From an uncultured Sphingomonadaceae bacterium (GTDB lineage: Bacteria > Pseudomonadota > Alphaproteobacteria > Sphingomonadales > Sphingomonadaceae), in assembly GCA_947493215.1 (NCBI GenBank), contig CANLQE010000002.1, positions 248,001 through 312,000 on the forward strand: DNA of 64,000 nucleotides. The letters are read 5' to 3'. Of the stretch, positions 1 to 64,000 are shown piece by piece. How positions within the stretch are numbered: the stretch's first letter is position 1; the number at the start of each line of letters is the position of its first letter. Below the pieces are notes generated by a model. That model was not told the origin of the DNA and ran no database searches. It saw only the letters and a program-made list of their open reading frames with translations. Made by a program: the position numbers and the translations under genes.

Positions 1-2
1 GC

Positions 3-365
3 TTCCAGCAGATTATTGGTTATGTTTTTGCCCCCATCATGTTTTTGCTCGGCGTGCCATGGGAAGAAGCTTTTGCAGCTGGCGGCTTGTTTGGAACGAA
101 AGTCGTGCTGAACGAATTTGTAGCTTTTAGCGACCTAGGCGGCATGGGCGGTAGCCTGTCCCCAAGCACGGTTGCCATTGTGACTTTTGCCTTGTGCGGA
201 TTTGCCAACTTCCTGTCCATCGCAATTCAATTGGCTGTCACTGGCGGATTAGCGCCCAATCAACGCCCCGTAATTGCCCGCCTTGGCCTCAGAGCGCTAG
301 CGGCTGGATCGCTGGCAAACTTGATGAGCGCGGCTTTGGCCGGATTATTATTATCCCTCGGCTAA
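3..365 (+). CDS. Concentrative nucleoside transporter (NupC/CNT family), C-terminal part
   Basis: The window opens inside this gene; the reading frame is open from base 3 and stops at TAA 363-365, so only the last 120 residues are seen. The segment is hydrophobic and carries the CNT C-terminal signature: [12 protein letters not shown], with the NEF(V/I)A core typical of NupC-type Na+/H+-coupled nucleoside permeases, preceded by a GVPWEEA loop. Transporters of this family import nucleosides across the inner membrane. A 2OG oxygenase follows after 43 bases and a uridine-kinase-like gene follows that, so a nucleoside salvage unit is likely. Family assignment is good; exact substrate preference cannot be read from the fragment. 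Confidence 0.85.
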
Positions 366-408
366 GCCGATAGATTGACAAACCCGTTTAGCGGAGCATC
401 ATAGCGTC

Positions 409-1353
409 ATGTCCGAAACCCATGATACCTTATCATCCATCTCGCTCGCCTTGGCCGACCAAGACAAAGACGCATTTGCCGCACGCATCGGCCAGTCTTT
501 TTCCGACTGGGGCTTTGCTGTCGTCTCTGACCACGGCATATCAGATGCTCTCATTGAAAAAGCAGAACAAATGTCGCGTGCCTTTTTCGCGTTGCCGGAT
601 AATGTGAAGCGCCAATATTTTATTGCCGGCGGTGGCGGCGCACGGGGCTACACGCCTTTTGGGACGGAAGCGGCCAAAGACTCAGATATTCATGACCTGA
701 AGGAATTTTGGCATATTGGCCGGCAACTGCCGAGCGGTCATGAATTTGAACCTTTTATGAGCCCAAATATCTGGCCCCGGGAACTGGATGGTTTTCGCGA
801 TTGCTATCTGGAACTTTTCACCGCCTTTGACACGGCAGGTCAGCGGATATTAGAGGCCATTGCCCGTTTCCTGAAACTCGACCCTGCTTTTTTCGATGAT
901 ACGGTTCGTGATGGCAACAGTATTTTGCGCCTGATACATTATCCTCCTGTTCCCTCAGACTCACCAGCGGTACGTGCGGCGGCCCATGAAGATATTAACA
1001 CAATCACATTGCTCATCGGCGCCGAAGAAGCCGGTCTTGAGTTGCTGGACAAGCAAGGCAATTGGCGCGCCGTGACACCAAAGCCGGGCGAGCTGGCGGT
1101 TAACATCGGTGATATGCTGCAACGCCTAACCAATAACCGGTTGCCATCAACCACCCACCGGGTCGTCAATCCGGCACCAGAACGCCGCGGACATTCGCGC
1201 TATTCCATGCCTTTCTTCCTTCATTTTCGACCGGATTATCTGATCAAGACACTGCCCGAATGTGTCGACGAAGATCATCCCAATCTCTATCCGGAACCGA
1301 TCACGGCGCATGATTATCTGATGGAACGCCTGCGCGAAATTGGATTGGCATGA
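409..1353 (+). CDS. 2-oxoglutarate/Fe(II) oxygenase, isopenicillin-N-synthase family
   Basis: The 314-residue protein has an N-terminal DIOX_N-type region (about 5-110) followed by the catalytic double-stranded beta-helix. The iron ligands are visible as H193-x-D195 (AAHEDINTIT) and H250 (STTHRVVNP), and the 2-oxoglutarate binding pair as R264-x-S266 (HSRYSMPFF). Plant and fungal members include hormone oxidases, and fungal members include thymine 7-hydroxylase and pyrimidine-nucleoside hydroxylases. The ATG is preceded by a GGAG at 393-396. The stop codon overlaps the start of the next gene (ATGA), implying translational coupling to the uridine-kinase-like gene. The context between a nucleoside transporter and a nucleoside kinase suggests a nucleoside or nucleobase substrate, but that is inference. 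Confidence 0.85.
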   Translation: MSETHDTLSSISLALADQDKDAFAARIGQSFSDWGFAVVSDHGISDALIEKAEQMSRAFFALPDNVKRQYFIAGGGGARGYTPFGTEAAKDSDIHDLKEFWHIGRQLPSGHEFEPFMSPNIWPRELDGFRDCYLELFTAFDTAGQRILEAIARFLKLDPAFFDDTVRDGNSILRLIHYPPVPSDSPAVRAAAHEDINTITLLIGAEEAGLELLDKQGNWRAVTPKPGELAVNIGDMLQRLTNNRLPSTTHRVVNPAPERRGHSRYSMPFFLHFRPDYLIKTLPECVDEDHPNLYPEPITAHDYLMERLREIGLA

Positions 1354-1970
1354 TCCCGAAAGTCGTTGGGATTAGCGGGGGTAGCTGTTCGGGCAAATCA
1401 ACATTGGCCAGACACATTCATGAAACACTGGGTGCGGACCGCTGCGTAATCCTCCCGCAGGACGATTATTTTTTTGGCTATGGCGATGCGCCGGAAGGCA
1501 AAGGTGGGCCCAATTTCGACCATCCCGATGCGGTCGACTTTGACAAAATATGCACGCAACTATCTCAGCTCAAACAGGGGCAAGCCGTCCATCGCCCACT
1601 TTACGACTTTCCGACCCATTTGCCAAAAACGGAAACGCAGCTGACCGAACCTCGCCCTATCATATTGGTCGACGGTATATTGATATTGCATCACGCTCCT
1701 CTGCGGCAATTATTTGATCTGTCTATATTCGTCCGCTGCGACAGTGACCTACGGTTTGAGCGGCGTCTCGAACGGGATGTCAGAGAACGCGGCCGCACCG
1801 CCGACTCGGTCCGTGAGGTGTTCGCCAATCAGGTCGATCCCATGCATGATGAATATGTAGAACCTTCACAGAGCCATGCCGACATCGTGATAAATTCGCA
1901 ACAGTCTAAAACGATCATTACCAGTGAATTTTCCGCAATTGTAAAATCAATAACCGCTTTGATTCAATAA
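1350..1970 (+). CDS. Uridine kinase-like P-loop nucleoside kinase
   Basis: The 206-residue protein is a P-loop NTPase of the phosphoribulokinase/uridine kinase family. It has a Walker A motif at G10-S17 (GGSCSGKS), the substrate-site FDHPDAVDF stretch at 56-64 that parallels the DHPDAFD of Udk, and a hydrophobic Walker B-like strand ending VDG at 108-110. Family members phosphorylate uridine/cytidine, or nicotinamide riboside, at the 5' position in the cytosol. The ATG overlaps the upstream stop codon (ATGA), so it is co-translated with the 2OG oxygenase. Together with the nucleoside permease this suggests uptake and phosphorylation of a nucleoside. Nicotinamide riboside kinase activity is an alternative. 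Confidence 0.8.
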   Translation: MIPKVVGISGGSCSGKSTLARHIHETLGADRCVILPQDDYFFGYGDAPEGKGGPNFDHPDAVDFDKICTQLSQLKQGQAVHRPLYDFPTHLPKTETQLTEPRPIILVDGILILHHAPLRQLFDLSIFVRCDSDLRFERRLERDVRERGRTADSVREVFANQVDPMHDEYVEPSQSHADIVINSQQSKTIITSEFSAIVKSITALIQ

Positions 1971-2200
1971 GATAAGTCAAAGCGCCGTCAATCTCGCCCG
2001 CATTTCCGGCCAAAATTCCAAACCCTTGATATATTGTGGATAAAAATTAATTGCTGCAGCGCAAAATAAATTGGTTGCGGTTGTGACAAAACTGTCATTT
2101 TACGCCCCTAGGGAGCTTCCAGCGGCATCCAAAGAAAATCGCCTTCGGCACTTTCAAGAGATGTTCATCCATTGAGAAGACCAGTACGGGGAAATCGAAT
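1971..2200. promoter_or_regulatory. Leader/promoter region of the Oar-like receptor gene with a small inverted repeat
   Basis: This gap between the kinase and the TonB receptor is AT-rich around 2030-2100. It contains an inverted repeat TGACA-AAAC-TGTCA at 2084-2097 that could bind a regulator. The receptor start ATG at 2201 is preceded by a GGGGAAA stretch at 2188-2194. No -35/-10 pair stands out strongly enough to call, and no terminator for the upstream operon is evident. Confidence 0.3.
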
Positions 2201-5200
2201 ATGAAAATGAAATATCTTCTGGCAGCCAGCGTTGTCAGCCTTTCCACAGCAGGCCTGCTGGCCACACCAGCCGCCGCACAGCAAATTACATCTGGCGTTG
2301 AAGGTCAGGTCAGAGATGAACAGGGCAATCCCTTACCTGGCGCGTCCGTGACCGTTACCGATACACGAACCGGATCATCCCGGACATTATCATCGAGCGG
2401 ATCCGGCAACTTCAGCGCCCAAGGCCTGGTAGCCGGCGGTCCTTACACTATTACGGCGACAGCTCCTGGTTTTGAGGGCCAGAGCGTTGAAGACCAGTCT
2501 CTGACTGTCGGCGGTAATCTTCGCCTTACGTTCGAACTAACCGCAAACTCGTCTGAGGAAGTGATCATAGTCACGGCTACTCGTGTCCAAGCAGCTCAAC
2601 TTGCTGTCGGACCGAGCCAGTCGTTTGATCTGGAGTCTCTTGAAGGCTTTCCATCGATCACACGTAATATCAGCGACATCATCCGGATCGACCCTCGGGT
2701 GAGCCTCGACCGCAATAATGCGGTTGATCGGATCAGCTGTCTCGGCGGTAACGACCGGTCAAACACTTTTACTGTTGACGGTATCGTGCAATCAGATGTT
2801 TTTGGTTTGAACGGAACACCGTCTGCCTCACGTAATACATTCCCGTTGCCATTTGACGCCATTCGCCAGACCTCGGTCGAATTCGCGCCGTTCGATGTGG
2901 AATATTCCGACTTTACCGGCTGTGCGATCAACGTTGTCACCAAGTCGGGTGAAAACCAGTTCCACGGTTCTGCTTTCTATACTTTCACTAGTGAAGATTT
3001 GCGCGGCGATGAAGCTGGCGGCTCGGGATCAATCGTTGCGCCGTTTTCCGAGAAACGCTGGGGTGCGACCCTGTCGGGCCCGATCATTCCCGATCGCCTG
3101 TTCTTCTTCGCGGGATATGAAGAAACCGACCTCGGAAACGCCAATGAATTTGGCCCTGCAGGCGCCGGCTTCCCTAATGAGGCCGATTTTGTCACTCAGG
3201 CGCAGTTTGACCAGTTCGCCAATATCGCGAACACGGTATATGGTCAGGATGTTGGCGGTTATCCGCAGAACCTGCCAGAAACCAGCGTACGCTATTTCGG
3301 CCGACTGGATGCTTACATCACCGATGAACATCGTCTTGAAGCGACTTATCAGCGGTTGGAAGAAACCAATGTGGAATCAGATACCGGTACCAACAATCTT
3401 ACCGGCCTGAACAGCTTTGAAGATGAAGGCACGGTTTCAGATTATTATTCGGTCCGCCTCTATTCCGACTGGACGGACCGGATTTCGACCGAACTCCGCG
3501 TGTCCCGCGCAGAAGTTGGTGATAAGCAAGGGCCGTTTGGCGGCGGTGAGGCACAAGACACCAATCCGATCGTGCGGCTGGCTGTTGGTGTGCAGGGTCC
3601 AACCGAAAATGGCATTCTCTCCACAGGTCCCGGAGTTTTCCGTTCCGCTAACCAGCTCGATACCAAGATCGACCAAGCCCGGTTCGTGATGAATATCGAC
3701 GCCGATGATCACAAGATCAAGCTCGGTGCAGAAATCAACGATCTGGAGGTCTTCAACCTGTTCGCGATCAACGCAACCGGTACATTATTTTTCCGTAACC
3801 TGACGGACTTTCAAAATGGCCTTGTTGCAAACGGCGGCGCTGGCGGCTTCTCGAGCGTTTTTGGCAGTGCCGATCAACTTGTTATTGGTTTCGACAATAG
3901 AAACGGTGACCGGGAATTCCTCGGTGGTGGAACTATCGCCGCTTCCCGGACCGGTGATATCAACGATGCAAGCGCCACGTTTAGCCGCCAGATATACTCG
4001 TTCTACGCTCAGGATCAGTGGCAGGCGACGGATCAGTTAAGCCTGACCGGTGGTGTACGTGTCCAGATTTATGACGGTGATGGTACACCGCGTGCCAATC
4101 CATCGTTCCTTGAGCGATTCGGTTTTTCCAATGCCGTCCCTTTCAGCAAGCTGGCCCCGGTCATCTTGCCACGCTTCTCGGCAACATATGACTTCTTCAA
4201 CGAAGGTTTCCTGAGCAATACTACGGTAACGGCAGGCGTTGGAATGTTCTCTGGCGGTGATCCCGTGGTGTTCTTCTCAAACGCCTTCTCGAACGATGGT
4301 TTTGCATCGGCAAACGGTGATACGTTTGACGCATCATGTGACGGCATTCGTGATGCCAATGGTAACATCAGCGTTGTAACTGGCGGCCAGTTTACCGGCC
4401 TCCCGCAATGCGCATTGCAAGATGCCATTAACAATGCAGATGCCGGTCGAGCCGATGTCAAATCCACCGATCCCAATTTTAAAGTTCCGACGGTGCTTCG
4501 GGCAAATCTGGGTATCGACACCACGATCGGCGCCCAGAGTGGCTTCTTTTCAAACTGGAACCTCAAGCTTGATTACATCTATTCGCGGTTCATCAACCCG
4601 ATCAACATCAACGACTTGGTGCAAATTCCTAACCCAAGTGAGGGTCTGAATGGCTTCGCCATTGATGGTCGTCCGATTATTGCAGCCATTGATCCGTTAA
4701 ACCCGGATTGTAATGCGCAATTGGTCGGAACCGGCGGAACACCGCCAACTTATACAGGCGTTACGGATGACTGTTTCGTTAACAACGTCACCAATCGCTC
4801 AGTGGGCTTGGATGATTTCAACCAACTGACCAACGGCCCGTCTTATGATAGCCATGTCTTTTCGATTGCTTTGGCGAAGCGCTTTGAAAGCGGCGTGTTC
4901 ACCGATAATGGCAATGTGAATGTCAGCTTCGGTTACGCGTTTACAGACTCGAACAACACACGAAACGTCTTTGGAGCCACGGCCAATGGTAACTTTGAAG
5001 ATACCGCAGCTTTCGATTTCCAAGATCCCGCGATCTCAACATCGAATTTCGAAACCCGTCACAGGTTCACTGTTGCGGCAAACTTCCGCGAGGAATTTTT
5101 TGACGATTACTCGACGCAACTGGGCGTGTTTTTCTCTGCACAGTCAGGCCGGCCTTACAGCTTGACCTTCAGTGGTGACGGTTTCCAAGATTCATCATCC

Positions 5201-5683
5201 GGCGACAACAACGCGCTGTTATACATTCCAACGGGCATTAACGATCCTAATCTATCGCCTTTGTCGACTGCGACAGCCGCCGATGTGGATAGTCTCTTGA
5301 ATGTCATATCAGGGTTGAACTGCAGTTTTACACCCGGCCAGTCTATTCGCCGTAATAGCTGCCGCAATGATTGGGTCTTTGACATGGATCTTCGCCTCAG
5401 CCAGGAAATTCCTGGTCCTGGACGCTTGTTCGGTGTGGAAGACAGGATTGAGCTGTTCGCTGATTTCGACAACTTCCTGAACTTCATCGACCCCGACTGG
5501 AACGTGTTCCGTAATCGCGATGATGAAGATGGCTTGGTCAATCTGATCGGAACATCCGGCGTTGATGCTGATGGACGTTACATCCTTGATAGCCTTGAAG
5601 ACCAGACTCCGGACGATCAGGAAACCCTGCGCTTCTCGAGCAGCGTATGGCGCATCCAGCTGGGCGTACGTTACGAATTCTAA
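2201..5683 (+). CDS. Oar-like TonB-dependent outer membrane receptor with carboxypeptidase-regulatory-like domain
   Basis: The 1160-residue precursor starts with a signal peptide (about 1-26, ending PAAAQ). A CarboxypepD_reg-like beta-sandwich follows (about 28-115, with GQVRDEQGNPLPGASVTV), then a TonB-box-like EVIIVTATR at about 119-127, a plug domain (to about 250) and a long beta-barrel that ends in the terminal Phe typical of outer-membrane proteins (LGVRYEF). This architecture matches Oar-type TonB-dependent receptors, which are longer than siderophore receptors and are often linked to peptide or polymer uptake. Several Cys pairs in the extracellular portion suggest disulfide-stabilised loops. 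It stands alone, followed by a strong terminator hairpin. The ligand is unknown. Confidence 0.85.
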   Translation: MKMKYLLAASVVSLSTAGLLATPAAAQQITSGVEGQVRDEQGNPLPGASVTVTDTRTGSSRTLSSSGSGNFSAQGLVAGGPYTITATAPGFEGQSVEDQSLTVGGNLRLTFELTANSSEEVIIVTATRVQAAQLAVGPSQSFDLESLEGFPSITRNISDIIRIDPRVSLDRNNAVDRISCLGGNDRSNTFTVDGIVQSDVFGLNGTPSASRNTFPLPFDAIRQTSVEFAPFDVEYSDFTGCAINVVTKSGENQFHGSAFYTFTSEDLRGDEAGGSGSIVAPFSEKRWGATLSGPIIPDRLFFFAGYEETDLGNANEFGPAGAGFPNEADFVTQAQFDQFANIANTVYGQDVGGYPQNLPETSVRYFGRLDAYITDEHRLEATYQRLEETNVESDTGTNNLTGLNSFEDEGTVSDYYSVRLYSDWTDRISTELRVSRAEVGDKQGPFGGGEAQDTNPIVRLAVGVQGPTENGILSTGPGVFRSANQLDTKIDQARFVMNIDADDHKIKLGAEINDLEVFNLFAINATGTLFFRNLTDFQNGLVANGGAGGFSSVFGSADQLVIGFDNRNGDREFLGGGTIAASRTGDINDASATFSRQIYSFYAQDQWQATDQLSLTGGVRVQIYDGDGTPRANPSFLERFGFSNAVPFSKLAPVILPRFSATYDFFNEGFLSNTTVTAGVGMFSGGDPVVFFSNAFSNDGFASANGDTFDASCDGIRDANGNISVVTGGQFTGLPQCALQDAINNADAGRADVKSTDPNFKVPTVLRANLGIDTTIGAQSGFFSNWNLKLDYIYSRFINPININDLVQIPNPSEGLNGFAIDGRPIIAAIDPLNPDCNAQLVGTGGTPPTYTGVTDDCFVNNVTNRSVGLDDFNQLTNGPSYDSHVFSIALAKRFESGVFTDNGNVNVSFGYAFTDSNNTRNVFGATANGNFEDTAAFDFQDPAISTSNFETRHRFTVAANFREEFFDDYSTQLGVFFSAQSGRPYSLTFSGDGFQDSSSGDNNALLYIPTGINDPNLSPLSTATAADVDSLLNVISGLNCSFTPGQSIRRNSCRNDWVFDMDLRLSQEIPGPGRLFGVEDRIELFADFDNFLNFIDPDWNVFRNRDDEDGLVNLIGTSGVDADGRYILDSLEDQTPDDQETLRFSSSVWRIQLGVRYEF

Positions 5684-5721
5684 CGCGTCTCAACGACCAT
5701 TCGGGCCTCAACAGTCCAAAC

Positions 5722-5760
5722 AACGGCGGCGCTGCAAAGCGTCGCCGTTTGTGTTTGGGT
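5722..5760. terminator. Rho-independent terminator between convergent genes
   Basis: AACGGCGGCGC at 5722-5732 pairs with GCGTCGCCGTT at 5739-5749 around a 6-base loop (one G-U pair), and T-rich sequence follows. It lies just after the receptor gene and faces the convergent deacetylase-like gene, so it may act in both directions. Confidence 0.75.
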
Positions 5761-5791
5761 TTTGGGAAAGTCGGCCGATACCTGCGGTCGG

Positions 5792-6880
5792 CTAAATAGG
5801 CGTTAGGCTGTGTTCATACCGCCAGGTGGACCATAGTTGCTCGGCGATACGTGTCGATCTGCGCCACGTCTTGGGCGGCAACCGAGTCAAACTGCGTTCG
5901 TCGTTCAAAATTTCGCTGGCCGAGAGCTCGTTGAAACCGGCGGTCTGCAAGCCAGCGCGCGCCGCGACAAAGGCTGCGATTTGATCGAAACGCTTTGCAA
6001 CCGACCGGTTCACGCGCAATCGGTCACGGGAAAGCAACTCAAAGCTGTGCGTCACGATGACAAATAATGAATGCTTTTCTGCGCTAGCATGGTCCATCGC
6101 CGCCGCCATCTCATCTATCGAAAGCGCACAGATTTGGGCCGGCCGAATCTCTCCTGGCCGATCCAAAATTCCCGAAACGGGCAGTTCCACAATCCCATGT
6201 TTCAAAACCGGCGCAATCTGGTTCTCGGGAAGCTCGACCTTACAATCTGAGCCAGCAGAGCACGGCGTGTAGCTGGAATCCCAAGTCAGTCCGGCGCCTC
6301 GCACAGCACGAACACTGTCATCATTGGCACCAAAATTTCCTGCTCGAAAAGCGGTAGGCCGCGGCGCGCCTGAATTTATCAGAATCTCGTTTGCCAGCTT
6401 CAATAGTGTAACTTGGTCATCATAATCGAAATCTGAGAGGTTTCGGCCTTGACGGTCCCCAACGGGAGAATCCTTTGCCCATTCCAACCATTCCGTATGC
6501 ATGTGAAGTTGAACTTCATGACCCCGCTCGACAACCGGGCCGATAATGTCTGCGACAATCTGCTCACCATAGACAAGCGCGGGCATCGGATCGATGAAGA
6601 ACACAGCTTTGTGGCCATATTCATCCAGCCGTTTCATTTGATGAACAATTCCAAAATCACCGCGATCACAGCGACCCAGAATGGAGCTCTCGAAATTTTC
6701 CAAGGGGCTACACCCCCGCTGATGCAGAGCCGCTGACAGCTCTGTATCGACTGTCAGTAATATCTTGGTTACATCACCGCCCGTCACAAATTTGTGACCT
6801 CCCCGTTTCTCAACAGCATGGTTTTTAGCGCCATTTGGTCTCTCGAAAACCTCTTTAACTGACGTCACATTATGTAACAT
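5792..6880 (-). CDS. Polysaccharide deacetylase-like (NodB-fold) hydrolase
   Basis: In the 362-residue reading, a conserved ILLTVDTE strand (D45) begins the catalytic barrel, a histidine-rich metal site HEVQLHMHTEW covers 121-131, and a TAFRAGNFGAN motif around 176-186 supplies the arginine/glycine loop typical of polysaccharide deacetylase-like proteins. Members hydrolyse N- or O-acetyl groups of envelope polysaccharides, or in divergent subfamilies act on other amides. No signal peptide is evident. The domain begins close to residue 37, so the first 30 or so residues look extraneous. A GTG at 6787 (residue 32) with a GAGGT upstream is a plausible true start and would make the gene 5792-6787. 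Substrate unknown. Confidence 0.7.
   Translation of the reverse strand: MLHNVTSVKEVFERPNGAKNHAVEKRGGHKFVTGGDVTKILLTVDTELSAALHQRGCSPLENFESSILGRCDRGDFGIVHQMKRLDEYGHKAVFFIDPMPALVYGEQIVADIIGPVVERGHEVQLHMHTEWLEWAKDSPVGDRQGRNLSDFDYDDQVTLLKLANEILINSGAPRPTAFRAGNFGANDDSVRAVRGAGLTWDSSYTPCSAGSDCKVELPENQIAPVLKHGIVELPVSGILDRPGEIRPAQICALSIDEMAAAMDHASAEKHSLFVIVTHSFELLSRDRLRVNRSVAKRFDQIAAFVAARAGLQTAGFNELSASEILNDERSLTRLPPKTWRRSTRIAEQLWSTWRYEHSLTPI
6783..6798. promoter_or_regulatory. Perfect 16-bp palindrome at the probable start of the deacetylase-like gene
   Basis: GTCACAAATTTGTGAC is a perfect palindrome covering the alternative GTG start at 6787. A related imperfect palindrome, GTCACATTATGTAAC, lies upstream at 6864-6878. 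If translation starts at the GTG, both sit in the leader and could be operator half-sites for the same dimeric regulator. This is inferred only from symmetry. Confidence 0.35.
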
Positions 6881-6906
6881 ACGCCCAATGCTCTTAGAAA
6901 TTTGTT

Positions 6907-6928
6907 AAAATCTCGCTTGTGGGCGAGA
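6907..6928 (-). terminator. Terminator hairpin downstream of the uracil-DNA glycosylase gene
   Basis: On the minus strand TCTCGC-CCACAA-GCGAGA (6928 to 6911) is followed directly by TTTTAACAAATTT. This fits a short Rho-independent terminator for the glycosylase unit, which ends at 7003. Confidence 0.5.
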
Positions 6929-7002
6929 AGGCTAGATTTCACGGATTGAGGTACGGGCTGAAAGTGCAAAAATTGATGGAGCCGCTGGTATTTTGCAAGG
7001 CT

Positions 7003-7617
7003 CTAGTTTGAATTGTCATCTGCCAGTTGCTTGACCCACCTTTGAAGTGGTGGGAGCACATCTCTTTCAAACCACGGGTTCTTTTTGAGCCACAAGCCAT
7101 TTCGCGGACTAGGGTGCGGCATGGGCAATAGTTCAGGCCAGGAGCTCTCCCAATTTTTGACAGTTTCCGTGAGGGTTTTGCCCTGTTGGACGCCAAGATG
7201 CCAATCCATCGCGTATTTGCCGATGATTAAAGTGAGTTCGACGTTTGAAAGCTCTTCCAAAATCTGATCACGCCACTTTTCTGCGCATTCCAATCGAGGT
7301 GGTAAGTCACCGCCTTTTTTCGATCCAGGAAAACAGAAACCCATCGGTACGATCGCAAACAGGTCTGGGTTGTAAAATTGGTCCCGGTCAACACCCAGCC
7401 AGTCACGCAGACGATTGCCCGAGGGATCATCAAAAGGAATACCCTTTTCGTGAGTGATGCGCCCGGGTGCTTGCCCAGCAATCAGGATTTTCGACTTGCT
7501 GCTAAACTGGAAAATCGGCCTTGGCCCTAAGGGCAGACCAGCACAGATTGTACAAGATCTTATATTCTCAATGAGGTTCGCAACGCTGGGGGCTTTCGCG
7601 GGAGCTGTTTTTGGCAT
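7003..7617 (-). CDS. Uracil-DNA glycosylase superfamily protein, Fe-S (type 4-like)
   Basis: The 204-residue protein has the UDG fold motifs GQAPG (48-52) with the following PFDDPSGNRL, and the C-terminal MPHPSPRN (176-183) corresponding to the HPSP DNA-intercalation loop. Four cysteines, C22, C25, C95 and C111, have the spacing of the [4Fe-4S] ligands of type 4/5 enzymes. Such enzymes excise uracil from deaminated DNA. The start was chosen at ATG 7617 because TGAGG lies 6-7 bases upstream; a start at 7695 would overlap the MAPEG gene. The gene is 35 bases downstream of that gene. An inverted repeat (see 7569-7631) could occlude the ribosome-binding site. Confidence 0.8.
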   Translation of the reverse strand: MPKTAPAKAPSVANLIENIRSCTICAGLPLGPRPIFQFSSKSKILIAGQAPGRITHEKGIPFDDPSGNRLRDWLGVDRDQFYNPDLFAIVPMGFCFPGSKKGGDLPPRLECAEKWRDQILEELSNVELTLIIGKYAMDWHLGVQQGKTLTETVKNWESSWPELLPMPHPSPRNGLWLKKNPWFERDVLPPLQRWVKQLADDNSN

Positions 7618-7631
7618 TACGAACCTCATTG
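7569..7631 (-). promoter_or_regulatory. 12-bp inverted repeat spanning the ribosome-binding site of the UDG gene
   Basis: CAATGAGGTTCG at 7569-7580 is the exact reverse complement of CGAACCTCATTG at 7620-7631. In the minus-strand transcript the upstream arm contains the TGAGG Shine-Dalgarno sequence and the downstream arm lies in codons 13-17. The mRNA could therefore fold into a 12-bp stem with a 39-base loop that hides the ribosome-binding site. The function is inferred. Confidence 0.4.
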
Positions 7632-7652
7632 ATTGAATTTGCGACCAACCGG

Positions 7653-8063
7653 TTACAGGACGATTTGAGCGCCAATCATGAGAATCGATGCCCATGAAAT
7701 CAGGTAAACTGGTGTTCTAAGACCGGGAATACCAAGCGTGTAAACAATTGCGTGGGCTATCCGAGCAAAGAAGAACACCTGCGCCCATGTGCCAACGGTT
7801 TCAGCAATAGATGCGTCACCAAGCAGGCCGGCGGCGGCGATGACGGCAACGAAGGCGGGCATGGTTTCAACCATATTCAGATGTGCGCGTTTTGCGCGAT
7901 CCATCCAAAGCGGTGTTTCGGGTTCTTCCTTCGGGAAGTTTTCCGGATAGCCGGTCAAAAACGTGGGAAGGCCCCAAACGAACAGGCGGCCAACAATATA
8001 GGGTGTCCATAACAGGACGGTGAGAATGCCGCTAAGGGCAAGATAATAAAATGCTGTTTCCAT
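7653..8063 (-). CDS. MAPEG family membrane protein
   Basis: The 136-residue protein has four predicted membrane spans and the MAPEG pattern: a first helix, a hydrophilic loop (about residues 38-55), then RAKRAHLNMVETMPAFVAV (58-76), where the R-A-x-x-N-x-x-E-x-x-P motif of the glutathione-binding site is recognisable, and further helices at 75-90, 97-115 and 118-135. Eukaryotic members are microsomal glutathione transferases and leukotriene synthases. Bacterial members of this short type are mostly uncharacterised, with a presumed role in detoxification of electrophiles or peroxides. The ATG follows a TAGGAG at good spacing. It lies downstream of YHS and AhpD-like genes on the same strand. 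Confidence 0.8.
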   Translation of the reverse strand: METAFYYLALSGILTVLLWTPYIVGRLFVWGLPTFLTGYPENFPKEEPETPLWMDRAKRAHLNMVETMPAFVAVIAAAGLLGDASIAETVGTWAQVFFFARIAHAIVYTLGIPGLRTPVYLISWASILMIGAQIVL

Positions 8064-8084
8064 GGTGATACTCCTATTGCTAGG

Positions 8085-8113
8085 CGGGGCGAGCAGATTA
8101 CCCGCTCACCCCG
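8085..8113. repeat. Inverted repeat (hairpin) between the YHS and MAPEG genes
   Basis: CGGGGCGAGC (8085-8094) faces GCTCACCCCG (8104-8113), a 10-bp stem with one mismatch. It lies between two co-oriented genes and has no T-run on the transcribed strand. It could be an mRNA-processing or stabilising hairpin or a partial attenuator. Confidence 0.4.
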
Positions 8114-8122
8114 TTGCAATCT

Positions 8123-8605
8123 TTAAAGGTCGGTTGCCGCCGTGTGACGGATGGTTTTCCAGTTGGTTTCAGCTTTGGCGATCGCGCCTTCTGGATCCTT
8201 CTGGTAAGCTTTGAAGATATCTTCGCTCAGGAAGACATAGAGCTTGCCGCCCCTGACATCAGCCCAGCGTGGATCGCCGTCAAATTTCTTGCCGACAGAA
8301 ACACCAAAGGTACAAAATCCGCCATTTTGAGGTAGATATTGAGCCGGACTTGCCTGGAACGTATCGAGGTTGGCCTGGCTAGCAAAATAATAAGCAACGC
8401 CGTCATGGACCGATGCGAATTTCGCTGATCCTTCGATCCGGTTGCCGGTGTTGATGAATGCAACCGTGTCTACACCATGCAGAGCAAGGGGAGCCGCTGC
8501 TGCGGTCAGGCCGGATGATACATTATACTCGTCAGCGGCCATTGCAGGCGTAGCGACGAAGGTTGTCAATGCGATTGCGGTGGCGAGAGTTACGTTCTTA
8601 AACAT
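8123..8605 (-). CDS. Exported YHS-domain protein
   Basis: The 160-residue precursor has a signal peptide (about 1-23, ending PAMAAD). A single YHS-type domain follows: it begins near LALHGVDTVAF, contains the aromatic stretch VAYYFASQANLDTFQ, and ends with the GGFCTFGVSVGKKFDGDPRW segment. YHS domains occur in copper and other metal-handling or redox proteins; this stand-alone periplasmic form has no assigned biochemical function. An AAGGAAA lies upstream of the ATG. It sits between an AhpD-like gene and a MAPEG gene, suggesting a shared oxidative or electrophile stress theme. Confidence 0.75.
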   Translation of the reverse strand: MFKNVTLATAIALTTFVATPAMAADEYNVSSGLTAAAAPLALHGVDTVAFINTGNRIEGSAKFASVHDGVAYYFASQANLDTFQASPAQYLPQNGGFCTFGVSVGKKFDGDPRWADVRGGKLYVFLSEDIFKAYQKDPEGAIAKAETNWKTIRHTAATDL

Positions 8606-8673
8606 AGATATTTCCTTTTCATATATTCGTGTTTTGGGGTATTGTGGGACGAATGAATTTGTCCCGGTTTGGG

Positions 8674-9225
8674 TTATGCAGCGACAAGGTCACTGGTATT
8701 TACGACAGGGAAGTCGATTTCTGTTCCAGCCATATGGTTGAAATAATTTGTGAACATATTCAGCATCGTGTTGCTGAAAATTTCCAATATCTGATCATCA
8801 CCAAAGCCGTTGTTGCGGAGGTGATTGAGTCGGTCATTGCTGATATGACCGCGGTTTTCGATAATCTCACTAACGAGTGTCAGCGCTTCGTTGGTTCTGG
8901 CATCGTTAGATTTGCCGCGAAGATTAAGCGCCAATTCTTCGGCATCAATCGACAGCTGTCCGCCCACGGCGGTATGGACCGAGGCACAATAGTCGCATTT
9001 ATTTTCGCCAGCGGCGGTAAGAGCGATTTGTTCACGAAGCTTTGGCGAAAGCGTTCCGCTTCCCAGCGCACTGGACATTCCGAGATAAGCACCCAGAGTG
9101 GCTGATGAATTGGCCATGGTGCTGATGATATTAGGCACCATACCCATTTGAGCCTTTACCGCGCCGAGCATTTCAGTTGCTTCTGCGGAGACGGTTGTCT
9201 CATCTACTTTATTGATCTGTTGCAT
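8674..9225 (-). CDS. Carboxymuconolactone decarboxylase/AhpD-like peroxidase-related protein
   Basis: The 183-residue all-helical protein carries the AhpD core motif C77-x-x-C80-x-x-x-H84 (CDYCASVH), the active-site dithiol that gives alkylhydroperoxidase or disulfide reductase activity in AhpD-type proteins. Its surrounding sequence (LSPKLREQIALTAAGENKC) is typical of the family. The ATG is preceded by AAAGGAAC, and an alternative in-frame start is not obvious. It is the gene nearest the AraC-type regulator, which lies upstream on the same strand, and probably leads a unit with YHS and MAPEG. The substrate, peroxide or other, is unknown. Confidence 0.8.
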   Translation of the reverse strand: MQQINKVDETTVSAEATEMLGAVKAQMGMVPNIISTMANSSATLGAYLGMSSALGSGTLSPKLREQIALTAAGENKCDYCASVHTAVGGQLSIDAEELALNLRGKSNDARTNEALTLVSEIIENRGHISNDRLNHLRNNGFGDDQILEIFSNTMLNMFTNYFNHMAGTEIDFPVVNTSDLVAA

Positions 9226-9335
9226 GACATGTTCCTTTGTTGTTGTCGGAACGTCATTTGATCATGTTGGACGATATGGCAATATGCACGGGTTAGTTAG
9301 CGACTAACGGTCAATTCACTGGGACGATATGCAAA

Positions 9336-10262
9336 TTATTGTAGCATTTGACGATATAATGTCGGCGCCATACCAAATTTTCCGGCAAAAGCACGGGTGA
9401 ATGCGGCCGGTGATTGATAACCCGTTTGCACCGCTACTTGCTGAACAGAACAGTTGCTATGATCCAATATGGACAGCGCCTTTTGCAGCCGCCAGTCCGA
9501 CAGATAAGACATAGGGCCTTGCCCGACCAGATCGCCAAACCGTTCGGCAAAGCGGCTGCGGGACATGCCAACTTGCCGTGCGAGTGACTCGACGGTCCAT
9601 GATGTGGTCGGTTCGCGATGCATCAGTTCCAGAGCATGGCCGATTTGCGGGTCCTGAAAACCCTTTAACAATGCGCCGATCTCGTCCTGCTCTTCAATTC
9701 CAGCGCGCAGCAGTTCGATGAACATGATTTCCGATAATCGACGCACAGAGGCATCCGATCCGACATTATCCGAGAACATCTGGCGGTTTATCAATCGCAA
9801 TATCTCGTCAAGCCAGGGGTTCTGGGCCCGCATCGAGGCGGTTGTGAGCAAGTGATCCGGCAGCGATCGCAAAATTGGATGATCAGCCCCTTTGCGAAAG
9901 GTGAAATGACCGCAGATAAGCTGCGTTGAGGCAGCATCATTGCCTTCCCCGACAACCAGCACACCATTACCATCATATTGTACTGCTTCCAAAACGTGTT
10001 CCAGCGGCGGCGCATCTTCGACCGGACTATCCGATAATATATGGGTCTGCCCCTTTGGTATCAGGATCAGATCACCGGGGCCCAATATAACGGCGTCCTC
10101 GTCGGGAAGCTTCACATGACATTGTCCCTGCACCACCAAGTGAAAGCGCGCCGCTTGTTCGAGTACCGGAACGGTAACCGACCATGTCCCAGAAAAATCA
10201 GTGCGAAAGTAAAGCGCGCCCTTTAGATCAAGCGTGTCCAAAATGTCATTGAGTATATCCAT
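9336..10262 (-). CDS. AraC-family transcriptional regulator with N-terminal cupin domain
   Basis: The 308-residue protein combines an N-terminal cupin sensor (about 15-180, including FHLVVQGQCHVKL and GPGDLILIPKGQTH) with a C-terminal AraC DNA-binding region (about 210-305) containing two helix-turn-helix units: WTVESLARQVGMSRSRFAERF and the second, ending in the family signature YQSPAAFTRAFAGKFGMAP. Regulators of this cupin-AraC type often control a neighbouring oxidoreductase or AhpD-like gene and may sense oxidants or small aldehydes. The gene lies 110 bases upstream of the AhpD-like gene in the same orientation. The target assignment is by proximity only. Confidence 0.85.
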   Translation of the reverse strand: MDILNDILDTLDLKGALYFRTDFSGTWSVTVPVLEQAARFHLVVQGQCHVKLPDEDAVILGPGDLILIPKGQTHILSDSPVEDAPPLEHVLEAVQYDGNGVLVVGEGNDAASTQLICGHFTFRKGADHPILRSLPDHLLTTASMRAQNPWLDEILRLINRQMFSDNVGSDASVRRLSEIMFIELLRAGIEEQDEIGALLKGFQDPQIGHALELMHREPTTSWTVESLARQVGMSRSRFAERFGDLVGQGPMSYLSDWRLQKALSILDHSNCSVQQVAVQTGYQSPAAFTRAFAGKFGMAPTLYRQMLQ

Positions 10263-10434
10263 GGCATGACCATATTACTTTCCCGATCGTCTCACAACTG
10301 CCTGCTGATTTGCCGCTCGTCGCAATCATGATGCAGATCGTCCAAATGGCACTAAATGGCTTTGGTAAAAAATGTCCGCTTTCGGGATTTGCGGGCACAA
10401 AGGCTAATCTCCATCTGAGCTGTTCAAAATGGCG
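10263..10434. other. Short gap between the GGDEF-EAL gene and the AraC regulator
   Basis: About 170 bases between co-oriented minus-strand genes. It should contain the AraC regulator promoter near its right neighbour's start (10262) and the 3' end of the GGDEF-EAL unit. No strong hairpin with a T-run or clear operator was seen. Confidence 0.3.
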
Positions 10435-12321
10435 TTATCCCCACTCCTGCTTTTTATCAGATTGCGTCTGAGGTTGGTATTCCAAGTGAGAGCGCAGAAA
10501 AGCCTCTGTATCGGAAGCCGATAGAGGATGTGAGAAATGATATCCTTGATAGGCTGTGCAACCGATCTGTTCCATGGCGCGCAAAGCATGTACGTCTTCA
10601 ATTCCTTCGGCAACGGTGCTCAAATCAAGACTTTTCGCCAAATCAACAATCGCTCTTACAATTTTCTGGCTTCGGTCTTTGCCGGACACTTTCTGGACAT
10701 AGGATTTGTCCAGTTTCAAACCCGTAATGGGCAGATGATCGAGGTGAGTGATCGACGAAAACCCGGTACCAAAATCATCCAGTAACACCTTGATTCCCAA
10801 AGCTCTAATGGCGGTCAGACTATCTAATAAGGCTTGGTTATCAACGTTAAGGATGGAGTTTTCGGTAATTTCCAGACACAGATGTTTGGGTAGCAGAGCA
10901 TCGGCGGTCGAACAGGCCAAAAGGTCTGCCAAAAACGATTGATTTAGCAAATCACTGGCTTCGACATTGATATTGACGGGACATATAGAAATCCCTTCCT
11001 TTTGCCACTTGATCATAAAATCCGTCACGGTCTTGAGCATGTATTTACTCAATTCCAAACTTACATCTTTGTCATCAAATGCCTTTTGAAAATCACCGGG
11101 CATTAACAAACCACGCTTTGGATGTTGCCATCTGGCAAGCGCTTCCAGGCTATGAATTTTCTGAGTTTTTATATCAATAATGGGCTGGAAGAACGGTTGA
11201 ATCTGGCCTTTCGAAATCGCAGTCTGAATGTCCGCAAACAGATTGAGCTCTCTTTCATATTCGATCCCCAATTCGGGATCGTAGAAATCAATCCTGCCGT
11301 CGCTATTGCTTTTGGACCGGAGCAGAGCCAAGTCAGCGCATCTTAAGAGGTCTTTATAGGAATTCGCGTCGGTTGGATATTGCGCTGCGCCTGCACTGAA
11401 TCCCACCTGCAAGTTTTGATCACCTACTTTTACTTCAAAAACTTCTTCGCTGATGATGCGCTCTAAAGTCGATGCGGTCAGATCTTCATCAGGTTGGCGA
11501 CCAGTTAAGATGGCAAATTCATCGCCTCCCAATCGAGAGATAATGACATCATCCCCAAGAATGCCTTTTACGAAATTCGCAAATTCAACCAAAACTGCAT
11601 CACCAACATCGTGACCGTAGATATCGTTGACCAGTTTGAATTTATCAATATCGCACATCAAAAGCCAAAATGAACGATCGGGCTCGTCCCGCATCTGTCT
11701 CTCGACGGATTTGCGGAATCGATCCCGGTTGGGCAAAGAGGTCAAGCTATCATGAACAGCCCGAAACTCGGCCGCGACTCTTGCCGCGCTGAGTTCCTGT
11801 CTCTTTTTGCGCAATTCCGTAATATCAATGCCCATGCCCGCAATAGCGACGTGGTCAATAGGATGGTGGGTGGTTCTGCACAGCCTGTTATTGCTTGCGT
11901 GAATCAATGTCGGCTCTTTTTGTACAAAGCCGTCAAATACTTCTTGCAGATTATCCCGCACATCAGCGTCGGAGATGCCTGGTGCCAGCGCCCTAATCTG
12001 CTTTTCGGTAGCCGCTTCCATCGAAAACCCCTTATCAAGGGCCGCAAAAGTTACCGGCCAATAAGATCGCGCCGCTGCGTTTGCGTAAATGGGTATCTTA
12101 TTTTCACCATATAATGTGACCGGGGATTCCGCTAAATCAAGCGCCAGCCCTAACAGACGCAGCTCGTCGATGGTCAAATCCTGACTGGTTTTTGGTTCAC
12201 GGGCCTTTTCTGGCTTAGCCTCAATGCTGCTTTCCACAACTTCATCTCCATGACCAACGACTATTCGTCGGAACATTGATTGGAAAGCTTTGGTAGCAAT
12301 CAAGATAAGACATTGTTTCAT
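10435..12321 (-). CDS. PAS-like GGDEF-EAL bifunctional c-di-GMP enzyme
   Basis: The protein (628 residues from this start) has a PAS/MEKHLA-like sensor region, a GGDEF domain with an intact RLGGDEF signature and an EAL domain with an intact EALARW motif and the DDFGTGFSS loop. It may therefore both make and degrade cyclic di-GMP. There is no RxxD inhibitory site just before GGDEF. No clear membrane span is present, suggesting a cytosolic sensor. The open frame extends to a TTG at 12366. ATG 12321 was preferred, with ATG 12276 as an alternative; none has a good Shine-Dalgarno, so the exact start is uncertain. It is divergent from the RND operon. Confidence 0.85.
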   Translation of the reverse strand: MKQCLILIATKAFQSMFRRIVVGHGDEVVESSIEAKPEKAREPKTSQDLTIDELRLLGLALDLAESPVTLYGENKIPIYANAAARSYWPVTFAALDKGFSMEAATEKQIRALAPGISDADVRDNLQEVFDGFVQKEPTLIHASNNRLCRTTHHPIDHVAIAGMGIDITELRKKRQELSAARVAAEFRAVHDSLTSLPNRDRFRKSVERQMRDEPDRSFWLLMCDIDKFKLVNDIYGHDVGDAVLVEFANFVKGILGDDVIISRLGGDEFAILTGRQPDEDLTASTLERIISEEVFEVKVGDQNLQVGFSAGAAQYPTDANSYKDLLRCADLALLRSKSNSDGRIDFYDPELGIEYERELNLFADIQTAISKGQIQPFFQPIIDIKTQKIHSLEALARWQHPKRGLLMPGDFQKAFDDKDVSLELSKYMLKTVTDFMIKWQKEGISICPVNINVEASDLLNQSFLADLLACSTADALLPKHLCLEITENSILNVDNQALLDSLTAIRALGIKVLLDDFGTGFSSITHLDHLPITGLKLDKSYVQKVSGKDRSQKIVRAIVDLAKSLDLSTVAEGIEDVHALRAMEQIGCTAYQGYHFSHPLSASDTEAFLRSHLEYQPQTQSDKKQEWG

Positions 12322-12680
12322 TGGAGCTATTCTTAGCGCCTGCGATCCAAACAGGCCCAGAAACAACGATAAGAGCGATACCGAAATATCACGAACTGAG
12401 AGCCTCGCACTTTTCTACTCCTTTTGACCTGTAACTTATGGTTACGGCTTTAGCTTAAGAATATTAACGGATTGCGTGAGTATCAGCGGTGGCGGGAGTC
12501 AGTACGCGAAACGCAATGCCGTTAATCGAAGTCACCATAGTCTTGGTCGAAATCACCTGAGCAAGTTTCGTTTGTTACGATAATCCGTCAATTCAAATTG
12601 CTTAAGGCATATTGTAGCCAGGAGGGTGTCTGCATGCGGAAGCCGAAGACTAGATCAGATTCTTGCATTGGTGCTGGACA
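12322..12680. promoter_or_regulatory. Divergent promoter region between the GGDEF-EAL gene and the RND operon
   Basis: About 360 bases separate the divergent starts. The stretch 12400-12480 is AT-rich and holds a small inverted repeat GTAAC-N5-GTTAC (12431-12445) that could be an operator. The RND permease ATG at 12681 has only a weak upstream GCTGGA. No regulator gene of the TetR or MarR type lies next to the pump operon. Confidence 0.35.
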
Positions 12681-15600
12681 ATGAGCCTCACCAATGTCGC
12701 CCTGAAATATCCTGCAGCTATTGCGGCCGCACTGGCTTTGATAGCGTTGATCGGTATCGTCTCAGCCTTCAGCACACCGATACAGCTTTTCCCCAATATC
12801 GATCGCCCCAGCTTGAGCGTACAGGCCGGTTGGCGCGCCGCCAGTCCCAAAGAAATAGAGTCCGAAATCACCATTCCGATCGAGGATGAACTGCGCGGAC
12901 TGCCTGGTCTGACCAGTGTGCAATCCTGGTCGAATAACGGAAATGTCTGGCTCAATCTGGAATTTGCGCTCGGTACCAATATGGACAAGGCATTTGCCCA
13001 AGTGTCCAGCCGCGTTCAGCGCGTCCGCAACTGGCCGCTGGACGCCGACCGTCCTTCGGTCGGCGGCGCTAACGGCGATCAAGGGGAATCGCTAATCTAT
13101 CTGTTTCTTCAGGCATTGCCTGACGGCAACTTGGACTCCGAAGCGCTTGCCACATTTGCCCGCGATACAATCGTCCCGGAACTAGAGTCCGTAGAAGGTG
13201 TCCAGGGCGTCACCGTCGAGGCACCGACCGGTGAACGGATATTGCGCATTCGCTTTGATCCGTGGCGGCTCGCTCAACTTAATCTCACTATCGAGCAATT
13301 GTCCGCTGCCGTCGGGCGGTTTCAGGATGTCGGCGGCGGTACGGTCGATGTCGGACGACGCGGCTATGCGCTTCGTTTTGAAGGCAATTTTTCGGCCGAA
13401 CAAATCGGCGACCTGACGGTTGCGCAACGCGGGTCCACCGTGATCCGGATGCGCGATGTCGCCGATATTAATGTCGGACCCGATAAAGCCTTTGGCGTGA
13501 CCTATCAAAACGGTAACCCGGCTATTGGCATGCGGGTGGTTCGCCAGCCCGGTAGCAACACACTCGACGCCATTGACGGCGTTCTCTCTACCATAGCAAC
13601 GTTCAACGAAAACGAATTGCAAAGCATGGGCGCAAGGATTGAGAAAAGCTTTGATCCGTCTGTCTTTATCAAGCGCGCCCTATCGTTCCTCAGCGGAAAC
13701 TTGCTGCTTGGTACTTTACTTGCCATCGGTCTGCTCTGGCTTTTCGTCCGGCGCTGGCGCGCGACATTCATTATCGCAGCAACTGTGCCGGTCTGTCTTT
13801 TAGCGACCTTAGCTGTGATAGGCATGACGGGACGGACCATCAACGTGATCTCGCTCGCCGGTCTGGCTTTTGCAACCGGCATGGTGCTTGATGCCGCCAT
13901 TGTTGTGATGGAAAACTTCGTCCGCTTGCGCAATCACGGACGATCCCCCGGAGAGGCTGCCATTGAAGCGGTATCGCAAGTCTGGCCCGCCCTATTTGCG
14001 TCGACCGCGACCACTGTCGCCATCTTCATCCCGATCATGTTCATCGAGGACGTCGAGGGTCAGCTATTTGCCGACCTCGCTTTGACGATCGCCATTTCCG
14101 TTGTTGCCAGCTTGATTGTGGCCGTGACATTATTGCCCGCCGCGGCCCGCCACTATGGCCAAGTCGATATGGAAGATAATGAGAGCCGCTGGGATGGTTA
14201 TGCCGATCGGATATTCGCTCTGATTGACAGCAACAAGAAGCGGAGGATCTGGATTCCCTCGCTGATCCTTGCGCCGTTGGTTATTTCCTACTTCCTCTGG
14301 CCGCAGACGGATTATCTGCCAGACGTGAAGCGTGATGCTGTGGACGCTTGGGTCGGATTGCCATCGGGCGCGACTCTGGAATCTGCGCGAACCGAAATTG
14401 CCGAAGAGGTCGTTGAGCGCCTTGATCCCTATCTGAAGGGCGAGAAGCAGCCAGAGCTGCTCAACTATTATCTGTTCGTCAATCCATGGGGCATCAACAC
14501 CGGTATCCGGATCAAGGACCAATCCCGCATTGATGAAATGACCGGTATTGTGAACAATGAGATATTGGCTGGTTTTCCGGATGTTCAGGCCTTTGCCCAA
14601 CAAGGTAGCCTGTTCGGTAATTTCGGCGGCAATGGCTCGATTGAGCTCTATCTTCAGTCCGAAAATGATGAGGACCTTCGGGAAGCAGCGTTGGTGGCGA
14701 CCGATACCATTCAGGCTGCCCTGCCCGGCGGCATGGTGCGACCTAATCCCGATCCCAACGTGGTTGTTCCCGAACTCCGTCTTACGCCCAATGACCGCCG
14801 CATTGCAGAATTGGGCATGACTCGAGATCAGGTTGGACGCGCCGTCCGCGCCTTGGGCGATGGTCTCTATTTGGGTGAATATGTTTCTGACGGTGAACGG
14901 ATGCGGGTCATCATGCGCGGCTCAGAAGCCGCTGACCCCGAGGCGATTGAAAGCGCGCCATTGGTCACTCCTAACGCTGGCACGGTACCGATGGGTGAAG
15001 TAGCAACCTTGCTGCGCGGCGTTGGTCCAACACAAATTAGTCATGTGGACGGGCGCAAAACGGTTACCCTCAACATCAGCCCGCCACCCGGTATGGCGCT
15101 GGGAGAAGCGCTGGAGATCATCCAGACCACAGCTGAGCCTGCTATCCGGGATGCGCTGCAAAGCAGCGGCACTTTGCGCTATGGCGGTGATGCTGATGCG
15201 CTGATCAAGGCGATAAAATCGCTGAGCACCAACTTTATTCTGGCCGCCGCTTTATTGTTTGTGATCATGGCCTCTGTGTTTCGTTCTGCTCGGGATGCGG
15301 CGCTGGTCATTATCGCTCTGCCTCTGGCCACGGTTGGCGGTGTGATAGCGATCCAGATACTTAATCTATTCAAACCAACGCCGCTCGACCTGCTGGGCAT
15401 GATCGGGTTCGTTATCCTGCTCGGCATTGTGGTGAATAACGCGATCCTGCTTATGGCACAGGCACGCGAAAGCGAGAGAGACGGCATGGATCGGTCAGAA
15501 GCTGCGCGCACGGCTTTGCGCCTTAGGTTGCGGCCCATATTAATGACCACCGGGACATCAGTAATGGGTATGCTCCCACTTGCTCTGGTACCTGGACCGG

Positions 15601-15812
15601 GTAGCGCAATTTACCGCGGGTTGGCCGTCATCATCGTCGGCGGCGTGCTGGTATCGACAATTTTCACCTTGGTGTTGCTCCCTGCGCTGATCCAATTGGG
15701 AACGGCGAAGAAAGACAAGCCAAGCAAACCAGACACGCCTGATAAACCAAAAACATCCCCCGAGCCCGAGCCAAGTTTTGGCGGCGGACTATTGCCGGAG
15801 CCTGCTGAATGA
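12681..15812 (+). CDS. RND efflux transporter permease (AcrB/HAE-type)
   Basis: The protein (1043 residues from this ATG; the open frame reaches a TTG at 12663) has the duplicated RND plan: a first transmembrane helix, a large periplasmic porter region, a block of helices, then the repeat. The TM4 motif reads VLDAAIVVMEN, so the Asp pair of AcrB (D407/D408) is reduced to one Asp, as in CusA-like pumps. TM10 has VVNNAILL where AcrB has a Lys. The pump is a proton-driven inner-membrane trimer that exports hydrophobic or cytotoxic compounds through the adaptor and outer-membrane factor encoded next. Its stop overlaps the adaptor start (ATGA). Confidence 0.9.
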   Translation: MSLTNVALKYPAAIAAALALIALIGIVSAFSTPIQLFPNIDRPSLSVQAGWRAASPKEIESEITIPIEDELRGLPGLTSVQSWSNNGNVWLNLEFALGTNMDKAFAQVSSRVQRVRNWPLDADRPSVGGANGDQGESLIYLFLQALPDGNLDSEALATFARDTIVPELESVEGVQGVTVEAPTGERILRIRFDPWRLAQLNLTIEQLSAAVGRFQDVGGGTVDVGRRGYALRFEGNFSAEQIGDLTVAQRGSTVIRMRDVADINVGPDKAFGVTYQNGNPAIGMRVVRQPGSNTLDAIDGVLSTIATFNENELQSMGARIEKSFDPSVFIKRALSFLSGNLLLGTLLAIGLLWLFVRRWRATFIIAATVPVCLLATLAVIGMTGRTINVISLAGLAFATGMVLDAAIVVMENFVRLRNHGRSPGEAAIEAVSQVWPALFASTATTVAIFIPIMFIEDVEGQLFADLALTIAISVVASLIVAVTLLPAAARHYGQVDMEDNESRWDGYADRIFALIDSNKKRRIWIPSLILAPLVISYFLWPQTDYLPDVKRDAVDAWVGLPSGATLESARTEIAEEVVERLDPYLKGEKQPELLNYYLFVNPWGINTGIRIKDQSRIDEMTGIVNNEILAGFPDVQAFAQQGSLFGNFGGNGSIELYLQSENDEDLREAALVATDTIQAALPGGMVRPNPDPNVVVPELRLTPNDRRIAELGMTRDQVGRAVRALGDGLYLGEYVSDGERMRVIMRGSEAADPEAIESAPLVTPNAGTVPMGEVATLLRGVGPTQISHVDGRKTVTLNISPPPGMALGEALEIIQTTAEPAIRDALQSSGTLRYGGDADALIKAIKSLSTNFILAAALLFVIMASVFRSARDAALVIIALPLATVGGVIAIQILNLFKPTPLDLLGMIGFVILLGIVVNNAILLMAQARESERDGMDRSEAARTALRLRLRPILMTTGTSVMGMLPLALVPGPGSAIYRGLAVIIVGGVLVSTIFTLVLLPALIQLGTAKKDKPSKPDTPDKPKTSPEPEPSFGGGLLPEPAE

Positions 15813-16963
15813 GTTTTGCCTTACCCGATATGATCCGATATAATTTGCGCTGGATAGCGATTGGCGGCGCGTTGTTGATCGTCACGCTCGCTTATTTTCT
15901 ATTCTTTGCGTCGGATGCGGCGGAAGGACAGGGCGGGGCTGGTCAAGGAGGTCCACCCCCAGCCATAGTCACGCTCGCAAAGATCGAAAAATTGGCGCTC
16001 ACGCCAGATTTTACGGCCCCGGGTGATATTGTCGCCAATCGCGATTCCGTTGTGGCCGCAGAGGTAGCTGGACGCATACAAACGACGCTTAATATCGGGG
16101 CACGGGTCAACCGCGGTACGGTCATTGCCGTTATTGACGACCGCATGGCTCGGCTGGACAGAGATCAGGCCCGCGCAGAGGTTGCGCGCTTGCAATCAGA
16201 CCTCACCTACCAAAACCGGCTGGTGGGAAGATTGCAGCAACTGCTCAAAGAAGAAGCAGAGTCAGAAGCCTCTCTGGATGAAGCCATTTCCGCGCGGGAT
16301 CAAACCCGTGCGCGTTTGGCCGCTGCAAAGGTCGCGTTGGAAACGGCGCAAGTCGATCTCACGCGCACCCGCATCCGCGCACCTTTTGCCGGACAAATGG
16401 TAGAGCGCCGGATTGAAGTGGGCGAATATGCAACGCCGGGCCGGGAAATTGGCCGGATCGTCGGTCGAGAGGGCTCAGAAGCCCGTGTTCGTGTTCCCAT
16501 TGCAGTAGCCGGATCATTATCCACCGGGCAAGAGGTCACAATCCTCGCCAATGGAGAGCGGCGCTCCTCTCGCGTGCGGACAGTCATTGAGGCAGGCGAT
16601 GAAGTCAGCCGGACCGTTGAAGTCCGCGCACCAATGGGGAGCCATAACCTGAAAATGGGCAGTGCTATTTCCATCACCGTACCGACCGGTGTTGAGCGCG
16701 ATGTTCTGACCGCTCCGCGTGATGCTCTGGTGCTGCGTGACAGCGGCATTTTTGTCTATGTCGTCAATCCCAAAGACAAGACCGCCAAGCGCATCGACGT
16801 GCAGGTTGGCGAGCCTGCCGGTGATCGGGTGGCAATTTCCGGCCAGATCGCTGCCGGTGACATGATCGTTGTGCGCGGCGGAGAACGGCTGCGTGATGGT
16901 CAGAATGTGACATGGGACGATGGTAAGAAAGCCAAAGCCAAGCCAAAGCCGTCTGCAGGATGA
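15809..16963 (+). CDS. RND efflux periplasmic adaptor (membrane fusion protein)
   Basis: The 384-residue protein has an N-terminal membrane anchor (about 14-31). A lipoyl/barrel-sandwich half-motif follows (GRIQTTLNIGARVNRGTVIAVID), then an alpha-helical hairpin rich in heptads (about 112-180, RDQARAEVARLQ onward), the second lipoyl half beginning RIRAPFAGQM, a beta-barrel and a membrane-proximal domain. This is the standard architecture of HlyD/AcrA-type adaptors that bridge the RND trimer and the outer-membrane channel. It overlaps the permease stop (ATGA) and its own stop overlaps the next start (ATGA), so the three proteins are translationally coupled. Confidence 0.9.
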   Translation: MSFALPDMIRYNLRWIAIGGALLIVTLAYFLFFASDAAEGQGGAGQGGPPPAIVTLAKIEKLALTPDFTAPGDIVANRDSVVAAEVAGRIQTTLNIGARVNRGTVIAVIDDRMARLDRDQARAEVARLQSDLTYQNRLVGRLQQLLKEEAESEASLDEAISARDQTRARLAAAKVALETAQVDLTRTRIRAPFAGQMVERRIEVGEYATPGREIGRIVGREGSEARVRVPIAVAGSLSTGQEVTILANGERRSSRVRTVIEAGDEVSRTVEVRAPMGSHNLKMGSAISITVPTGVERDVLTAPRDALVLRDSGIFVYVVNPKDKTAKRIDVQVGEPAGDRVAISGQIAAGDMIVVRGGERLRDGQNVTWDDGKKAKAKPKPSAG

Positions 16964-18357
16964 TCGGCATGAATTTGCGCGTATTTCCGATATTATGTCT
17001 CATAACATTATCGGCCTGCTCGATCCGGGGCGGTCCCGACCTTGATATGGCCGCTGTTCCAGCAGCGCCTGATGGTTGGGCATCACGCCCCGACTTGGCT
17101 CTTACTAACGCCGATGGCTTGCAACCTGGTACGGTCAGCAATGGTTGGGTAAAGAGATTTGATGACGCGGATTTGGAGAACGCCGTTCAGGAAGCCTTTG
17201 CCAATAATCGCAATTTACAATCCGTATTGGCGCAGCTACGCGCGTCACGGGCTGCCATGCGCGTATCCCGGGCCGACCTTTTTCCAACTATCGATCTATC
17301 GGGAACCGCCACCGATGCGGAAAATGCCACAACGGTCTATGACGGTTCGCTCGAGGCCAGCTGGGAAGTCGATATCTGGGGCCGCAATCTCTCGCTTGCA
17401 CGTGCTGGTAATGCAGAAGCAAGAGCCGCTGCGGCCGATTTTGCCGCTGCGCGCCAGGCGCTAGCCGCTGCTGTAGCCCAAGCTTGGTATGATCGCAGCG
17501 CTGCACGCATTTCTCTTGATCTTGCGACCAGTGATCTAGAACGGCGCAAGGATACATTGCGAATCACCAATGCCCGCTTTCGCGCCGGCCTTGCCTCGCG
17601 TCTGGATGTTCGCTTGGCACAGGTTGCGGTTTCCAACAGCGAAGATCGCTTGGAATCCGCTTTGCGCACGGCCCGAAACGCAGCCCGCGCACTGGAGGTG
17701 CTGATAGGCCGTTATCCATCCGGCGATGCTGCTGGCGCCAGTGGCCTCGTAATGCCTCAAGCCCTGCCCAATATCACCGCACCGGTATCGGTTCTGGCCG
17801 GTCGACCCGACCTGATTGCCGCCGAAGCCCGCGTTGATGCTGCGGGCCTGCGCGCGGTGGATGCCCGGCATGCGATGTTCCCGCAATTGACGCTTCGTTT
17901 TGACGCCACGACCCGTAGCGGCAATTTTAGCGATCTGTTTGACCCAGGCACTTATATCAACGCTATTTCCGCTGGCCTGTTACAGCCATTGTTTAGAGGC
18001 GGCGCATTGCTCGCCGAAGCAGATCGGCAAGGCGAACTCGCGAAATCGGCCCTCTTCGACTATGCCCAGTCCACCTTAACCGCCTTTCAGGAGGTGGAGG
18101 ACCGGCTCGACGCCGAAGCGACGCTGGAAAGGCAAGTTGCCTCAACCGCCACGGCCGCGGAAGAAGCCCGCGCGGCCGTTGGCCTGACCCGCAGCCGCTA
18201 CATAAACGGGCGATCCACGATATTTGACCTGATAGACGCACAAACAACGGCCATCGCGTCAGAAACAAGGGCCATCGAAACCCGCCGCGCCCAGATCGAA
18301 AATCGCATCAACCTGCACCTCGCACTCGGCGACGAACCTCTCCCGCTAGAGAGTTGA
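16960..18357 (+). CDS. Outer-membrane efflux lipoprotein (NodT/OprM family)
   Basis: The 465-residue precursor has a lipoprotein signal with lipobox L17-S-A-C20, followed by two OEP repeats (about 60-240 and 265-455) rich in long helices with the family's A/Q/L pattern, ending in a segment resembling other NodT proteins (RAQIENRINLHLALG). It forms the trimeric channel-tunnel through which the RND pump encoded just upstream expels its substrates. The ATG overlaps the adaptor stop codon (ATGA). The order permease-adaptor-channel on one mRNA is seen directly. The transported compound is unknown. Confidence 0.9.
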   Translation: MIGMNLRVFPILCLITLSACSIRGGPDLDMAAVPAAPDGWASRPDLALTNADGLQPGTVSNGWVKRFDDADLENAVQEAFANNRNLQSVLAQLRASRAAMRVSRADLFPTIDLSGTATDAENATTVYDGSLEASWEVDIWGRNLSLARAGNAEARAAAADFAAARQALAAAVAQAWYDRSAARISLDLATSDLERRKDTLRITNARFRAGLASRLDVRLAQVAVSNSEDRLESALRTARNAARALEVLIGRYPSGDAAGASGLVMPQALPNITAPVSVLAGRPDLIAAEARVDAAGLRAVDARHAMFPQLTLRFDATTRSGNFSDLFDPGTYINAISAGLLQPLFRGGALLAEADRQGELAKSALFDYAQSTLTAFQEVEDRLDAEATLERQVASTATAAEEARAAVGLTRSRYINGRSTIFDLIDAQTTAIASETRAIETRRAQIENRINLHLALGDEPLPLES

Positions 18358-18480
18358 TCGGTCAGAATTTCTCGAAGCAACATCATGTTTGAGTTTGGCA
18401 GGGGAAATCGAATGACGGTAGTTTTCTCGTTCGGAATTTCGCAGACATTATGTAATGCAATCAGATTGATAACCGCATAG

Positions 18481-20154
18481 ATGATAGACATGAATGTCCG
18501 GCGTGCTCTTATCATCTTTGCCTTGCTGCTTGGCTTTGCTGCACTTGGCTTGTTCAATTTAACCCAAAAATCAATTGTCACAGCCGCTGCCCCTTCTGAT
18601 TCACTTCAGAAGACCGGACCGATCCAGCTGAGCGTCATCGCACAGGTTGGCCCTTGGCCCATCGCATCTCGGCTCATTGGATATCGCGGCAGATTATGGT
18701 TCGCCAATTCCGTCAAAGGTCGCAATCATAATTCGGCCGATATTTGGAGCTTGGATCCTGCAACCGGGAACAAACGGTATGAACGCCATTTATTTAGCCA
18801 GGATGCCGGACTTCCCTTGGTATCAAAGGGACTGCTGTATTGGCCATTTGAGGATGCGTTGCTATCCTTTGGCAATGGGGTGGTTGAAGTCACTGATGGA
18901 GAGACTTGGCATCCGCTGGTGATACCCAATGCTCCAATCTATCACACCAGTCAGTTGTTGGAGTGGCAGGATGGATTACTGGCGATCACCGGAACCCGCA
19001 ATGCCGGGATGCAATTTTCAAAAGATGCGGGGCGCAGTTGGGAAGAACTCTACATCCATCCGACACCATCAACGCATGTTAGCCGCCTCAAGGAGATGCT
19101 GGTCTTTGATGGTAAAACATATGCATCGCTCAAAGATGCCAAAGTCAAACGCCTGACGAGATGGACCGGCGCGGGCTTCCAGACGGTCAATAGTTGGCCA
19201 CTCAATCGCTATTTCAATGGCTTGACCGTTCACAAAAGCGCTCTTTTTGGAATTGTTGGACGCGGCGATGAGCGGGAGATTTGGAAATTTGATGGATCAC
19301 GCTCCGTTCGCGTTGGCTTCAAGGGCCCGTTCACCGATCTTACCAGCGATGGCGAGCAACTTTGGATGGTCGCGAGAGATGGCCGGCTATGGTCCAGTGC
19401 TGATGGTGAGAAGTGGATCCGCCACGGTGACCTAAAAAATGGCAGACCCGTTTCCATTCAAGCCATTTCAAAAGGCATTTATGTGGCCGGAGCTGGGGAT
19501 GATGGGCGAGCTATTGTCTGGGGGCCGCGCGGTCACATGATAGCTACCGGTGCGCAGCCCGTGGATTTCAACTCGCAACGCCCAATCAAACCCACGAACC
19601 AGAACTGGCAGGTGGTAGGTCAGAAAATCGATAAGCTATTGTCAGATCCGTCGACATACGGATCATCGGGAAATGGCCAGCTGCGCGCGCTCGTTTCCCA
19701 AGCTGCATCGCAAGGGGCGCCATCGGGATTTTTCGCCAATCGGCTCAACACCAAAATACCATCGGTAACAGTGTCCGCGTTCGGCGGGAATATGGAACTC
19801 AAAGCACAAGATATCGCGCATTCAATATTGCTCTCGGCTATGGAAACTGCCGGTTATCCCAATGTCCCCATAAAATATCTACTGGACCCTTGGGACTCTG
19901 CGCCCAATTCCTATGAAAAATATTTTGAACTCGAGCTCAGTGCACTCAGAGCTGTTGCCGGTTCCGGCCAAAACGATAGCGCCACCATTGACGCTCTATT
20001 GGCGAGACTCGACTTTTCGGGCGATCCGCCTTGGTTAAAGTCGCAAGTTATCGGCACCCTTACGGCCGTGAGCGGAGAGCATTTTGGTTATGACATCGCT
20101 GCGTGGAGAAAATGGGCACGGATTAGAAAGCAGCGCCAAATCACACCGAATTGA
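18481..20154 (+). CDS. Exported/anchored protein with Asp-box (BNR-like) beta-propeller
   Basis: The 557-residue protein begins with a hydrophobic signal anchor (about 8-27). The next 350 residues are rich in W, G and D and contain an Asp-box, S180-x-D182-x-G184-x-x-W187 (SKDAGRSW), with degenerate relatives at about 138-143 and again near SSADGEKW. This is typical of sialidase-like or photosystem-assembly-like propellers. The last 200 residues look helical. I do not recognise a specific family and no catalytic signature is evident. It lies 123 bases after the RND operon in the same direction and may be independently transcribed. A start at ATG 18490 is equally possible. Confidence 0.6.
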   Translation: MIDMNVRRALIIFALLLGFAALGLFNLTQKSIVTAAAPSDSLQKTGPIQLSVIAQVGPWPIASRLIGYRGRLWFANSVKGRNHNSADIWSLDPATGNKRYERHLFSQDAGLPLVSKGLLYWPFEDALLSFGNGVVEVTDGETWHPLVIPNAPIYHTSQLLEWQDGLLAITGTRNAGMQFSKDAGRSWEELYIHPTPSTHVSRLKEMLVFDGKTYASLKDAKVKRLTRWTGAGFQTVNSWPLNRYFNGLTVHKSALFGIVGRGDEREIWKFDGSRSVRVGFKGPFTDLTSDGEQLWMVARDGRLWSSADGEKWIRHGDLKNGRPVSIQAISKGIYVAGAGDDGRAIVWGPRGHMIATGAQPVDFNSQRPIKPTNQNWQVVGQKIDKLLSDPSTYGSSGNGQLRALVSQAASQGAPSGFFANRLNTKIPSVTVSAFGGNMELKAQDIAHSILLSAMETAGYPNVPIKYLLDPWDSAPNSYEKYFELELSALRAVAGSGQNDSATIDALLARLDFSGDPPWLKSQVIGTLTAVSGEHFGYDIAAWRKWARIRKQRQITPN

Positions 20155-20177
20155 TGACATATTTGATATTATATTCG

Positions 20178-20783
20178 TTACGCCTCGAGGCGATTGGAAA
20201 ACCAGATTGCGCAACCGGCAAAAAAAGTCGCTACTGCGCCAGCCATGCCAGCCAGTGGCACGGCGCCTAGCCCCAAACGCAAGGCAGCGATGTTGAGGGC
20301 TATCGCGATGACGCCGGCTATCAAACTGACGATTCCAACCATTCGCGCAATACCCGTGGCCTTGCGAAACAGCGACAGTCCGAAAAATATAGCAGCTAGT
20401 CCTAGCGCTACCTTCGCCAGATAGTAGAATAGAAACGATCCCGCCAGCACGGTACCCATAAGAGGCGCAAATTCCTCGCCAGCGTTAGTTGCGGGCAGAA
20501 ACATGGAAAGCCCGATGCCCGACTGAACCATATTTATCAAACCGGCTATTACCAGCGCGGACCAGCCAAACTGCGTATCTGTAGACCGGACCAATCCCAC
20601 TAGGGCGGCAATTGCAATAGAGGTAAATAAGACAAGTTCCATGGTCCAAATTGTAGATCGCAAAGGCCAGCCTTCGACAATCCCAACACCACTGAGCGTT
20701 GCCGTATATATTATTTGTGACAATACGGTGAGCAGAAGCGCAACCGATACAAATGTTGCTAAACTGCGTGTTGTTTGTGGCAT
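20178..20783 (-). CDS. Small integral membrane protein of unknown function
   Basis: The 201-residue protein has six hydrophobic segments (about 8-30, 45-66, 72-95, 108-132, 137-160 and 165-195) with few charges between. AGGA lies upstream of the ATG. No catalytic or binding motif is recognised. It is convergent with the Asp-box gene, 23 bases away, and divergently spaced from nothing obvious on its 5' side, where an AT-rich region (20784-20870) probably holds its promoter. Function unknown. Confidence 0.6.
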   Translation of the reverse strand: MPQTTRSLATFVSVALLLTVLSQIIYTATLSGVGIVEGWPLRSTIWTMELVLFTSIAIAALVGLVRSTDTQFGWSALVIAGLINMVQSGIGLSMFLPATNAGEEFAPLMGTVLAGSFLFYYLAKVALGLAAIFFGLSLFRKATGIARMVGIVSLIAGVIAIALNIAALRLGLGAVPLAGMAGAVATFFAGCAIWFSNRLEA

Positions 20784-20910
20784 TATTGATCCTGCATTTT
20801 ATAAAATATAGATAGTATTCGGTCTGACATGCAAATTGGTTACAACCGACATAAACCGTGATCCAAGTGCAGAATTTTTCGCTTAGCCCCGAGCGGACCG
20901 TTCCAGTCTT

Positions 20911-21360
20911 CTATCCCGCAGCTTCCTTGATCGCCCGGCGGATACTCATATAGGTTGCGCAGCGGCAGATGTTACCGCTCATTGCAACGTCAATATCTTC
21001 ATCACTCGGGCTTGAATTTTCCGCCAGCAACGCTGTTGCGGCCATGATCTGACCCGATTGGCAATAGCCACATTGCGGGACATCATTCTTTACCCAAACT
21101 TCTCGAATTGCGTCGGCAGCATTTCCTGTCACACCTTCGATCGTTGTAACCTTAGCGTCTCCAAGTGAGTCATGCGCTGTGATGCAAGACCGAGTGGGAC
21201 TTCCATCCACATGCACGGTACAAGCGCCACATTGCGCAACCCCGCACCCAAATTTTGTGCCAGTCATTTTCAGATGATCGCGCAAAACCCAAAGCAATGG
21301 TGTTCCCGGCGCCGCATCAACCGTTTCAGTTTTTCCGTTGATATTCAGTGTTGTGGTCAT
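20911..21360 (-). CDS. iorA: Isoquinoline 1-oxidoreductase-type [2Fe-2S] subunit
   Basis: The 149-residue protein carries both iron-sulfur sites of the molybdenum hydroxylase small subunit: the plant-ferredoxin-type C39, C44, C47, C59 and the helical-domain C97, C100, C132, C134. It passes electrons from the molybdenum subunit, encoded immediately upstream in transcription (iorB), to an acceptor. The ATG lies 3 bases past the iorB stop, with AGGAG inside the end of iorB. The order iorB-iorA is the reverse of the commoner arrangement. No electron-accepting cytochrome c gene is adjacent. The symbol reflects family membership, not a proven isoquinoline substrate. Confidence 0.85.
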   Translation of the reverse strand: MTTTLNINGKTETVDAAPGTPLLWVLRDHLKMTGTKFGCGVAQCGACTVHVDGSPTRSCITAHDSLGDAKVTTIEGVTGNAADAIREVWVKNDVPQCGYCQSGQIMAATALLAENSSPSDEDIDVAMSGNICRCATYMSIRRAIKEAAG

Positions 21361-21363
21361 GAC

Positions 21364-23760
21364 CTACTCCTCTGCCTGTGCGGTTGCTTTTGTCGGCAAA
21401 GTCAGACGACTGCCATTCGCGCCGATAATTGGTAATGTTCTGATCCGATGGCCAGTGGCATTGAATATTGCATTGGCAAGCGCTGGAGCGGCGGGCGGTG
21501 TCGCTGGTTCACCGACACCGGCAGGGGCGCTATTCGATTTAACGATTTCCACTTCGAATGCCCTTGGGGCCTCTTCCATTCGCAGAACCCGCCAAGATGG
21601 GAAATTTTCTTGCACTATCGCGCCGTTTTTAGCGGTTATTTCCCCAAATAAAGCGTTGGACAAACCATAGATTGTTCCGCCTTCCATTTGCGCACGGGTG
21701 TGACGGGGGTTGATAACCGTGCCAGAATCAACGGCAAGCCAAACCCCCGGGATGGTCAGAGCGCCTTCTGGTGTCACCGCCACTTCGACAATAGTGGCAA
21801 TGTAAGACAGGAATGACCGATGAACGGCAATGCCAAGACCATGTCCTGCGGGCATCTTGCGGCCCCATTTAGCCATGTCTGAAACCTTGTTCACCACATT
21901 GGTAAGCCGTGCTGTTTCGATGGGATATTCTTCGAGCGAGGCATCATAATTTGGGTAAGTTGCGCCTTCCGCATTGGGGTCTATTGTTCGCGCGTCTCCA
22001 ATCAGCTCCAGCAAATAGTCTTTCTGGTCCTTCCCAGCAGCGTGGGCCATTTCTGCAGCAAAGCTCTGGACCGCGAATGCGTGATAAATATTGGAGACAG
22101 AGCGCAACCATCCGATCCGGACATGCCCTTTCGCATTGCCTGATTCCACTTGCAGGTTGGGCATAGCAAATGGCACATCGGTGGCTCCCAATCCCATTTC
22201 CCCATCTGTTGGAACATCCATGCCCGGGACGAATGTCGAAGCGATAGGCGGAAAGACAGTGCGGTGGAGATAGGATGTACATTTTCCGTCTGCATCCAAC
22301 CCAGCTTCAAGCCGTTGCGCGCTGACAGAGTGATAAAATCCATGACGGACTTCGTCTTCCCGGGTCCAAGTTACCTTGACGGGTTTACCGACTTCCTTGG
22401 CGATCAGGGCGGCCTCGACCACAAAATCCGGCTTGGATTTGCGCCCGAAAGCCCCGCCCAGCCAAGTCGCATGTACGGTGATATTTTCCTTGTCGATTTT
22501 CAGCAGATCAGAAAGGGTCTGGCGTGTCGCCTGTGGGTCTTGCACGCAGGCCCAGCATTCCAGTTTGTCACCATCCCATTCCGCCGTCGCTGCTGGCGGT
22601 TCCATAGGTGATTGTGACAGATGCGGTGCGTAATATTCCGCTTCAATCTTTTGCGCTGCACTAGCAAGGTCCGACGCTACATTGCCTCGCTTGCGTCTTA
22701 CCGTGCCAGAGCGTCTGGCCGTTTGTTTCATCTGTTCAGCGAACGTCTCGGAGTCATAACTGGCATTGGGGCCATCGATCCAGTTGATCTCCAATGCACT
22801 GCGCCCCTGAATAGCCGCCCATGTGTCGGTCGCGACAACAGCCACGCCTCCCAGAGGTTGAAAAAGGGCCGGTGCACTTGGATCAGGTAGCTTGACCGTT
22901 TGCAGTACGCCCGGGATTGCCAACGCATCCGCGTCACGGACCGCGCCGGTTTTGCCAAATAGCTGCGGCGGACGGGCAACCACAGCATGGACCATTCCGG
23001 GCCTGTCAACGTCAATGCCAAATGTGCCCTCACCCCGCGTGATGCGAGGGATGGTGAGCGACGGGATTTCTTTGTTGATGTAACGCCAGTCTTTGGGATC
23101 TTTCAGCGTGACATCTGCTTCCTCGGGAACTTGCAGTCTGGCCGCTAGTTTCGCGAGATTTCCATAGGACAAGGTATCGCTATTTTGGTTATTGCTGACC
23201 AGGCCCTGTGAGGCCGAACATTCTGACGGTTTCATTTTCCAATAGACCGCTGCTGCCTCGACCAACATCTGTTTCATGGCAGCGCCGGCAACGCGCAGCC
23301 TATGGAAATTATACCGCACCGACCGCGATCCATCGGTATTCTGATCGCCATAGCGTTCATGCCCCTCGGCCTGCACGATCTCCACCTTGTCCCACGCAGC
23401 CTCTAGCTCGTCAGCAACAATTTGCGCCATCGACGTCCAGACCTGCTGGCCCATTTCCGAGCGGTGGCAGGTAATTTTGACCGTCCCGCTTTCTTCAATC
23501 GCAATCCACAAAGCTGGTGTTGCGTCGCCGCCTTTCACTTCTGTCAGGGGACTGGGACCGGCTTCGGGCAGCTCTATTGCGTTGGGGTCAATTTTTGGCT
23601 CCTCATAACTAGAGCAACCAGCAAGGGCGACACCGACAACAAACAAACTGGAACCAACGACAAAGCCCCGACGCGACAGATTGGTAATCACACGCTCGTC
23701 GGAGATCGATGAGCTGCTTTTTGTACTGCCGGGAATAATCCCAATATTGTGCAAGAACAT
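21364..23760 (-). CDS. iorB: Isoquinoline 1-oxidoreductase-type molybdopterin subunit, Tat-exported lipoprotein-like
   Basis: The 798-residue protein has a twin-arginine signal (SRRGFVVG with R30-R31) and a Cys in a lipobox-like VALAGC (C49), so it may be lipid-anchored in the periplasm. It then follows the xanthine-dehydrogenase-like fold of IorB, with the catalytic Glu in the GVGEPATPPAAP loop (E751) near the C-terminus. Such enzymes hydroxylate N-heterocycles or aldehydes using water and molybdenum-cytosine-dinucleotide. AGGAG precedes the ATG. It forms a two-gene unit with iorA. No XdhC-like cofactor insertase is encoded nearby. The substrate cannot be told from sequence alone. Confidence 0.85.
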   Translation of the reverse strand: MFLHNIGIIPGSTKSSSSISDERVITNLSRRGFVVGSSLFVVGVALAGCSSYEEPKIDPNAIELPEAGPSPLTEVKGGDATPALWIAIEESGTVKITCHRSEMGQQVWTSMAQIVADELEAAWDKVEIVQAEGHERYGDQNTDGSRSVRYNFHRLRVAGAAMKQMLVEAAAVYWKMKPSECSASQGLVSNNQNSDTLSYGNLAKLAARLQVPEEADVTLKDPKDWRYINKEIPSLTIPRITRGEGTFGIDVDRPGMVHAVVARPPQLFGKTGAVRDADALAIPGVLQTVKLPDPSAPALFQPLGGVAVVATDTWAAIQGRSALEINWIDGPNASYDSETFAEQMKQTARRSGTVRRKRGNVASDLASAAQKIEAEYYAPHLSQSPMEPPAATAEWDGDKLECWACVQDPQATRQTLSDLLKIDKENITVHATWLGGAFGRKSKPDFVVEAALIAKEVGKPVKVTWTREDEVRHGFYHSVSAQRLEAGLDADGKCTSYLHRTVFPPIASTFVPGMDVPTDGEMGLGATDVPFAMPNLQVESGNAKGHVRIGWLRSVSNIYHAFAVQSFAAEMAHAAGKDQKDYLLELIGDARTIDPNAEGATYPNYDASLEEYPIETARLTNVVNKVSDMAKWGRKMPAGHGLGIAVHRSFLSYIATIVEVAVTPEGALTIPGVWLAVDSGTVINPRHTRAQMEGGTIYGLSNALFGEITAKNGAIVQENFPSWRVLRMEEAPRAFEVEIVKSNSAPAGVGEPATPPAAPALANAIFNATGHRIRTLPIIGANGSRLTLPTKATAQAEE

Positions 23761-24005
23761 GAATGGTCTCCTGTGTGGTTAGTCAATTTATCCACGGCAT
23801 TTTTATTGCATAGTGGCTCTTACTCGATTTCGGTCTTCGCTAGCGGTAACACCGAACGCTCGGGAATATTCTCTGCCAAACTCTGAAGGCAAGAATTCTC
23901 TCGATATTGTAACGGCCCCACGGACATTGTCGAAGTAAAAATTTTCGTGCTGACCACACACAATTGCCTCAACGATCCGCATTGGGTCAATTTTTGGTCA
24001 GACTT
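23761..24005. other. Gap between the cyclase gene and iorB
   Basis: About 245 bases. It lies 5' of iorB and 3' of the cyclase operon, both on the minus strand. It must hold the iorB promoter, but no clear promoter or terminator hairpin was recognised. Confidence 0.25.
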
Positions 24006-25796
24006 CTAACATAATGTATAAGTGGGCTCTACGACTGATCGCCCTTTGACTTGAATATCGGCCACTTTTCGGAAAACCAACGAAGGCGCAGCGTTCATGG
24101 TGGCCTGACCAATTAGAATGTCGACTGCCTGTTCTCTGCACTCGCCTTCGAGACGCGAGGCCAGGTTGACGGCGTCGCCCAGAACCGAATAATCGAACCT
24201 ACGATCCGACCCCATATTTCCGACCACACAGGTACCCGTGTTGATGCCAATGCCCATCCGGATAACCGGTACATTGGACCCGTCCGGCAGCATCGCTTGG
24301 ATCTCGCGATTGATATTTTCCATTTCCGCGAGCATCTCGCGCGCCGCTTCCAGCGCGTGCAGGGCATGGTCGGGATCATCCAGTGGCGCATTCCAGAAGG
24401 CCATCACGCAATCCCCCATATATTTGTCGATCGTGCCACCATGCCGAAGAATGATATTAGACAACGGGGTGAGTATCGTATTGATCATCCGTGTCAATCC
24501 TTGTGGGTCGTCCTGCATTGCCTCGGAAATAGAGGTGAAGCCGCGGATGTCAGAGAACAGGATTGTCAGCTCGCGGTTTACGCCGCCCAGATTAAGCAGA
24601 CTCGGGTCATCGGCAATTTTCTGCACCATTTCCGGTGCCAGATATTGACCGAATGCATTCTGCACTTCACGGCCCCTTTTTTGCTCACCAGCAAAATCGC
24701 GCGTGGCTATCGCTGCCACGCCAAGGATTAAAGCGACTGATGGAGCTACCGGACCGATCCAGAACCGCCCATATTGCAGCAAAATCCAACTCCCACCAAT
24801 CAAGCCGAGCAACGCTAGCGCCAACAGCAGCGCCTTCCTGACCGGAGCCGTGGGTTGAGAGACCAGCAGCGCGAGCCCGGCCGCAATGACAACAAACAGA
24901 ACCGAGAGCCAGCGCGGGGCTTGTCCGATCGCCAGTCCTGTGCGCAGATTGTCAAAAATCGTTGCCTGAACCTCGATCCCCGGAGTCAGCTGGCGCGAGC
25001 GCAGGGTATAGGCGGTTTCGAATGCATCAATGCCGCCAGCCGCTACGTCAGCATTGGTCTGCAGTGCAAAACCGACAACCACGATCTGATCCCTGAGATA
25101 ATCAGGCGGGAGAAAAGCCTCAGGGTCGAGCGCTTGGTAATAGGAAATGGTGGGATAACTGCCAGCCGGACCAAAATGTTGAATCCGCTGCGGCGTTTGG
25201 TTCTCCGATGCAGCCTCCCCGGTGGTCATCTCGATCAGCTTGGCCATGAAACCGTCGCGATAGAGCGGCATGTTGCGCAGCACCCCGTCTCCGTCCATCG
25301 AGAGGCTGGCGATACCGGAACGCGCGCCAGCTGCGGTCAGCCCAGGCATGGGTTCCGTGCGCACCAGCGTGCTACCATAGGGACGTTCGATCATGCTTTC
25401 ATCGGCGGCGAGGATGATATCCGGGCCCATTGCATCAATCAAGGCCTGATCCTGCGCTTCACCAGACGGTTCGGCAAAAAGGACGTCAAAGGCAATGGCT
25501 TTGGTCCCGGCCTTGCGCAGCTGACGGATCAGTTCAGCATGTTGCGAACGCGGCCATGGCCATTGCTGGCCAATAGCGTCCATGCTCGGTTCGTCAATTG
25601 CGATCAGCGTGATGCCGGGCTGTTCGGGCTGTGCCGGTTTGGTCGTCGACAGATAGTCAAAGCTGCGCCCGTCAAGATCGCGCATGACGGCGGAAAAGCT
25701 CAACAATCCCACAAGCAGAGCGACGATTAAAACCAATATCACGCCCGATAGGCCGCGACGCGGCGAAAGTCTCTCCATCATGCTTGGAGCAGCCAT
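24006..25796 (-). CDS. CHASE2-domain class III nucleotide cyclase
   Basis: The 596-residue protein has an N-terminal transmembrane helix (about 16-36), a periplasmic CHASE2 sensor (about 40-295), two or three transmembrane helices (about 296-367) and a cytoplasmic class III cyclase domain. The metal-binding aspartates D416 (FSDIRGF) and D462 (KYMGD), purine-site K458 and the VNLASRLE segment are intact, suggesting adenylate cyclase activity; the second purine-selecting position is Ser, so guanylate production is not excluded. Its ATG immediately follows the stop of the FecR-barrel gene, with AAGGTG inside the last codons of that gene. The pair probably forms one envelope-to-cytoplasm signalling unit. 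Confidence 0.85.
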   Translation of the reverse strand: MAAPSMMERLSPRRGLSGVILVLIVALLVGLLSFSAVMRDLDGRSFDYLSTTKPAQPEQPGITLIAIDEPSMDAIGQQWPWPRSQHAELIRQLRKAGTKAIAFDVLFAEPSGEAQDQALIDAMGPDIILAADESMIERPYGSTLVRTEPMPGLTAAGARSGIASLSMDGDGVLRNMPLYRDGFMAKLIEMTTGEAASENQTPQRIQHFGPAGSYPTISYYQALDPEAFLPPDYLRDQIVVVGFALQTNADVAAGGIDAFETAYTLRSRQLTPGIEVQATIFDNLRTGLAIGQAPRWLSVLFVVIAAGLALLVSQPTAPVRKALLLALALLGLIGGSWILLQYGRFWIGPVAPSVALILGVAAIATRDFAGEQKRGREVQNAFGQYLAPEMVQKIADDPSLLNLGGVNRELTILFSDIRGFTSISEAMQDDPQGLTRMINTILTPLSNIILRHGGTIDKYMGDCVMAFWNAPLDDPDHALHALEAAREMLAEMENINREIQAMLPDGSNVPVIRMGIGINTGTCVVGNMGSDRRFDYSVLGDAVNLASRLEGECREQAVDILIGQATMNAAPSLVFRKVADIQVKGRSVVEPTYTLC

Positions 25797-28700
25797 TTAA
25801 AAACGCACCTTTGCGCCAGCAACCACCGTAAAGCGCGGCGCGGCCACGCTCGTCGCCGAATCATACTGCTTGTCGAGCAGGTTCAGAAGCGAGAGATTCA
25901 GCGCCAATCGCCGGTCTAGCGGTTCCCATTCCAGTCGCGCATCCACCAACGTTACATCATCAATCGGCAAGCGGATATCGTCGCTCTGACCGCCGATATA
26001 GCTACCCGATATGGTTGCCTTCAGCCTCATCGGTGCAGGCAAGCTCCACACGAGCGAGGCACGCGCAAAATGCCCGGGGACGAAGGGCAACTGGTCGCCG
26101 ACTTCATACGTGCAACCGAAGAAAATTCCTAAGTCTGCTGTAGCGCAACCAAAGCTTGGCCCAATCGCTTGATTGACATTTTCTCCCGATACAAAGCTGC
26201 CTTGGATTGCGCTATCGGTATAGGCATAAGAAGCGCGGAGCCCGATATTGCCGCCCAGCCATAAATTAGCTTCTCCGCTGATCCTTTTGACCGACACCGG
26301 GAATCCGTTAATGTCGACCGGCAGATCAGGGATCGCATATTGCACAGCCTCTAATTGCTGGTCCTGATATTCGACGGTCGTGAAAAGCCGGTCGGACCAT
26401 TCGGCATCCCAGCGAACAATCATGCTGTCATTACGGCTTTGGCGAAAACTGGGCGCGGAATTGGCCTGCAACCCGACCACGGCAGCGGGACGGAAGCTGA
26501 AATCAAACAGCCCGCGGCTTTGGCGCAAGAAAGCCGCGCGCAGCCAGTGGCCCTCTATCAGCTCGTAGGAAGCGCCGAACCGAAAGTTAACGGGATAGCG
26601 CGTATCCCCGTCAATAGTCCGCGCGACCAGTTCCAACTGTCCCTGCAAGACAAGTGTCTCAATCGGATGGTAGCGTAAATCGACATAGCCGCGACCTTCC
26701 GTTGTTCGCAAATCAAAGCGACCGGGCACAACGCCGGGGTCGGCAATATTCTGCTCAAAATCAAAGGCGGTGTTCAATTCTCGCGTCCGCACATCGCTCC
26801 ACTCGCCGCCGATCCGAAGATCTAAGGGGCCAAAGCCCTTGGCATAATTAGCGCTAAGATAGCGAAAAGTGCCGCGGCTTTGCGACAATTGGTCAGCAAA
26901 TTGCCGTGTGCTGGAGACGTCGACTGTTATGACGTCCAGCTGCGATCTGCCGAAGCCGCCTCCGATGGTCAGCTGATCGCGATAGCCAAATTCGTGATTA
27001 TACAATCCGAACAGGAAATTCCTCTCGGCTTCGCGGTCTTCTTCAAGGTCAAATCTACCATCCTGAATACCAATGATATTGGATTCCGACAAGCTGCTGT
27101 CGCGGTTTAACTCGCCGTTTAAGACCAAGCTATCAGACGGGGTTAGTTCCAGCCCGACATAGCTGCTGAAAAACCATTTATCCGCGCCGCGCCGCCGTGA
27201 GAATGGACTAAGGTCAGGCCGCCGGCGACTATCGGAAATATCGGTATAATTGCCGCGTATCCAGATCGCTGTGGGAATGGGCGCGTCAAAAATTGTGTCC
27301 AGACCGCCGTTTAATGTTTGCTCGTTGCGCAGACTTTCATCGAGAATATCAACGCCGATAAAGGGTTCGATGAAGTTACCATTATCGAACCGCAAGCGCC
27401 GCTTGGAACTTGCAACGCTGAGAGGATCGAGCGCCACGCCTTGCAGGAAACTGGAGAGCGCTTCAAAGCTTTCGCCTTGCTCGCTGCCATTCTCGGCCTC
27501 TTGGGCATTATAGCTGCCATCGGCATTGCGGATCAGGAAGGGACCAGGTGTCTGGTTGATCGCCTGATCGAAATAGCTGGATGGCGTGAAGCTATCGAAT
27601 ACACGGTCGGCATAATAGCGGCCCCAGCCTTCCAGATCGAGGAAGCGAAAGGCTTGGGAAACAAGACTACCCGTTTCGCGATTTTCCGACAGATTGACAT
27701 ATTCGCCGCCGCGCGCGCGATAGCGGTTCAGAGCCTCGCGCGCATTCACAATCGCATCGTCGGCCGCAAAATCTTGCAACGCCACACCGGTGCGGGCGAG
27801 CGCGATGGCGGGATTAAACGGATCAAACCGGTCCGCGGCATCAAATTGCTGTTCGGCCAGTCCCGTCTCACCCATTTCATGATGAACCTGTGCAAGCCCG
27901 AGAAAGCCCTCTCCATAATCGGGATTATGGGCCGATGCGGCGAGAGATGCCGCCAAAGCATCATCCAGCCGGTCCTTGCGCCGCCAATATTGTGCTAGCG
28001 CATTGCCCGCCAGCGCATTGCCCGCGTCCATCTCCAACGCTTTGTCAATTTCTACCTTTGCGGCTGACAATTTGTTCTGCTCGAGCAATATTTCTGCGCG
28101 CATACTAACCAGTTCGGCATCATAGGGTCGCGCTGCCAGTGCACGCTCCACTAGGTCGCCGGCTTCTTTCAAACCGCCAATCGCCATCCAGTTTTTCGCC
28201 TGCGATTTCTGGGCAAGGAAATTATCCGGATCGGCCACAAGGATCGGCTGCACAAGATCGCGTGCCGCCTTTGGCCTGCCGCCATAATCACGCAGCAAAT
28301 TGGCTTCGCCGATCGCCAGCATATCCTCGTCAGGAAAGGCGGCACGCGCCGCAGCCATGGTCGCGATGGCCGCGTCGGGTTCCCCCAGCAAAGCCTCTAC
28401 ATCCGCCTTGACCTGATAAAGTGCCGCTGCGTTCGGAAAAGCCTTGAGACCTGCGTCTGCACTGGCTTTAGCGGCGCGCAGATCACCTTCATATGCCGCA
28501 ATCAACGTGAGCGCGAGATAGCTCTCAGCGGTTTGGTCTAGCATGGGTGGAGCAGGCTCTTCCCCCAGCTGCATAGCCGCGACGTAACCGCCATAGATCC
28601 CGGCTGCGCTATCGGCCGGATTGTCGGATCGCGCCAGCTCGCCAAAAAGGCGGGAGGCGGTTTGCCAGTCGCCGCTAGCAGCGAACCGCCGCGCGCTCAC

Positions 28701-29363
28701 AAAGGTGTCACTATCACTATCCAGCAATTCCAGTCCGCTGGCCAGATCAACAAAATAGAGCATCTGTTCACGTCCGGTCGGGTTTACCAGCACGGTCCGT
28801 GTTGGTGCCTGACCGCGCAAAACCGTTGCTGCCTGACCGGCTTGCACCGTCAGTGATCCGGCTTCGTTCGACAGCTCGACGACGCCTGAAAAGACCTGCA
28901 ATACGCTGGATTCATCATCGGCGTTAATCGCCCATTCGGTGCCTCGTATGGCGGCTGTTGCCGATGGTGTTTCGATGGATAAATTGCTTCGGTTACGCGG
29001 GCTGCGGCCCCATGCACGCCCACGCTGCAACGAGAGGGAGGACGCTCCGTTCTTCCTGACCCGGCGCACGACCATGACAGAATTTCTGCCCAACCGTACT
29101 TGCGTGCCATCGGCAAAAACAATCGCCAGTGTGCCTGCAGCTTTGGTGCGTAACACATCTCCGGCTTTGAGATCCTGTCGGCGCACAGCCTTTTGCCAGA
29201 TTTTGCGGGGAAGCAAGGTCGCTTGCTCACCGCCCTTGGCCGCCGTAATCTTTCCTGACAATGGCGCTGCACGCTTCAATGGTTGCGCGGCAATTGCTTC
29301 TGCAAAGGCAATTTGACCCAGCAAAACGATCATCAATAATGAAAGGATTTCCCTAAGTTTCAC
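25797..29363 (-). CDS. FecR-TPR-outer membrane beta-barrel fusion protein
   Basis: The 1188-residue protein has a signal peptide (about 1-26), a FecR-like domain (about 65-190, containing FADGTQVRLGRNS and ATAAIRGTEWAI at 135-146), a run of TPR-like helical repeats (about 220-560), and a C-terminal half rich in alternating aromatic beta strands. It ends FTVVAGAKVRF with the terminal Phe of outer-membrane barrels; late segments resemble TonB-receptor barrel strands but there is no plug. FecR domains usually sense or relay surface signals to sigma or cyclase systems. The start is a GTG without a convincing Shine-Dalgarno. It abuts the CHASE2 cyclase gene with zero spacing. Substrate or signal unknown. 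Confidence 0.75.
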   Translation of the reverse strand: MKLREILSLLMIVLLGQIAFAEAIAAQPLKRAAPLSGKITAAKGGEQATLLPRKIWQKAVRRQDLKAGDVLRTKAAGTLAIVFADGTQVRLGRNSVMVVRRVRKNGASSLSLQRGRAWGRSPRNRSNLSIETPSATAAIRGTEWAINADDESSVLQVFSGVVELSNEAGSLTVQAGQAATVLRGQAPTRTVLVNPTGREQMLYFVDLASGLELLDSDSDTFVSARRFAASGDWQTASRLFGELARSDNPADSAAGIYGGYVAAMQLGEEPAPPMLDQTAESYLALTLIAAYEGDLRAAKASADAGLKAFPNAAALYQVKADVEALLGEPDAAIATMAAARAAFPDEDMLAIGEANLLRDYGGRPKAARDLVQPILVADPDNFLAQKSQAKNWMAIGGLKEAGDLVERALAARPYDAELVSMRAEILLEQNKLSAAKVEIDKALEMDAGNALAGNALAQYWRRKDRLDDALAASLAASAHNPDYGEGFLGLAQVHHEMGETGLAEQQFDAADRFDPFNPAIALARTGVALQDFAADDAIVNAREALNRYRARGGEYVNLSENRETGSLVSQAFRFLDLEGWGRYYADRVFDSFTPSSYFDQAINQTPGPFLIRNADGSYNAQEAENGSEQGESFEALSSFLQGVALDPLSVASSKRRLRFDNGNFIEPFIGVDILDESLRNEQTLNGGLDTIFDAPIPTAIWIRGNYTDISDSRRRPDLSPFSRRRGADKWFFSSYVGLELTPSDSLVLNGELNRDSSLSESNIIGIQDGRFDLEEDREAERNFLFGLYNHEFGYRDQLTIGGGFGRSQLDVITVDVSSTRQFADQLSQSRGTFRYLSANYAKGFGPLDLRIGGEWSDVRTRELNTAFDFEQNIADPGVVPGRFDLRTTEGRGYVDLRYHPIETLVLQGQLELVARTIDGDTRYPVNFRFGASYELIEGHWLRAAFLRQSRGLFDFSFRPAAVVGLQANSAPSFRQSRNDSMIVRWDAEWSDRLFTTVEYQDQQLEAVQYAIPDLPVDINGFPVSVKRISGEANLWLGGNIGLRASYAYTDSAIQGSFVSGENVNQAIGPSFGCATADLGIFFGCTYEVGDQLPFVPGHFARASLVWSLPAPMRLKATISGSYIGGQSDDIRLPIDDVTLVDARLEWEPLDRRLALNLSLLNLLDKQYDSATSVAAPRFTVVAGAKVRF

Positions 29364-29852
29364 GGTCTCTTAATGCCCCTAGATCCTGCGAATTCTCGAA
29401 ATGCTTGGCGGCATCGCGAGCAATTTGCAATGATCTATGTCCATCAAACCAACATAATTTTCTGCCAAAGCAATATGGCGCTGAAAAATCGTGTTTTTTT
29501 CTTAACAGCGCAGCTCTCGAGACGCCCAGCCACAGTCCCCCCAGCCACGCCATATCTGTTTCCGTCTTTCCAACATTTTACGCCGTAACCGGATATCTTC
29601 TTTCGCGCCCACAGCGACTATTAGAGTGAGGCCGATATTTTCACCGGTGCGATCACTCTTCCGGTGATTCTGACAATCAATTGATTAGTGCATAGCCTGC
29701 ACGGGAAAGCAAGCAACGCTACTGAGGCAAATAAGGATTGAATTTCAGAGATTTGCCGGGGGACCGCCAAAAACTTTCTTCTATTGAGCTTAATTCCAAG
29801 CTATGAGTCTAAGATATTGATTATGCATTCAATAACCCAAATAGGAGAGAAT
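29364..29852. promoter_or_regulatory. 489-base divergent intergenic region with several inverted repeats
   Basis: This lies between the FecR-barrel gene (minus) and the cytochrome c gene (plus). It contains an inverted repeat TCACCGG-N13-CCGGTGA (29641-29667) and a perfect 12-bp palindrome AATCAATTGATT (29675-29686). A good Shine-Dalgarno, AGGAGA at 29843-29848, fixes the cytochrome start. Short open frames on the plus strand here lack coding character. Operators for either gene could lie at the repeats. Confidence 0.4.
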
Positions 29853-30356
29853 ATGGTCAGGTTTAAAGCATTAGCAGGGGTTGTTGCTTTGTCAGCTGTA
29901 GTAGCAGCCTGCTCCGGTGGTGATTCTGATTCCAGCACGTCGGCAGAGGCAGCGCCAGAAACAACTACAGCACCTGCTGCTCCAGCAGATACTGGTACGC
30001 CCGCTGCCGATGATGTGGCCACGCTTGATGGCGTTGAATATGCCAGCCTGACCGGCGACAAAGCCGCAGGAGAAAAGGTCTTTACAAAATGCCGCACCTG
30101 TCATGTTACCGATCCAGGCGTCAATCGCATCGGACCGTCACTGGCAGGGATTGTGGGCCATGAAGCGGGAGCCATTAAAGGGTTCAACTATACAGACGCC
30201 AACAAAAATAGCGGCATCACCTGGACCGAAGACAAGATGTTCCAATATCTCGAGAAACCACAACGCGTGATTCCGAAAACCAAGATGATTTTTGCCGGTT
30301 TGCCCGATGCACAACAGCGTGCCGACTTGATCGCATATCTGAAAGACCCCAGCTGA
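29853..30356 (+). CDS. Lipid-anchored class I cytochrome c
   Basis: The 167-residue precursor has a lipoprotein-type signal (VVAAC20), an Ala/Thr/Pro-rich linker (about 28-58) and a cytochrome c domain with haem-binding C80-x-x-C83-H84 (CRTCH) and probable axial ligand M145 (KTKMIFAGL). The domain resembles cytochrome c2/c552-type electron carriers that shuttle electrons between the bc1 complex and terminal oxidases or dehydrogenases. The anchored form would work at the membrane surface in the periplasm. Start ATG 29853 was chosen because of AGGAGA 5 bases upstream and because the signal peptide begins there; the open frame reaches 29784. A terminator follows. Confidence 0.85.
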   Translation: MVRFKALAGVVALSAVVAACSGGDSDSSTSAEAAPETTTAPAAPADTGTPAADDVATLDGVEYASLTGDKAAGEKVFTKCRTCHVTDPGVNRIGPSLAGIVGHEAGAIKGFNYTDANKNSGITWTEDKMFQYLEKPQRVIPKTKMIFAGLPDAQQRADLIAYLKDPS

Positions 30357-30384
30357 TTTCTTAATCCTTGGGTATAAGCAAAAT

Positions 30385-30413
30385 GGGCCGGAGTAACTCA
30401 CGGCCCTTTTTGT
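30385..30413 (+). terminator. Rho-independent terminator after the cytochrome c gene
   Basis: GGGCCG (30385-30390) pairs with CGGCCC (30401-30406), extended by an inner GAGT/ACTC pairing, and is followed by TTTTTG. It lies 30 bases after the stop codon. Confidence 0.85.
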
Positions 30414-30710
30414 TTATTCGCGGTGTAGGACATTTAGTCGGTTGACCATAACTTACATTTGGGCCGGGTCTCCAGCCGTGGGTCGAATGATGTTGTTTGG
30501 AAGAGCGAGAGGTCCGCGGTCATTTTCCTTGGTCCGCAGAATTGACCAACGTCACAAAGCTTGTGTTTGAAGTCCAAATTACGATACTCCCCGTCCAGAG
30601 ATGGCCCGTCACTTGAGCGACTCGGTGCAAAAGCCATCCCCTTTATTTCTATATTCGAACGGACCTACCAGGAAAATTCATCCCTTCGTTTCTGAGGATA
30701 TATATTTTTA
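30414..30710. promoter_or_regulatory. Region upstream of putA
   Basis: About 300 bases after the terminator and before the putA ATG. An AT-rich stretch (30640-30705) directly upstream of the start and TTCTGAGGATAT just before the ATG support expression from here. The antisense open frame at 30434-30637 has no recognisable features. No Lrp-type regulator gene is adjacent. Confidence 0.35.
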
Positions 30711-33700
30711 ATGAACACGTTGATTGATTATCGGGAAAAAATTCGCACCCACCATCGCGCCAATGAGACCGAGATACTGCAATATCTGATATCCAACTTC
30801 AGCCCAGACGACAATATGCGCGCGCGTATTCAAGAGCGGGCGATACAGGTTGTCCAAGAAGTGCGGCGGGCCTCAGGACCGACACTGACTGAAAGCTTCC
30901 TAGGTGAATATGGCCTGTCGACCGATGAGGGACTCGCGCTGATGACATTGGCGGAAGCTCTCTTGCGGGTGCCGGACAATCAGACCATTGATGATCTTAT
31001 CGAAGACAAGATTGGGCCTTCTAACTGGCGCGACCATATCGGTCGATCGGACAGTTCGCTCGTCAATGCATCAACCTACGCCCTCACAATGACGCGCAGT
31101 GTCATACAGGAGCCGAAAAGCCGCGGTCCGCTAGAAGCCTTGCGGGGGGCAATAAAGCGACTGGGCGAACCGGTAATCCGGGTCGCTGTCCGGCAAGCCA
31201 TGAAGGAGCTCGGCAACCAATTTGTGCTCGGCGAGAATATGAAGCTGGCGTTGAAGCGCGCGGAGAAATGGAAGGCCAAAGGCGCCACATATTCCTATGA
31301 TATGTTGGGTGAAGCGGCGATCACGCAAGACGATGCGGACCATTATTTCAAGGCTTATTCCGATGCCATAACCGAAATTGCAAATGTCGCGCGCTCGACT
31401 GATTTTCGCGAAAATCCTGGCCTGTCGATAAAATTATCTGCGCTCTATCCCCGCTATGAGATGAGCCAGCAAGGACAGGCGGTTCCCGCTCTAGCCGAAC
31501 GAGTAGGCGAGCTGGCGCGCGCCGCACGCGATGCCAATATCGGCCTGAATATAGATGCCGAGGAAGCCTATCGCCTCGGCCTGTCTCTGGACATGATCGA
31601 AATGGTTCTAAGCGACCCTCGTCTGGCCGGATGGGATGGCTTCGGGGTCGTTGTACAGGCATTTGGAAAGCGGGCCAGCTTTGTTCTGGATTGGCTCTAT
31701 GCCCTTGTTACCCAACTGGACCGAAAGATCATGGTTCGTCTTGTTAAGGGCGCCTATTGGGACAGCGAGATCAAGCGGGCGCAAATGGATGGCGTTCCTG
31801 ACTTTCCCGTCTTCACCACAAAGTCAGCGACGGACATCAGCTACATCTGCTGTGCGGCGCAGCTGCTCAAAATGACAGATCGTATCTACCCTCAGTTCGC
31901 GACTCATAATGCACATAGCGTTGCGGCGATTCTCGAGATGGCGGGCAATAGTGTAGATTTTGAATTCCAACGGCTCCACGGCATGGGCGAGGCATTGCAT
32001 GACGCGTTGCTACGCAACGAAAGAGTACGGTCGCGAATTTATGCTCCGGTTGGCAAGCACCGGGAATTGCTTGCCTATCTGGTTCGGCGCCTGCTTGAAA
32101 ATGGCGCTAACTCCTCCTTTGTGAACCAATTGGCCAATCACGCGGTTCCCGCCGAAATGATCGCTACCGATCCTTTCGATACGCTCGAAACGGATCAGCA
32201 AACCAACGTGTCGAAGATAATCAAACCCGCAGACCTGTATCAACCGGACCGCATCAATTCCCGTGGCTGGGACCTCGCTAATCGCATGGATATGAACCAA
32301 TATGTTGCCGAACGCGCGCCGTTTGCCGAAAAGCTTTGGCGGTCGGCGCCGATAACGGTGCGGCCAGTCACCAGCGGAACCATGCGCAAGATATTCAATC
32401 CCGCGTTCCAACAGAGCCAGGTCGGCGAAGTCATTGAGGCTGACGCAACACAAGCCGCTAATGCCATCGAAGATGCACGGATCTGGGATGCACCTGTTGC
32501 CGAGCGCGCCGCTGTCTTGCAAAAAGCTGCAGATCTTTACGAACAAAATCATGGTGAAATTTTCGCATTGCTGGCGCGTGAGGCTGGTAAAACGCAATTT
32601 GATACTATTGCCGAATTGCGCGAGGCCGTCGATTTTCTGCGCTTTTACGCCAAAGAAGCGGAGAAAACTCCGGAAAACAAGGCACGGGGAACGATCAGCT
32701 GCATTTCTCCGTGGAACTTCCCGCTGGCTATTTTTACCGGACAGATTGCTGCGGCACTCGCCGCTGGCAATGCGGTACTCGCGAAACCAGCCGACCAGAC
32801 ACCGTTAATTGCCGCTCTAGCGACGAATTTGCTGCATGAAGCAGGTGTGCCTCTGGCAGCGCTGCAATTGCTTCCAGGTGCTGGGGCTATAGTGGGCGCT
32901 GCGATAAGCGGTGCCCCCCGCATACAGGGCGTTTGTTTTACAGGTTCAACCGCAACCGCACAGACAATAAACCGGAACCTTGCCGAAAACGGGCAGGCGG
33001 ATGCGCTGCTCATTGCAGAAACCGGCGGTCTCAACTGTATGATAGTAGACTCTACAGCCCTTCCAGAACAGTCCGTTCGCGATATTATTACATCTGCCTT
33101 TCAATCTGCGGGACAGCGTTGCTCTGCGTTGCGGGTGCTTTATCTGCATAAGGATATTGCAAAGCCGTTTCTCAAAATGCTCGAAGGCGCGATGGACGCT
33201 CTGGAGATCGGTAATCCGTGGTGGTTATCGACGGATATCGGCCCCGTTATTGATAAAGTGGCCCATCACAAGATTTCGGCTCATATCGCCACCGCCAAAG
33301 AACAAGGAAGACTGATCAAACAGCTAGCTGGTCCCGATGACGGCCATTTTGTGGGCCCAGCCGTGATTAGCGTGGATGGCATAAACGATTTGGATGAAGA
33401 GATTTTTGGTCCTGTGTTGCATGTTGCTACTTTCGAAAATGATGATCTCGGCAACATAATCAGCGACATTAATAATCGCGGCTACGGGCTGACTTTTGGT
33501 CTGCAAACCCGAATCGAACGGCGCATCGATAAAATAAATGCCGCGATGAAAGTCGGGAATATTTACGTCAATCGCAACCAGGTGGGCGCGGTTGTAGGTT
33601 CTCAACCCTTTGGCGGCGAAGGCCTGTCCGGCACCGGCCCCAAAGCGGGCGGACCACATTATCTGCCGCGTTTTTACAAAAGCGCTAACCTGATGATGCC

Positions 33701-34190
33701 GTTACAACATGGCTCAGAAATCAAGCTGGAAACCGTTCAGACGGCACTTGATGCACTAGACGCAGCCGATCCTCGACCGCGCAGCTGTGAGGTCATGCCC
33801 GGACCGACCGGGGAATCCAATGAACTATTCACCTATGCGCGCGGCACCATGTTGTGCCTTGGTCCGTCTCCTGCTGATGCGGAGAAACAGGCTGGGATTG
33901 TTCGTCAACAAGGCTGTGTGCCGCTGATAGTCGTCCCCGACGGGATGGGAGAAAACACGCTGGATGGCTTTTTAAACCGCGAGCATCTGCGCCATCTGGA
34001 GGGGATAGATGCGGTTATATGCTGGAGTGAACCAGAAGATATCCGTGCGATCCGCATGGCTCTTGCCTCTCGCGACGGCCCACTCGTCCCCCTAATCACC
34101 GAGGAAAATTTTACGGATCGCTGTCTGATGGAACGGCACGTCTGTATCGATACCACCGCTGCGGGCGGCAATGTTTCTCTGCTCGCTTAG
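30711..34190 (+). CDS. putA: Bifunctional proline dehydrogenase/L-glutamate-gamma-semialdehyde dehydrogenase
   Basis: The 1159-residue protein joins a FAD-dependent proline dehydrogenase barrel (about 60-480; it contains LSIKLSALYPRYE and LVKGAYWDSEIK) to an aldehyde dehydrogenase (about 530-1000) with catalytic C804 (SAGQRCSALR) and E770 (ETGGLN). A C-terminal domain of about 150 residues is the aldehyde-dehydrogenase-superfamily-like tail of type B PutA proteins. It oxidises proline to glutamate via P5C, channelling the intermediate and feeding electrons to quinone. The N-terminal ribbon-helix-helix found in autoregulatory E. coli PutA is absent. The proline symporter gene follows. Confidence 0.95.
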   Translation: MNTLIDYREKIRTHHRANETEILQYLISNFSPDDNMRARIQERAIQVVQEVRRASGPTLTESFLGEYGLSTDEGLALMTLAEALLRVPDNQTIDDLIEDKIGPSNWRDHIGRSDSSLVNASTYALTMTRSVIQEPKSRGPLEALRGAIKRLGEPVIRVAVRQAMKELGNQFVLGENMKLALKRAEKWKAKGATYSYDMLGEAAITQDDADHYFKAYSDAITEIANVARSTDFRENPGLSIKLSALYPRYEMSQQGQAVPALAERVGELARAARDANIGLNIDAEEAYRLGLSLDMIEMVLSDPRLAGWDGFGVVVQAFGKRASFVLDWLYALVTQLDRKIMVRLVKGAYWDSEIKRAQMDGVPDFPVFTTKSATDISYICCAAQLLKMTDRIYPQFATHNAHSVAAILEMAGNSVDFEFQRLHGMGEALHDALLRNERVRSRIYAPVGKHRELLAYLVRRLLENGANSSFVNQLANHAVPAEMIATDPFDTLETDQQTNVSKIIKPADLYQPDRINSRGWDLANRMDMNQYVAERAPFAEKLWRSAPITVRPVTSGTMRKIFNPAFQQSQVGEVIEADATQAANAIEDARIWDAPVAERAAVLQKAADLYEQNHGEIFALLAREAGKTQFDTIAELREAVDFLRFYAKEAEKTPENKARGTISCISPWNFPLAIFTGQIAAALAAGNAVLAKPADQTPLIAALATNLLHEAGVPLAALQLLPGAGAIVGAAISGAPRIQGVCFTGSTATAQTINRNLAENGQADALLIAETGGLNCMIVDSTALPEQSVRDIITSAFQSAGQRCSALRVLYLHKDIAKPFLKMLEGAMDALEIGNPWWLSTDIGPVIDKVAHHKISAHIATAKEQGRLIKQLAGPDDGHFVGPAVISVDGINDLDEEIFGPVLHVATFENDDLGNIISDINNRGYGLTFGLQTRIERRIDKINAAMKVGNIYVNRNQVGAVVGSQPFGGEGLSGTGPKAGGPHYLPRFYKSANLMMPLQHGSEIKLETVQTALDALDAADPRPRSCEVMPGPTGESNELFTYARGTMLCLGPSPADAEKQAGIVRQQGCVPLIVVPDGMGENTLDGFLNREHLRHLEGIDAVICWSEPEDIRAIRMALASRDGPLVPLITEENFTDRCLMERHVCIDTTAAGGNVSLLA

Positions 34191-34358
34191 ACCCCTCCCA
34201 CCTATGCGAACCAAACGCAGGCATTGCAAAAAGCTGGTAGAATCTGCTCACGCAGTCCAGAAGCGTTGGCGCAGCTTACGGCCGTAAACTATCTGCTATG
34301 TGGGCGTGGAGGAACATGTCCCTTAGTCTTTTCAATATTGGGGTGGGCATAAACACAG

Positions 34359-35855
34359 ATGAGATTTGAAGAACTTATTTCGCTTACCGGTTATTTCGTT
34401 TTGATGATGGCTATCGGGTTTTATGCTTGGCGCAAGTCCACCAGCAATGTTTCAGAATATATGCTCGGAGGGCGCAACTTGCATCCCGCCGTTGGCGCGC
34501 TGTCGGCCGGTGCATCGGACATGAGCGGCTGGATGCTGATGGGTTTGCCCGGCGCGATCTATTTGTCCGGCCTGAGCGCGGCATGGATTGCAGTGGGGCT
34601 CTTGATCGGAGCTTATCTCAACTATTTACTGGTCGCGCCTCGGCTCAGGGTTTTCACTGAGATGGCTGAAGATGCGATCACAATCCCCGACTATTTTGAA
34701 AAGCGCTTCCAGGATAAATCTCGAGCGTTACGTATCATTTCTTCGGCCGTCATAGTGGTATTTTTCACGCTTTACACGTCGGCTGGAATTGTTGCAGGCG
34801 GCAAACTGTTCGAAGCGTCCTTTGGCCTAGACTACGAGCTAGGCCTTTTCATAACAGCCGGCGTCGTGATCTCCTATACGCTGTTCGGCGGGTTTCTCGC
34901 GGTAAGCCTAACCGACTTTGTCCAAGGCTGCATCATGTTTCTAGCGCTGGTTATCGTCCCGGTCGTGACGCTGCAGGTGTTGGGCGGCTGGGGGGCCACC
35001 GAAATAGCGATAGATACAGTGAATACTAATGCTCTCACATGGTTTGAAGGTGCAACGACCTTAGGTATTATATCCAGTCTAGCCTGGGGCCTCGGTTATT
35101 TTGGGCAACCCCATATCATCGTACGCTTCATGGCAATCCGGTCGCTCAAAGACATTGCCGTAGCCAGATGGATTGGCATGACATGGATGCTCGTCACTGT
35201 TGTCGGAGCCGTGTTGGTGGGTCTTTTCGGACTGGCTTATGTCACGTCAACCGGCCGGACGCTTGATGACCCCGAGACCATTTTCATTCTACTCTCTCAG
35301 GTTCTTTTTCATCCGCTTTTATCCGGCTTCCTGCTGGCCGCCATACTCGCAGCAATTATGAGCACAATCTCTTCGCAATTGCTGGTTTCATCCAGCTCTC
35401 TGACGGAAGATTTCTACAAGGTCTTCCTTCGAAAATCTGCCTCTCAAAAAGAGCTTGTGTTGGTCGGTCGGCTTTCTGTCCTAGCGGTATCGCTGGTCGC
35501 CATCGCTCTGGCCTTTGACCGGGACAGCAACGTGCTCTCACTGGTGAGCAATGCCTGGGCAGGATTTGGTGCTGCGTTTGGCCCGATTATATTGCTGAGC
35601 CTATATTGGAAAGGATTGACACGCGATGGCGCTCTGGCCGGGATGGTCGTCGGCGCAGGCACTGTCTTATTCTGGCTATACGCGCCTCTCACCATTGCAG
35701 GTGGATCCTTGTCAGCATGGATTTACGAAATTGTTCCCGGATTTGCCTTGGGCATGACGACCGCAATAGTCGTCAGTTTGATGGGACAAAATCAAAACGG
35801 AGACGTTCGTGATCTGTTTCTTAAGATGGCCAGCGCGATGAAAGTGTATAAGTGA
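34359..35855 (+). CDS. putP: Sodium/proline symporter
   Basis: The 498-residue membrane protein has 12-13 hydrophobic helices and the sodium:solute symporter signature, including GGRNLHPAVGALSAGASDMSGW near residues 35-60 (PutP-type substrate/sodium site) and GLGYFGQPHIIVRFMA around 244-260. It imports proline with Na+ across the inner membrane. It follows putA by 168 bases in the same direction, an arrangement that supports proline as substrate rather than pantothenate or glucose. A terminator hairpin lies about 100 bases downstream. Confidence 0.9.
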   Translation: MRFEELISLTGYFVLMMAIGFYAWRKSTSNVSEYMLGGRNLHPAVGALSAGASDMSGWMLMGLPGAIYLSGLSAAWIAVGLLIGAYLNYLLVAPRLRVFTEMAEDAITIPDYFEKRFQDKSRALRIISSAVIVVFFTLYTSAGIVAGGKLFEASFGLDYELGLFITAGVVISYTLFGGFLAVSLTDFVQGCIMFLALVIVPVVTLQVLGGWGATEIAIDTVNTNALTWFEGATTLGIISSLAWGLGYFGQPHIIVRFMAIRSLKDIAVARWIGMTWMLVTVVGAVLVGLFGLAYVTSTGRTLDDPETIFILLSQVLFHPLLSGFLLAAILAAIMSTISSQLLVSSSSLTEDFYKVFLRKSASQKELVLVGRLSVLAVSLVAIALAFDRDSNVLSLVSNAWAGFGAAFGPIILLSLYWKGLTRDGALAGMVVGAGTVLFWLYAPLTIAGGSLSAWIYEIVPGFALGMTTAIVVSLMGQNQNGDVRDLFLKMASAMKVYK

Positions 35856-35957
35856 CTTTCTGAGCCACGTAAGACAAAACGGTCGCCTCAATAACCAACA
35901 TGGCTTCTGTCGAAATGCTCTTGCGAAATCCCGAGAGCTAAACCCTGAACCAACAAA

Positions 35958-35990
35958 AAAAGCCGGACAGCAACGCTGTTCCGGCTTTAA
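35958..35990. terminator. Bidirectional Rho-independent terminator
   Basis: AAAGCCGGACAGC and GCTGTTCCGGCTTT form a long stem with one bulged base around a 3-base loop. A-rich sequence on the left and T-rich sequence on the right allow it to serve both putP (plus) and the convergent TonB receptor (minus). Confidence 0.9.
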
Positions 35991-36011
35991 GTTGTCAACG
36001 GGAGTCGTTGA

Positions 36012-38501
36012 TTAGAATTTAAAGGCGGCCTCAACAAACATCTGTCGTCCCCGATTTTGGGTAATCACCCGGTCATCGCCGCCAGCAGGCAGAAACGGCC
36101 TGTCACCGGCAGTGTTGGCCCAAATTTCATCCGTTAGGTTGACACCCACAAGCGACAATTTCCACTTCCCATCGGGGTCACCAATTGAGACAGCGGCGTC
36201 CAAGGTCACATAACTGTCCTGAACAAAGTCGGTGAAATTATTGTTTCCGGCAAAATAGGACGAGCTGTAAGCGGCGTTTCCATTCAAACCGAACTCAATC
36301 GAATCTCCCATCGGCACAGTCCAATCAAACGCGAAGTTGCCAGACCATTTTGGTGCACGTGCCGCGGTTCGGCCATCGAGGTCAACGTCATCAGCATTTC
36401 CGGGAATGCCATCTGGATCCTGAGATATAAACGTATCCGTGAATTTGGCATCAGTATAGCCCAGCGCACCGGAAAAACTGAGGCCGTCCAACGGTGTCCG
36501 CCAGGACCAATCGACATCAAAGCCTTGGGTCGTCAATTCACCGGCGTTAATCGTTAGGAAGCGAACGGCCGCACCGTCGAAATTTTGGACCTGAAGGTCA
36601 TCAAAGACGAAGTAAAAGGCAGCCGTGTTTATCCGGAACGCGCCATTACCGAACAGCGCCTTCACTCCGATTTCGCCGCCTTTAGCCGTTTCCGAGTTGT
36701 AGACTATCGAATCCAAAGCCGCCTGACGTTCCGCATCCGTCCCGAATCCAGGGCTGACAAATTGCAGAGATGCCGTTGGCAAAATGCTGTTATCGACGCC
36801 CCCGGATTTGAAACCGGTTTTGTAAGAAGCATATAAGTTGAGGTCGGGGGTCGCCTGATATTTCAAGGTGACTTCCGGCGAAACATTGCTGTCAGAAAAC
36901 TTGATCGGACCCGTTTGGAAACCTTCCGGAACCACAAATCCAATGCCACCAACAACACCATTTAGAAATGACAGAGCATTGTGAAGCACCGGGAATGATG
37001 TTCTGTGGGTCTTTTGCTCATCCGTCCAGCGCACGCCGCCTGATAGCTCTAGCTGATCAGTAAGATCCAAACTCACACTGCCAAAAAAGGACAACGCTTC
37101 ACTTTTTGTTGAACGATCTGCGACCCAATCATAAGTAATCCCTCGAGAATCTGGGAATAGGAACGTCCCAAGGAATGCATTTTGGGATGTCTGTAAAGGT
37201 TGATTTCTACTTTCCCAAAAACCGCCAACCATGAAATTGAACATACCATCAAAGTCACTGGTTAGCCGGATTTCCTGCGTATATTGTTGCAATGCATCGG
37301 AAAATGGTGCGGGCAAACCGCCCGGGTCACCATTGGGTAAAATACCTACATAGCTAAAGTGATCGAGATGCTCATTTTCGAGGTCTAGATAACCGCTGAC
37401 TGACGATAAGGTCAGGGTGTCACTGAGTTCAAGGTCCATCGCCAAGCGAGCGAAGATCGTGTCTGTTTCGTTATAGGATTGACCGGTGTAACGCCCTGCC
37501 CCAGTGGTTCCTGGCGCAATCACTTGTAGTGCCGGGTGGCCATCGGGGTGAGGATATAGTCCGTCCTGGATGTCACACGCTGCATTTGAGGCAATTGAAA
37601 CACCCGGGAGAGCCAAGAAAACATCATCTGCAACACCGTTGGCGCCACAATCAATGTCGGAGTGCCCCAGCAAGCTATCGCCTTCATTGTGATTATAGTT
37701 CAGCTTAAGATTAGCGGAAAAATTATCCGTCGGATCCCATTGCAAAGTAACCCGGCCAACAAAATTCTTTAGACCTTTGCCTGAATCGGCAAAAACAGAA
37801 GGCGTACCTGCCTCCAGCTCAACATATTTATCGATATCTTGATATTGTGCTGCAACCCGGATGCCCAAGGTGTCAGTGACAGGACCGGAGATATAACCAC
37901 CTACGGTATAGCCCTCCTCTTCAAATTCATAAGAGGCTTTACCGCCAATTTCCCAATCCGCCGTCGGGTTGGCAGACCGAACAGAGAAAACACCGGCCGA
38001 AGCGCTTTTACCGAAGAATAGAGACTGCGGTCCTTTAAGGACGTCAATTTGTTCTACGTCAAAAAAGGATGCCTGCACCAGACGCATCGTGCTGATCGAT
38101 ACACCATCAAAATCGAACGCAACGGCGGAGTCGAAGGCTGCTGAAATATTGGTGGTACCCACGCCGCGCAGGCTAATCTGACCACCAGCACCAGAACCAC
38201 CGACTTGCACGTTTAGGGCCGGGATGCGGCTCACAACATCGGCGACTTCGTTGACCTGAAATTTATCGAGAGTAGCACCGCCAATAGACGTCACCGTAAC
38301 AGGTGTTTCCTGAAGCGTTTCATTTTGTTTGCGAGCCGTTACGATGATTACATTAGCGCTGTTTTCTTCTTCGACAGCGTCTTGCGCAAAGGCCGGCGCG
38401 CTAAAACCGCAAGCGCCAATAGCGACCGCGGAACTCATCAGCGCTGTTCGTATGTTTTTTGAAGTAAAAGTAGAATCGTGGTGACGCGATAAATTATTCA
38501 T
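36012..38501 (-). CDS. TonB-dependent receptor of the P450/CoA catabolic locus
   Basis: The 829-residue precursor has an N-terminal extension and signal peptide (cleavage likely after AFA at 37-39), a TonB-box-like NVIIVTARK at about 50-58, a plug domain (to about 190, with SLRGVGTTN and IDVLKGPQSLFFGKSASAG) and a 22-stranded-type barrel ending VEAAFKF. The start is ATG 38501, because GGGAG lies about 10 bases upstream; the frame extends to 38528. It resembles the plug-only receptors common in sphingomonad catabolic loci, and its position beside SDR, P450 and CoA genes suggests that it imports the hydrophobic substrate of that locus. Ligand unknown. Confidence 0.9.
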   Translation of the reverse strand: MNNLSRHHDSTFTSKNIRTALMSSAVAIGACGFSAPAFAQDAVEEENSANVIIVTARKQNETLQETPVTVTSIGGATLDKFQVNEVADVVSRIPALNVQVGGSGAGGQISLRGVGTTNISAAFDSAVAFDFDGVSISTMRLVQASFFDVEQIDVLKGPQSLFFGKSASAGVFSVRSANPTADWEIGGKASYEFEEEGYTVGGYISGPVTDTLGIRVAAQYQDIDKYVELEAGTPSVFADSGKGLKNFVGRVTLQWDPTDNFSANLKLNYNHNEGDSLLGHSDIDCGANGVADDVFLALPGVSIASNAACDIQDGLYPHPDGHPALQVIAPGTTGAGRYTGQSYNETDTIFARLAMDLELSDTLTLSSVSGYLDLENEHLDHFSYVGILPNGDPGGLPAPFSDALQQYTQEIRLTSDFDGMFNFMVGGFWESRNQPLQTSQNAFLGTFLFPDSRGITYDWVADRSTKSEALSFFGSVSLDLTDQLELSGGVRWTDEQKTHRTSFPVLHNALSFLNGVVGGIGFVVPEGFQTGPIKFSDSNVSPEVTLKYQATPDLNLYASYKTGFKSGGVDNSILPTASLQFVSPGFGTDAERQAALDSIVYNSETAKGGEIGVKALFGNGAFRINTAAFYFVFDDLQVQNFDGAAVRFLTINAGELTTQGFDVDWSWRTPLDGLSFSGALGYTDAKFTDTFISQDPDGIPGNADDVDLDGRTAARAPKWSGNFAFDWTVPMGDSIEFGLNGNAAYSSSYFAGNNNFTDFVQDSYVTLDAAVSIGDPDGKWKLSLVGVNLTDEIWANTAGDRPFLPAGGDDRVITQNRGRQMFVEAAFKF

Positions 38502-38715
38502 TTCAGATATCTCCCAATGCGCAGTCATATTTTTGACTGTTTCGGTTCACATTTTCCCAAATAAAATGTACCGGTTTTCGCTAGCTGATAATGAAAGACG
38601 CTACGGAATAGGCTACTAACCAAACAACTAGGGCAGCGCAAAAAATAGCCAATCCTTCGTTACCTCTTGCTAACGATTTTAATAGGAAGGCTCAAAATCA
38701 GCGATATATCTCACT

Positions 38716-38740
38716 CTCGGTGAGACATTATGACACCGAG
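38716..38740. promoter_or_regulatory. Inverted repeat between the SDR and TonB receptor genes
   Basis: CTCGGTG (38716-38722) and CACCGAG (38734-38740) form a 7-bp inverted repeat with an 11-base spacer. It lies 55 bases after the SDR stop and about 215 bases upstream of the receptor start. It could be an operator or a weak terminator of the SDR unit; no T-run follows. Confidence 0.35.
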
Positions 38741-38794
38741 GTCTGAAGCGATTCAAGCACAACCAAATGACAGCTTTATGTCCATTATAGCCAT

Positions 38795-39568
38795 CTAGCT
38801 TCGCAAGGCGGCGATTTCCCGCAAGCTCTCTTCTCGTGATGCACCGCTAAACCCAAAGAAGTGTGATTGGCCTGTTTCGCCAGTCGGGCCCTGATCAACA
38901 ATATGAAATGTCGCGACCGCAAGATCTTCTGGCTTCATGCCTGCATCCGCCTTTGATGAAGAAACCGCCCGCAACATCGGTGTATCAACCGCGCCAAAAC
39001 AAAATTCGTTAACGCGTATACCCTCACCTTTCAGTTCCACTGCCCAGGTTTGGGTTAAGCGCCACAATCCGAATTTCGCACAATCATAACCGGTCGAGCC
39101 AACGATGTAAGACAGATAATGATCCTTATCCATATGCTCGGTATTCATATTGATGATCACAGGATTTGTAGATTTTCCCAACATCGGAACGGCGGCCAAC
39201 GTGCTGAAAAAAGCTGCGTGCAAACAGGAAACAATGGCGGTCTGAAAAGCCTTTGCCTGGCTTTGATAATCACCGGCAGTGAGTGAGCTGTCATTCCAGA
39301 CCGCGCTATTGTTCACCAGCAGATCGATGTGATCACTCTCGCTAGAAATTTGTCCGAATATCTGGTGTATTGCTTCAGGATCACCGGCATTTGCGGTAAA
39401 ACTGGTGCATTGTCCTCCCGCATCCGCAACCAACTTATCAGTCTCTTCATTGCCAGAGGCGTCATGATCGATATTGAAAACTTGTCCGCCGCGTTCACCA
39501 ACCGATTTGGCTATCGCTTGGCCAATACCAACCGCTCCGCCGGTGATGACTGCTACCAGGTCTGACAT
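38795..39568 (-). CDS. Short-chain dehydrogenase/reductase
   Basis: The 257-residue protein has the classical SDR Rossmann motif T9-G-G-A-V-G-I-G16, the NNS variant of the NNAG motif (N86-N87-S88), and the catalytic Y161-x-x-x-K165 (YDCAK) with a nearby Ser (GSTG, S158). It reversibly oxidises an alcohol to a ketone with NAD(P). It lies 4 bases downstream of the ABM-domain gene, 13 kb from no other dehydrogenase of this type, and probably oxidises an alcohol produced by one of the P450s of the locus. The exact substrate is unknown. Confidence 0.85.
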   Translation of the reverse strand: MSDLVAVITGGAVGIGQAIAKSVGERGGQVFNIDHDASGNEETDKLVADAGGQCTSFTANAGDPEAIHQIFGQISSESDHIDLLVNNSAVWNDSSLTAGDYQSQAKAFQTAIVSCLHAAFFSTLAAVPMLGKSTNPVIINMNTEHMDKDHYLSYIVGSTGYDCAKFGLWRLTQTWAVELKGEGIRVNEFCFGAVDTPMLRAVSSSKADAGMKPEDLAVATFHIVDQGPTGETGQSHFFGFSGASREESLREIAALRS

Positions 39569-39572
39569 GCCG

Positions 39573-39974
39573 CTATCTCCTGCCTGACCACCAACTGGCG
39601 ATTTCGATGGGATAGCGTTCCTGCGCGATCTTTAGATTTTCCTCCATGTCATCTGTCACAGAGGGATCGGTCGTGTGCACCAATCCGCCGCCCGCGCCTT
39701 CAACGGGGTCGACATATTCCAACCTGATATCGGCAATTACATCCGCGAAATCATGACCTTCATGATGATCGGACATTTGATGGCGATAGAAAGCCCATTT
39801 GTCTTCAAAAGACAGCAGGCAATAATAGAAATTTTCGTCCTGCCCTTTCCAATATTCATAGCGCGTAACGCCGGTTTCGGTTTCCAAGGTTTGCTTGACC
39901 ATATCTTGCGTAATCCCTTCAAATTTATCCAGCTTGTTTGGTTTGATGCTGATGTGCGCTAGCAAAGTGGTCAT
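39573..39974 (-). CDS. ABM-domain (dimeric alpha/beta barrel) protein
   Basis: The 133-residue protein begins TTLLAHISIKPNKLDKFE and continues with a GVTRYEYWKGQDENFYYCLLSFEDKWAF-like pattern split over two strands, consistent with an antibiotic-biosynthesis-monooxygenase-type ferredoxin-like fold. Members are cofactor-free monooxygenases, haem degraders or small isomerases; many in catabolic loci are uncharacterised. AGGAA precedes the ATG. It lies 9 bases after the P450 gene and 4 before the SDR gene, so it is co-transcribed with both. Its chemical role is not known. Confidence 0.65.
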   Translation of the reverse strand: MTTLLAHISIKPNKLDKFEGITQDMVKQTLETETGVTRYEYWKGQDENFYYCLLSFEDKWAFYRHQMSDHHEGHDFADVIADIRLEYVDPVEGAGGGLVHTTDPSVTDDMEENLKIAQERYPIEIASWWSGRR

Positions 39975-39983
39975 TCTAAATTC

Positions 39984-41291
39984 CTATGCTTTGGTGAAGG
40001 TCAGGTTGAGTTTGAGGGTACCGAGCATGATCCCGGGTTGATGCAGGAAGTCATTCTCCTCATCATATGCAATGTCGTCCAGTCGATCGAGCAACCGGTT
40101 CCAAGCAATGGTCTGTTCTAGTCGCGACAAACCAGCGCCCGGGCAAACACGTGGACCTGCGGAAAAGGCGAGATGGCGCGTCACCGCCTTGCGATCCAAT
40201 TGAAGCTCTTTTGCATCTTCAAATTCATCCGGGTCGATATTGGCGGCTCCCCAGCGAAGATGAAGCGTCGAACCTGCAGGTACATCCACGCCCTGAAAAA
40301 CCTCATGCTGACTGGTGATGCGTGTCGACAGACCTTGCGTCGGTGATCGCAGCCGCATGGCTTCCTCGATAAAAGTACGGATCAGGCTACGATCCTGTTT
40401 CAGTTTTTGAAATAATCCCGGTCGTTCGCAGATAAGCTGTGCTTGCTCGGCAAGCGCATATTGGGTGGTTTCGAGACCGCCAATAAGCATCGCGTAAACA
40501 ATGCCATTAATCTCGTCATCGGTTAGCTTTCGATCGAGTGCCTTATAGCGGACCTGCGTCAGGAACGAGATCATGTCATCCTGCGGACTGGCCCGCTTTT
40601 CTTTCGTTTTCTGACGCACATAGTCACCAAAACCATCAAGCAATCGCGATTTTTCGCGCGTTTGCTCTTCGGTCAGCTTGTTATTGTGCCCGCAGCCGTG
40701 GACGAAAGCCAATACCTGTGCATTGCCCCAGATTTCCAATTGCGCCGTATCTTCCATCGGAAAACCGAGCACGGACGCCGTGGTCCGTTGCGGTAAGGGA
40801 CGGGCGAATTGTTTCACGAAATCAAGTCCATCGCCGTCAACCCATTGGTCGATCAGATGATCAACATGACCGGTAATCATATCCTCATGCCGTCCAGCAC
40901 CAGGCCCGACCCATGGATCGGTCAGTTCTTGCCGATGTGCGCGCCACAGCTCTGGGGTCGGCCGCAGCGAACATATGGAAATGATCATAGCATCCAAGCC
41001 AGGCATTTCCTGAGGGAGTTTTCCTTCCGCTTCAATTTGTTTGACCAGTAACGAAAGCGTAGGCGGAAAACGGTCCCAATCCTTCACGACCCGCGAAACA
41101 TCTTCATGCTTGGTGAGGATATAGGCATCTTTGTCGGGTGTCAGGCCTTCTCCGGGCAGCCGCAGAACCGGCGATTGCTGATGCAACACATCATAGGCCG
41201 CATACCATTGCTCCGGCGCGCCGGGACCAAATAAGTCCACCTGTTCTGGCGCGTGCGGGCATTGCATCGGTGATGCTGCTCTTTCGGCCAT
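39984..41291 (-). CDS. Cytochrome P450 (first of the locus)
   Basis: The 435-residue soluble P450 has the I-helix oxygen-activation motif GGLETT (271-276), the K-helix E310-x-x-R313, and the haem-binding FSAGPRVCPG with axial C383. Bacterial enzymes of this type insert one oxygen atom into a hydrophobic substrate using electrons from a ferredoxin and its reductase, neither of which is encoded in this locus. The ATG is preceded by the very strong GGAGGAGAG. It heads a minus-strand unit with the ABM-domain and SDR genes and is divergent from the AhpD-like gene and second P450. Confidence 0.9.
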   Translation of the reverse strand: MAERAASPMQCPHAPEQVDLFGPGAPEQWYAAYDVLHQQSPVLRLPGEGLTPDKDAYILTKHEDVSRVVKDWDRFPPTLSLLVKQIEAEGKLPQEMPGLDAMIISICSLRPTPELWRAHRQELTDPWVGPGAGRHEDMITGHVDHLIDQWVDGDGLDFVKQFARPLPQRTTASVLGFPMEDTAQLEIWGNAQVLAFVHGCGHNNKLTEEQTREKSRLLDGFGDYVRQKTKEKRASPQDDMISFLTQVRYKALDRKLTDDEINGIVYAMLIGGLETTQYALAEQAQLICERPGLFQKLKQDRSLIRTFIEEAMRLRSPTQGLSTRITSQHEVFQGVDVPAGSTLHLRWGAANIDPDEFEDAKELQLDRKAVTRHLAFSAGPRVCPGAGLSRLEQTIAWNRLLDRLDDIAYDEENDFLHQPGIMLGTLKLNLTFTKA

Positions 41292-41362
41292 GCTCTCCTC
41301 CTGACTTATCTGTTTATTTCGTCAGTTGTTTCCATGCCATAAAAGAGCATTCTCCGATCAAG

Positions 41363-41381
41363 CTCCATTGGTAAATTGGAG
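41363..41381. promoter_or_regulatory. Small inverted repeat in the divergent P450 promoter region
   Basis: CTCCA-N9-TGGAG (41363-41381) lies in the 109-base gap between the divergent P450 and AhpD-like genes, just before the Shine-Dalgarno of the latter. It may be a regulator site controlling both directions; only the symmetry supports this. Confidence 0.25.
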
Positions 41382-41400
41382 AGGATAAGGAGAGGCGATC

Positions 41401-41991
41401 ATGAGCCGCATTAAAAAATTGCCGACCGAACAATGGGATCCACGCATTGTCGCAGCGGTTAAACCGGAAGAAGCAACAGACCTTGAACAGGGGCTAACGC
41501 GCTTCTTCGCGCATTGCCCTGAACAGGCATTGGGCCTGATGGGTTTTGGCGGTGCGCTAAAGATGAATCGCTCCCTCCCAGATCGGTTGGTTGAACTGGT
41601 CCGCCTGCGTATTGCTTTCTTCAATCAGTGCCGGTCATGCATGGCCATTCGTTATAGTGATGCCTTGGCAGATGGACTCAATGAAGATCTGGTTTGTTCA
41701 TTGGAAAAACCGGCTGAAGCGGAAAACCTGACAGACACAGAGAAAGTGGCCATCCGCTACGGAGAATTATTTGCAACCGATCATTTGGCGATTGATGATG
41801 CCCTATATGACGAGCTGCGGGAGCATTTTTCCGAAGCTCAAATTGTTGAACTAGGCATGACAGTCGCTTTTTTTGTTGGTTTCGGAAGACTCGCCGCAAC
41901 TTGGAAAATGGTCGAGGAACTGCCGACCGCCTTTCAGGATACCGACAAGACGATCGCGCCTTGGGGCGAGGAAGCCATTCACGTTCGTTGA
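41401..41991 (+). CDS. Carboxymuconolactone decarboxylase-family (AhpD-like) protein
   Basis: The 196-residue all-helical protein has the AhpD-type C77-x-x-C80 motif (CRSCMAIRYSD), with R and S instead of the usual His three residues on, so peroxidase activity is less certain than for the other AhpD-like protein of this window. GGAG precedes the ATG. It is the first gene of the plus-strand unit, 17 bases before the second P450. Such proteins recur next to CoA-dependent catabolic genes in sphingomonads, where they may act as decarboxylases or thiol-based protectants. Its function here is unproven. Confidence 0.75.
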   Translation: MSRIKKLPTEQWDPRIVAAVKPEEATDLEQGLTRFFAHCPEQALGLMGFGGALKMNRSLPDRLVELVRLRIAFFNQCRSCMAIRYSDALADGLNEDLVCSLEKPAEAENLTDTEKVAIRYGELFATDHLAIDDALYDELREHFSEAQIVELGMTVAFFVGFGRLAATWKMVEELPTAFQDTDKTIAPWGEEAIHVR

Positions 41992-42008
41992 TATGGGGAG
42001 ACAGAATA

Positions 42009-43280
42009 ATGGCAACCAATGCTGAGCCAGGAATCAATTTGTTCGACGCGGAAACGCAACAATGCCCTTATGATGCCTATAAGGTGCTGCGCGAGGAAGC
42101 CCCGGTCTACAAGCAGCCGGGAACCGATATCTATATTGTGTCGCGATATGAGGACGTCCGTGCCATTTTGATGGATCCAGCGACCTTCCGCAGCGGAGCC
42201 GCAGGCACGGCCTATCGCATGAAAACCGGCAATATCGAACGGCAAAAGAAAATTGCCGCACGCTTCGCAGAAAAAGGGTGGGTGCCAGAACCGACGCTGG
42301 GCAATCGCGACGATCCGGGTCACAAGCAAATGCGAGCCATGTTCAACGAAGCCTTCCGCCCTGCCCGGATAAAAGAGATGGACCCTTTTGTCGAAACGCT
42401 CGCGTTTGAGCTGATTGATGACTTTATTGAAGACGGTCACTGTAATTGGGTGAAGCAATTTTCCGTCCCCCTGCCCCTCTATATTATTGGCGAGCAAATG
42501 GGTGCGAAGCGCGAAGACATGTGGAAGATCAAAGGTTGGACCGATGCTTTCTTCCGGCGGATATCCATGATGCTCGATGAAAAAACCGAATTGCAGATGG
42601 TTGACCGCGAAATTGAAGGGCAACACTATTTTCAGCCAATTTTCGAAGAGCTGCGGGAAAACCCCAATGACGGCTTGCTGAGCGCGCTAGTAAATACGGA
42701 GATTGAAGGATGGGGGCGCCCCCTGACCGATAATGAACTGCATGCCGAAATGATGGCTGATACGTTTGTTGGTGGCAGCGAAACCACAACCAATGCCCTA
42801 TCTGCCGGCATGAAGCTACTCATCGAAAATAAGGACGTCTGGCATCAGCTCCGAAGCGATCCTGACAAATATATGAAAGTCTTTATAGAGGAGGTTCTCC
42901 GGCTGGAGTCGCCGGTGCAAAGCCTCATGCGATTTGTTGCGACAGATACCGAGATTCAGGGCACCAAAATTCCAGCAGGCTCGCTGATAAATATCAGGTT
43001 CGCCGCAGCTAACCGGGATGGTGAACAATTTGAATGGCCAGAAAAACTCGATCTGGATCGCTCTAAACCGGGTTCCCATGTCGCTTTTGGTTCAGGGGTC
43101 CATCATTGCCTTGGGGCGCCGCTGGCCCGGCGTGAACTTATCTGGGGCTTCACTGCAGTCGTGGAGCGGTTCGAGGATATGTGGTTCGCGGAAGGCAAAA
43201 ATAGTTTTGCAATCCATCCTCATTTCTTGCTCCGGTCACTGGAAGAACTTCATATAGAGTTTGAACCCAAAAAACTCTGA
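42009..43280 (+). CDS. Cytochrome P450 (second of the locus)
   Basis: The 423-residue P450 has a C-helix H105-x-x-x-R109, the I-helix GGSETT (255-260), K-helix E295-x-x-R298 and a haem-binding FGSGVHHCLGAPLAR with axial C367. Its arrangement resembles soluble bacterial P450s that use a ferredoxin electron supply. ATG 42009 is chosen because GGGGAG lies just upstream, and the 36 upstream residues of the open frame overlap the previous gene. It is 17 bases after the AhpD-like gene. Only limited similarity to the first P450 is visible, so the two may act at different positions or steps of the substrate. Confidence 0.9.
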   Translation: MATNAEPGINLFDAETQQCPYDAYKVLREEAPVYKQPGTDIYIVSRYEDVRAILMDPATFRSGAAGTAYRMKTGNIERQKKIAARFAEKGWVPEPTLGNRDDPGHKQMRAMFNEAFRPARIKEMDPFVETLAFELIDDFIEDGHCNWVKQFSVPLPLYIIGEQMGAKREDMWKIKGWTDAFFRRISMMLDEKTELQMVDREIEGQHYFQPIFEELRENPNDGLLSALVNTEIEGWGRPLTDNELHAEMMADTFVGGSETTTNALSAGMKLLIENKDVWHQLRSDPDKYMKVFIEEVLRLESPVQSLMRFVATDTEIQGTKIPAGSLINIRFAAANRDGEQFEWPEKLDLDRSKPGSHVAFGSGVHHCLGAPLARRELIWGFTAVVERFEDMWFAEGKNSFAIHPHFLLRSLEELHIEFEPKKL

Positions 43281-43451
43281 CCAGCTAGTCGACAGAGGTA
43301 TATTTCTTGCTGTAATTCCGTTGATATAAAAGCCTGATTTCCAATCGTTATCCTTTGTGATACTCGATAGGCTTGCTCGATATTCGAGCTTAGTCTTTAT
43401 GCCGTGCCGTATCTCTTCGTCACCGAAGCATTTTTCCTGCAGGAGAAGCAA

Positions 43452-45488
43452 ATGTCTGTCGTAACTACTGAAAAACATCAAAACACACTGGTCATCATTT
43501 CGAACAATCCGCCGGTTAATGCTCTTGGCGCAGCCGTTCGTCAGGGATTAGTTGATGGTATTAACGAAGCTCTCTCAGACGATGAGATCGAGGCTGTGGT
43601 CATCAGGTGCGACGGACGCACTTTTTTTGCCGGCGCAGATATTACTGAGTTTGGAAAGCCGATGCAGGGACCCAATCTTGGCGAGGCCATCGATGCGCTA
43701 GAAGCCAGCAACAAGCCTGTCGTTGCCGCGATTCACGGTACCGCACTGGGTGGCGGCTGTGAGGTTGCTCTGGCTTGTCACTATCGAGTTGCAGTTCCAT
43801 CAGCGAAAATGGGGCTGCCGGAAGTCAAGCTCGGCCTAATCCCCGGTGCGGCCGGAACTCAGCGCTTGCCGCGCGTGGTTGGCGCAGAGGCGGCTTTACC
43901 GATGGTGGTTATCGGAAACCCGATTTCCGCGAAAAAAGCCCATGCCATTGGCTTGGTCGACAAGCTGGTTGGTGAAGACAGTCTCGCCGACGATGCGATC
44001 GCCTTTGCACGCGAGCAGATTGGCAAAGAGCCACCGCGCTCGTCCGAAGGCACAGCCAATGAAGATGGTATAAAAAATCCCGCAATATTTGACGAATTCC
44101 GCCAGAAAAACGGTCGCAAAATTCGCGGGTTCGAAGCCCCTGAAGCAGGCATTCAAGCGGTGAAAGCCGCTGGTGAACTATCCTATGCCGATGGAGTCGA
44201 CAAAGAACGGGAATTGTTCACGAAGCTTATGACCGGCACCCAATCTGCTGCGATGCGGCACTATTTCTTTGCCGAGCGCGCGGCCAATAAAATTGACGGC
44301 ATTGATCCAAAAATCGATCTGATCCCGATCAAGAAAGTCGGCATTTTAGGGGCCGGCACCATGGGCGGCGGTATCGGCATGAACTTTCTGTCCGCTGGCA
44401 TTCCCGTAACCATTGTCGAGCTGAAAGAAGAAGCGCTTGATCGCGGCGTCAATGTGATCCGCAAAAATTACGAGAACACCGCCAAACGCGGCCGGATGAC
44501 CGAAGAGCAGGTCGAGGGCGCAATGAGCATATTGACGCCCAGCCTGTCCTATGACGACCTGGCCGACTGCGATCTGGTGATCGAAGCGGTGTTTGAGAAT
44601 ATGGATGTCAAAAAGGAAGTGTTCACCAAGCTGGACGGGATTGTTAAACAGGGCGCGATCCTTGCCAGTAACACCAGCTATCTGAATATTGACGAGATTG
44701 CTGCGGTCACCAAGCGGCCGGAATATGTGCTCGGTCTGCACTTTTTCTCCCCCGCCAATGTGATGAAATTGCTGGAAATCGTGCGCGGCGAGAAGACCGC
44801 TGATGATGTGCTGATGACGGCGATGAAGTTATCCAAGAAAATCGGCAAAGTGGCGGCGGTCTCAGGCGTTTGCCCCGGCTTTATTGGCAACCGGATGCTC
44901 AGCCCGCGCCAGGAGCAAGCCAATCTCATGATCATGGAAGGCGCCAATTATTGGGAAGTCGATGACGTCTTGCTGGAATTTGGTTTCCCGATGGGGCCGT
45001 TCCAAATGTCCGATCTTGCCGGTGTCGATATCGGATGGCATCGCGATCCCGAGCGTATCGAAACATTGCGCGACGCTTTATGCGCTGTGGGTCGCTGGGG
45101 ACAGAAAGTTGGCAAAGGCTTTTATGACTATGATGAAGCGCGGCAACGCACGCCCTCTGACGAAGTCAAACAGATCATTGCTGAATTCGCCGCCAAAGCA
45201 GGCAAAGAACAGCGCGAAATTTCCAAGGATGAAATTCGCGAACGGATGCTCTATCCGATGGTCAACGAAGGGGCGAAAATCCTGGAGGAAGGCATGGCAC
45301 AGCGCGCGAGCGATATCGATGTCGTCTGGATCAACGGCTATGGCTGGCCGCTTTATACCGGCGGTCCGATGTTCTGGGCCGACACGGTTGGGCTCGACAA
45401 TGTCGTCGCCGGTCTGAAAAAACACAATCTACCGGTTGCAGGCCTGCTGCAGGAAAAGGCCGCTGCAGGAGGCACGTTCAACGGATAG
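43452..45488 (+). CDS. Bifunctional enoyl-CoA hydratase/3-hydroxyacyl-CoA dehydrogenase
   Basis: The 678-residue protein joins an enoyl-CoA hydratase domain (about 1-190) with oxyanion-hole loops and the catalytic glutamates E104 (GGCEVALA) and E124 (GLPEVKLGL) to a 3-hydroxyacyl-CoA dehydrogenase (from about 290). The latter has the NAD-binding [12 protein letters not shown] and a catalytic-His region [18 protein letters not shown]. This is the FadB/MFE layout and catalyses the second and third steps of beta-oxidation. AGGAGA six bases before ATG 43452 fixes the start. A CoA ligase gene follows after 30 bases. No acyl-CoA dehydrogenase is encoded in the locus. Confidence 0.9.
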
Positions 45489-45518
45489 GTTCGCTTATAT
45501 CAATTAGGAGAGAAAAAT

Positions 45519-47261
45519 TTGTCTGCTGAAGCAATAGATCCACTGGAAAAGTGGACACCGCCTGCTGGATGGCCCGTACGATCACGCAAAGATGTGGACG
45601 CATTACTATGCGCGCCGGGGCAGCCGTTTGAAATGGAAATGGTCGATATTGATGGCGTATCGACGCGCGTCTGGAAAAATGCACTGCCCACGCTCGCGGC
45701 GATGGCGGAACATGCGCGCGGTCATGGCGACAGCGAATTTCTGATATTTGCCGATGAGCGTGTCACCTATGCCAACTGGTATCGCGCCGTGGCCGCTTTG
45801 GCTGTGGAGCTGCAGAAAATCGGCGTATTCAAGGGGGACCGGGTCTCGCTGGCAATGCGCAACTTGCCCGAATGGCCAGTGATTTTCTTTGCGGCCGTTT
45901 CAATCGGCGCGATTGTGGTGCCGCTTAATGCTTGGTGGACGGATCAGGAGCTGGTTTTCGGCCTCGCAAACTCCGAGACCAGCGTTTTGCTATGTGATGC
46001 CGAGCGATGGGATCGGATTTCTCCGCATGTGGCGGATCTGCCTGATTTGAAACATGTCATTGTGGCCCGCAGTGCAGGCGCTTTGGCTGATCCTGCCCGC
46101 ACGCTGGAAGATATTATCGGCGGGCCCAATGATTATGGGAAGCTTCCGGATCAGGACTTGCCGGCGGTCGACCTGGTGCCTGAAGATCCGGCGACGATTT
46201 TTTATACCAGCGGAACAACCGGCCAGCCCAAGGGCGCGCTGGGGTCTCATCGCAATCTGACCACCAACGCTATTTCAGTCGGCTATTCCGGGGCGGCCTC
46301 AGCCTTGCGTCGGGGCAATGAAGTTCCCGAACCCACCGTTCGGGTTGGCCTTACGGTAGTACCGATGTTCCATTGTACTGCCTGTTCGGCCATCATGATG
46401 CCGACCGTTCAAGGGGGCCATAAGATGGTCTTCCTGCACAAGTGGGATACTGTGAAAGCGATGGAGATTATCGAGCGGGAAAAGGTCAACGCCACCGGCG
46501 GTGTACCGTTTATTGCCTGGCAGTTGATCGAACATCCCGAGCGGGACCAATATGATCTGAGTTCCATCGATGCCATCAGCTATGGCGGCGCGCCGTCTGC
46601 GCCGGAATTGGCGCGCAAAATCTATGAAGTTTTTGGGGCGCTGCCCGGCAATGGCTGGGGCATGACCGAAACAACAGCTACGGTTACGACGCACAGCGCC
46701 GAGGATTATCTCAATCGGCCGACCAGTTGTGGTCCGCCAGTGGCTGCGGCCGACCTTAAAGTCATGAGCGAGGATGCCAGTCAGGAAATGCCCATTGGCG
46801 AAGTGGGCGAATTGTGGGCACGTGGCCCGATGGTGGTGAAGGGCTATTGGAATCGACCGGAAGCCACTGCCGAAACTTTCGTCGATGGCTGGGTCCGCAC
46901 CGGTGATCTGGCGCGATTGGATAACGAAGGCTTCTGCTACGTCGTCGACCGTGCCAAAGACATGATCATCCGCGGCGGGGAGAATATCTACTCATCCGAG
47001 GTTGAGAATGTCCTCTATGATCATCCAGCCGTGATGGATGCCGCTCTGGTGGGTATCGAGCACAAGACCTTGGGCGAGGAACCGGCGGCAATCGTGCATC
47101 TGGTTCAGGGGCAAACGGCCACGGAAGCGGAATTGCAAGAGTGGGTAAGGGCCCAGCTGGCGAATTTCAAAGTGCCGGTCAAAGTCCTGTTCAGCACCGA
47201 TAGCTTGCCGCGCAATGCCAATGGAAAGATATTGAAACGCGATCTGAAATCGCTTTTCTAG
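45519..47261 (+). CDS. Acyl-CoA synthetase/AMP-dependent ligase
   Basis: The 580-residue enzyme has the adenylate-forming signature TIFYTSGTTGQPKG, the AMP-binding motif around GWGMTETTATV, a hinge D in VRTGDLARLD and the C-terminal catalytic Lys in NGKILKRDLK. It activates a carboxylic acid as acyl-AMP and then acyl-CoA, probably feeding the hydratase/dehydrogenase encoded upstream. The start is a TTG at 45519 with AGGAG at 45506-45510 and 8-base spacing, and no ATG fits better. It follows the fadB-like gene by 30 bases and is convergent with the thioesterase gene. The acid used is unknown. Confidence 0.9.
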   Translation: MSAEAIDPLEKWTPPAGWPVRSRKDVDALLCAPGQPFEMEMVDIDGVSTRVWKNALPTLAAMAEHARGHGDSEFLIFADERVTYANWYRAVAALAVELQKIGVFKGDRVSLAMRNLPEWPVIFFAAVSIGAIVVPLNAWWTDQELVFGLANSETSVLLCDAERWDRISPHVADLPDLKHVIVARSAGALADPARTLEDIIGGPNDYGKLPDQDLPAVDLVPEDPATIFYTSGTTGQPKGALGSHRNLTTNAISVGYSGAASALRRGNEVPEPTVRVGLTVVPMFHCTACSAIMMPTVQGGHKMVFLHKWDTVKAMEIIEREKVNATGGVPFIAWQLIEHPERDQYDLSSIDAISYGGAPSAPELARKIYEVFGALPGNGWGMTETTATVTTHSAEDYLNRPTSCGPPVAAADLKVMSEDASQEMPIGEVGELWARGPMVVKGYWNRPEATAETFVDGWVRTGDLARLDNEGFCYVVDRAKDMIIRGGENIYSSEVENVLYDHPAVMDAALVGIEHKTLGEEPAAIVHLVQGQTATEAELQEWVRAQLANFKVPVKVLFSTDSLPRNANGKILKRDLKSLF

Positions 47262-47264
47262 CGT

Positions 47265-48194
47265 TTAGTCTTTTTTCGGCGTCAGGCGGATCAGGCCTTC
47301 CTGCACGGCTGACGCCACCAACTTGCCATCTTGCGTGTAAAGGGCGCCGCGATTAAGGCCGCGCATATGCCCGGTCCAATCGCTGTCCATCACATAGCAA
47401 ATCCATTGATCCATTCTAAAGTCATCATGGAACCACATGGCATGGTCGAGGCTGGTCGAAAATAAGCCCGGCGTGGTCCAATGCAGGCCATGGGGTATCA
47501 TCGACGTGGAGAGCAATCCCATGTCGGAGGCAAAGGCCAGAGTGGCGCGATGGATCAACGGATCATCCGGCAAGGGCGCAACCGTCTTGAACCATTGATA
47601 TTGGCGCGCGTCCGCGCTTTTGCCTTCGGGACGAAAGCTGCGCACATCAAAGGGCCGCGGCATGCTCATCCGTTCGATATGCTTGTCCGATACTTGCGGG
47701 TTCCGGGCAATTTGCTCCATCGCGCTCATGCATTGTTCGGGTGGCATGACATCCGGCATGGATATCTGGTGATTCAATCCGTCGGTCGGTTTTTGAAAGG
47801 AGGCGGTCAGGTTGAATATGACTTTGTCATTCTGCCGGACAACCACCCTGCGATTGGAAATGCTGCGCCCGTCAAAGTCGCGGTGCACCCGAAAATGCAG
47901 CGGCTTTGTTTCATCTCCAGCGCGCAGAAAATAGGAATGGAGCGAATGAATGTTCTTCTCGGCATCCACCGTGCGATCCGCCGCGACAATGGCTTGCGCA
48001 ATGACTTGCCCGCCGAAAATGCGTTCCCGCGCCGATGAATTGAGCGCCGGAAACACAAATTCGTCCTCACCGTCCGCGATGAGATTAAAGGTGCGGAGCA
48101 ATCCGGCTATCAGCTTCTCCGCAGACACGGAGGAGCGATTGGCCAAAGCTTCTGATAGCCGGCGTTCGACTTGTTCGTCCGTTAGTTGATCCAA
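47265..48194 (-). CDS. Acyl-CoA thioesterase II (TesB-like)
   Basis: The 309-residue protein contains two hot-dog domains in the TesB arrangement. It carries the RIFGGQVIAQA first-domain motif and, in the second, an ASDMGLLSTSM stretch (the TesB catalytic Asp region) followed by LDHAMWFHDDFRMDQW. It hydrolyses acyl-CoAs, perhaps releasing CoA from dead-end intermediates. The start codon is TTG at 48194 with AAGGAA about 12 bases upstream; a shorter start is possible. It lies 41 bases downstream of the thiolase gene and is convergent with the CoA ligase, whose stop is 3 bases away. Confidence 0.85.
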   Translation of the reverse strand: MDQLTDEQVERRLSEALANRSSVSAEKLIAGLLRTFNLIADGEDEFVFPALNSSARERIFGGQVIAQAIVAADRTVDAEKNIHSLHSYFLRAGDETKPLHFRVHRDFDGRSISNRRVVVRQNDKVIFNLTASFQKPTDGLNHQISMPDVMPPEQCMSAMEQIARNPQVSDKHIERMSMPRPFDVRSFRPEGKSADARQYQWFKTVAPLPDDPLIHRATLAFASDMGLLSTSMIPHGLHWTTPGLFSTSLDHAMWFHDDFRMDQWICYVMDSDWTGHMRGLNRGALYTQDGKLVASAVQEGLIRLTPKKD

Positions 48195-48235
48195 AACTGC
48201 TTCTATTCCTTAAATGCGGGGATTGTCTTGAACGT

Positions 48236-49408
48236 TCAGGGGTAGATTTCGAACAGTCCAGCTCCGCCCTGACCACCACCGATACACATGGTGACAACGC
48301 CCCATTTGGCGCCGCGACGACGGCCTTCCTGCAGCAAATGCCCAGCACAGCGCGCGCCGGTCATGCCAAAGGGGTGGCCGATAGAGATGGAGCCGCCATT
48401 GACGTTATATTTTTCCGGATCAATCCCCAGACGATCGCGGCTGTAGAGACACTGGCTGGCAAAGGCTTCGTTGAGTTCCCAGATATCAATATCATCGACG
48501 GTCAGGCCTTGCCGCTCAAGCAGCTTCGGAACGGCAAAGACCGGACCAATGCCCATTTCATCCGGTTCACAACCGGCGACGGCCCAGGACACAAAACGGC
48601 CCAGAGGTTTGAGGCCCCGGCGTTCTGCCTCTTTGGCTTCCATCAACACGACGGCCGCCGCGCCATCGGACAATTGGCTCGCATTACCGGCGGTGATATA
48701 TTTGCCTTCGCCCATGACCGGATTTAATTTGGCGAGGCCTTCCAAGGTTGTCGTCGGGCGATTGCACTCATCGCGGTCGACCGTGTAGTCGACGATGCTT
48801 TCTTCCTTGGTTTCCTTGTCGACGACCTTCATCTTGGTTTGCATCGGCACGATCTCGTCGGCGAATAGTCCCGCGTCTTGCGCTGCTGCCATCCGTTGTT
48901 GTGATTGCAGGGAATATTCGTCCTGATATTCGCGGCTGATATTATAACGCTCGGCGACAATATCGGCGGTGTCGATCATCGGCATGAAGATAGCGGGGGC
49001 GATTTTCAGGATTTCATTATCGATGCTGCCCTCCGGTGCGCGCGTGCCTTGCATCGAGATGCTTTCCACGCCGCCTGCCACAACGCAATCCGCACCATCG
49101 CCGCGAATATGGTTTGCGGCCATGGCAATAGCTTGCATTCCGGACGAGCAGAAACGGTTTATCGTCGCGCCAGCTGTGGTTTTGGGAAGGCCAGCGAGAA
49201 GCGCCGCGTTGCGCCCGATATTCGGCGCAGCATGGGCGACATTGCCCATCAGGCTATCATCGACAAAATCGCTTTCCACACCCGACTTGGCGACGGCATG
49301 TTTAATGGCATGGGCCGCCATTGTCATAGGTGGTGTAATATTAAAGCCACCACGACCGGCTTTCGCAAGCCCGGTACGGGCATAAGATACGACGACTGCT
49401 TCACGCAT
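48236..49408 (-). CDS. Acetyl-CoA acetyltransferase-type thiolase
   Basis: The 390-residue thiolase has the acyl-accepting Cys C87 (NRFCSSGMQ), the active-site H345 in the GHPFG motif and the second catalytic Cys C375 (TMCIGGGQGGAG). It cleaves a 3-ketoacyl-CoA with CoA to release acetyl-CoA, the last beta-oxidation step. GGAG lies 8 bases before the ATG. It is co-oriented with the thioesterase gene just downstream and closes the catabolic locus, whose other beta-oxidation enzymes are on the opposite strand. Whether it works as a degradative or biosynthetic enzyme cannot be told, but the context favours degradation. Confidence 0.9.
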   Translation of the reverse strand: MREAVVVSYARTGLAKAGRGGFNITPPMTMAAHAIKHAVAKSGVESDFVDDSLMGNVAHAAPNIGRNAALLAGLPKTTAGATINRFCSSGMQAIAMAANHIRGDGADCVVAGGVESISMQGTRAPEGSIDNEILKIAPAIFMPMIDTADIVAERYNISREYQDEYSLQSQQRMAAAQDAGLFADEIVPMQTKMKVVDKETKEESIVDYTVDRDECNRPTTTLEGLAKLNPVMGEGKYITAGNASQLSDGAAAVVLMEAKEAERRGLKPLGRFVSWAVAGCEPDEMGIGPVFAVPKLLERQGLTVDDIDIWELNEAFASQCLYSRDRLGIDPEKYNVNGGSISIGHPFGMTGARCAGHLLQEGRRRGAKWGVVTMCIGGGQGGAGLFEIYP

Positions 49409-49641
49409 GATATAATCTCCATTGGCTGGTCAAAGACGGGCGTTTGACCAAATCGCATTACTCTATGTCGGCCTAATTCTATTTGAAGCCGTGTCAAGAT
49501 ATCCAAAACAAGTATGGATTTCCGATCCTATGACTCAACAAAAAGGCATCAGTCCATATTTGCTCTCAGTGAATAAGAGGTTTTTTGGGGCACGCAGTTC
49601 CAATTCTTTGAACTTTTTTGGTTCTGAGCTACGTAAACACT
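49409..49641. other. Divergent gap between the thiolase and flavoprotein genes
   Basis: About 230 bases that should contain both divergent promoters. A weak hairpin AGTTC-N9-GAACT followed by T residues (49596-49619) is present but is not a convincing terminator, since no plus-strand gene precedes it. Confidence 0.25.
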
Positions 49642-50757
49642 ATGGCACCGCCACACGCGAAATCCGTAATCACGCGCAGAGCGCTTCTCTTGTCGATGGG
49701 CGCCGCATCTCTGACAGCGTGCCAAACGACCCGTCTTCTGCCCATGCACGCAAAACGACCGGGAGTACCGGTACAATTGTCACCGGCCTATTTTGATCGC
49801 TCGGTCGTTGGGTTGCGTCCCGGCCGGCTTGGCGGGTTCAGGCTTGCTACGGAAAAGTTGGCCGAAAAACTTGTTGTCCATAATTATGGCCATGGCGGTG
49901 ATGGCTATACCTTATCCTGGCCATGTGCTAGGTGGGCGGCGGATCAAATTTCCGCTCAGCAGCCAGACTCCGTCGGCATTATTGGCGCAGGTGTAAGCGG
50001 ATTGACCACTGCCTGGCTATTGGCGCGGCGCGGCATCAAAGTAACAATCTACGCTGATAAATTTTCTCCTGACACGACTTCCAATATAGCCGGCGCTATT
50101 ATCCTGACCGGTCCAAATTATCGATCGGGAGAGAATGCCAATATGGGTCCATCCGACGACGCGATTAATGCTGATGCGCTGGCAGGATTTACACCGTTTT
50201 TAGCCGAGCAAAGATACGGCGTGTACTGGATCGATCATATCCAGATGCGGCCATTGTGGCAAGACAGCCAATCGCCCCAAGAGACATTTCTGGGGCGCAG
50301 AGTCACCGACAAATATCGCACAATCATGGTGGACCCCAATCTTTATCTCGCTGCGTTGATGCAAGATTTGTCGGAAATGGGCGTAAAATTCTGGACGAAG
50401 AAATTTACAACGCTCGGAGGCTTGGCCAGATTGCCTCATCCCGCTCTTGTGAATTGCTCCGGACTGGGAGCTGGTCTTCTGTTCGGCGACGAGAATATGT
50501 TCCCCATTCGCGGGCAGCTGACACTGCTGAAGCCACAGCCTGAGATCGATTATAGCTATATCAGCCGCCAGCCCGGCGGGGTGCTCTACATGTTTCCCAG
50601 GCGCGGGAATATCGTGTTGGGAGGCACCCATCAGCGAGGAAATGATCAATTGCTATCTGAGCCAGCAGAAGTTGAACGACAATTGCGCGGGCATGGTGAG
50701 TTGATGGCGAAGTTGAGAGGCGTTCCGAGGATGGATCCGGGCGAGATAAAAAGCTGA
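49642..50757 (+). CDS. Tat-exported D-amino-acid-oxidase-like flavoprotein with circularly permuted order
   Basis: The 371-residue precursor has a twin-arginine-like signal (ITRRALLLSMG, R12-R13) with a Cys in ASLTAC (C27). The following order is unusual. Residues 56-100 hold GLRPGRLGGFRL and VVHNYGHGGDGYTLSWPCA, which in D-amino-acid oxidases form the C-terminal end of the protein. The FAD-binding VGIIGAGVSGL comes after that, at 111-121, and the protein ends soon after GGTHQRGNDQ, the point where DAO proteins enter the GLRP segment. R62 would match the substrate-binding Arg of DAO. It probably oxidises an amino acid or amine in the periplasm. The start codon lacks a strong Shine-Dalgarno; the frame reaches a TTG at 49618. 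Confidence 0.7.
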   Translation: MAPPHAKSVITRRALLLSMGAASLTACQTTRLLPMHAKRPGVPVQLSPAYFDRSVVGLRPGRLGGFRLATEKLAEKLVVHNYGHGGDGYTLSWPCARWAADQISAQQPDSVGIIGAGVSGLTTAWLLARRGIKVTIYADKFSPDTTSNIAGAIILTGPNYRSGENANMGPSDDAINADALAGFTPFLAEQRYGVYWIDHIQMRPLWQDSQSPQETFLGRRVTDKYRTIMVDPNLYLAALMQDLSEMGVKFWTKKFTTLGGLARLPHPALVNCSGLGAGLLFGDENMFPIRGQLTLLKPQPEIDYSYISRQPGGVLYMFPRRGNIVLGGTHQRGNDQLLSEPAEVERQLRGHGELMAKLRGVPRMDPGEIKS

Positions 50758-50886
50758 TCGGCGCAGCTGATCTAACCGGCAGACAAACCTCTGTTTTATC
50801 CCGAAAGCGGACGTAATACCGCCGTGTTTTTGCAGCTCTGATATCATTTGATCATTCTCACGGTGACTACAGACGCAGCTAGAGTT

Positions 50887-50933
50887 GAACCCCGTCTTTC
50901 GAGCACCGGGATAATGCGGGAAAGACGGGGTTC
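50887..50933. repeat. Perfect 14-bp inverted repeat (REP-like hairpin)
   Basis: GAACCCCGTCTTTC (50887-50900) and GAAAGACGGGGTTC (50920-50933) flank a 19-base loop between the convergent flavoprotein and repeat-protein genes. There is no T-run, so it is more likely an extragenic palindromic element, or a folded RNA 3' end, than a classical terminator. Confidence 0.6.
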
Positions 50934-51019
50934 CAGTGGGCACATCGATTGGTGAGTCAGGCCAATTCAAGAGTAGAGATTGAAGCGCCCACAATTTCAA
51001 AATTGCTGAGTTTGGTGAC

Positions 51020-51697
51020 CTAGTCGTTTCCTCCCGACGTTACGGATTTGGTTTCACCGTCGCGGCCGGAGTAAACGGTCGTTCTTGTTCCATCGTCATA
51101 GGTCACCGATTTGGTAGCGACAGTCTCGCCTTGCCCGTTGGTCCACGCTCGATTGACAGTGCCGCCGTCGTCCGTGCGCGCGCCGGTGGCATCATAGCTG
51201 CCGCCGCGTCCGTTGCTGGTGGCAAACCCTTTACTGCGGCTAAATCCGTCACCGGTTCGCGCAATATTTGATACCGCATTTGCAGATTCTCCGTTTCGGA
51301 AGGTTGCTCCGTAGCTGCGATTGATGCTGTCTTCATTGACGTCCGCGGAGGCAGAGCGGGTAGCGGTTCGTCCCTGAAAATCGGTATAGGTCGTTGATGC
51401 ATTATACCCGTTGTCGGTGCGTTGGGCGCCACGATCATAAGCTGCTGTTCGACCATCGGCCGCGGTCCAGCGGACCGAACTATTCGCTGTTCCAGCATCG
51501 CGATTGACATTAGCATTGGCGTTCTTGCTTGCCTGTCCGCGTCTTGTATTGACGGTTACATTGTTGCTCAAACTGCCGCCGCCTCTTTCAAAATTGCGAT
51601 CTGCAATGCGGGACCTGGCATCGGCGACTTGCACCGTTCCCAGAAAAACTGCTGTTGAAACGACCAAAGCTACGATAAATTTTATTGATTGAAACAT
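51020..51697 (-). CDS. Secreted cysteine-free repeat protein, Ser/Thr/Asn/Gly-rich
   Basis: The 225-residue precursor has a signal peptide (about 1-27). The rest is about seven degenerate repeats of 17-28 residues, each containing a G-R/E/Q-T-like turn and a run of T/S/N/A alternation. The units begin near 48 (NVTVNTRRGQ), 74 (VRWTAADGRT), 99 (TTYTDFQGRT), 126 (YGATFRNGES), 154 (GFATSNGRGG), 182 (AWTNGQGETV) and 207 (VYSGRDGETK). There is no Cys or Trp-rich core. Such patterns fit a beta-solenoid or fibre-like surface protein, but I recognise no family. A sigma-E-like promoter lies upstream (51730-51760), and AAGGA precedes the ATG. Confidence 0.65.
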   Translation of the reverse strand: MFQSIKFIVALVVSTAVFLGTVQVADARSRIADRNFERGGGSLSNNVTVNTRRGQASKNANANVNRDAGTANSSVRWTAADGRTAAYDRGAQRTDNGYNASTTYTDFQGRTATRSASADVNEDSINRSYGATFRNGESANAVSNIARTGDGFSRSKGFATSNGRGGSYDATGARTDDGGTVNRAWTNGQGETVATKSVTYDDGTRTTVYSGRDGETKSVTSGGND

Positions 51698-51729
51698 TGG
51701 GGGATTTGTCCTTTCTTTGTGTTGGTCCC

Positions 51730-51760
51730 CCTTTGACGAACCGAAAGCCCAAAATATTCC
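51730..51760 (-). promoter_or_regulatory. Sigma-E-like promoter of the repeat-protein gene
   Basis: On the minus strand GGAATATTT (-35 region, 51760-51752) is followed 13 bases later by CGTCAAAGG (-10 region, 51738-51730). The arrangement is the same, base for base at the conserved positions, as in the promoter at 54723-54753. It matches the GGAAC-N-GTCTAA/GTCAAA layout recognised by RpoE-type ECF sigma factors. The start codon is about 35 bases downstream. Confidence 0.7.
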
Positions 51761-51785
51761 TTCAATCGGGAATTATTTTTGACTT

Positions 51786-52181
51786 TTATTTTTGCCTCAA
51801 CTGGTAGCGTTGGCGAGCAAGCATTTCCCGTTCTTCCAGAGTTTTTATTTGCTGTTCGTTGAGGTGAGGAGCGAGGTCGATTTTCATTCGTCCAAATCGT
51901 TCTGAGATAGCTGTTCGGCTGGTATCGACTACTTCCTCGATATCGCGCCCGGCAGACGTAATGATCGGCGATATTCGCTTTTCCTGTTCTTCGGATACCG
52001 GAGAAATGACATCGGTCATCACTGTCGCAAAGCCGTCTGTTTGGCTCATTGAACGGATCAAATTCAGACGGTTACTCACAATCGCGCCTGTAACAGCGGC
52101 GCCGATCAATATGCCAATTGCCAAGGTGCTCAACAGCACAAATAGCGGGCGCCTGTAAAAACGTACTTTAGTGTCGGACAT
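51786..52181 (-). CDS. Membrane-anchored Spy/CnrX-like periplasmic sensor
   Basis: The 131-residue protein has an N-terminal transmembrane anchor (about 13-36) and a helical periplasmic domain ending in an LTxxQ-like LNEQQIKTLEERE. This is the layout of CnrX-type 'heavy metal sensor' proteins and of Spy/CpxP relatives. In CnrX, His and Met residues bind Co/Ni; here only one His (in APHLNE) is present, so metal sensing is doubtful. ATG 52181 was chosen because GGGA lies 8 bases upstream; the frame extends to a GTG at 52205 that overlaps the anti-sigma stop. It follows the ECF sigma and anti-sigma genes and is probably the third component of that switch. Confidence 0.65.
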   Translation of the reverse strand: MSDTKVRFYRRPLFVLLSTLAIGILIGAAVTGAIVSNRLNLIRSMSQTDGFATVMTDVISPVSEEQEKRISPIITSAGRDIEEVVDTSRTAISERFGRMKIDLAPHLNEQQIKTLEEREMLARQRYQLRQK

Positions 52182-52204
52182 TTCCATTTTCCCAAAATTT
52201 GGCA

Positions 52205-52639
52205 CTATAAAAATAGTGCGGTGGCGATATCGATAGCTGGCAGTCCAAACAGCGCTTCAAATACGCTGCTCCCCGGTGTTGCGGCGCTGGCGTTGCTTGC
52301 CATCGCAAAGGCCGAAAGTGCGAAAGCGGGCGTTGCCACACGCGGGAACATTCGGCCTAAGGCTCGGGCAAAATCAACATCAAAAAATCCTTGTGAAACG
52401 GCGTCTGTTGCCGGCGCATTTTCTTCATCGATCCGGCTCATCACCCGCTGTTCGAATTGGGATCGGAAACTTGGAGCGGGCCCGGAAACCAGTATCGACC
52501 GCAATTCCCGTTCGGCCGCGATCAGTTTTTCCAGTTCGGGCTGGCGTTGTTTCATCTCATCTAGGGCCGCTTTTTCTTCCGGCGAAATGCGTCCTTCCAC
52601 AAAACGTTCAATAAGATACTGAATGTGTTCATCGGTCAT
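52205..52639 (-). CDS. Probable anti-sigma factor
   Basis: The 144-residue protein begins with a compact helical segment (1-75) typical of cytoplasmic anti-sigma domains (RFVEGRISPEEKAALDEMKQRQPELEKLIAAE), without the HxxxCxxC zinc motif. It ends in two short hydrophobic stretches (about 100-121 and 126-144), the last one reaching the stop codon, so it has no periplasmic domain of its own. The start overlaps the sigma stop by 4 bases (ATGA), the usual coupling of sigma and anti-sigma genes. The anchored Spy/CnrX-like protein encoded next could supply the missing sensory part, as CnrX does with CnrY. Assignment is by context and composition. Confidence 0.65.
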   Translation of the reverse strand: MTDEHIQYLIERFVEGRISPEEKAALDEMKQRQPELEKLIAAERELRSILVSGPAPSFRSQFEQRVMSRIDEENAPATDAVSQGFFDVDFARALGRMFPRVATPAFALSAFAMASNASAATPGSSVFEALFGLPAIDIATALFL

Positions 52640-53217
52640 GCTGTTGCCCCTGTTATAGTTTTGGCCATTTGTGCCTTCCCCCGTGATAATCGCGATAAAA
52701 TTGTGCCGCTTGGTACATCTAATATGTCCGCGGCTTCTTCGGTACTAAAGCCCTCCATCAACCTTAGAACAACGACCGCCCTGATTTCGGGGGCCAGCTT
52801 TCCAAGGGCAAATTGCACGAGTTGCCGGTTTTCCGTGTCACGCCCTTGATCTTCGGTTCCGGGCATTTCTTCTTGCCAGTCTCGTTCATTGTCTTTGGGG
52901 GCAAAGAAGCGCTTCAAACTCCGTTTACGCCTGCGCAGCGCATCACGTGCACTGTTCATGGCAATCCGGGTGATATAAGTCTTAAGGGATGCCTGGCCTT
53001 CAAATTGCCCCAAGCTCCGATAAAATTTAATCATGACCTCTTGCCCCACTTCATCGGCTTCATCACCGTTATCGAGCATCGGAATGATCGTCGCAGCGAC
53101 GACCCCCTGATAACGGCGGACAAGTTCTGCAAAGCTATCATGGTTGCCGTCCTTGGCGCTGCTGATTAGCGACAAATCGGTCATATCCTGAACGGACATC
53201 ATGGATGAGTGGTACAT
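52636..53217 (-). CDS. ECF-type RNA polymerase sigma factor
   Basis: The protein (193 residues from this start) contains sigma-70 region 2, with SFAELVRRYQGVV followed by DEADEVGQEVMIKFYRSLGQFEG and the -10-recognising helix SLKTYITRIAMNSARDALRRRKR. A variable linker follows, then region 4 with IRAVVVLRLMEGFSTEEAADILDVPSGTILSRLSRGK split as a helix-turn-helix. The frame is open to a TTG at 53244 that overlaps the upstream stop (TTGA), and several internal ATG codons (53202, 53184) are also possible, so the start is uncertain. It is coupled to the anti-sigma gene by a 4-base overlap. The shared promoter motif upstream and downstream of the cluster is probably its own target. Confidence 0.85.
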   Translation of the reverse strand: MYHSSMMSVQDMTDLSLISSAKDGNHDSFAELVRRYQGVVAATIIPMLDNGDEADEVGQEVMIKFYRSLGQFEGQASLKTYITRIAMNSARDALRRRKRSLKRFFAPKDNERDWQEEMPGTEDQGRDTENRQLVQFALGKLAPEIRAVVVLRLMEGFSTEEAADILDVPSGTILSRLSRGKAQMAKTITGATA

Positions 53218-53240
53218 TTTTCGACTGCCATAACATCGTT

Positions 53241-54131
53241 TCAAGCCAAATTCTGGTTCTCGTCAAGGCGATCCGCTGCCTTTTCGCTTTGCCGCCTGCT
53301 GGGAGACCATCCCGGGTGCCGGAACATATAACCGAACACATCCTTCATATTATTAGCTTTGGCGATGTCCTTTGCCATATTGATCCATTCAAAAAACGCG
53401 ATCTTGAACGGGTTGTTGGTCGTAACGGGTGTCACCGTGCCATAGACGATGGTGATATCATCCCGTTCTGCCTGATAGGTACCAAATATCCGGTCGTATA
53501 TCATCAAAACGCCGCCGTGGTTTTTATCCAGATATTCAGGGTTGGAGGCGTGATGGACGCGGTGATTGGAGGGTGTGTTTATGAAGCCCTCTAAAAAACC
53601 CAACTTCCCTATCCATCCGTTATGAATCCAGATCTGGTAGATCAGGCCTGCTGCCAATGTCACCAATATGCTGACCGGGTGAAAGCCAAGCCAGGCCAAT
53701 GGGAGGAAAAAAAGAACTTTCCCGGATATCAGGCTGGTCACTCCCAATCGGCTAGCAACCGACAAGTTCATATGGTTGGGCGTATGATGCACGCCGTGGG
53801 TGGCCCACATCCATCGGATTTCATGTCCAAAGCGGTGGTTCCAATAATAGCAAAATTCGACAGAAAAGAAGAGAAGTGCGAGCATTGCAACGCTGTTCAC
53901 TTCCAAAGTCATAATCCGATACTCATAGGCCCAGAAAAGAATCCCGGCGACGATCCCGGCAGTAAACAGATCGATGATGCGTTTGAGAAATGTGACACCG
54001 AAAGATGCCGCTGCTTCTGCCCAAGGATAGTTTTCCTTGCGCCGAAAAATGATCCAGGCGGCTTCCATCAAAGTCAAAACGGCCAGAAAAGCAATGATAC
54101 CCGTTTTGCCTTCATAGGTTCCAAATTCCAT
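53241..54131 (-). CDS. Sterol desaturase/fatty acid hydroxylase-family membrane enzyme
   Basis: The 296-residue protein has four hydrophobic segments and the histidine boxes of the non-haem di-iron family: NHRFGH (about 93-98), HGVHH (about 107-111) and NHRVHH (about 188-193). Members hydroxylate or desaturate lipid alkyl chains, for example sphingoid bases or ornithine lipids. AGGAGA lies before the ATG. Its stop is close to the sigma factor gene, and a Spy-like gene lies upstream, so a lipid-modifying role under envelope stress is plausible. Sphingomonads contain hydroxylated sphingolipids, but this enzyme's substrate is unknown. Confidence 0.8.
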   Translation of the reverse strand: MEFGTYEGKTGIIAFLAVLTLMEAAWIIFRRKENYPWAEAAASFGVTFLKRIIDLFTAGIVAGILFWAYEYRIMTLEVNSVAMLALLFFSVEFCYYWNHRFGHEIRWMWATHGVHHTPNHMNLSVASRLGVTSLISGKVLFFLPLAWLGFHPVSILVTLAAGLIYQIWIHNGWIGKLGFLEGFINTPSNHRVHHASNPEYLDKNHGGVLMIYDRIFGTYQAERDDITIVYGTVTPVTTNNPFKIAFFEWINMAKDIAKANNMKDVFGYMFRHPGWSPSRRQSEKAADRLDENQNLA

Positions 54132-54169
54132 TTTTATCTCCTGCGTTCAAACCCGGTAATAGGAAAGAT

Positions 54170-54215
54170 GCGGTGCCGACCGGTTCGGGGGAGGGACTGG
54201 TCTGGCCGGCACCGC
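54170..54215 (-). repeat. Hairpin between the Spy-like and hydroxylase genes
   Basis: GCGGTGCCG (54170-54178) and CGGCACCGC (54207-54215) form a perfect 9-bp stem around a 28-base loop that can pair further (ACCGGT/ACTGGT). It lies in the 98-base gap of the operon and may be an attenuator or an mRNA processing site. Confidence 0.45.
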
Positions 54216-54229
54216 TATTCAGGTGGGTA

Positions 54230-54676
54230 TTAACCGCGAATGCGCTTCATCATCTGCGCACGCTGTTCAGCCTGAATGTTCGCAAGAATGTGCATTTGTG
54301 ATTTGTCCAAAATTTGCGACAATTTTGAATTGGTATCATCTCGCTGACTGGAAATTTCGTCCCGAAGAGACAGCTTCTGACGAAAGGTCAGGCTCGGCTT
54401 TTCAGATCGGGAGATGCCATAGCGATTCAATATGTCCATCTGCGTTTGCATGCTCGCCCGCAAGATCGGTTTGACTTGGTTTTTTTGGGAATCCGTGAGG
54501 TTAAGTCTTACGCTGACATCGACAAGACGCTGTTCCAGCTGCTGTTGAGAGGTTTCACTCATTGTGCGATTTTGCGCCTGACCGGTCCCAGGAAACACCA
54601 TCATCATCGAAAGTGCGATCGCTGCTGCGACACCTCCATTCATCGTCCAGATGAATTTTGAAATTATATTTTGCAT
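54230..54676 (-). CDS. Spy/CpxP-like periplasmic chaperone
   Basis: The 148-residue precursor has a signal peptide (about 1-34, ending GTGQAQ). A helical domain follows with the LTxxQ motif LNLTDSQKNQVKPIL (58-72) and a second Q/R-rich helix ending in QRAQMMKRIRG. The motif is characteristic of Spy/CpxP-type chaperones that buffer misfolded periplasmic proteins. The sigma-E-like promoter 54723-54753 lies about 45 bases before the ATG. It leads the minus-strand unit that contains the hydroxylase-like gene, sigma, anti-sigma and second Spy-like gene. Confidence 0.8.
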   Translation of the reverse strand: MQNIISKFIWTMNGGVAAAIALSMMMVFPGTGQAQNRTMSETSQQQLEQRLVDVSVRLNLTDSQKNQVKPILRASMQTQMDILNRYGISRSEKPSLTFRQKLSLRDEISSQRDDTNSKLSQILDKSQMHILANIQAEQRAQMMKRIRG

Positions 54677-54944
54677 TATCTAAACTCCGTTATTTCGCCT
54701 GACCTTTTCAAGCGGTTCGGAGCCTTAGACGTCGAGGTCGTTGGAAATATTCCCGACGAACGAAAAATATTTTGTGGTTTGTCATTGTGTCCACTATTGC
54801 GCCCATAACGGACGCTGGGAGAACAGCGTTTAGTCGATATCCATTTCCGTTGTCGTTCACACGATTGTCGTCAAAGCCTGCAAGATAATTGGCAAGTTAG
54901 AATCGGGGTAGATAGTACAAACATCGCCCCGTCTTAACTAACCG
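54677..54944. promoter_or_regulatory. Intergenic region containing the sigma-module promoter
   Basis: Holds the sigma-E-like promoter (54723-54753) near its left end. The remainder, up to the stop of the CoA-transferase gene, shows no other clear signal and no strong terminator. Confidence 0.4.
54723..54753 (-). promoter_or_regulatory. Sigma-E-like promoter of the Spy-hydroxylase-sigma operon
   Basis: On the minus strand GGAATATTT (54753-54745), N13, CGTCTAAGG (54731-54723). The layout matches E. coli sigma-E-type GGAAC and GTCTAA elements and is repeated at 51730-51760. The Spy-like ATG lies about 45 bases downstream of the -10 region. Confidence 0.7.
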
Positions 54945-56246
54945 TCACCTCATCGAATTTTCCAATTCACCCCGAAATTTGGGATGCGCCAACTCGATCA
55001 GCGCCTCTGCTCTTTCGCTCAACGATTTGCCTTTCAAATCCGCAAGCCCATATTCCGTCACGACAATATGCGTATCATTGCGGGGAGTTGTCACAGGGCC
55101 ATCAAGGGTCGGCACGATGCGGGAAACCTCTCCACCTTTCGCAGTGGACCGGCAGGCGATAATCGATTTTCCGCCTTTGGATGCCGTCGCCCCGCGCACA
55201 AAGTCAAGTTGTCCGCCCGCGCCGCTATATTGCCGGCCCATCAAATGTTCCGAATTGCAGGCACCGCCCAAATTGACTTGCAGCGTGGCATTGACCGAAA
55301 CGACATTATCATTCTTGGAAACATGGCGCGGGTCGTTGACGATGTCCACAGGCGCGCTGTGCATCGCTGGATTGTCGTCCAGAAAATCATAAAAGGCGCG
55401 ATCCCCCATTGCGAAGGTAAAGACACTGCGTCCGTGATAGGTCGTCTTCGCCTGATTGGTGACCGCTCCGCATTGCGCCAGCCTCGCCAAAGCCGGGGTC
55501 ATCAGCTCCGTGTGAATACCAAGATCCTTACGATCCTCCAGCAGCGCACAGACCGCGCTAGGCAATGTCCCGATACCCATTTGCAGGCAGGCCCGGTCGC
55601 CGATCATATTGGCAATAATCTCGGCGATCTTCTGGTCTTCCGCACTGATCGGCGGACATATTTGTTCAGCGAGCGGAACATCATTGTCCACAACTACATC
55701 CACCTCGGAAATATGGAGCAGCGATTCCCCAAAAACGCGCGGCATATTCTCATTTACTTCGACGACCAGGCGCTTGGCGCTTCGGGCCGCCGTCGACGAA
55801 TAGTCATTGCTGGTTCCAAAGGTGAACCAGCCATGTCGGTCCATCGGCGATACGGTGGTGATAAAGGTGTCGAGAGGGACTTTATCTTTAAGCAGCCCCG
55901 GCGATTCACTAAACGCCACCGGAACAAACTCCACTGGCGGCGGGCCTCCTTCCGGAGCCTCTTTCAGCAGTGTACGTTCGATGCCGCTCAGGAACATGCA
56001 ATGGGGGCGAACGCGGTCAAGCAACGCGGACTTTAACAGCGTCTCCCCGGCATGGGCCATCGAATGAAAATACCACAATTTGAGGTCGTCGAGATTACCC
56101 GCCTCTACGCGCGCCGCTAGGGCGGCGAGCAATGCAGGCGGTTCGGCTACCGCCATGCCCATCGCAATATGGGCACCAGAGGGAATATTGGACACGGCCC
56201 GCGCCGCGCTCATCGATTTGGCTCGATATTGCTGCTGTAATGTCAT
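54945..56246 (-). CDS. Acetyl-CoA hydrolase/CoA-transferase family protein
   Basis: The 433-residue protein shows the two-domain class I CoA-transferase/acetyl-CoA hydrolase layout. It has the G-MGIGTLP-type stretch GDRACLQMGIGTLPSAVCALL, a GIHTELMTP segment with the candidate catalytic Glu, and the C-terminal SVNATLQVNLGGACNSE and LDFVRGA motifs. Members move CoA between acetyl-CoA and acids such as 4-hydroxybutyrate, or hydrolyse acetyl-CoA. It starts 10 bases after the alcohol dehydrogenase gene, so the two form one minus-strand unit. The acid partner is unknown. Confidence 0.8.
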   Translation of the reverse strand: MTLQQQYRAKSMSAARAVSNIPSGAHIAMGMAVAEPPALLAALAARVEAGNLDDLKLWYFHSMAHAGETLLKSALLDRVRPHCMFLSGIERTLLKEAPEGGPPPVEFVPVAFSESPGLLKDKVPLDTFITTVSPMDRHGWFTFGTSNDYSSTAARSAKRLVVEVNENMPRVFGESLLHISEVDVVVDNDVPLAEQICPPISAEDQKIAEIIANMIGDRACLQMGIGTLPSAVCALLEDRKDLGIHTELMTPALARLAQCGAVTNQAKTTYHGRSVFTFAMGDRAFYDFLDDNPAMHSAPVDIVNDPRHVSKNDNVVSVNATLQVNLGGACNSEHLMGRQYSGAGGQLDFVRGATASKGGKSIIACRSTAKGGEVSRIVPTLDGPVTTPRNDTHIVVTEYGLADLKGKSLSERAEALIELAHPKFRGELENSMR

Positions 56247-56256
56247 CTGTGCGCGA

Positions 56257-57333
56257 TCAGGGCTGAATTGCGATTTTCAGGACACCGTCGCGCTGGTTCG
56301 CGAATAGGTCATAAGCCGTCTCGATATCATCGAGCGCAAAATGATGGGTGACCAACGGGCTGGCATCGACACGGCCAGACCCGATCACGTCCATCAACCG
56401 GCGCATGCGTTCTTTACCGCCTGGGCAAAGCGTACTGACAATCTTATTATCGCCGAGGCCTGCTGAAAACGCATCAAGTGGTATCGTGAGATCTTCGGAA
56501 TAGACACCGAGCGAAGACAATGTTCCGCCGGGCCGCAGAACCCGCAAGGCACCTTCAAAAGTCTCTGTCTTGCCCAGCGCTTCAATCGACACATCGACCC
56601 CGCGGCCATCGGTAATCCGCATGATCTCATCCACCGGATCGACCTTGCTGAAATCGACAATATGATCCGCGCCCATGCTGCGCGACATTTCCATCCGTTC
56701 GGGAACCGACTCAACTCCGATGATAGTGGTAGCGCCCATCATTTTCGCGCCAGCGGTTGCGCAAAGACCGATTGGTCCCTGAGCGAAGACAGCCACCGTA
56801 TCGCCAATTTGAATCTTACCGGATTCTGCCCCGCTAAATCCGGTCGACAGGATATCAGGACACATCAGAACCTGTTCGTCGGTTAATCCATCCGGTACCG
56901 GTGCGAGATTAGCCATGGCGTCGGGCACTTTGAGATATTCCGCCTGTGCGCCGTCAATCGTATTGCCGAACCGCCAGCCACCCATGGATTTCCAGCCGTG
57001 TCCGGTCTGACCGCCGCACTGGGAATGAAAACCGCACATAGAAGCATAGGATGTGCCGGTCGGTGTAATTGCGCCAGCGATCACCCGCTGGCCTTCGGTA
57101 AATCCCTCAACAGCGGATCCGAGTTTTTCGATGATCCCAACTGGTTCATGACCAATGGTCAAGCCGGTTTCCACCGGATATTCGCCCTTCAATATGTGGA
57201 CGTCTGTTCCGCAAATGGTGGTCGTTGTTATCCGGATCAACGCATCGAGGGGACCGATATCGGGAATTGGTTTTTCACCAAGAATAATCCTGCCGGGCTC
57301 AATAAAAATCGCCGCTTTCATGTGGTTTTCCAT
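56257..57333 (-). CDS. Zinc-dependent alcohol dehydrogenase (medium-chain, secondary ADH-like)
   Basis: The 358-residue protein has the zinc-site CGTDVH and GHEPVG motifs and the coenzyme-binding GPIGLCATAGAKMMG. It resembles bacterial secondary-alcohol dehydrogenases such as that of Thermoanaerobacter in segments like VIAGAITPTG and GWRFGN. It oxidises an alcohol to a ketone or aldehyde with NAD(P). ATG 57333 was chosen because GGAG lies 6 bases upstream; the open frame runs on to 57459, but that part has no domain. It precedes the CoA-transferase gene by 10 bases, hinting at a short alcohol-to-acid-CoA route. The substrate is not identifiable. Confidence 0.85.
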   Translation of the reverse strand: MENHMKAAIFIEPGRIILGEKPIPDIGPLDALIRITTTTICGTDVHILKGEYPVETGLTIGHEPVGIIEKLGSAVEGFTEGQRVIAGAITPTGTSYASMCGFHSQCGGQTGHGWKSMGGWRFGNTIDGAQAEYLKVPDAMANLAPVPDGLTDEQVLMCPDILSTGFSGAESGKIQIGDTVAVFAQGPIGLCATAGAKMMGATTIIGVESVPERMEMSRSMGADHIVDFSKVDPVDEIMRITDGRGVDVSIEALGKTETFEGALRVLRPGGTLSSLGVYSEDLTIPLDAFSAGLGDNKIVSTLCPGGKERMRRLMDVIGSGRVDASPLVTHHFALDDIETAYDLFANQRDGVLKIAIQP

Positions 57334-57599
57334 TGGGGGCTCCATAGCAATATAAGAGTGGCCCGGAGAATTAAGGAAAATCCGCGAAAGCGTCTCTACG
57401 CAAATGCGCGTAGCTGCTGCCATGCAAAGCCGTTCAACGGCATCGGTGATCCGTAACAATACCTATCGCCTGACCGCTCGCGCAATCCTAAATTCGCCGT
57501 TCTTATAATCGATTATGGGAGGAGCAGCGTGTTGATACATAAGGACAATTTGATAGTTGTCGGTGTCGATGCAAAAAAGCTGACCAGTTTCTACACCTG

Positions 57600-58337
57600 A
57601 TGCCCCGGCCCTTGAAATCCGCGTCGGCAGAGCGCGATAGCCTCTATTCCATAAGCGGCCTGACAAAAATCTACGGCGAAGGCCCAACGGCTGTTTCAGC
57701 CTTGCGCGGGGTCGACCTGGATCTGCCCAAATCCGCCATGGTGGTGCTGCTCGGAGCCAGCGGGTCAGGGAAATCAACCTTTCTCAACATCATCGGCGGA
57801 TTGGATGAAGCCACTGCTGGGACGGTGATGTTCGAGGATCAGGAGTTAACCGCACTTGGCCCGTCTGCGCTAACCGAATATAGGCGAAATTCCGTCAGTT
57901 TCGTGTTCCAGTTCTACAATCTAGTAGCTTCCCTTACCGCACGGGAAAATGTCGCGCTGATCACAGAGATTGCCGAAGATCCGATGACGCCTGAGGAGGC
58001 CCTAACCATGGTGGGACTGGAAGGCCGCATTGATCATTTCCCGTCCCAGCTTTCCGGTGGTGAACAACAAAGAGTAGCTATTGCCCGCGCCATTGCCAAA
58101 CGGCCGAAAGTGATGCTGTGCGACGAGCCCACGGGTGCTCTCGATAGTCAGACCGGGGTGAGAGTTCTTGAGGCGCTCGATCAGGTTAACCGGGAGCTTG
58201 GCACCACGACGCTCCTCATCACCCATAATGTCGTGATTGCTGATATGGCCGACAGGCTGTTGCGCTTTGCCGATGGCGCTCTGGTTGAAGATCGCGATAA
58301 CCCCAACCGCGTCGCGCCCTCTGAACTGCAATGGTAA
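57600..58337 (+). CDS. ABC transporter ATPase (MacB/LolD/DevA-like)
   Basis: The 245-residue protein has Walker A G52-T60 (GASGSGKST), Q-loop Q104, signature LSGGEQQ (151-157) and Walker B with D175-E176 (CDEPTGALD). It is an energising subunit of the type that partners FtsX-like permeases. The ATG follows no strong Shine-Dalgarno. It overlaps the permease gene by 7 bases, and the adaptor gene follows, so it forms a DevABC/MacAB-like exporter operon. The exported compound is unknown. Confidence 0.85.
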
Positions 58338-60715
58338 AGCTGCCTGCCTGGCTCGGGTCGCTGGACCGCAAGCTGCTGCGCGATATCTGGCGCCTGCGAT
58401 CGCAAGCCTTGGCCATCGCGCTTGTCATTGCTGCTGGCATCGGAATGGTGGTGATGTCGTTCGGAATGATGCGCTCTTTAGAGGCCAGCCGCGACACCTA
58501 TTATGACCGTTACCGCTTCGCCGATATTTTCGCGTCCGCCGTGCGCGTGCCGGACAGCCTGCTCGACGACATTCGTGCCATTAATGGCGTCAGCGTTGTC
58601 GAAGGCCGATTGACCAGCGGAGCAACGCTGGACATTCCCGGTATATCGGAACCGATAACCGCACGCATACACTCCCTGCCAGCCTCTGGCATGCCAGCCG
58701 TCAATGCCTTGGTCTTGCGTAGCGGTCGGTTACCAGACCCCAGCCGCCCGGATGAAGTGTTGGCCAGTGAAAAATTTGCCGAGGCCGCCCGCATCGGGCT
58801 AGGCGATGATATTGACGGGCTGCTTTATGGCAAAAGACAACAGTTTCGTATCGTGGGAACGGTGCTGTCACCGGAATATGTCTATGCCATCGGGCCGGGT
58901 CAGATTTTTCCGGATAATCGCCGTTTTGGCGTACTGTGGATGGGCCAGGAGCATCTTTCTGCCGCGCTTAACTCAACCAATAGTTTCAACGAAGCGCTGA
59001 TCCGGCTTGAACGCGGCGGCAATGTGCAGGATGTGATCGACCGGGTTGACGTCATCCTGGAGCGCTATGGTGGGCGAGGAGCAACACCGAGAGAGGATCA
59101 ACTTTCTGATCGCTTTCTGGAAAACGAACTGACCCAGCTGAGCAGCATGACCGCCATTCTTCCGCCGATATTCCTCGGCGTGGCGGCGTTTCTAATCAAC
59201 ATGGTGCTGTCACGGCTGGTCGAATCCGAACGGGAGATTATCGGCCTGCTCACCGCCTTTGGTTATCGCAGCAGAACGATCATGTTCCACTATGTCAAAC
59301 TGGCCTTAGTGTTATCGATCCCTGGTTTAGCGCTCGGCCTCTTGTTGGGATCATGGATGGGTCGCGGTTTGGCTGGCCTGTATCAGGATTTTTTTGTCTT
59401 TCCGTTCCTGACCTATCGCGCGGGCTTTGACGTGTTCTTCATATCCTGTCTGGTTGCGATCCTCGTGGTGCTATTGGGCGCGGCGCAGACAGTCCGCCGG
59501 ATTGGCAAACTGACCGCGGCCGAAGCGATGCGTCCGCCCGTACCACCCAATTATTCAGGCGGGTTCGCTCGTTTGGTTGGACGGATAAAAGGTCTGGATG
59601 AACCCACGCGGATCATCTTGCGCGGAGTTGCTCGCCGGCCACTACGCTCGCTTCTGGGCTCTTTCGGCGTCGCTGCGGCGCTGGGCCTTTACATCACTTC
59701 CGCGGGATCGACTGACAATGTCCGCATGATGATCGACCTCATGTTCAATCAAGCCAACCGGGCTGATGTAAATGTGGTTTTCTCCGAAGACCGGGATGAC
59801 CGCGCCCTGTTTGAGCTTGCCCGGCTGCCCGGTGTTATGCGCGTTGAACCTGTACGCTATGTCGGCGCCAAATTGAGCGCTGGGCATCGTTCCAAATCAG
59901 AGACGATCACCGGGATGAGACCGGCAGGCGATCTCAATAGGCTGATCGATCTCGACAATGGGATTGTCGAACCACCAACCCAGGGCCTGATGATATCCTA
60001 TGGCTTGTCAAAGGAACTGGCTGTTGGTCCTGGCGATATGGTCGATATACAAGTTACCGACGGGCGGCGACCCCAAGTCAGCATGCCAGTGACCAGCATC
60101 CTCAGCAGTCCGGTGAGTAATCCCGCCTATGTTGATTTCAAAAATCTCGGCCCGATTATGCGAGAAGCGGAACTTTCCTCTGGCGCCTATCTAAGCGTTG
60201 ATGCCACCCAAACCGACAAGCTTTATCGGCGGCTCAAGGACATGCCGATGATCGCGGGATTTTCGCAACGCTCGGCAGCCCTTCGCGGTATTGAAGAAAC
60301 TATCGGCGAAACCATGGGGATCGTCAGACTGTTCAACGTCGCTTTCTCCGGCTTAATCGTATTTGGGGTGATCTATAACAACGCCCGGATCAGTCTGGCA
60401 GAACGCGCCCGTGATCTGGTCTCGCTGCGGGTACTCGGTTATCGCCGATCCGAAGTGTCCTACATATTACTGGGCGAACTGGCGTTGATAGTGATGGCCG
60501 GACTGCCGCTGGGCATGATGTTCGGATATTATTTGTCCCTGCAAATCAGCGAAGCGGTAAGCGGTGATCTGTTCATCATCCCCTTTGCCCTGTCGGCCGC
60601 GACGGTCGCTTTTGCGATATTGATCGTGCTGATAACTGCCGCCTTGTCTGCACTGTTTGTCCGCGGGCGACTGGACCGGCTTAATCTTGTTAGCGTTTTG
60701 AAAACGAGGGAATGA
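58331..60715 (+). CDS. FtsX-like ABC permease
   Basis: The 794-residue protein has two FtsX-type units. A transmembrane helix at about 22-42 is followed by a large periplasmic domain, then membrane helices near 270-295, 320-345 and 365-390, a second periplasmic domain, and a final group near 675-790. This is the size of the long DevC/LolE-like permeases. The ATG overlaps the ATPase stop by 7 bases. It works with the ATPase and the HlyD-like adaptor to export a substrate, such as a lipid or drug, from the periplasm or inner membrane. Confidence 0.85.
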
Positions 60716-60719
60716 ACTA

Positions 60720-61940
60720 ATGGCCAATAAACATTTCAGTCGCCCCGGGCCAAGAATTCTGATCGGATCGATCATAATACTCATATTGGTCGCGATCTTC
60801 TTTTCCGTCCGCACCCCACCGATTGAGGTTGATACGGCAGAGGTTGTTGAGGCCACTCTGCTAGTAACAATTAATGACGAAGGCGAAACGCGTGTCCGCG
60901 ATATGTATGTCGTGGCCGCACCGATTAATGGCCGTTTGTTGAGGATCGATCTGGAGGCGGGAGATCAGGTCGTGGCCGGTCAAACGGTTGTGGCCCGCAT
61001 GATGCCCGCGGAGCCCGATTTTCAAAACCCGCGCAGCGAAGCCGAGATCAGGGCGCATGTCCGGGCCCTGCAAGCCAATGTGCGATCCTCTGCCGCTAGG
61101 ATCAGTCAAGCGCAGGCCGACCGCGCCCTGGCCATCGCCAATTTCGAACGGACTGATGCCATATTCAAACGTGGCTTTGCTACCAAGACCGCGCATGACG
61201 CCGCTAGAGCTGCCCGCGACAGCAGCGTGGCGCAAGTCACCGAAGCCTTACAAACCCACAAAACCGTGCAATTTGACCTCAAAGCAGCGCAAGCCAGCCT
61301 AATGGGCCCTTCCGTCGGTAATAGCCGCGCCAAAGCATTAAACATAACGTCTCCTGAAAGCGGCTCAATATTACGGGTGACGCAGGAAAGCGAAACGTTG
61401 CTCACCGCGGGCTCTACGATCATGGAATTGGGCGATCCGGTGGATATCGAGATTGTCACCGATCTTCTGTCAAGCGATGCGGTCAAAATAAAAATGGGCA
61501 GTGATGTACTTATCGATAATTGGGGCGGTGATCGCCCGCTAAAAGGCAAGGTCCAGCGGATAGAGCCATTTGGCTTCACCAAGGTATCCGCCTTGGGCGT
61601 GGAGGAACAGCGCGTGAATGTCATTATAGACTTTGTCGATCCGCAAACTGCCCGGGCGCGGCTTGGTCATGGCTATCGTGTGATTGTCCGGCTGGTCGAA
61701 TGGTCGGGCGACAACATCCTGCAAGTGCCAATTAGCGCGCTGTTCCGCGACTCTGGCATATGGTCCGTTTTCGAAATGCGCGATGGCAAGGCCAGACTGG
61801 TTCCGGTCAAAGTTGGTCGGATGAATGATGAGCGCGCCCAGATATTGGACGGGTTGGAAACAGGAGCTTCTGTCATCCTCCACCCCAGCGAAAAGATTGA
61901 GGACGGAACGTCGGTTAGACTTCGAAATTCTTCAACATAA
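60720..61940 (+). CDS. HlyD-family periplasmic adaptor of the ABC exporter
   Basis: The 406-residue protein has an N-terminal membrane anchor (about 13-30), a lipoyl half-domain with VAAPINGRLLRIDLEAGDQVVAGQTVVARM, a long coiled-coil hairpin (about 105-195) and the second half with NITSPESGSILRV, followed by a beta-barrel. It links the ABC permease to an outer-membrane channel that is not encoded here. It begins 4 bases after the permease stop. The final 26 bases overlap the XRE-like frame on the opposite strand. Confidence 0.85.
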   Translation: MANKHFSRPGPRILIGSIIILILVAIFFSVRTPPIEVDTAEVVEATLLVTINDEGETRVRDMYVVAAPINGRLLRIDLEAGDQVVAGQTVVARMMPAEPDFQNPRSEAEIRAHVRALQANVRSSAARISQAQADRALAIANFERTDAIFKRGFATKTAHDAARAARDSSVAQVTEALQTHKTVQFDLKAAQASLMGPSVGNSRAKALNITSPESGSILRVTQESETLLTAGSTIMELGDPVDIEIVTDLLSSDAVKIKMGSDVLIDNWGGDRPLKGKVQRIEPFGFTKVSALGVEEQRVNVIIDFVDPQTARARLGHGYRVIVRLVEWSGDNILQVPISALFRDSGIWSVFEMRDGKARLVPVKVGRMNDERAQILDGLETGASVILHPSEKIEDGTSVRLRNSST

Positions 61941-62181
61941 CTAGATACCGTTTACTGGGAAACACGTAGTCACAAATAGAAATCACCCCACTTAAACGTT
62001 TTTCACTCATCAGCGCCACGGGTTCTCTGCCCAAAGCTTTCGCAATCCGGGCCAAAACTAACATGCTAGGGCTACGTCTTCCAAGTTCAGTACCGCCTAC
62101 AAAGGTAAGAGAAATTTGCGCTTCGAACGCCAATTTTTCTTGAGAGAACGCTAATTTGTGACTATATTTCCGTAACTTAAT
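61915..62181 (-). pseudogene. XRE-type helix-turn-helix protein without a normal start codon
   Basis: The frame encodes a recognisable HTH_3 domain. It runs from an RKYSHKLAFSQEKLAFEAQ segment through GRRSPSMLVLARIAKALGREPVALM, matching the SQEELA..GRRNPSL..LLRIAKAL pattern of XRE repressors. No ATG or GTG lies in frame at the N-terminus: upstream codons run to an in-frame TAA just past 62202. An ATT at 62181 or a TTG at 62133 (mid-domain) are the only candidates, while the ATG codons at 62190-62205 are in another frame and end at TAA. It may be decayed, use a rare start, or carry a single-base shift. Its end overlaps the adaptor stop. Confidence 0.5.
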
Positions 62182-62247
62182 CGAGCACCGTCCACATACG
62201 CATTATTGCGTATCGCTTCGCGCTGCATCTCGTTCCAAATATTGGAT

Positions 62248-62607
62248 ATGACCTGGAAAACAATACGCCTTGAACTGGCCCGAACCGCTGATCATCCCAA
62301 TGGATCATCCGCTCATGCTTATGTGTTTCGCGTCCCGCTTGATGATGAAGGACTGATCGATCCGTCCGCGCTTCGTAAAGCAGAAAAACGCCCGGTGGTC
62401 CGGCGCTTCTGGCCAGGGGAACGGGATCAAAATGGTGTTGTCATATCCAGCAAGAAGGGCTGGGCCTTTTCCTACAAGGTCGGCGATGATGATGACGAAG
62501 TCATATTCGGACTGCAAAGCCATCCCATCAAGATCGGCGAATATCTGACCATAACCGAAACCGACGGTAGTGAACTGCCGTTCAAAGTGGTCGGCTGCCA
62601 CGAATAG
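62248..62607 (+). CDS. Small hypothetical protein
   Basis: The 119-residue protein begins MTWKTIRLELARTADHPNGSS and includes YVFRVPLDDEGLIDP, a basic segment (RKAEKRPVVRRFWPG), an acidic DDDDE cluster and an ITETDGSELPFKVVG tail, consistent with a small beta-rich cytosolic protein. I recognise no family. ATG 62248 was chosen since the earlier TTG at 62206 adds no sensible sequence; GGAT just upstream is only a weak Shine-Dalgarno. It lies 41 bases before a secreted protein on the same strand. Confidence 0.6.
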   Translation: MTWKTIRLELARTADHPNGSSAHAYVFRVPLDDEGLIDPSALRKAEKRPVVRRFWPGERDQNGVVISSKKGWAFSYKVGDDDDEVIFGLQSHPIKIGEYLTITETDGSELPFKVVGCHE

Positions 62608-62647
62608 GGCTTGTTTAGCAAGCGGGGGCAAAAATGGAGGAACCATC

Positions 62648-63268
62648 ATGCTTTTTCATACGCGATTTTCTCGCAACCTTTTAATCGGCACAGGCCTGTT
62701 ATGCTTCGCCAGCGCGCCAGCTGCAGCGGAATGTGTGATCGGTTCCGAACCTCTCTTCGATCCATTCGCACCCTATAAAGGCGGCTCCGCCATCGTCCAC
62801 AAGGATAGCGGTTTCGTTTTTCCCGCCGAAACAGCTGGGTTCAGGCGCTTGTGCGAAATGACCACCGATTTCTCCGGCAACAATTTCCAGATCCGCTATG
62901 AACGCACAATCGGCGATCAACCGATAGCCGTCGACATAGCTGTCGTTCATCTTGAAGACCTGACCGCGCGCGATCATTACAAGATCATCAAACCCACCGT
63001 CATGGCCCATTATGCCAGCGCTTCGATCGAATCAGAAGGCGATTATTTCGTATCGGGGCGAGAAGATCTGACCGCCTATCAAGGTATATTTGACGGACAG
63101 AAAGATCAGGTGCCGTGGCATGTCAGCTTGACCGCGATTGACTATGGCTATTGGGATGCCCGTCTGATTGCATCCTATCCTCACGAGCTCGACATATCTG
63201 CGCAAGAAGCTTTGATGGAACTGGTAGCAGCGTTCCAATGGCAAAACCCGGCCAGCAAAGAAAAATAG
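62648..63268 (+). CDS. Secreted hypothetical protein
   Basis: The 206-residue precursor starts at ATG 62648, preceded by TGGAGG (62634-62640), and has a signal peptide (about 1-27, ending APAAAE). The mature protein of about 179 residues has two Cys (in AECVIG and RRLCEMT) that could form a disulfide, and a DRDHYKIIKPTVMAHY-like helix, but no recognisable family or catalytic motif. It lies 12 bases before the flavodoxin-like gene and 41 after another hypothetical gene, so the three probably share a message. Function unknown. Confidence 0.65.
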   Translation: MLFHTRFSRNLLIGTGLLCFASAPAAAECVIGSEPLFDPFAPYKGGSAIVHKDSGFVFPAETAGFRRLCEMTTDFSGNNFQIRYERTIGDQPIAVDIAVVHLEDLTARDHYKIIKPTVMAHYASASIESEGDYFVSGREDLTAYQGIFDGQKDQVPWHVSLTAIDYGYWDARLIASYPHELDISAQEALMELVAAFQWQNPASKEK

Positions 63269-63280
63269 CGGAGCAAGGCC

Positions 63281-63862
63281 ATGAAACGCATCGCGATTAT
63301 TGACGCTCATCCCGACCCCGACCCAAAGCGTTTCGGACATGCCTTGGTCTCTGCCTATGCTCATGCAGCGAGAGAAGCGGGACATGAAGTGAGAGAAATC
63401 CGGCTAGCGGGAAAGGATATCCCGATATTACAAAGCCGGAGCCAATGGATGGATAAGCCCATGCCCGCCGATGTCAAACCGGGTCAGGATGCGATCAAAT
63501 GGGCACAGCATATAGTCATCCTCTATCCCCTTTGGATGGGCGATATGCCAGCGCTGTTAAAGGCGTTTATTGAGCAGGCGTTTCGCCCGGGTTTCGCGCT
63601 CAGCTATGAAGAAGACAAACGCATGCCTAAGAAATTACTGCGCGGACGCTCAGCGAGGCTGATTGTCACCATGGGTATGCCGGCATTTTTCTATCGCGCC
63701 TATTTTGCTTCGCATAGCGTGCGCAGTTTCAAGCGAAACATATTGGCGATGGCGGGGATAGATCCGGTTGCGACGTCCCTGGTCGGGAATGTCGACAGCA
63801 GTGCCAAGCATCGTGAGCGCTGGCTGAAAAAAATGATCGCGCACGGCGCCAACGGTGATTGA
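63281..63862 (+). CDS. Flavodoxin-fold NAD(P)H quinone oxidoreductase family protein
   Basis: The 193-residue protein has the flavodoxin-like fold of the KefF/MdaB family: N-terminal IAIIDAHPDPDPKRFGHAL, which includes the FMN/FAD-phosphate loop; YPLWMGDMPALLKAFIEQAFRPGFAL (about 86-111), which is diagnostic; and a C-terminal IGP-like region. It reduces quinones by two electrons with NAD(P)H, in the cytosol. AAGG precedes the ATG. It is 12 bases downstream of a secreted hypothetical gene. Confidence 0.8.
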   Translation: MKRIAIIDAHPDPDPKRFGHALVSAYAHAAREAGHEVREIRLAGKDIPILQSRSQWMDKPMPADVKPGQDAIKWAQHIVILYPLWMGDMPALLKAFIEQAFRPGFALSYEEDKRMPKKLLRGRSARLIVTMGMPAFFYRAYFASHSVRSFKRNILAMAGIDPVATSLVGNVDSSAKHRERWLKKMIAHGANGD

Positions 63863-63997
63863 AACAACGCTTGCACAAATCTTAGCGGCTACCGGCCTGC
63901 TCCGTAACATCCCTTATACAGAGCACAAAATGATCGGCATACACTTCTCCTGTTGATGATTTCCAAGCAGAAGGTCATCAAAAATAGGAGAAAAATC

Positions 63998-64000
63998 ATG
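63998..64000 (+). CDS. Start codon of a further gene running past the window edge
   Basis: ATG at the last three bases is preceded by AGGAG (63986-63990) at 7-base spacing, so a plus-strand gene very probably starts here. Nothing of its product is visible. The gap since the quinone reductase gene, 135 bases, holds no other clear feature. Confidence 0.55.

Follow-up and report, generated by a model that had tools for sequence, protein, structure and literature searches.

Is a bacterial D-amino acid oxidase (DAAO) still a DAAO when the block that closes the canonical protein stands at its front? The question is raised by a gene on the plus strand (49642..50757) of the window, by which we mean the whole 64,000-nucleotide stretch of Sphingomonadaceae DNA analysed here. 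According to the sections of PMC9844085 available to us, bacterial DAAOs are recognized by the signatures GxRPxR and YGHGGxG, and GxGxxG is required at the N-terminus. The gene encodes 371 amino acids followed by a stop codon. Its product matches the Pfam DAO family (PF01266) with 112 bits against a cut-off of 27.9, and its motifs start at residues 57 (GLRP), 80 (HNYGHGG), 115 (GAGVSG), and 327 (GGTHQRG). We consider it probable that the product is a circularly permuted DAO-type flavoprotein, exported by the Tat pathway and tethered by a lipid, that oxidizes D-amino acids or related amino acids in the periplasm. With a GC content of 0.54 as against 0.53 for the window, the permuted gene looks native, and its genome contains no further match of this kind. 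By reading, the upstream neighbour in the window is a divergent thiolase-like ORF and the downstream neighbour is an ORF on the minus strand; no operon context was seen on reading the ORF list of the window. Promoter and terminator scans at the gene gave results near chance, and an Rfam scan of the window returned no match.

The closing block of DAO precedes the FAD-binding domain

A phmmer search against all PDB chains returned D-aspartate and D-amino acid oxidases as the first matches, with their pieces in swapped order. In human D-aspartate oxidase (6rkf; whole-sequence E 7.2e-26), residues 110-155 and 235-348 of the query were aligned with chain positions 14-61 and 155-263, and residues 52-104 with positions 280-335. 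Residues 53-103 were aligned with positions 322-372 of the Rasamsonia DAAO (7ct4), with an i-Evalue of 2.5e-6 for that stretch alone, and residues 111-337 with positions 3-249 of human DAO (2du8). We refer to residues 52-104 (49795..49953), the closing stretch of canonical DAO as located by 6rkf and 7ct4, as block A, and to residues 111-337 (49972..50652), the match to 2du8 comprising the FAD and substrate domains with which canonical DAO opens, as block B; these and all features below are on the plus strand. Block A contains GLRPGR (residues 57-62; 49810..49827), aligned to the GLRP of 6rkf and including the carboxylate-binding Arg59, and HNYGHGG (residues 80-86; 49879..49899), part of the bacterial DAAO signature YGHGGxG given in the available text of PMC9844085. 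A short linker (residues 105-109; 49954..49968), situated between a helix (88-104) and a strand (110-114) of the AlphaFold2 (AF2) model described below, would bridge what were the C-terminus and the N-terminus before the permutation. The FAD-binding fingerprint GAGVSG (residues 115-120; 49984..50001) follows, and the best Pfam DAO stretch begins at residue 111.

When the two blocks were exchanged in silico, residues 5-321 of the reordered protein matched positions 3-327 of human DAO (2du8) in a single stretch. Upon reordering, the scores went from 73.0 to 74.3 bits for 2du8, from 80.0 to 83.7 bits for 7ct4, and from 94.1 to 94.0 bits for 6rkf, which was still matched in two stretches. The Pfam DAO profile, also still in two stretches, gave 117.9 bits for the reordered copy as against 112 for the native protein (+5.9), and 107.9, 108.4, and 104.0 bits for three control rotations, two of which reach profile position 352 too, both of them likewise putting block A after block B. 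Because HMMER sums separate stretches into one score, the evidence lies in the swapped order and in the continuity of the match to human DAO, not in the score. A family profile built from a 13-row alignment (A1) also matched DAO chains in swapped order, the match being split into two pieces in 16 of the 17 DAO and D-aspartate oxidase sequences. Judged from these sequence comparisons, the block order is real and not due to chance. The initial annotation had read the locus in this way, with the DAO closing block first and GxGxxG after it, and the swapped phmmer matches, the reordered alignment, and the homologues described below all agree with it; the GAGVSG motif it named is present, one residue further along than the 114-119 it gave.

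The predicted fold and the cut point

We modelled the protein with AF2 from a 48-row alignment of permuted relatives and obtained a mean pLDDT of 86.8 and a pTM of 0.84. Both blocks are mostly above 90, and confidence is low for residues 1-10 and 21-40 (the signal and the linker after it), for residues around 201-210, and for the end from about residue 361. The leading elements of the model are strands at 51-62, 67-73, and 76-82 and a helix at 88-104; strand 110-114 lies directly before the FAD fingerprint, and a helix at 341-355 (50662..50706), after which comes the new C-terminus, closes the fold. In a Foldseek search, DAOs and D-aspartate oxidases occupied the first 33 places (E 2.9e-15 to 1.0e-12; identity 21-25%), counting 4qfc and 4qfd (four of the 33 rows), which we take to be DAO. 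The TM-scores by query length for these 33 matches, 0.48-0.59, are in the range to be expected when a permutant is compared by an order-dependent aligner such as Foldseek, which does not capture the placement of block A. We would expect the same DAO fold and active site to form in the permuted protein.

The initial annotation had let the protein end at GGTHQRGNDQ. It continues for 35 residues beyond that point, through the predicted helix 341-355, and the cut point is between this helix and the GLRP strand, one helix later than had been supposed. We propose that the old C-terminal block, comprising the GLRPxR strand, HNYGHGG, and the last helix, now comes first and would lead through about five residues to the FAD-binding strand, while the new ends would have been opened between the GLRP strand and the helix that follows GGTxxRG.

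The permuted order is widespread among bacteria

To our knowledge, natural circular permutants of well-studied enzyme families are uncommon. A scan of named genome contigs with the permuted query found at least 584 relatives, of which the best 80 were examined. All 80 are permuted, and they come from seven named phyla: 53 from Pseudomonadota, 16 from Acidobacteriota, five from Gemmatimonadota, two from Bacteroidota, and one each from Vulcanimicrobiota, Zixiibacteriota, and Verrucomicrobiota, with one more having no phylum assigned. This list is biased, because it was ranked by a permuted query. We also used an order-blind profile of block A alone, made from 23 permuted and nine canonical proteins, in surveys in which a portion of each genome's first-look candidates was scored. 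At E 1e-7, the profile matched 20 of 398 Pseudomonadota genomes, and all 20 proteins are permuted; within the order Sphingomonadales it matched 37 of 246 genomes, and the 30 of the 37 loci that were retrieved are all permuted, one of them (L204, with a variant motif) having been recognized by eye. The permuted order is thus the only one found in the order-blind survey of the 398 genomes and not a curiosity. Within the family of the window, Sphingomonadaceae, 14 of 59 genomes have a permuted locus, out of 25 with any match, the other 11 being weak (best E 5e-5 or worse) with the order not called. Among the loci classified in Alphaproteobacteria, 14 of 289 genomes have a permuted locus and one has a canonical locus (L115).

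The canonical query L137 gave 21 matches in the same 398 Pseudomonadota genomes at E 1e-8, 14 permuted and seven others; six of these seven are canonical-order flavoproteins without YGHGGxG, two having AGHGGNG. Canonical order within Pseudomonadota was seen in L115 and in a Vibrio plasmid copy (L175), and the plasmid matches of L137 listed comprise 37 Burkholderia and nine more Vibrio records. In the rows shown, L115 matches Burkholderia and Vibrio plasmid records from the middle to the end in one piece, as expected of canonical order. Both orders occur in Actinomycetota, permuted in Nonomuraea (L131) and canonical in Streptomyces, Streptantibioticus, Nocardia, Tsukamurella, and Mycobacterium. 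Overall, the permuted form was seen in eight phyla. On a Mesorhizobium onobrychidis plasmid (L139:1804-2867), a permuted gene is annotated as two adjoining FAD-dependent oxidoreductases and is apparently a broken copy. One weak match (L117) contains one stop.

An assembly or sequencing rearrangement in the window genome could in principle have produced the swapped order. The order is shared by the two closest relatives, which come from other records (L021 at 86%, L022 at 80%), by the best 80 relatives, and by the 20 order-blind proteins; with the homologues agreeing on the order, we ruled out a sequencing artefact and give a rearrangement a negligible chance. The initial annotation had called for a survey of homologues, which returned the same order in the best 80 of at least 584 relatives and in 20 of 20 order-blind matches, and had surmised that permuted relatives may exist unremarked. 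Within the open PMC literature, outside which subscription journals mostly lie, this was borne out, as we found no description of a permuted DAO there for what is a widespread bacterial lineage; the available portions of PMC9844085, PMC4699246, and PMC12502724 report none.

One branch separates the two orders

For phylogenetic analysis, each of the two blocks was aligned on its own, which kept the block order from influencing the tree. The tree contains 131 of 144 rows, after removal of 12 second loci of genes already included and of L053, which contains X; 128 of the 131 rows differ, at least one repeat having been kept (L142 and L113 are one gene). The canonical sample consists of nine bacterial sequences. 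One branch parts the 122 permuted from the nine canonical rows with an SH-aLRT support of 100, and none of 500 shuffles does as well. Leaving out four long-branch rows gives a support of 100, and using only block B gives 99. A single old permutation is the simplest reading of this tree, which does not prove it. We envisage a single, ancient circular permutation of a DAO-type gene, presumably by tandem duplication and subsequent loss of the outer ends.

Two separate fusions, or an independent assembly of the blocks, would do without a circular permutation, and would be consistent with our seeing no intermediate that has a copy of block A at each end, each ORF listed having one HNYGHGG-type motif. 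We regard this course of events as very improbable, because one branch separates the orders whether the tree is built from both blocks or from block B only, and because HNYGHGG and GxGxxG start 35 residues apart in 118 of 135 permuted sequences, a count in which some loci occur twice, and we retain a single circular permutation. The fusion of an extra C-terminal block before a complete DAO was ruled out by the single HNYGHGG-type motif per listed ORF. L194, a 704-codon open frame with two GxGxxG motifs, was rejected as a tandem intermediate, its upstream part looking like in-frame GC-rich noise.

Rooted on the canonical rows, the tree sets a group of six (L131, L132, L133, L149, L151, and L114; support 68) against a clade of 116 rows (support 97). 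Our script scored 113 rows of the large clade as Tat-like. The exceptions are L047, L107, and L153; the first two begin at the border of the available DNA or close to it, and L153 does not. In the small group, one of six was scored Tat-like (L151). Since a signal-less permuted group lies outside the Tat clade, the permutation probably came first and export later. Given the false positives of the script (L151 and one canonical row), this sequence of events is a lead and not a result. The permuted DAO-like lineage offers a testable case of a permutation preceding a change of cell compartment.

Conservation of the active site

In the available text of PMC9844085, the Arg-Pro pair of GxRPxR is described as binding the substrate carboxylate. 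Arg59 and the residues from Tyr82 to Gly86 are kept in all 122 permuted and all nine canonical rows, and YGHGGxG is found without exception in the 122 permuted rows (YGHGGDG, residues 82-88, in the window protein). Tyr316 (50587..50589), the counterpart of DAO Tyr228 by residue count in the phmmer alignment, corresponds to Tyr in 94 of the 122 permuted and seven of the nine canonical rows. With Arg59 and Tyr316, the protein would most likely oxidize periplasmic D-amino acids or related amino acids. The remaining 28 permuted rows have no Tyr228 counterpart, and a CLRPFR subfamily has neither this residue nor GGT, which makes a single substrate for all members unlikely.

The missing Tyr228 counterparts could instead point to a flavoenzyme of the same fold with a substrate other than D-amino acids, such as imino acids, N-methyl amino acids, amines, or a peptidoglycan fragment. 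The identity of only 21-25% to the DAO structures among the first 33 Foldseek matches would be consistent with such a substrate, as would the caution in the accessible part of PMC9844085 that the DAAO signatures occur in some glycine oxidases too. For the window protein, we find this alternative doubtful, because Arg59 and YGHGGxG are invariant in the 122 rows and Tyr316 is present, and we prefer oxidation of D-amino acids or related amino acids.

The permuted rows are marked by Tyr304 (98%) and Tyr137 (96%); Tyr304 is found in none of the nine canonical rows and Tyr137 in one. The window protein has Pro94 (49921-49923) where 98% of the permuted rows have Gly, and Thr156 (50107-50109) where 90% have Pro, and the substrate preference may differ in the window clade. 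The motif LSWP is common to the window protein, L021, and L022.

Relation to known families

The eukaryotic DAOs and D-aspartate oxidases (human, pig, Rasamsonia, Cryptococcus) are the best PDB matches in both fold and sequence. They share with the window protein the homologous blocks, GxGxxG, the Arg of GLRPxR, the Tyr228 counterpart, and an HNYGHGG-type block, but at 21-25% identity and with the block order swapped. Eukaryotic matches begin at chain position 3 (2du8) or 14 (6rkf), which leaves too little sequence ahead of the fingerprint for a signal. The bacterial canonical sample, consisting of the five actinomycete genera named above, Vibrio plasmid copies, and L115, resembles the permuted proteins in GxRPxR (eight of nine; GLRAFR in Vibrio L175) and YGHGGxG (nine of nine). 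Unlike the permuted proteins, all nine have the fingerprint first and YGHGG last, and they lie across the branch with a support of 100. Glycine oxidase ThiO and D-amino acid dehydrogenase, which presumably share Pfam PF01266, show a weak match to the window protein at the Rossmann fingerprint; it scores 51.4 bits against the ThiO model (NCBIfam TIGR02352; cut-off 250.8) and 32.1 bits against the D-amino acid dehydrogenase model (NF001933; cut-off 383), far below both cut-offs.

The window protein has GxGxxG, GxRPxR, YGHGGxG, and the active-site Tyr of DAAOs, and also the twin arginine, hydrophobic stretch, and lipobox Cys of Tat lipoproteins. However, 114 residues, including the canonical closing block, precede GAGVSG, and GxRPxR and YGHGGxG are found at residues 57-88 of 371, whereas they are C-terminal in the nine canonical rows. 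The protein thus seems equipped to function as a DAO. Because it lacks the order that defines canonical DAAO, we file the protein as belonging to a circularly permuted sister lineage of DAAO, not as a DAAO.

A predicted export signal and lipid anchor

Residues 1-26 (49642..49719) form a putative Tat signal peptide with the twin arginine R12-R13, and the lipobox L24-T25-A26-C27 (49711..49722) predicts lipidation at Cys27; residues 12-27 read RRALLLSMGAASLTAC. The twin arginine is invariant in the 13-row alignment A1 and nearly so in the 48-row alignment A3, and the two closest relatives, L021 and L022, also have the twin arginine, the hydrophobic stretch, and the lipobox. A lenient script, which matches patterns and is not a trained predictor, found a Tat-like signal in 79 of the best 80 of at least 584 relatives and a Tat-like signal with a lipobox in 61 of them. 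The sole relative without a Tat-like score (L047) has its gene at a contig edge, and of the 18 that lack the lipobox pattern, some show a near match on reading. As a gauge of false positives, one of nine canonical rows was scored Tat-like. The twin-arginine signal noticed in the initial annotation is therefore present in the protein as R12-R13 and, by the script, in nearly all of these relatives.

By these patterns, most family members look like Tat lipoproteins. The lipobox Cys27 within the signal makes a Tat lipoprotein likelier than a soluble periplasmic protein, and the likely product is a lipoprotein exported in a folded state, whether it resides in the inner or the outer membrane. Folded export via Tat suits a flavoprotein: the signal would export the folded, FAD-loaded protein, and the lipobox Cys would tether it to the membrane. 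From its signal and active site we infer a membrane-tethered, periplasm-facing enzyme that would oxidize D-amino acids or related compounds, a kind of periplasmic D-amino acid enzyme for which we found no paper in the open PMC literature. D-amino acid oxidase is listed among the proteins released by Asaia bogorensis in a table within the available portion of PMC12502724.

A more far-reaching scenario, which we advance as speculation and consider improbable as a whole, would join these observations. The permuted form would have largely replaced canonical DAO on Pseudomonadota chromosomes; through the permutation, the N-terminus would have shifted away from the buried FAD strand to the edge of the substrate-binding sheet, where a Tat signal and lipid anchor were later added; the active site, so anchored, would face the membrane; and the enzyme would serve as a tethered scavenger or editor of wall-derived D-amino acids feeding the respiratory chain.

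Gene neighbours and the electron acceptor

We propose that the electrons would pass to O2 or, in some members, to a c-type cytochrome. The same permuted Tat lipoprotein could instead be a dehydrogenase that delivers electrons to a periplasmic c-type cytochrome or quinone and not to O2, a role that membrane tethering would suit. A small cytochrome c gene (by Pfam) lies directly after the permuted gene on a Kozakia baliensis plasmid (L140:1797-3457), and in eight of the 80 loci (L035, L037, L065, L068, L077, L079, L086, and L087) a secreted-looking protein with a CVACHQ-like (CxxCH-type) heme motif is encoded at most four genes downstream, the L037 copy of which gave no Pfam or NCBIfam match. 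However, no cytochrome-type neighbour of the window gene was seen by reading among the ORFs listed. Moreover, a peroxiredoxin, which suits the formation of peroxide, adjoins the permuted gene at +1 on the opposite strand in four of the 80 loci (L065, L068, L086, and L087; the L086 copy is Pfam Redoxin), and the remaining loci have neither type of neighbour in the clusters found. A dehydrogenase is thus a tentative possibility, and we keep O2 as the proposed acceptor, with a c-type cytochrome in some members.

A thiamine pyrophosphate (TPP)-dependent enzyme is encoded directly downstream of the signal-less permuted gene in Nonomuraea (L131, 2881-5631) and in two rhizobial loci (L132, 1434-5660; L133, 1321-5648), which also have a berberine-bridge-type FAD oxidase upstream. 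For the TPP enzymes of L131 and L133, indolepyruvate/phenylpyruvate decarboxylase models give the highest scores, which stay below the cut-offs of these models. A keto-acid enzyme adjoining a likely producer of 2-keto acids supports amino-acid oxidation in the signal-less group. The three loci look like a pathway from D-amino acids to aldehydes.

In 12 of the 80 loci, all sphingomonad-type (L034, L048, L059, L063, L074, L078, L082, L083, L089, L091, L093, and L097), an HslU-like ORF on the same strand follows the permuted gene at a distance of 37-68 bp, and in several of these loci an HslV-like ORF is found just upstream of the permuted gene. NCBIfam confirms HslU in L074 and HslV in L075. This arrangement would place the gene of a predicted export lipoprotein inside a protease operon. 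In the window genome, hslU is on a contig other than that of the permuted gene.
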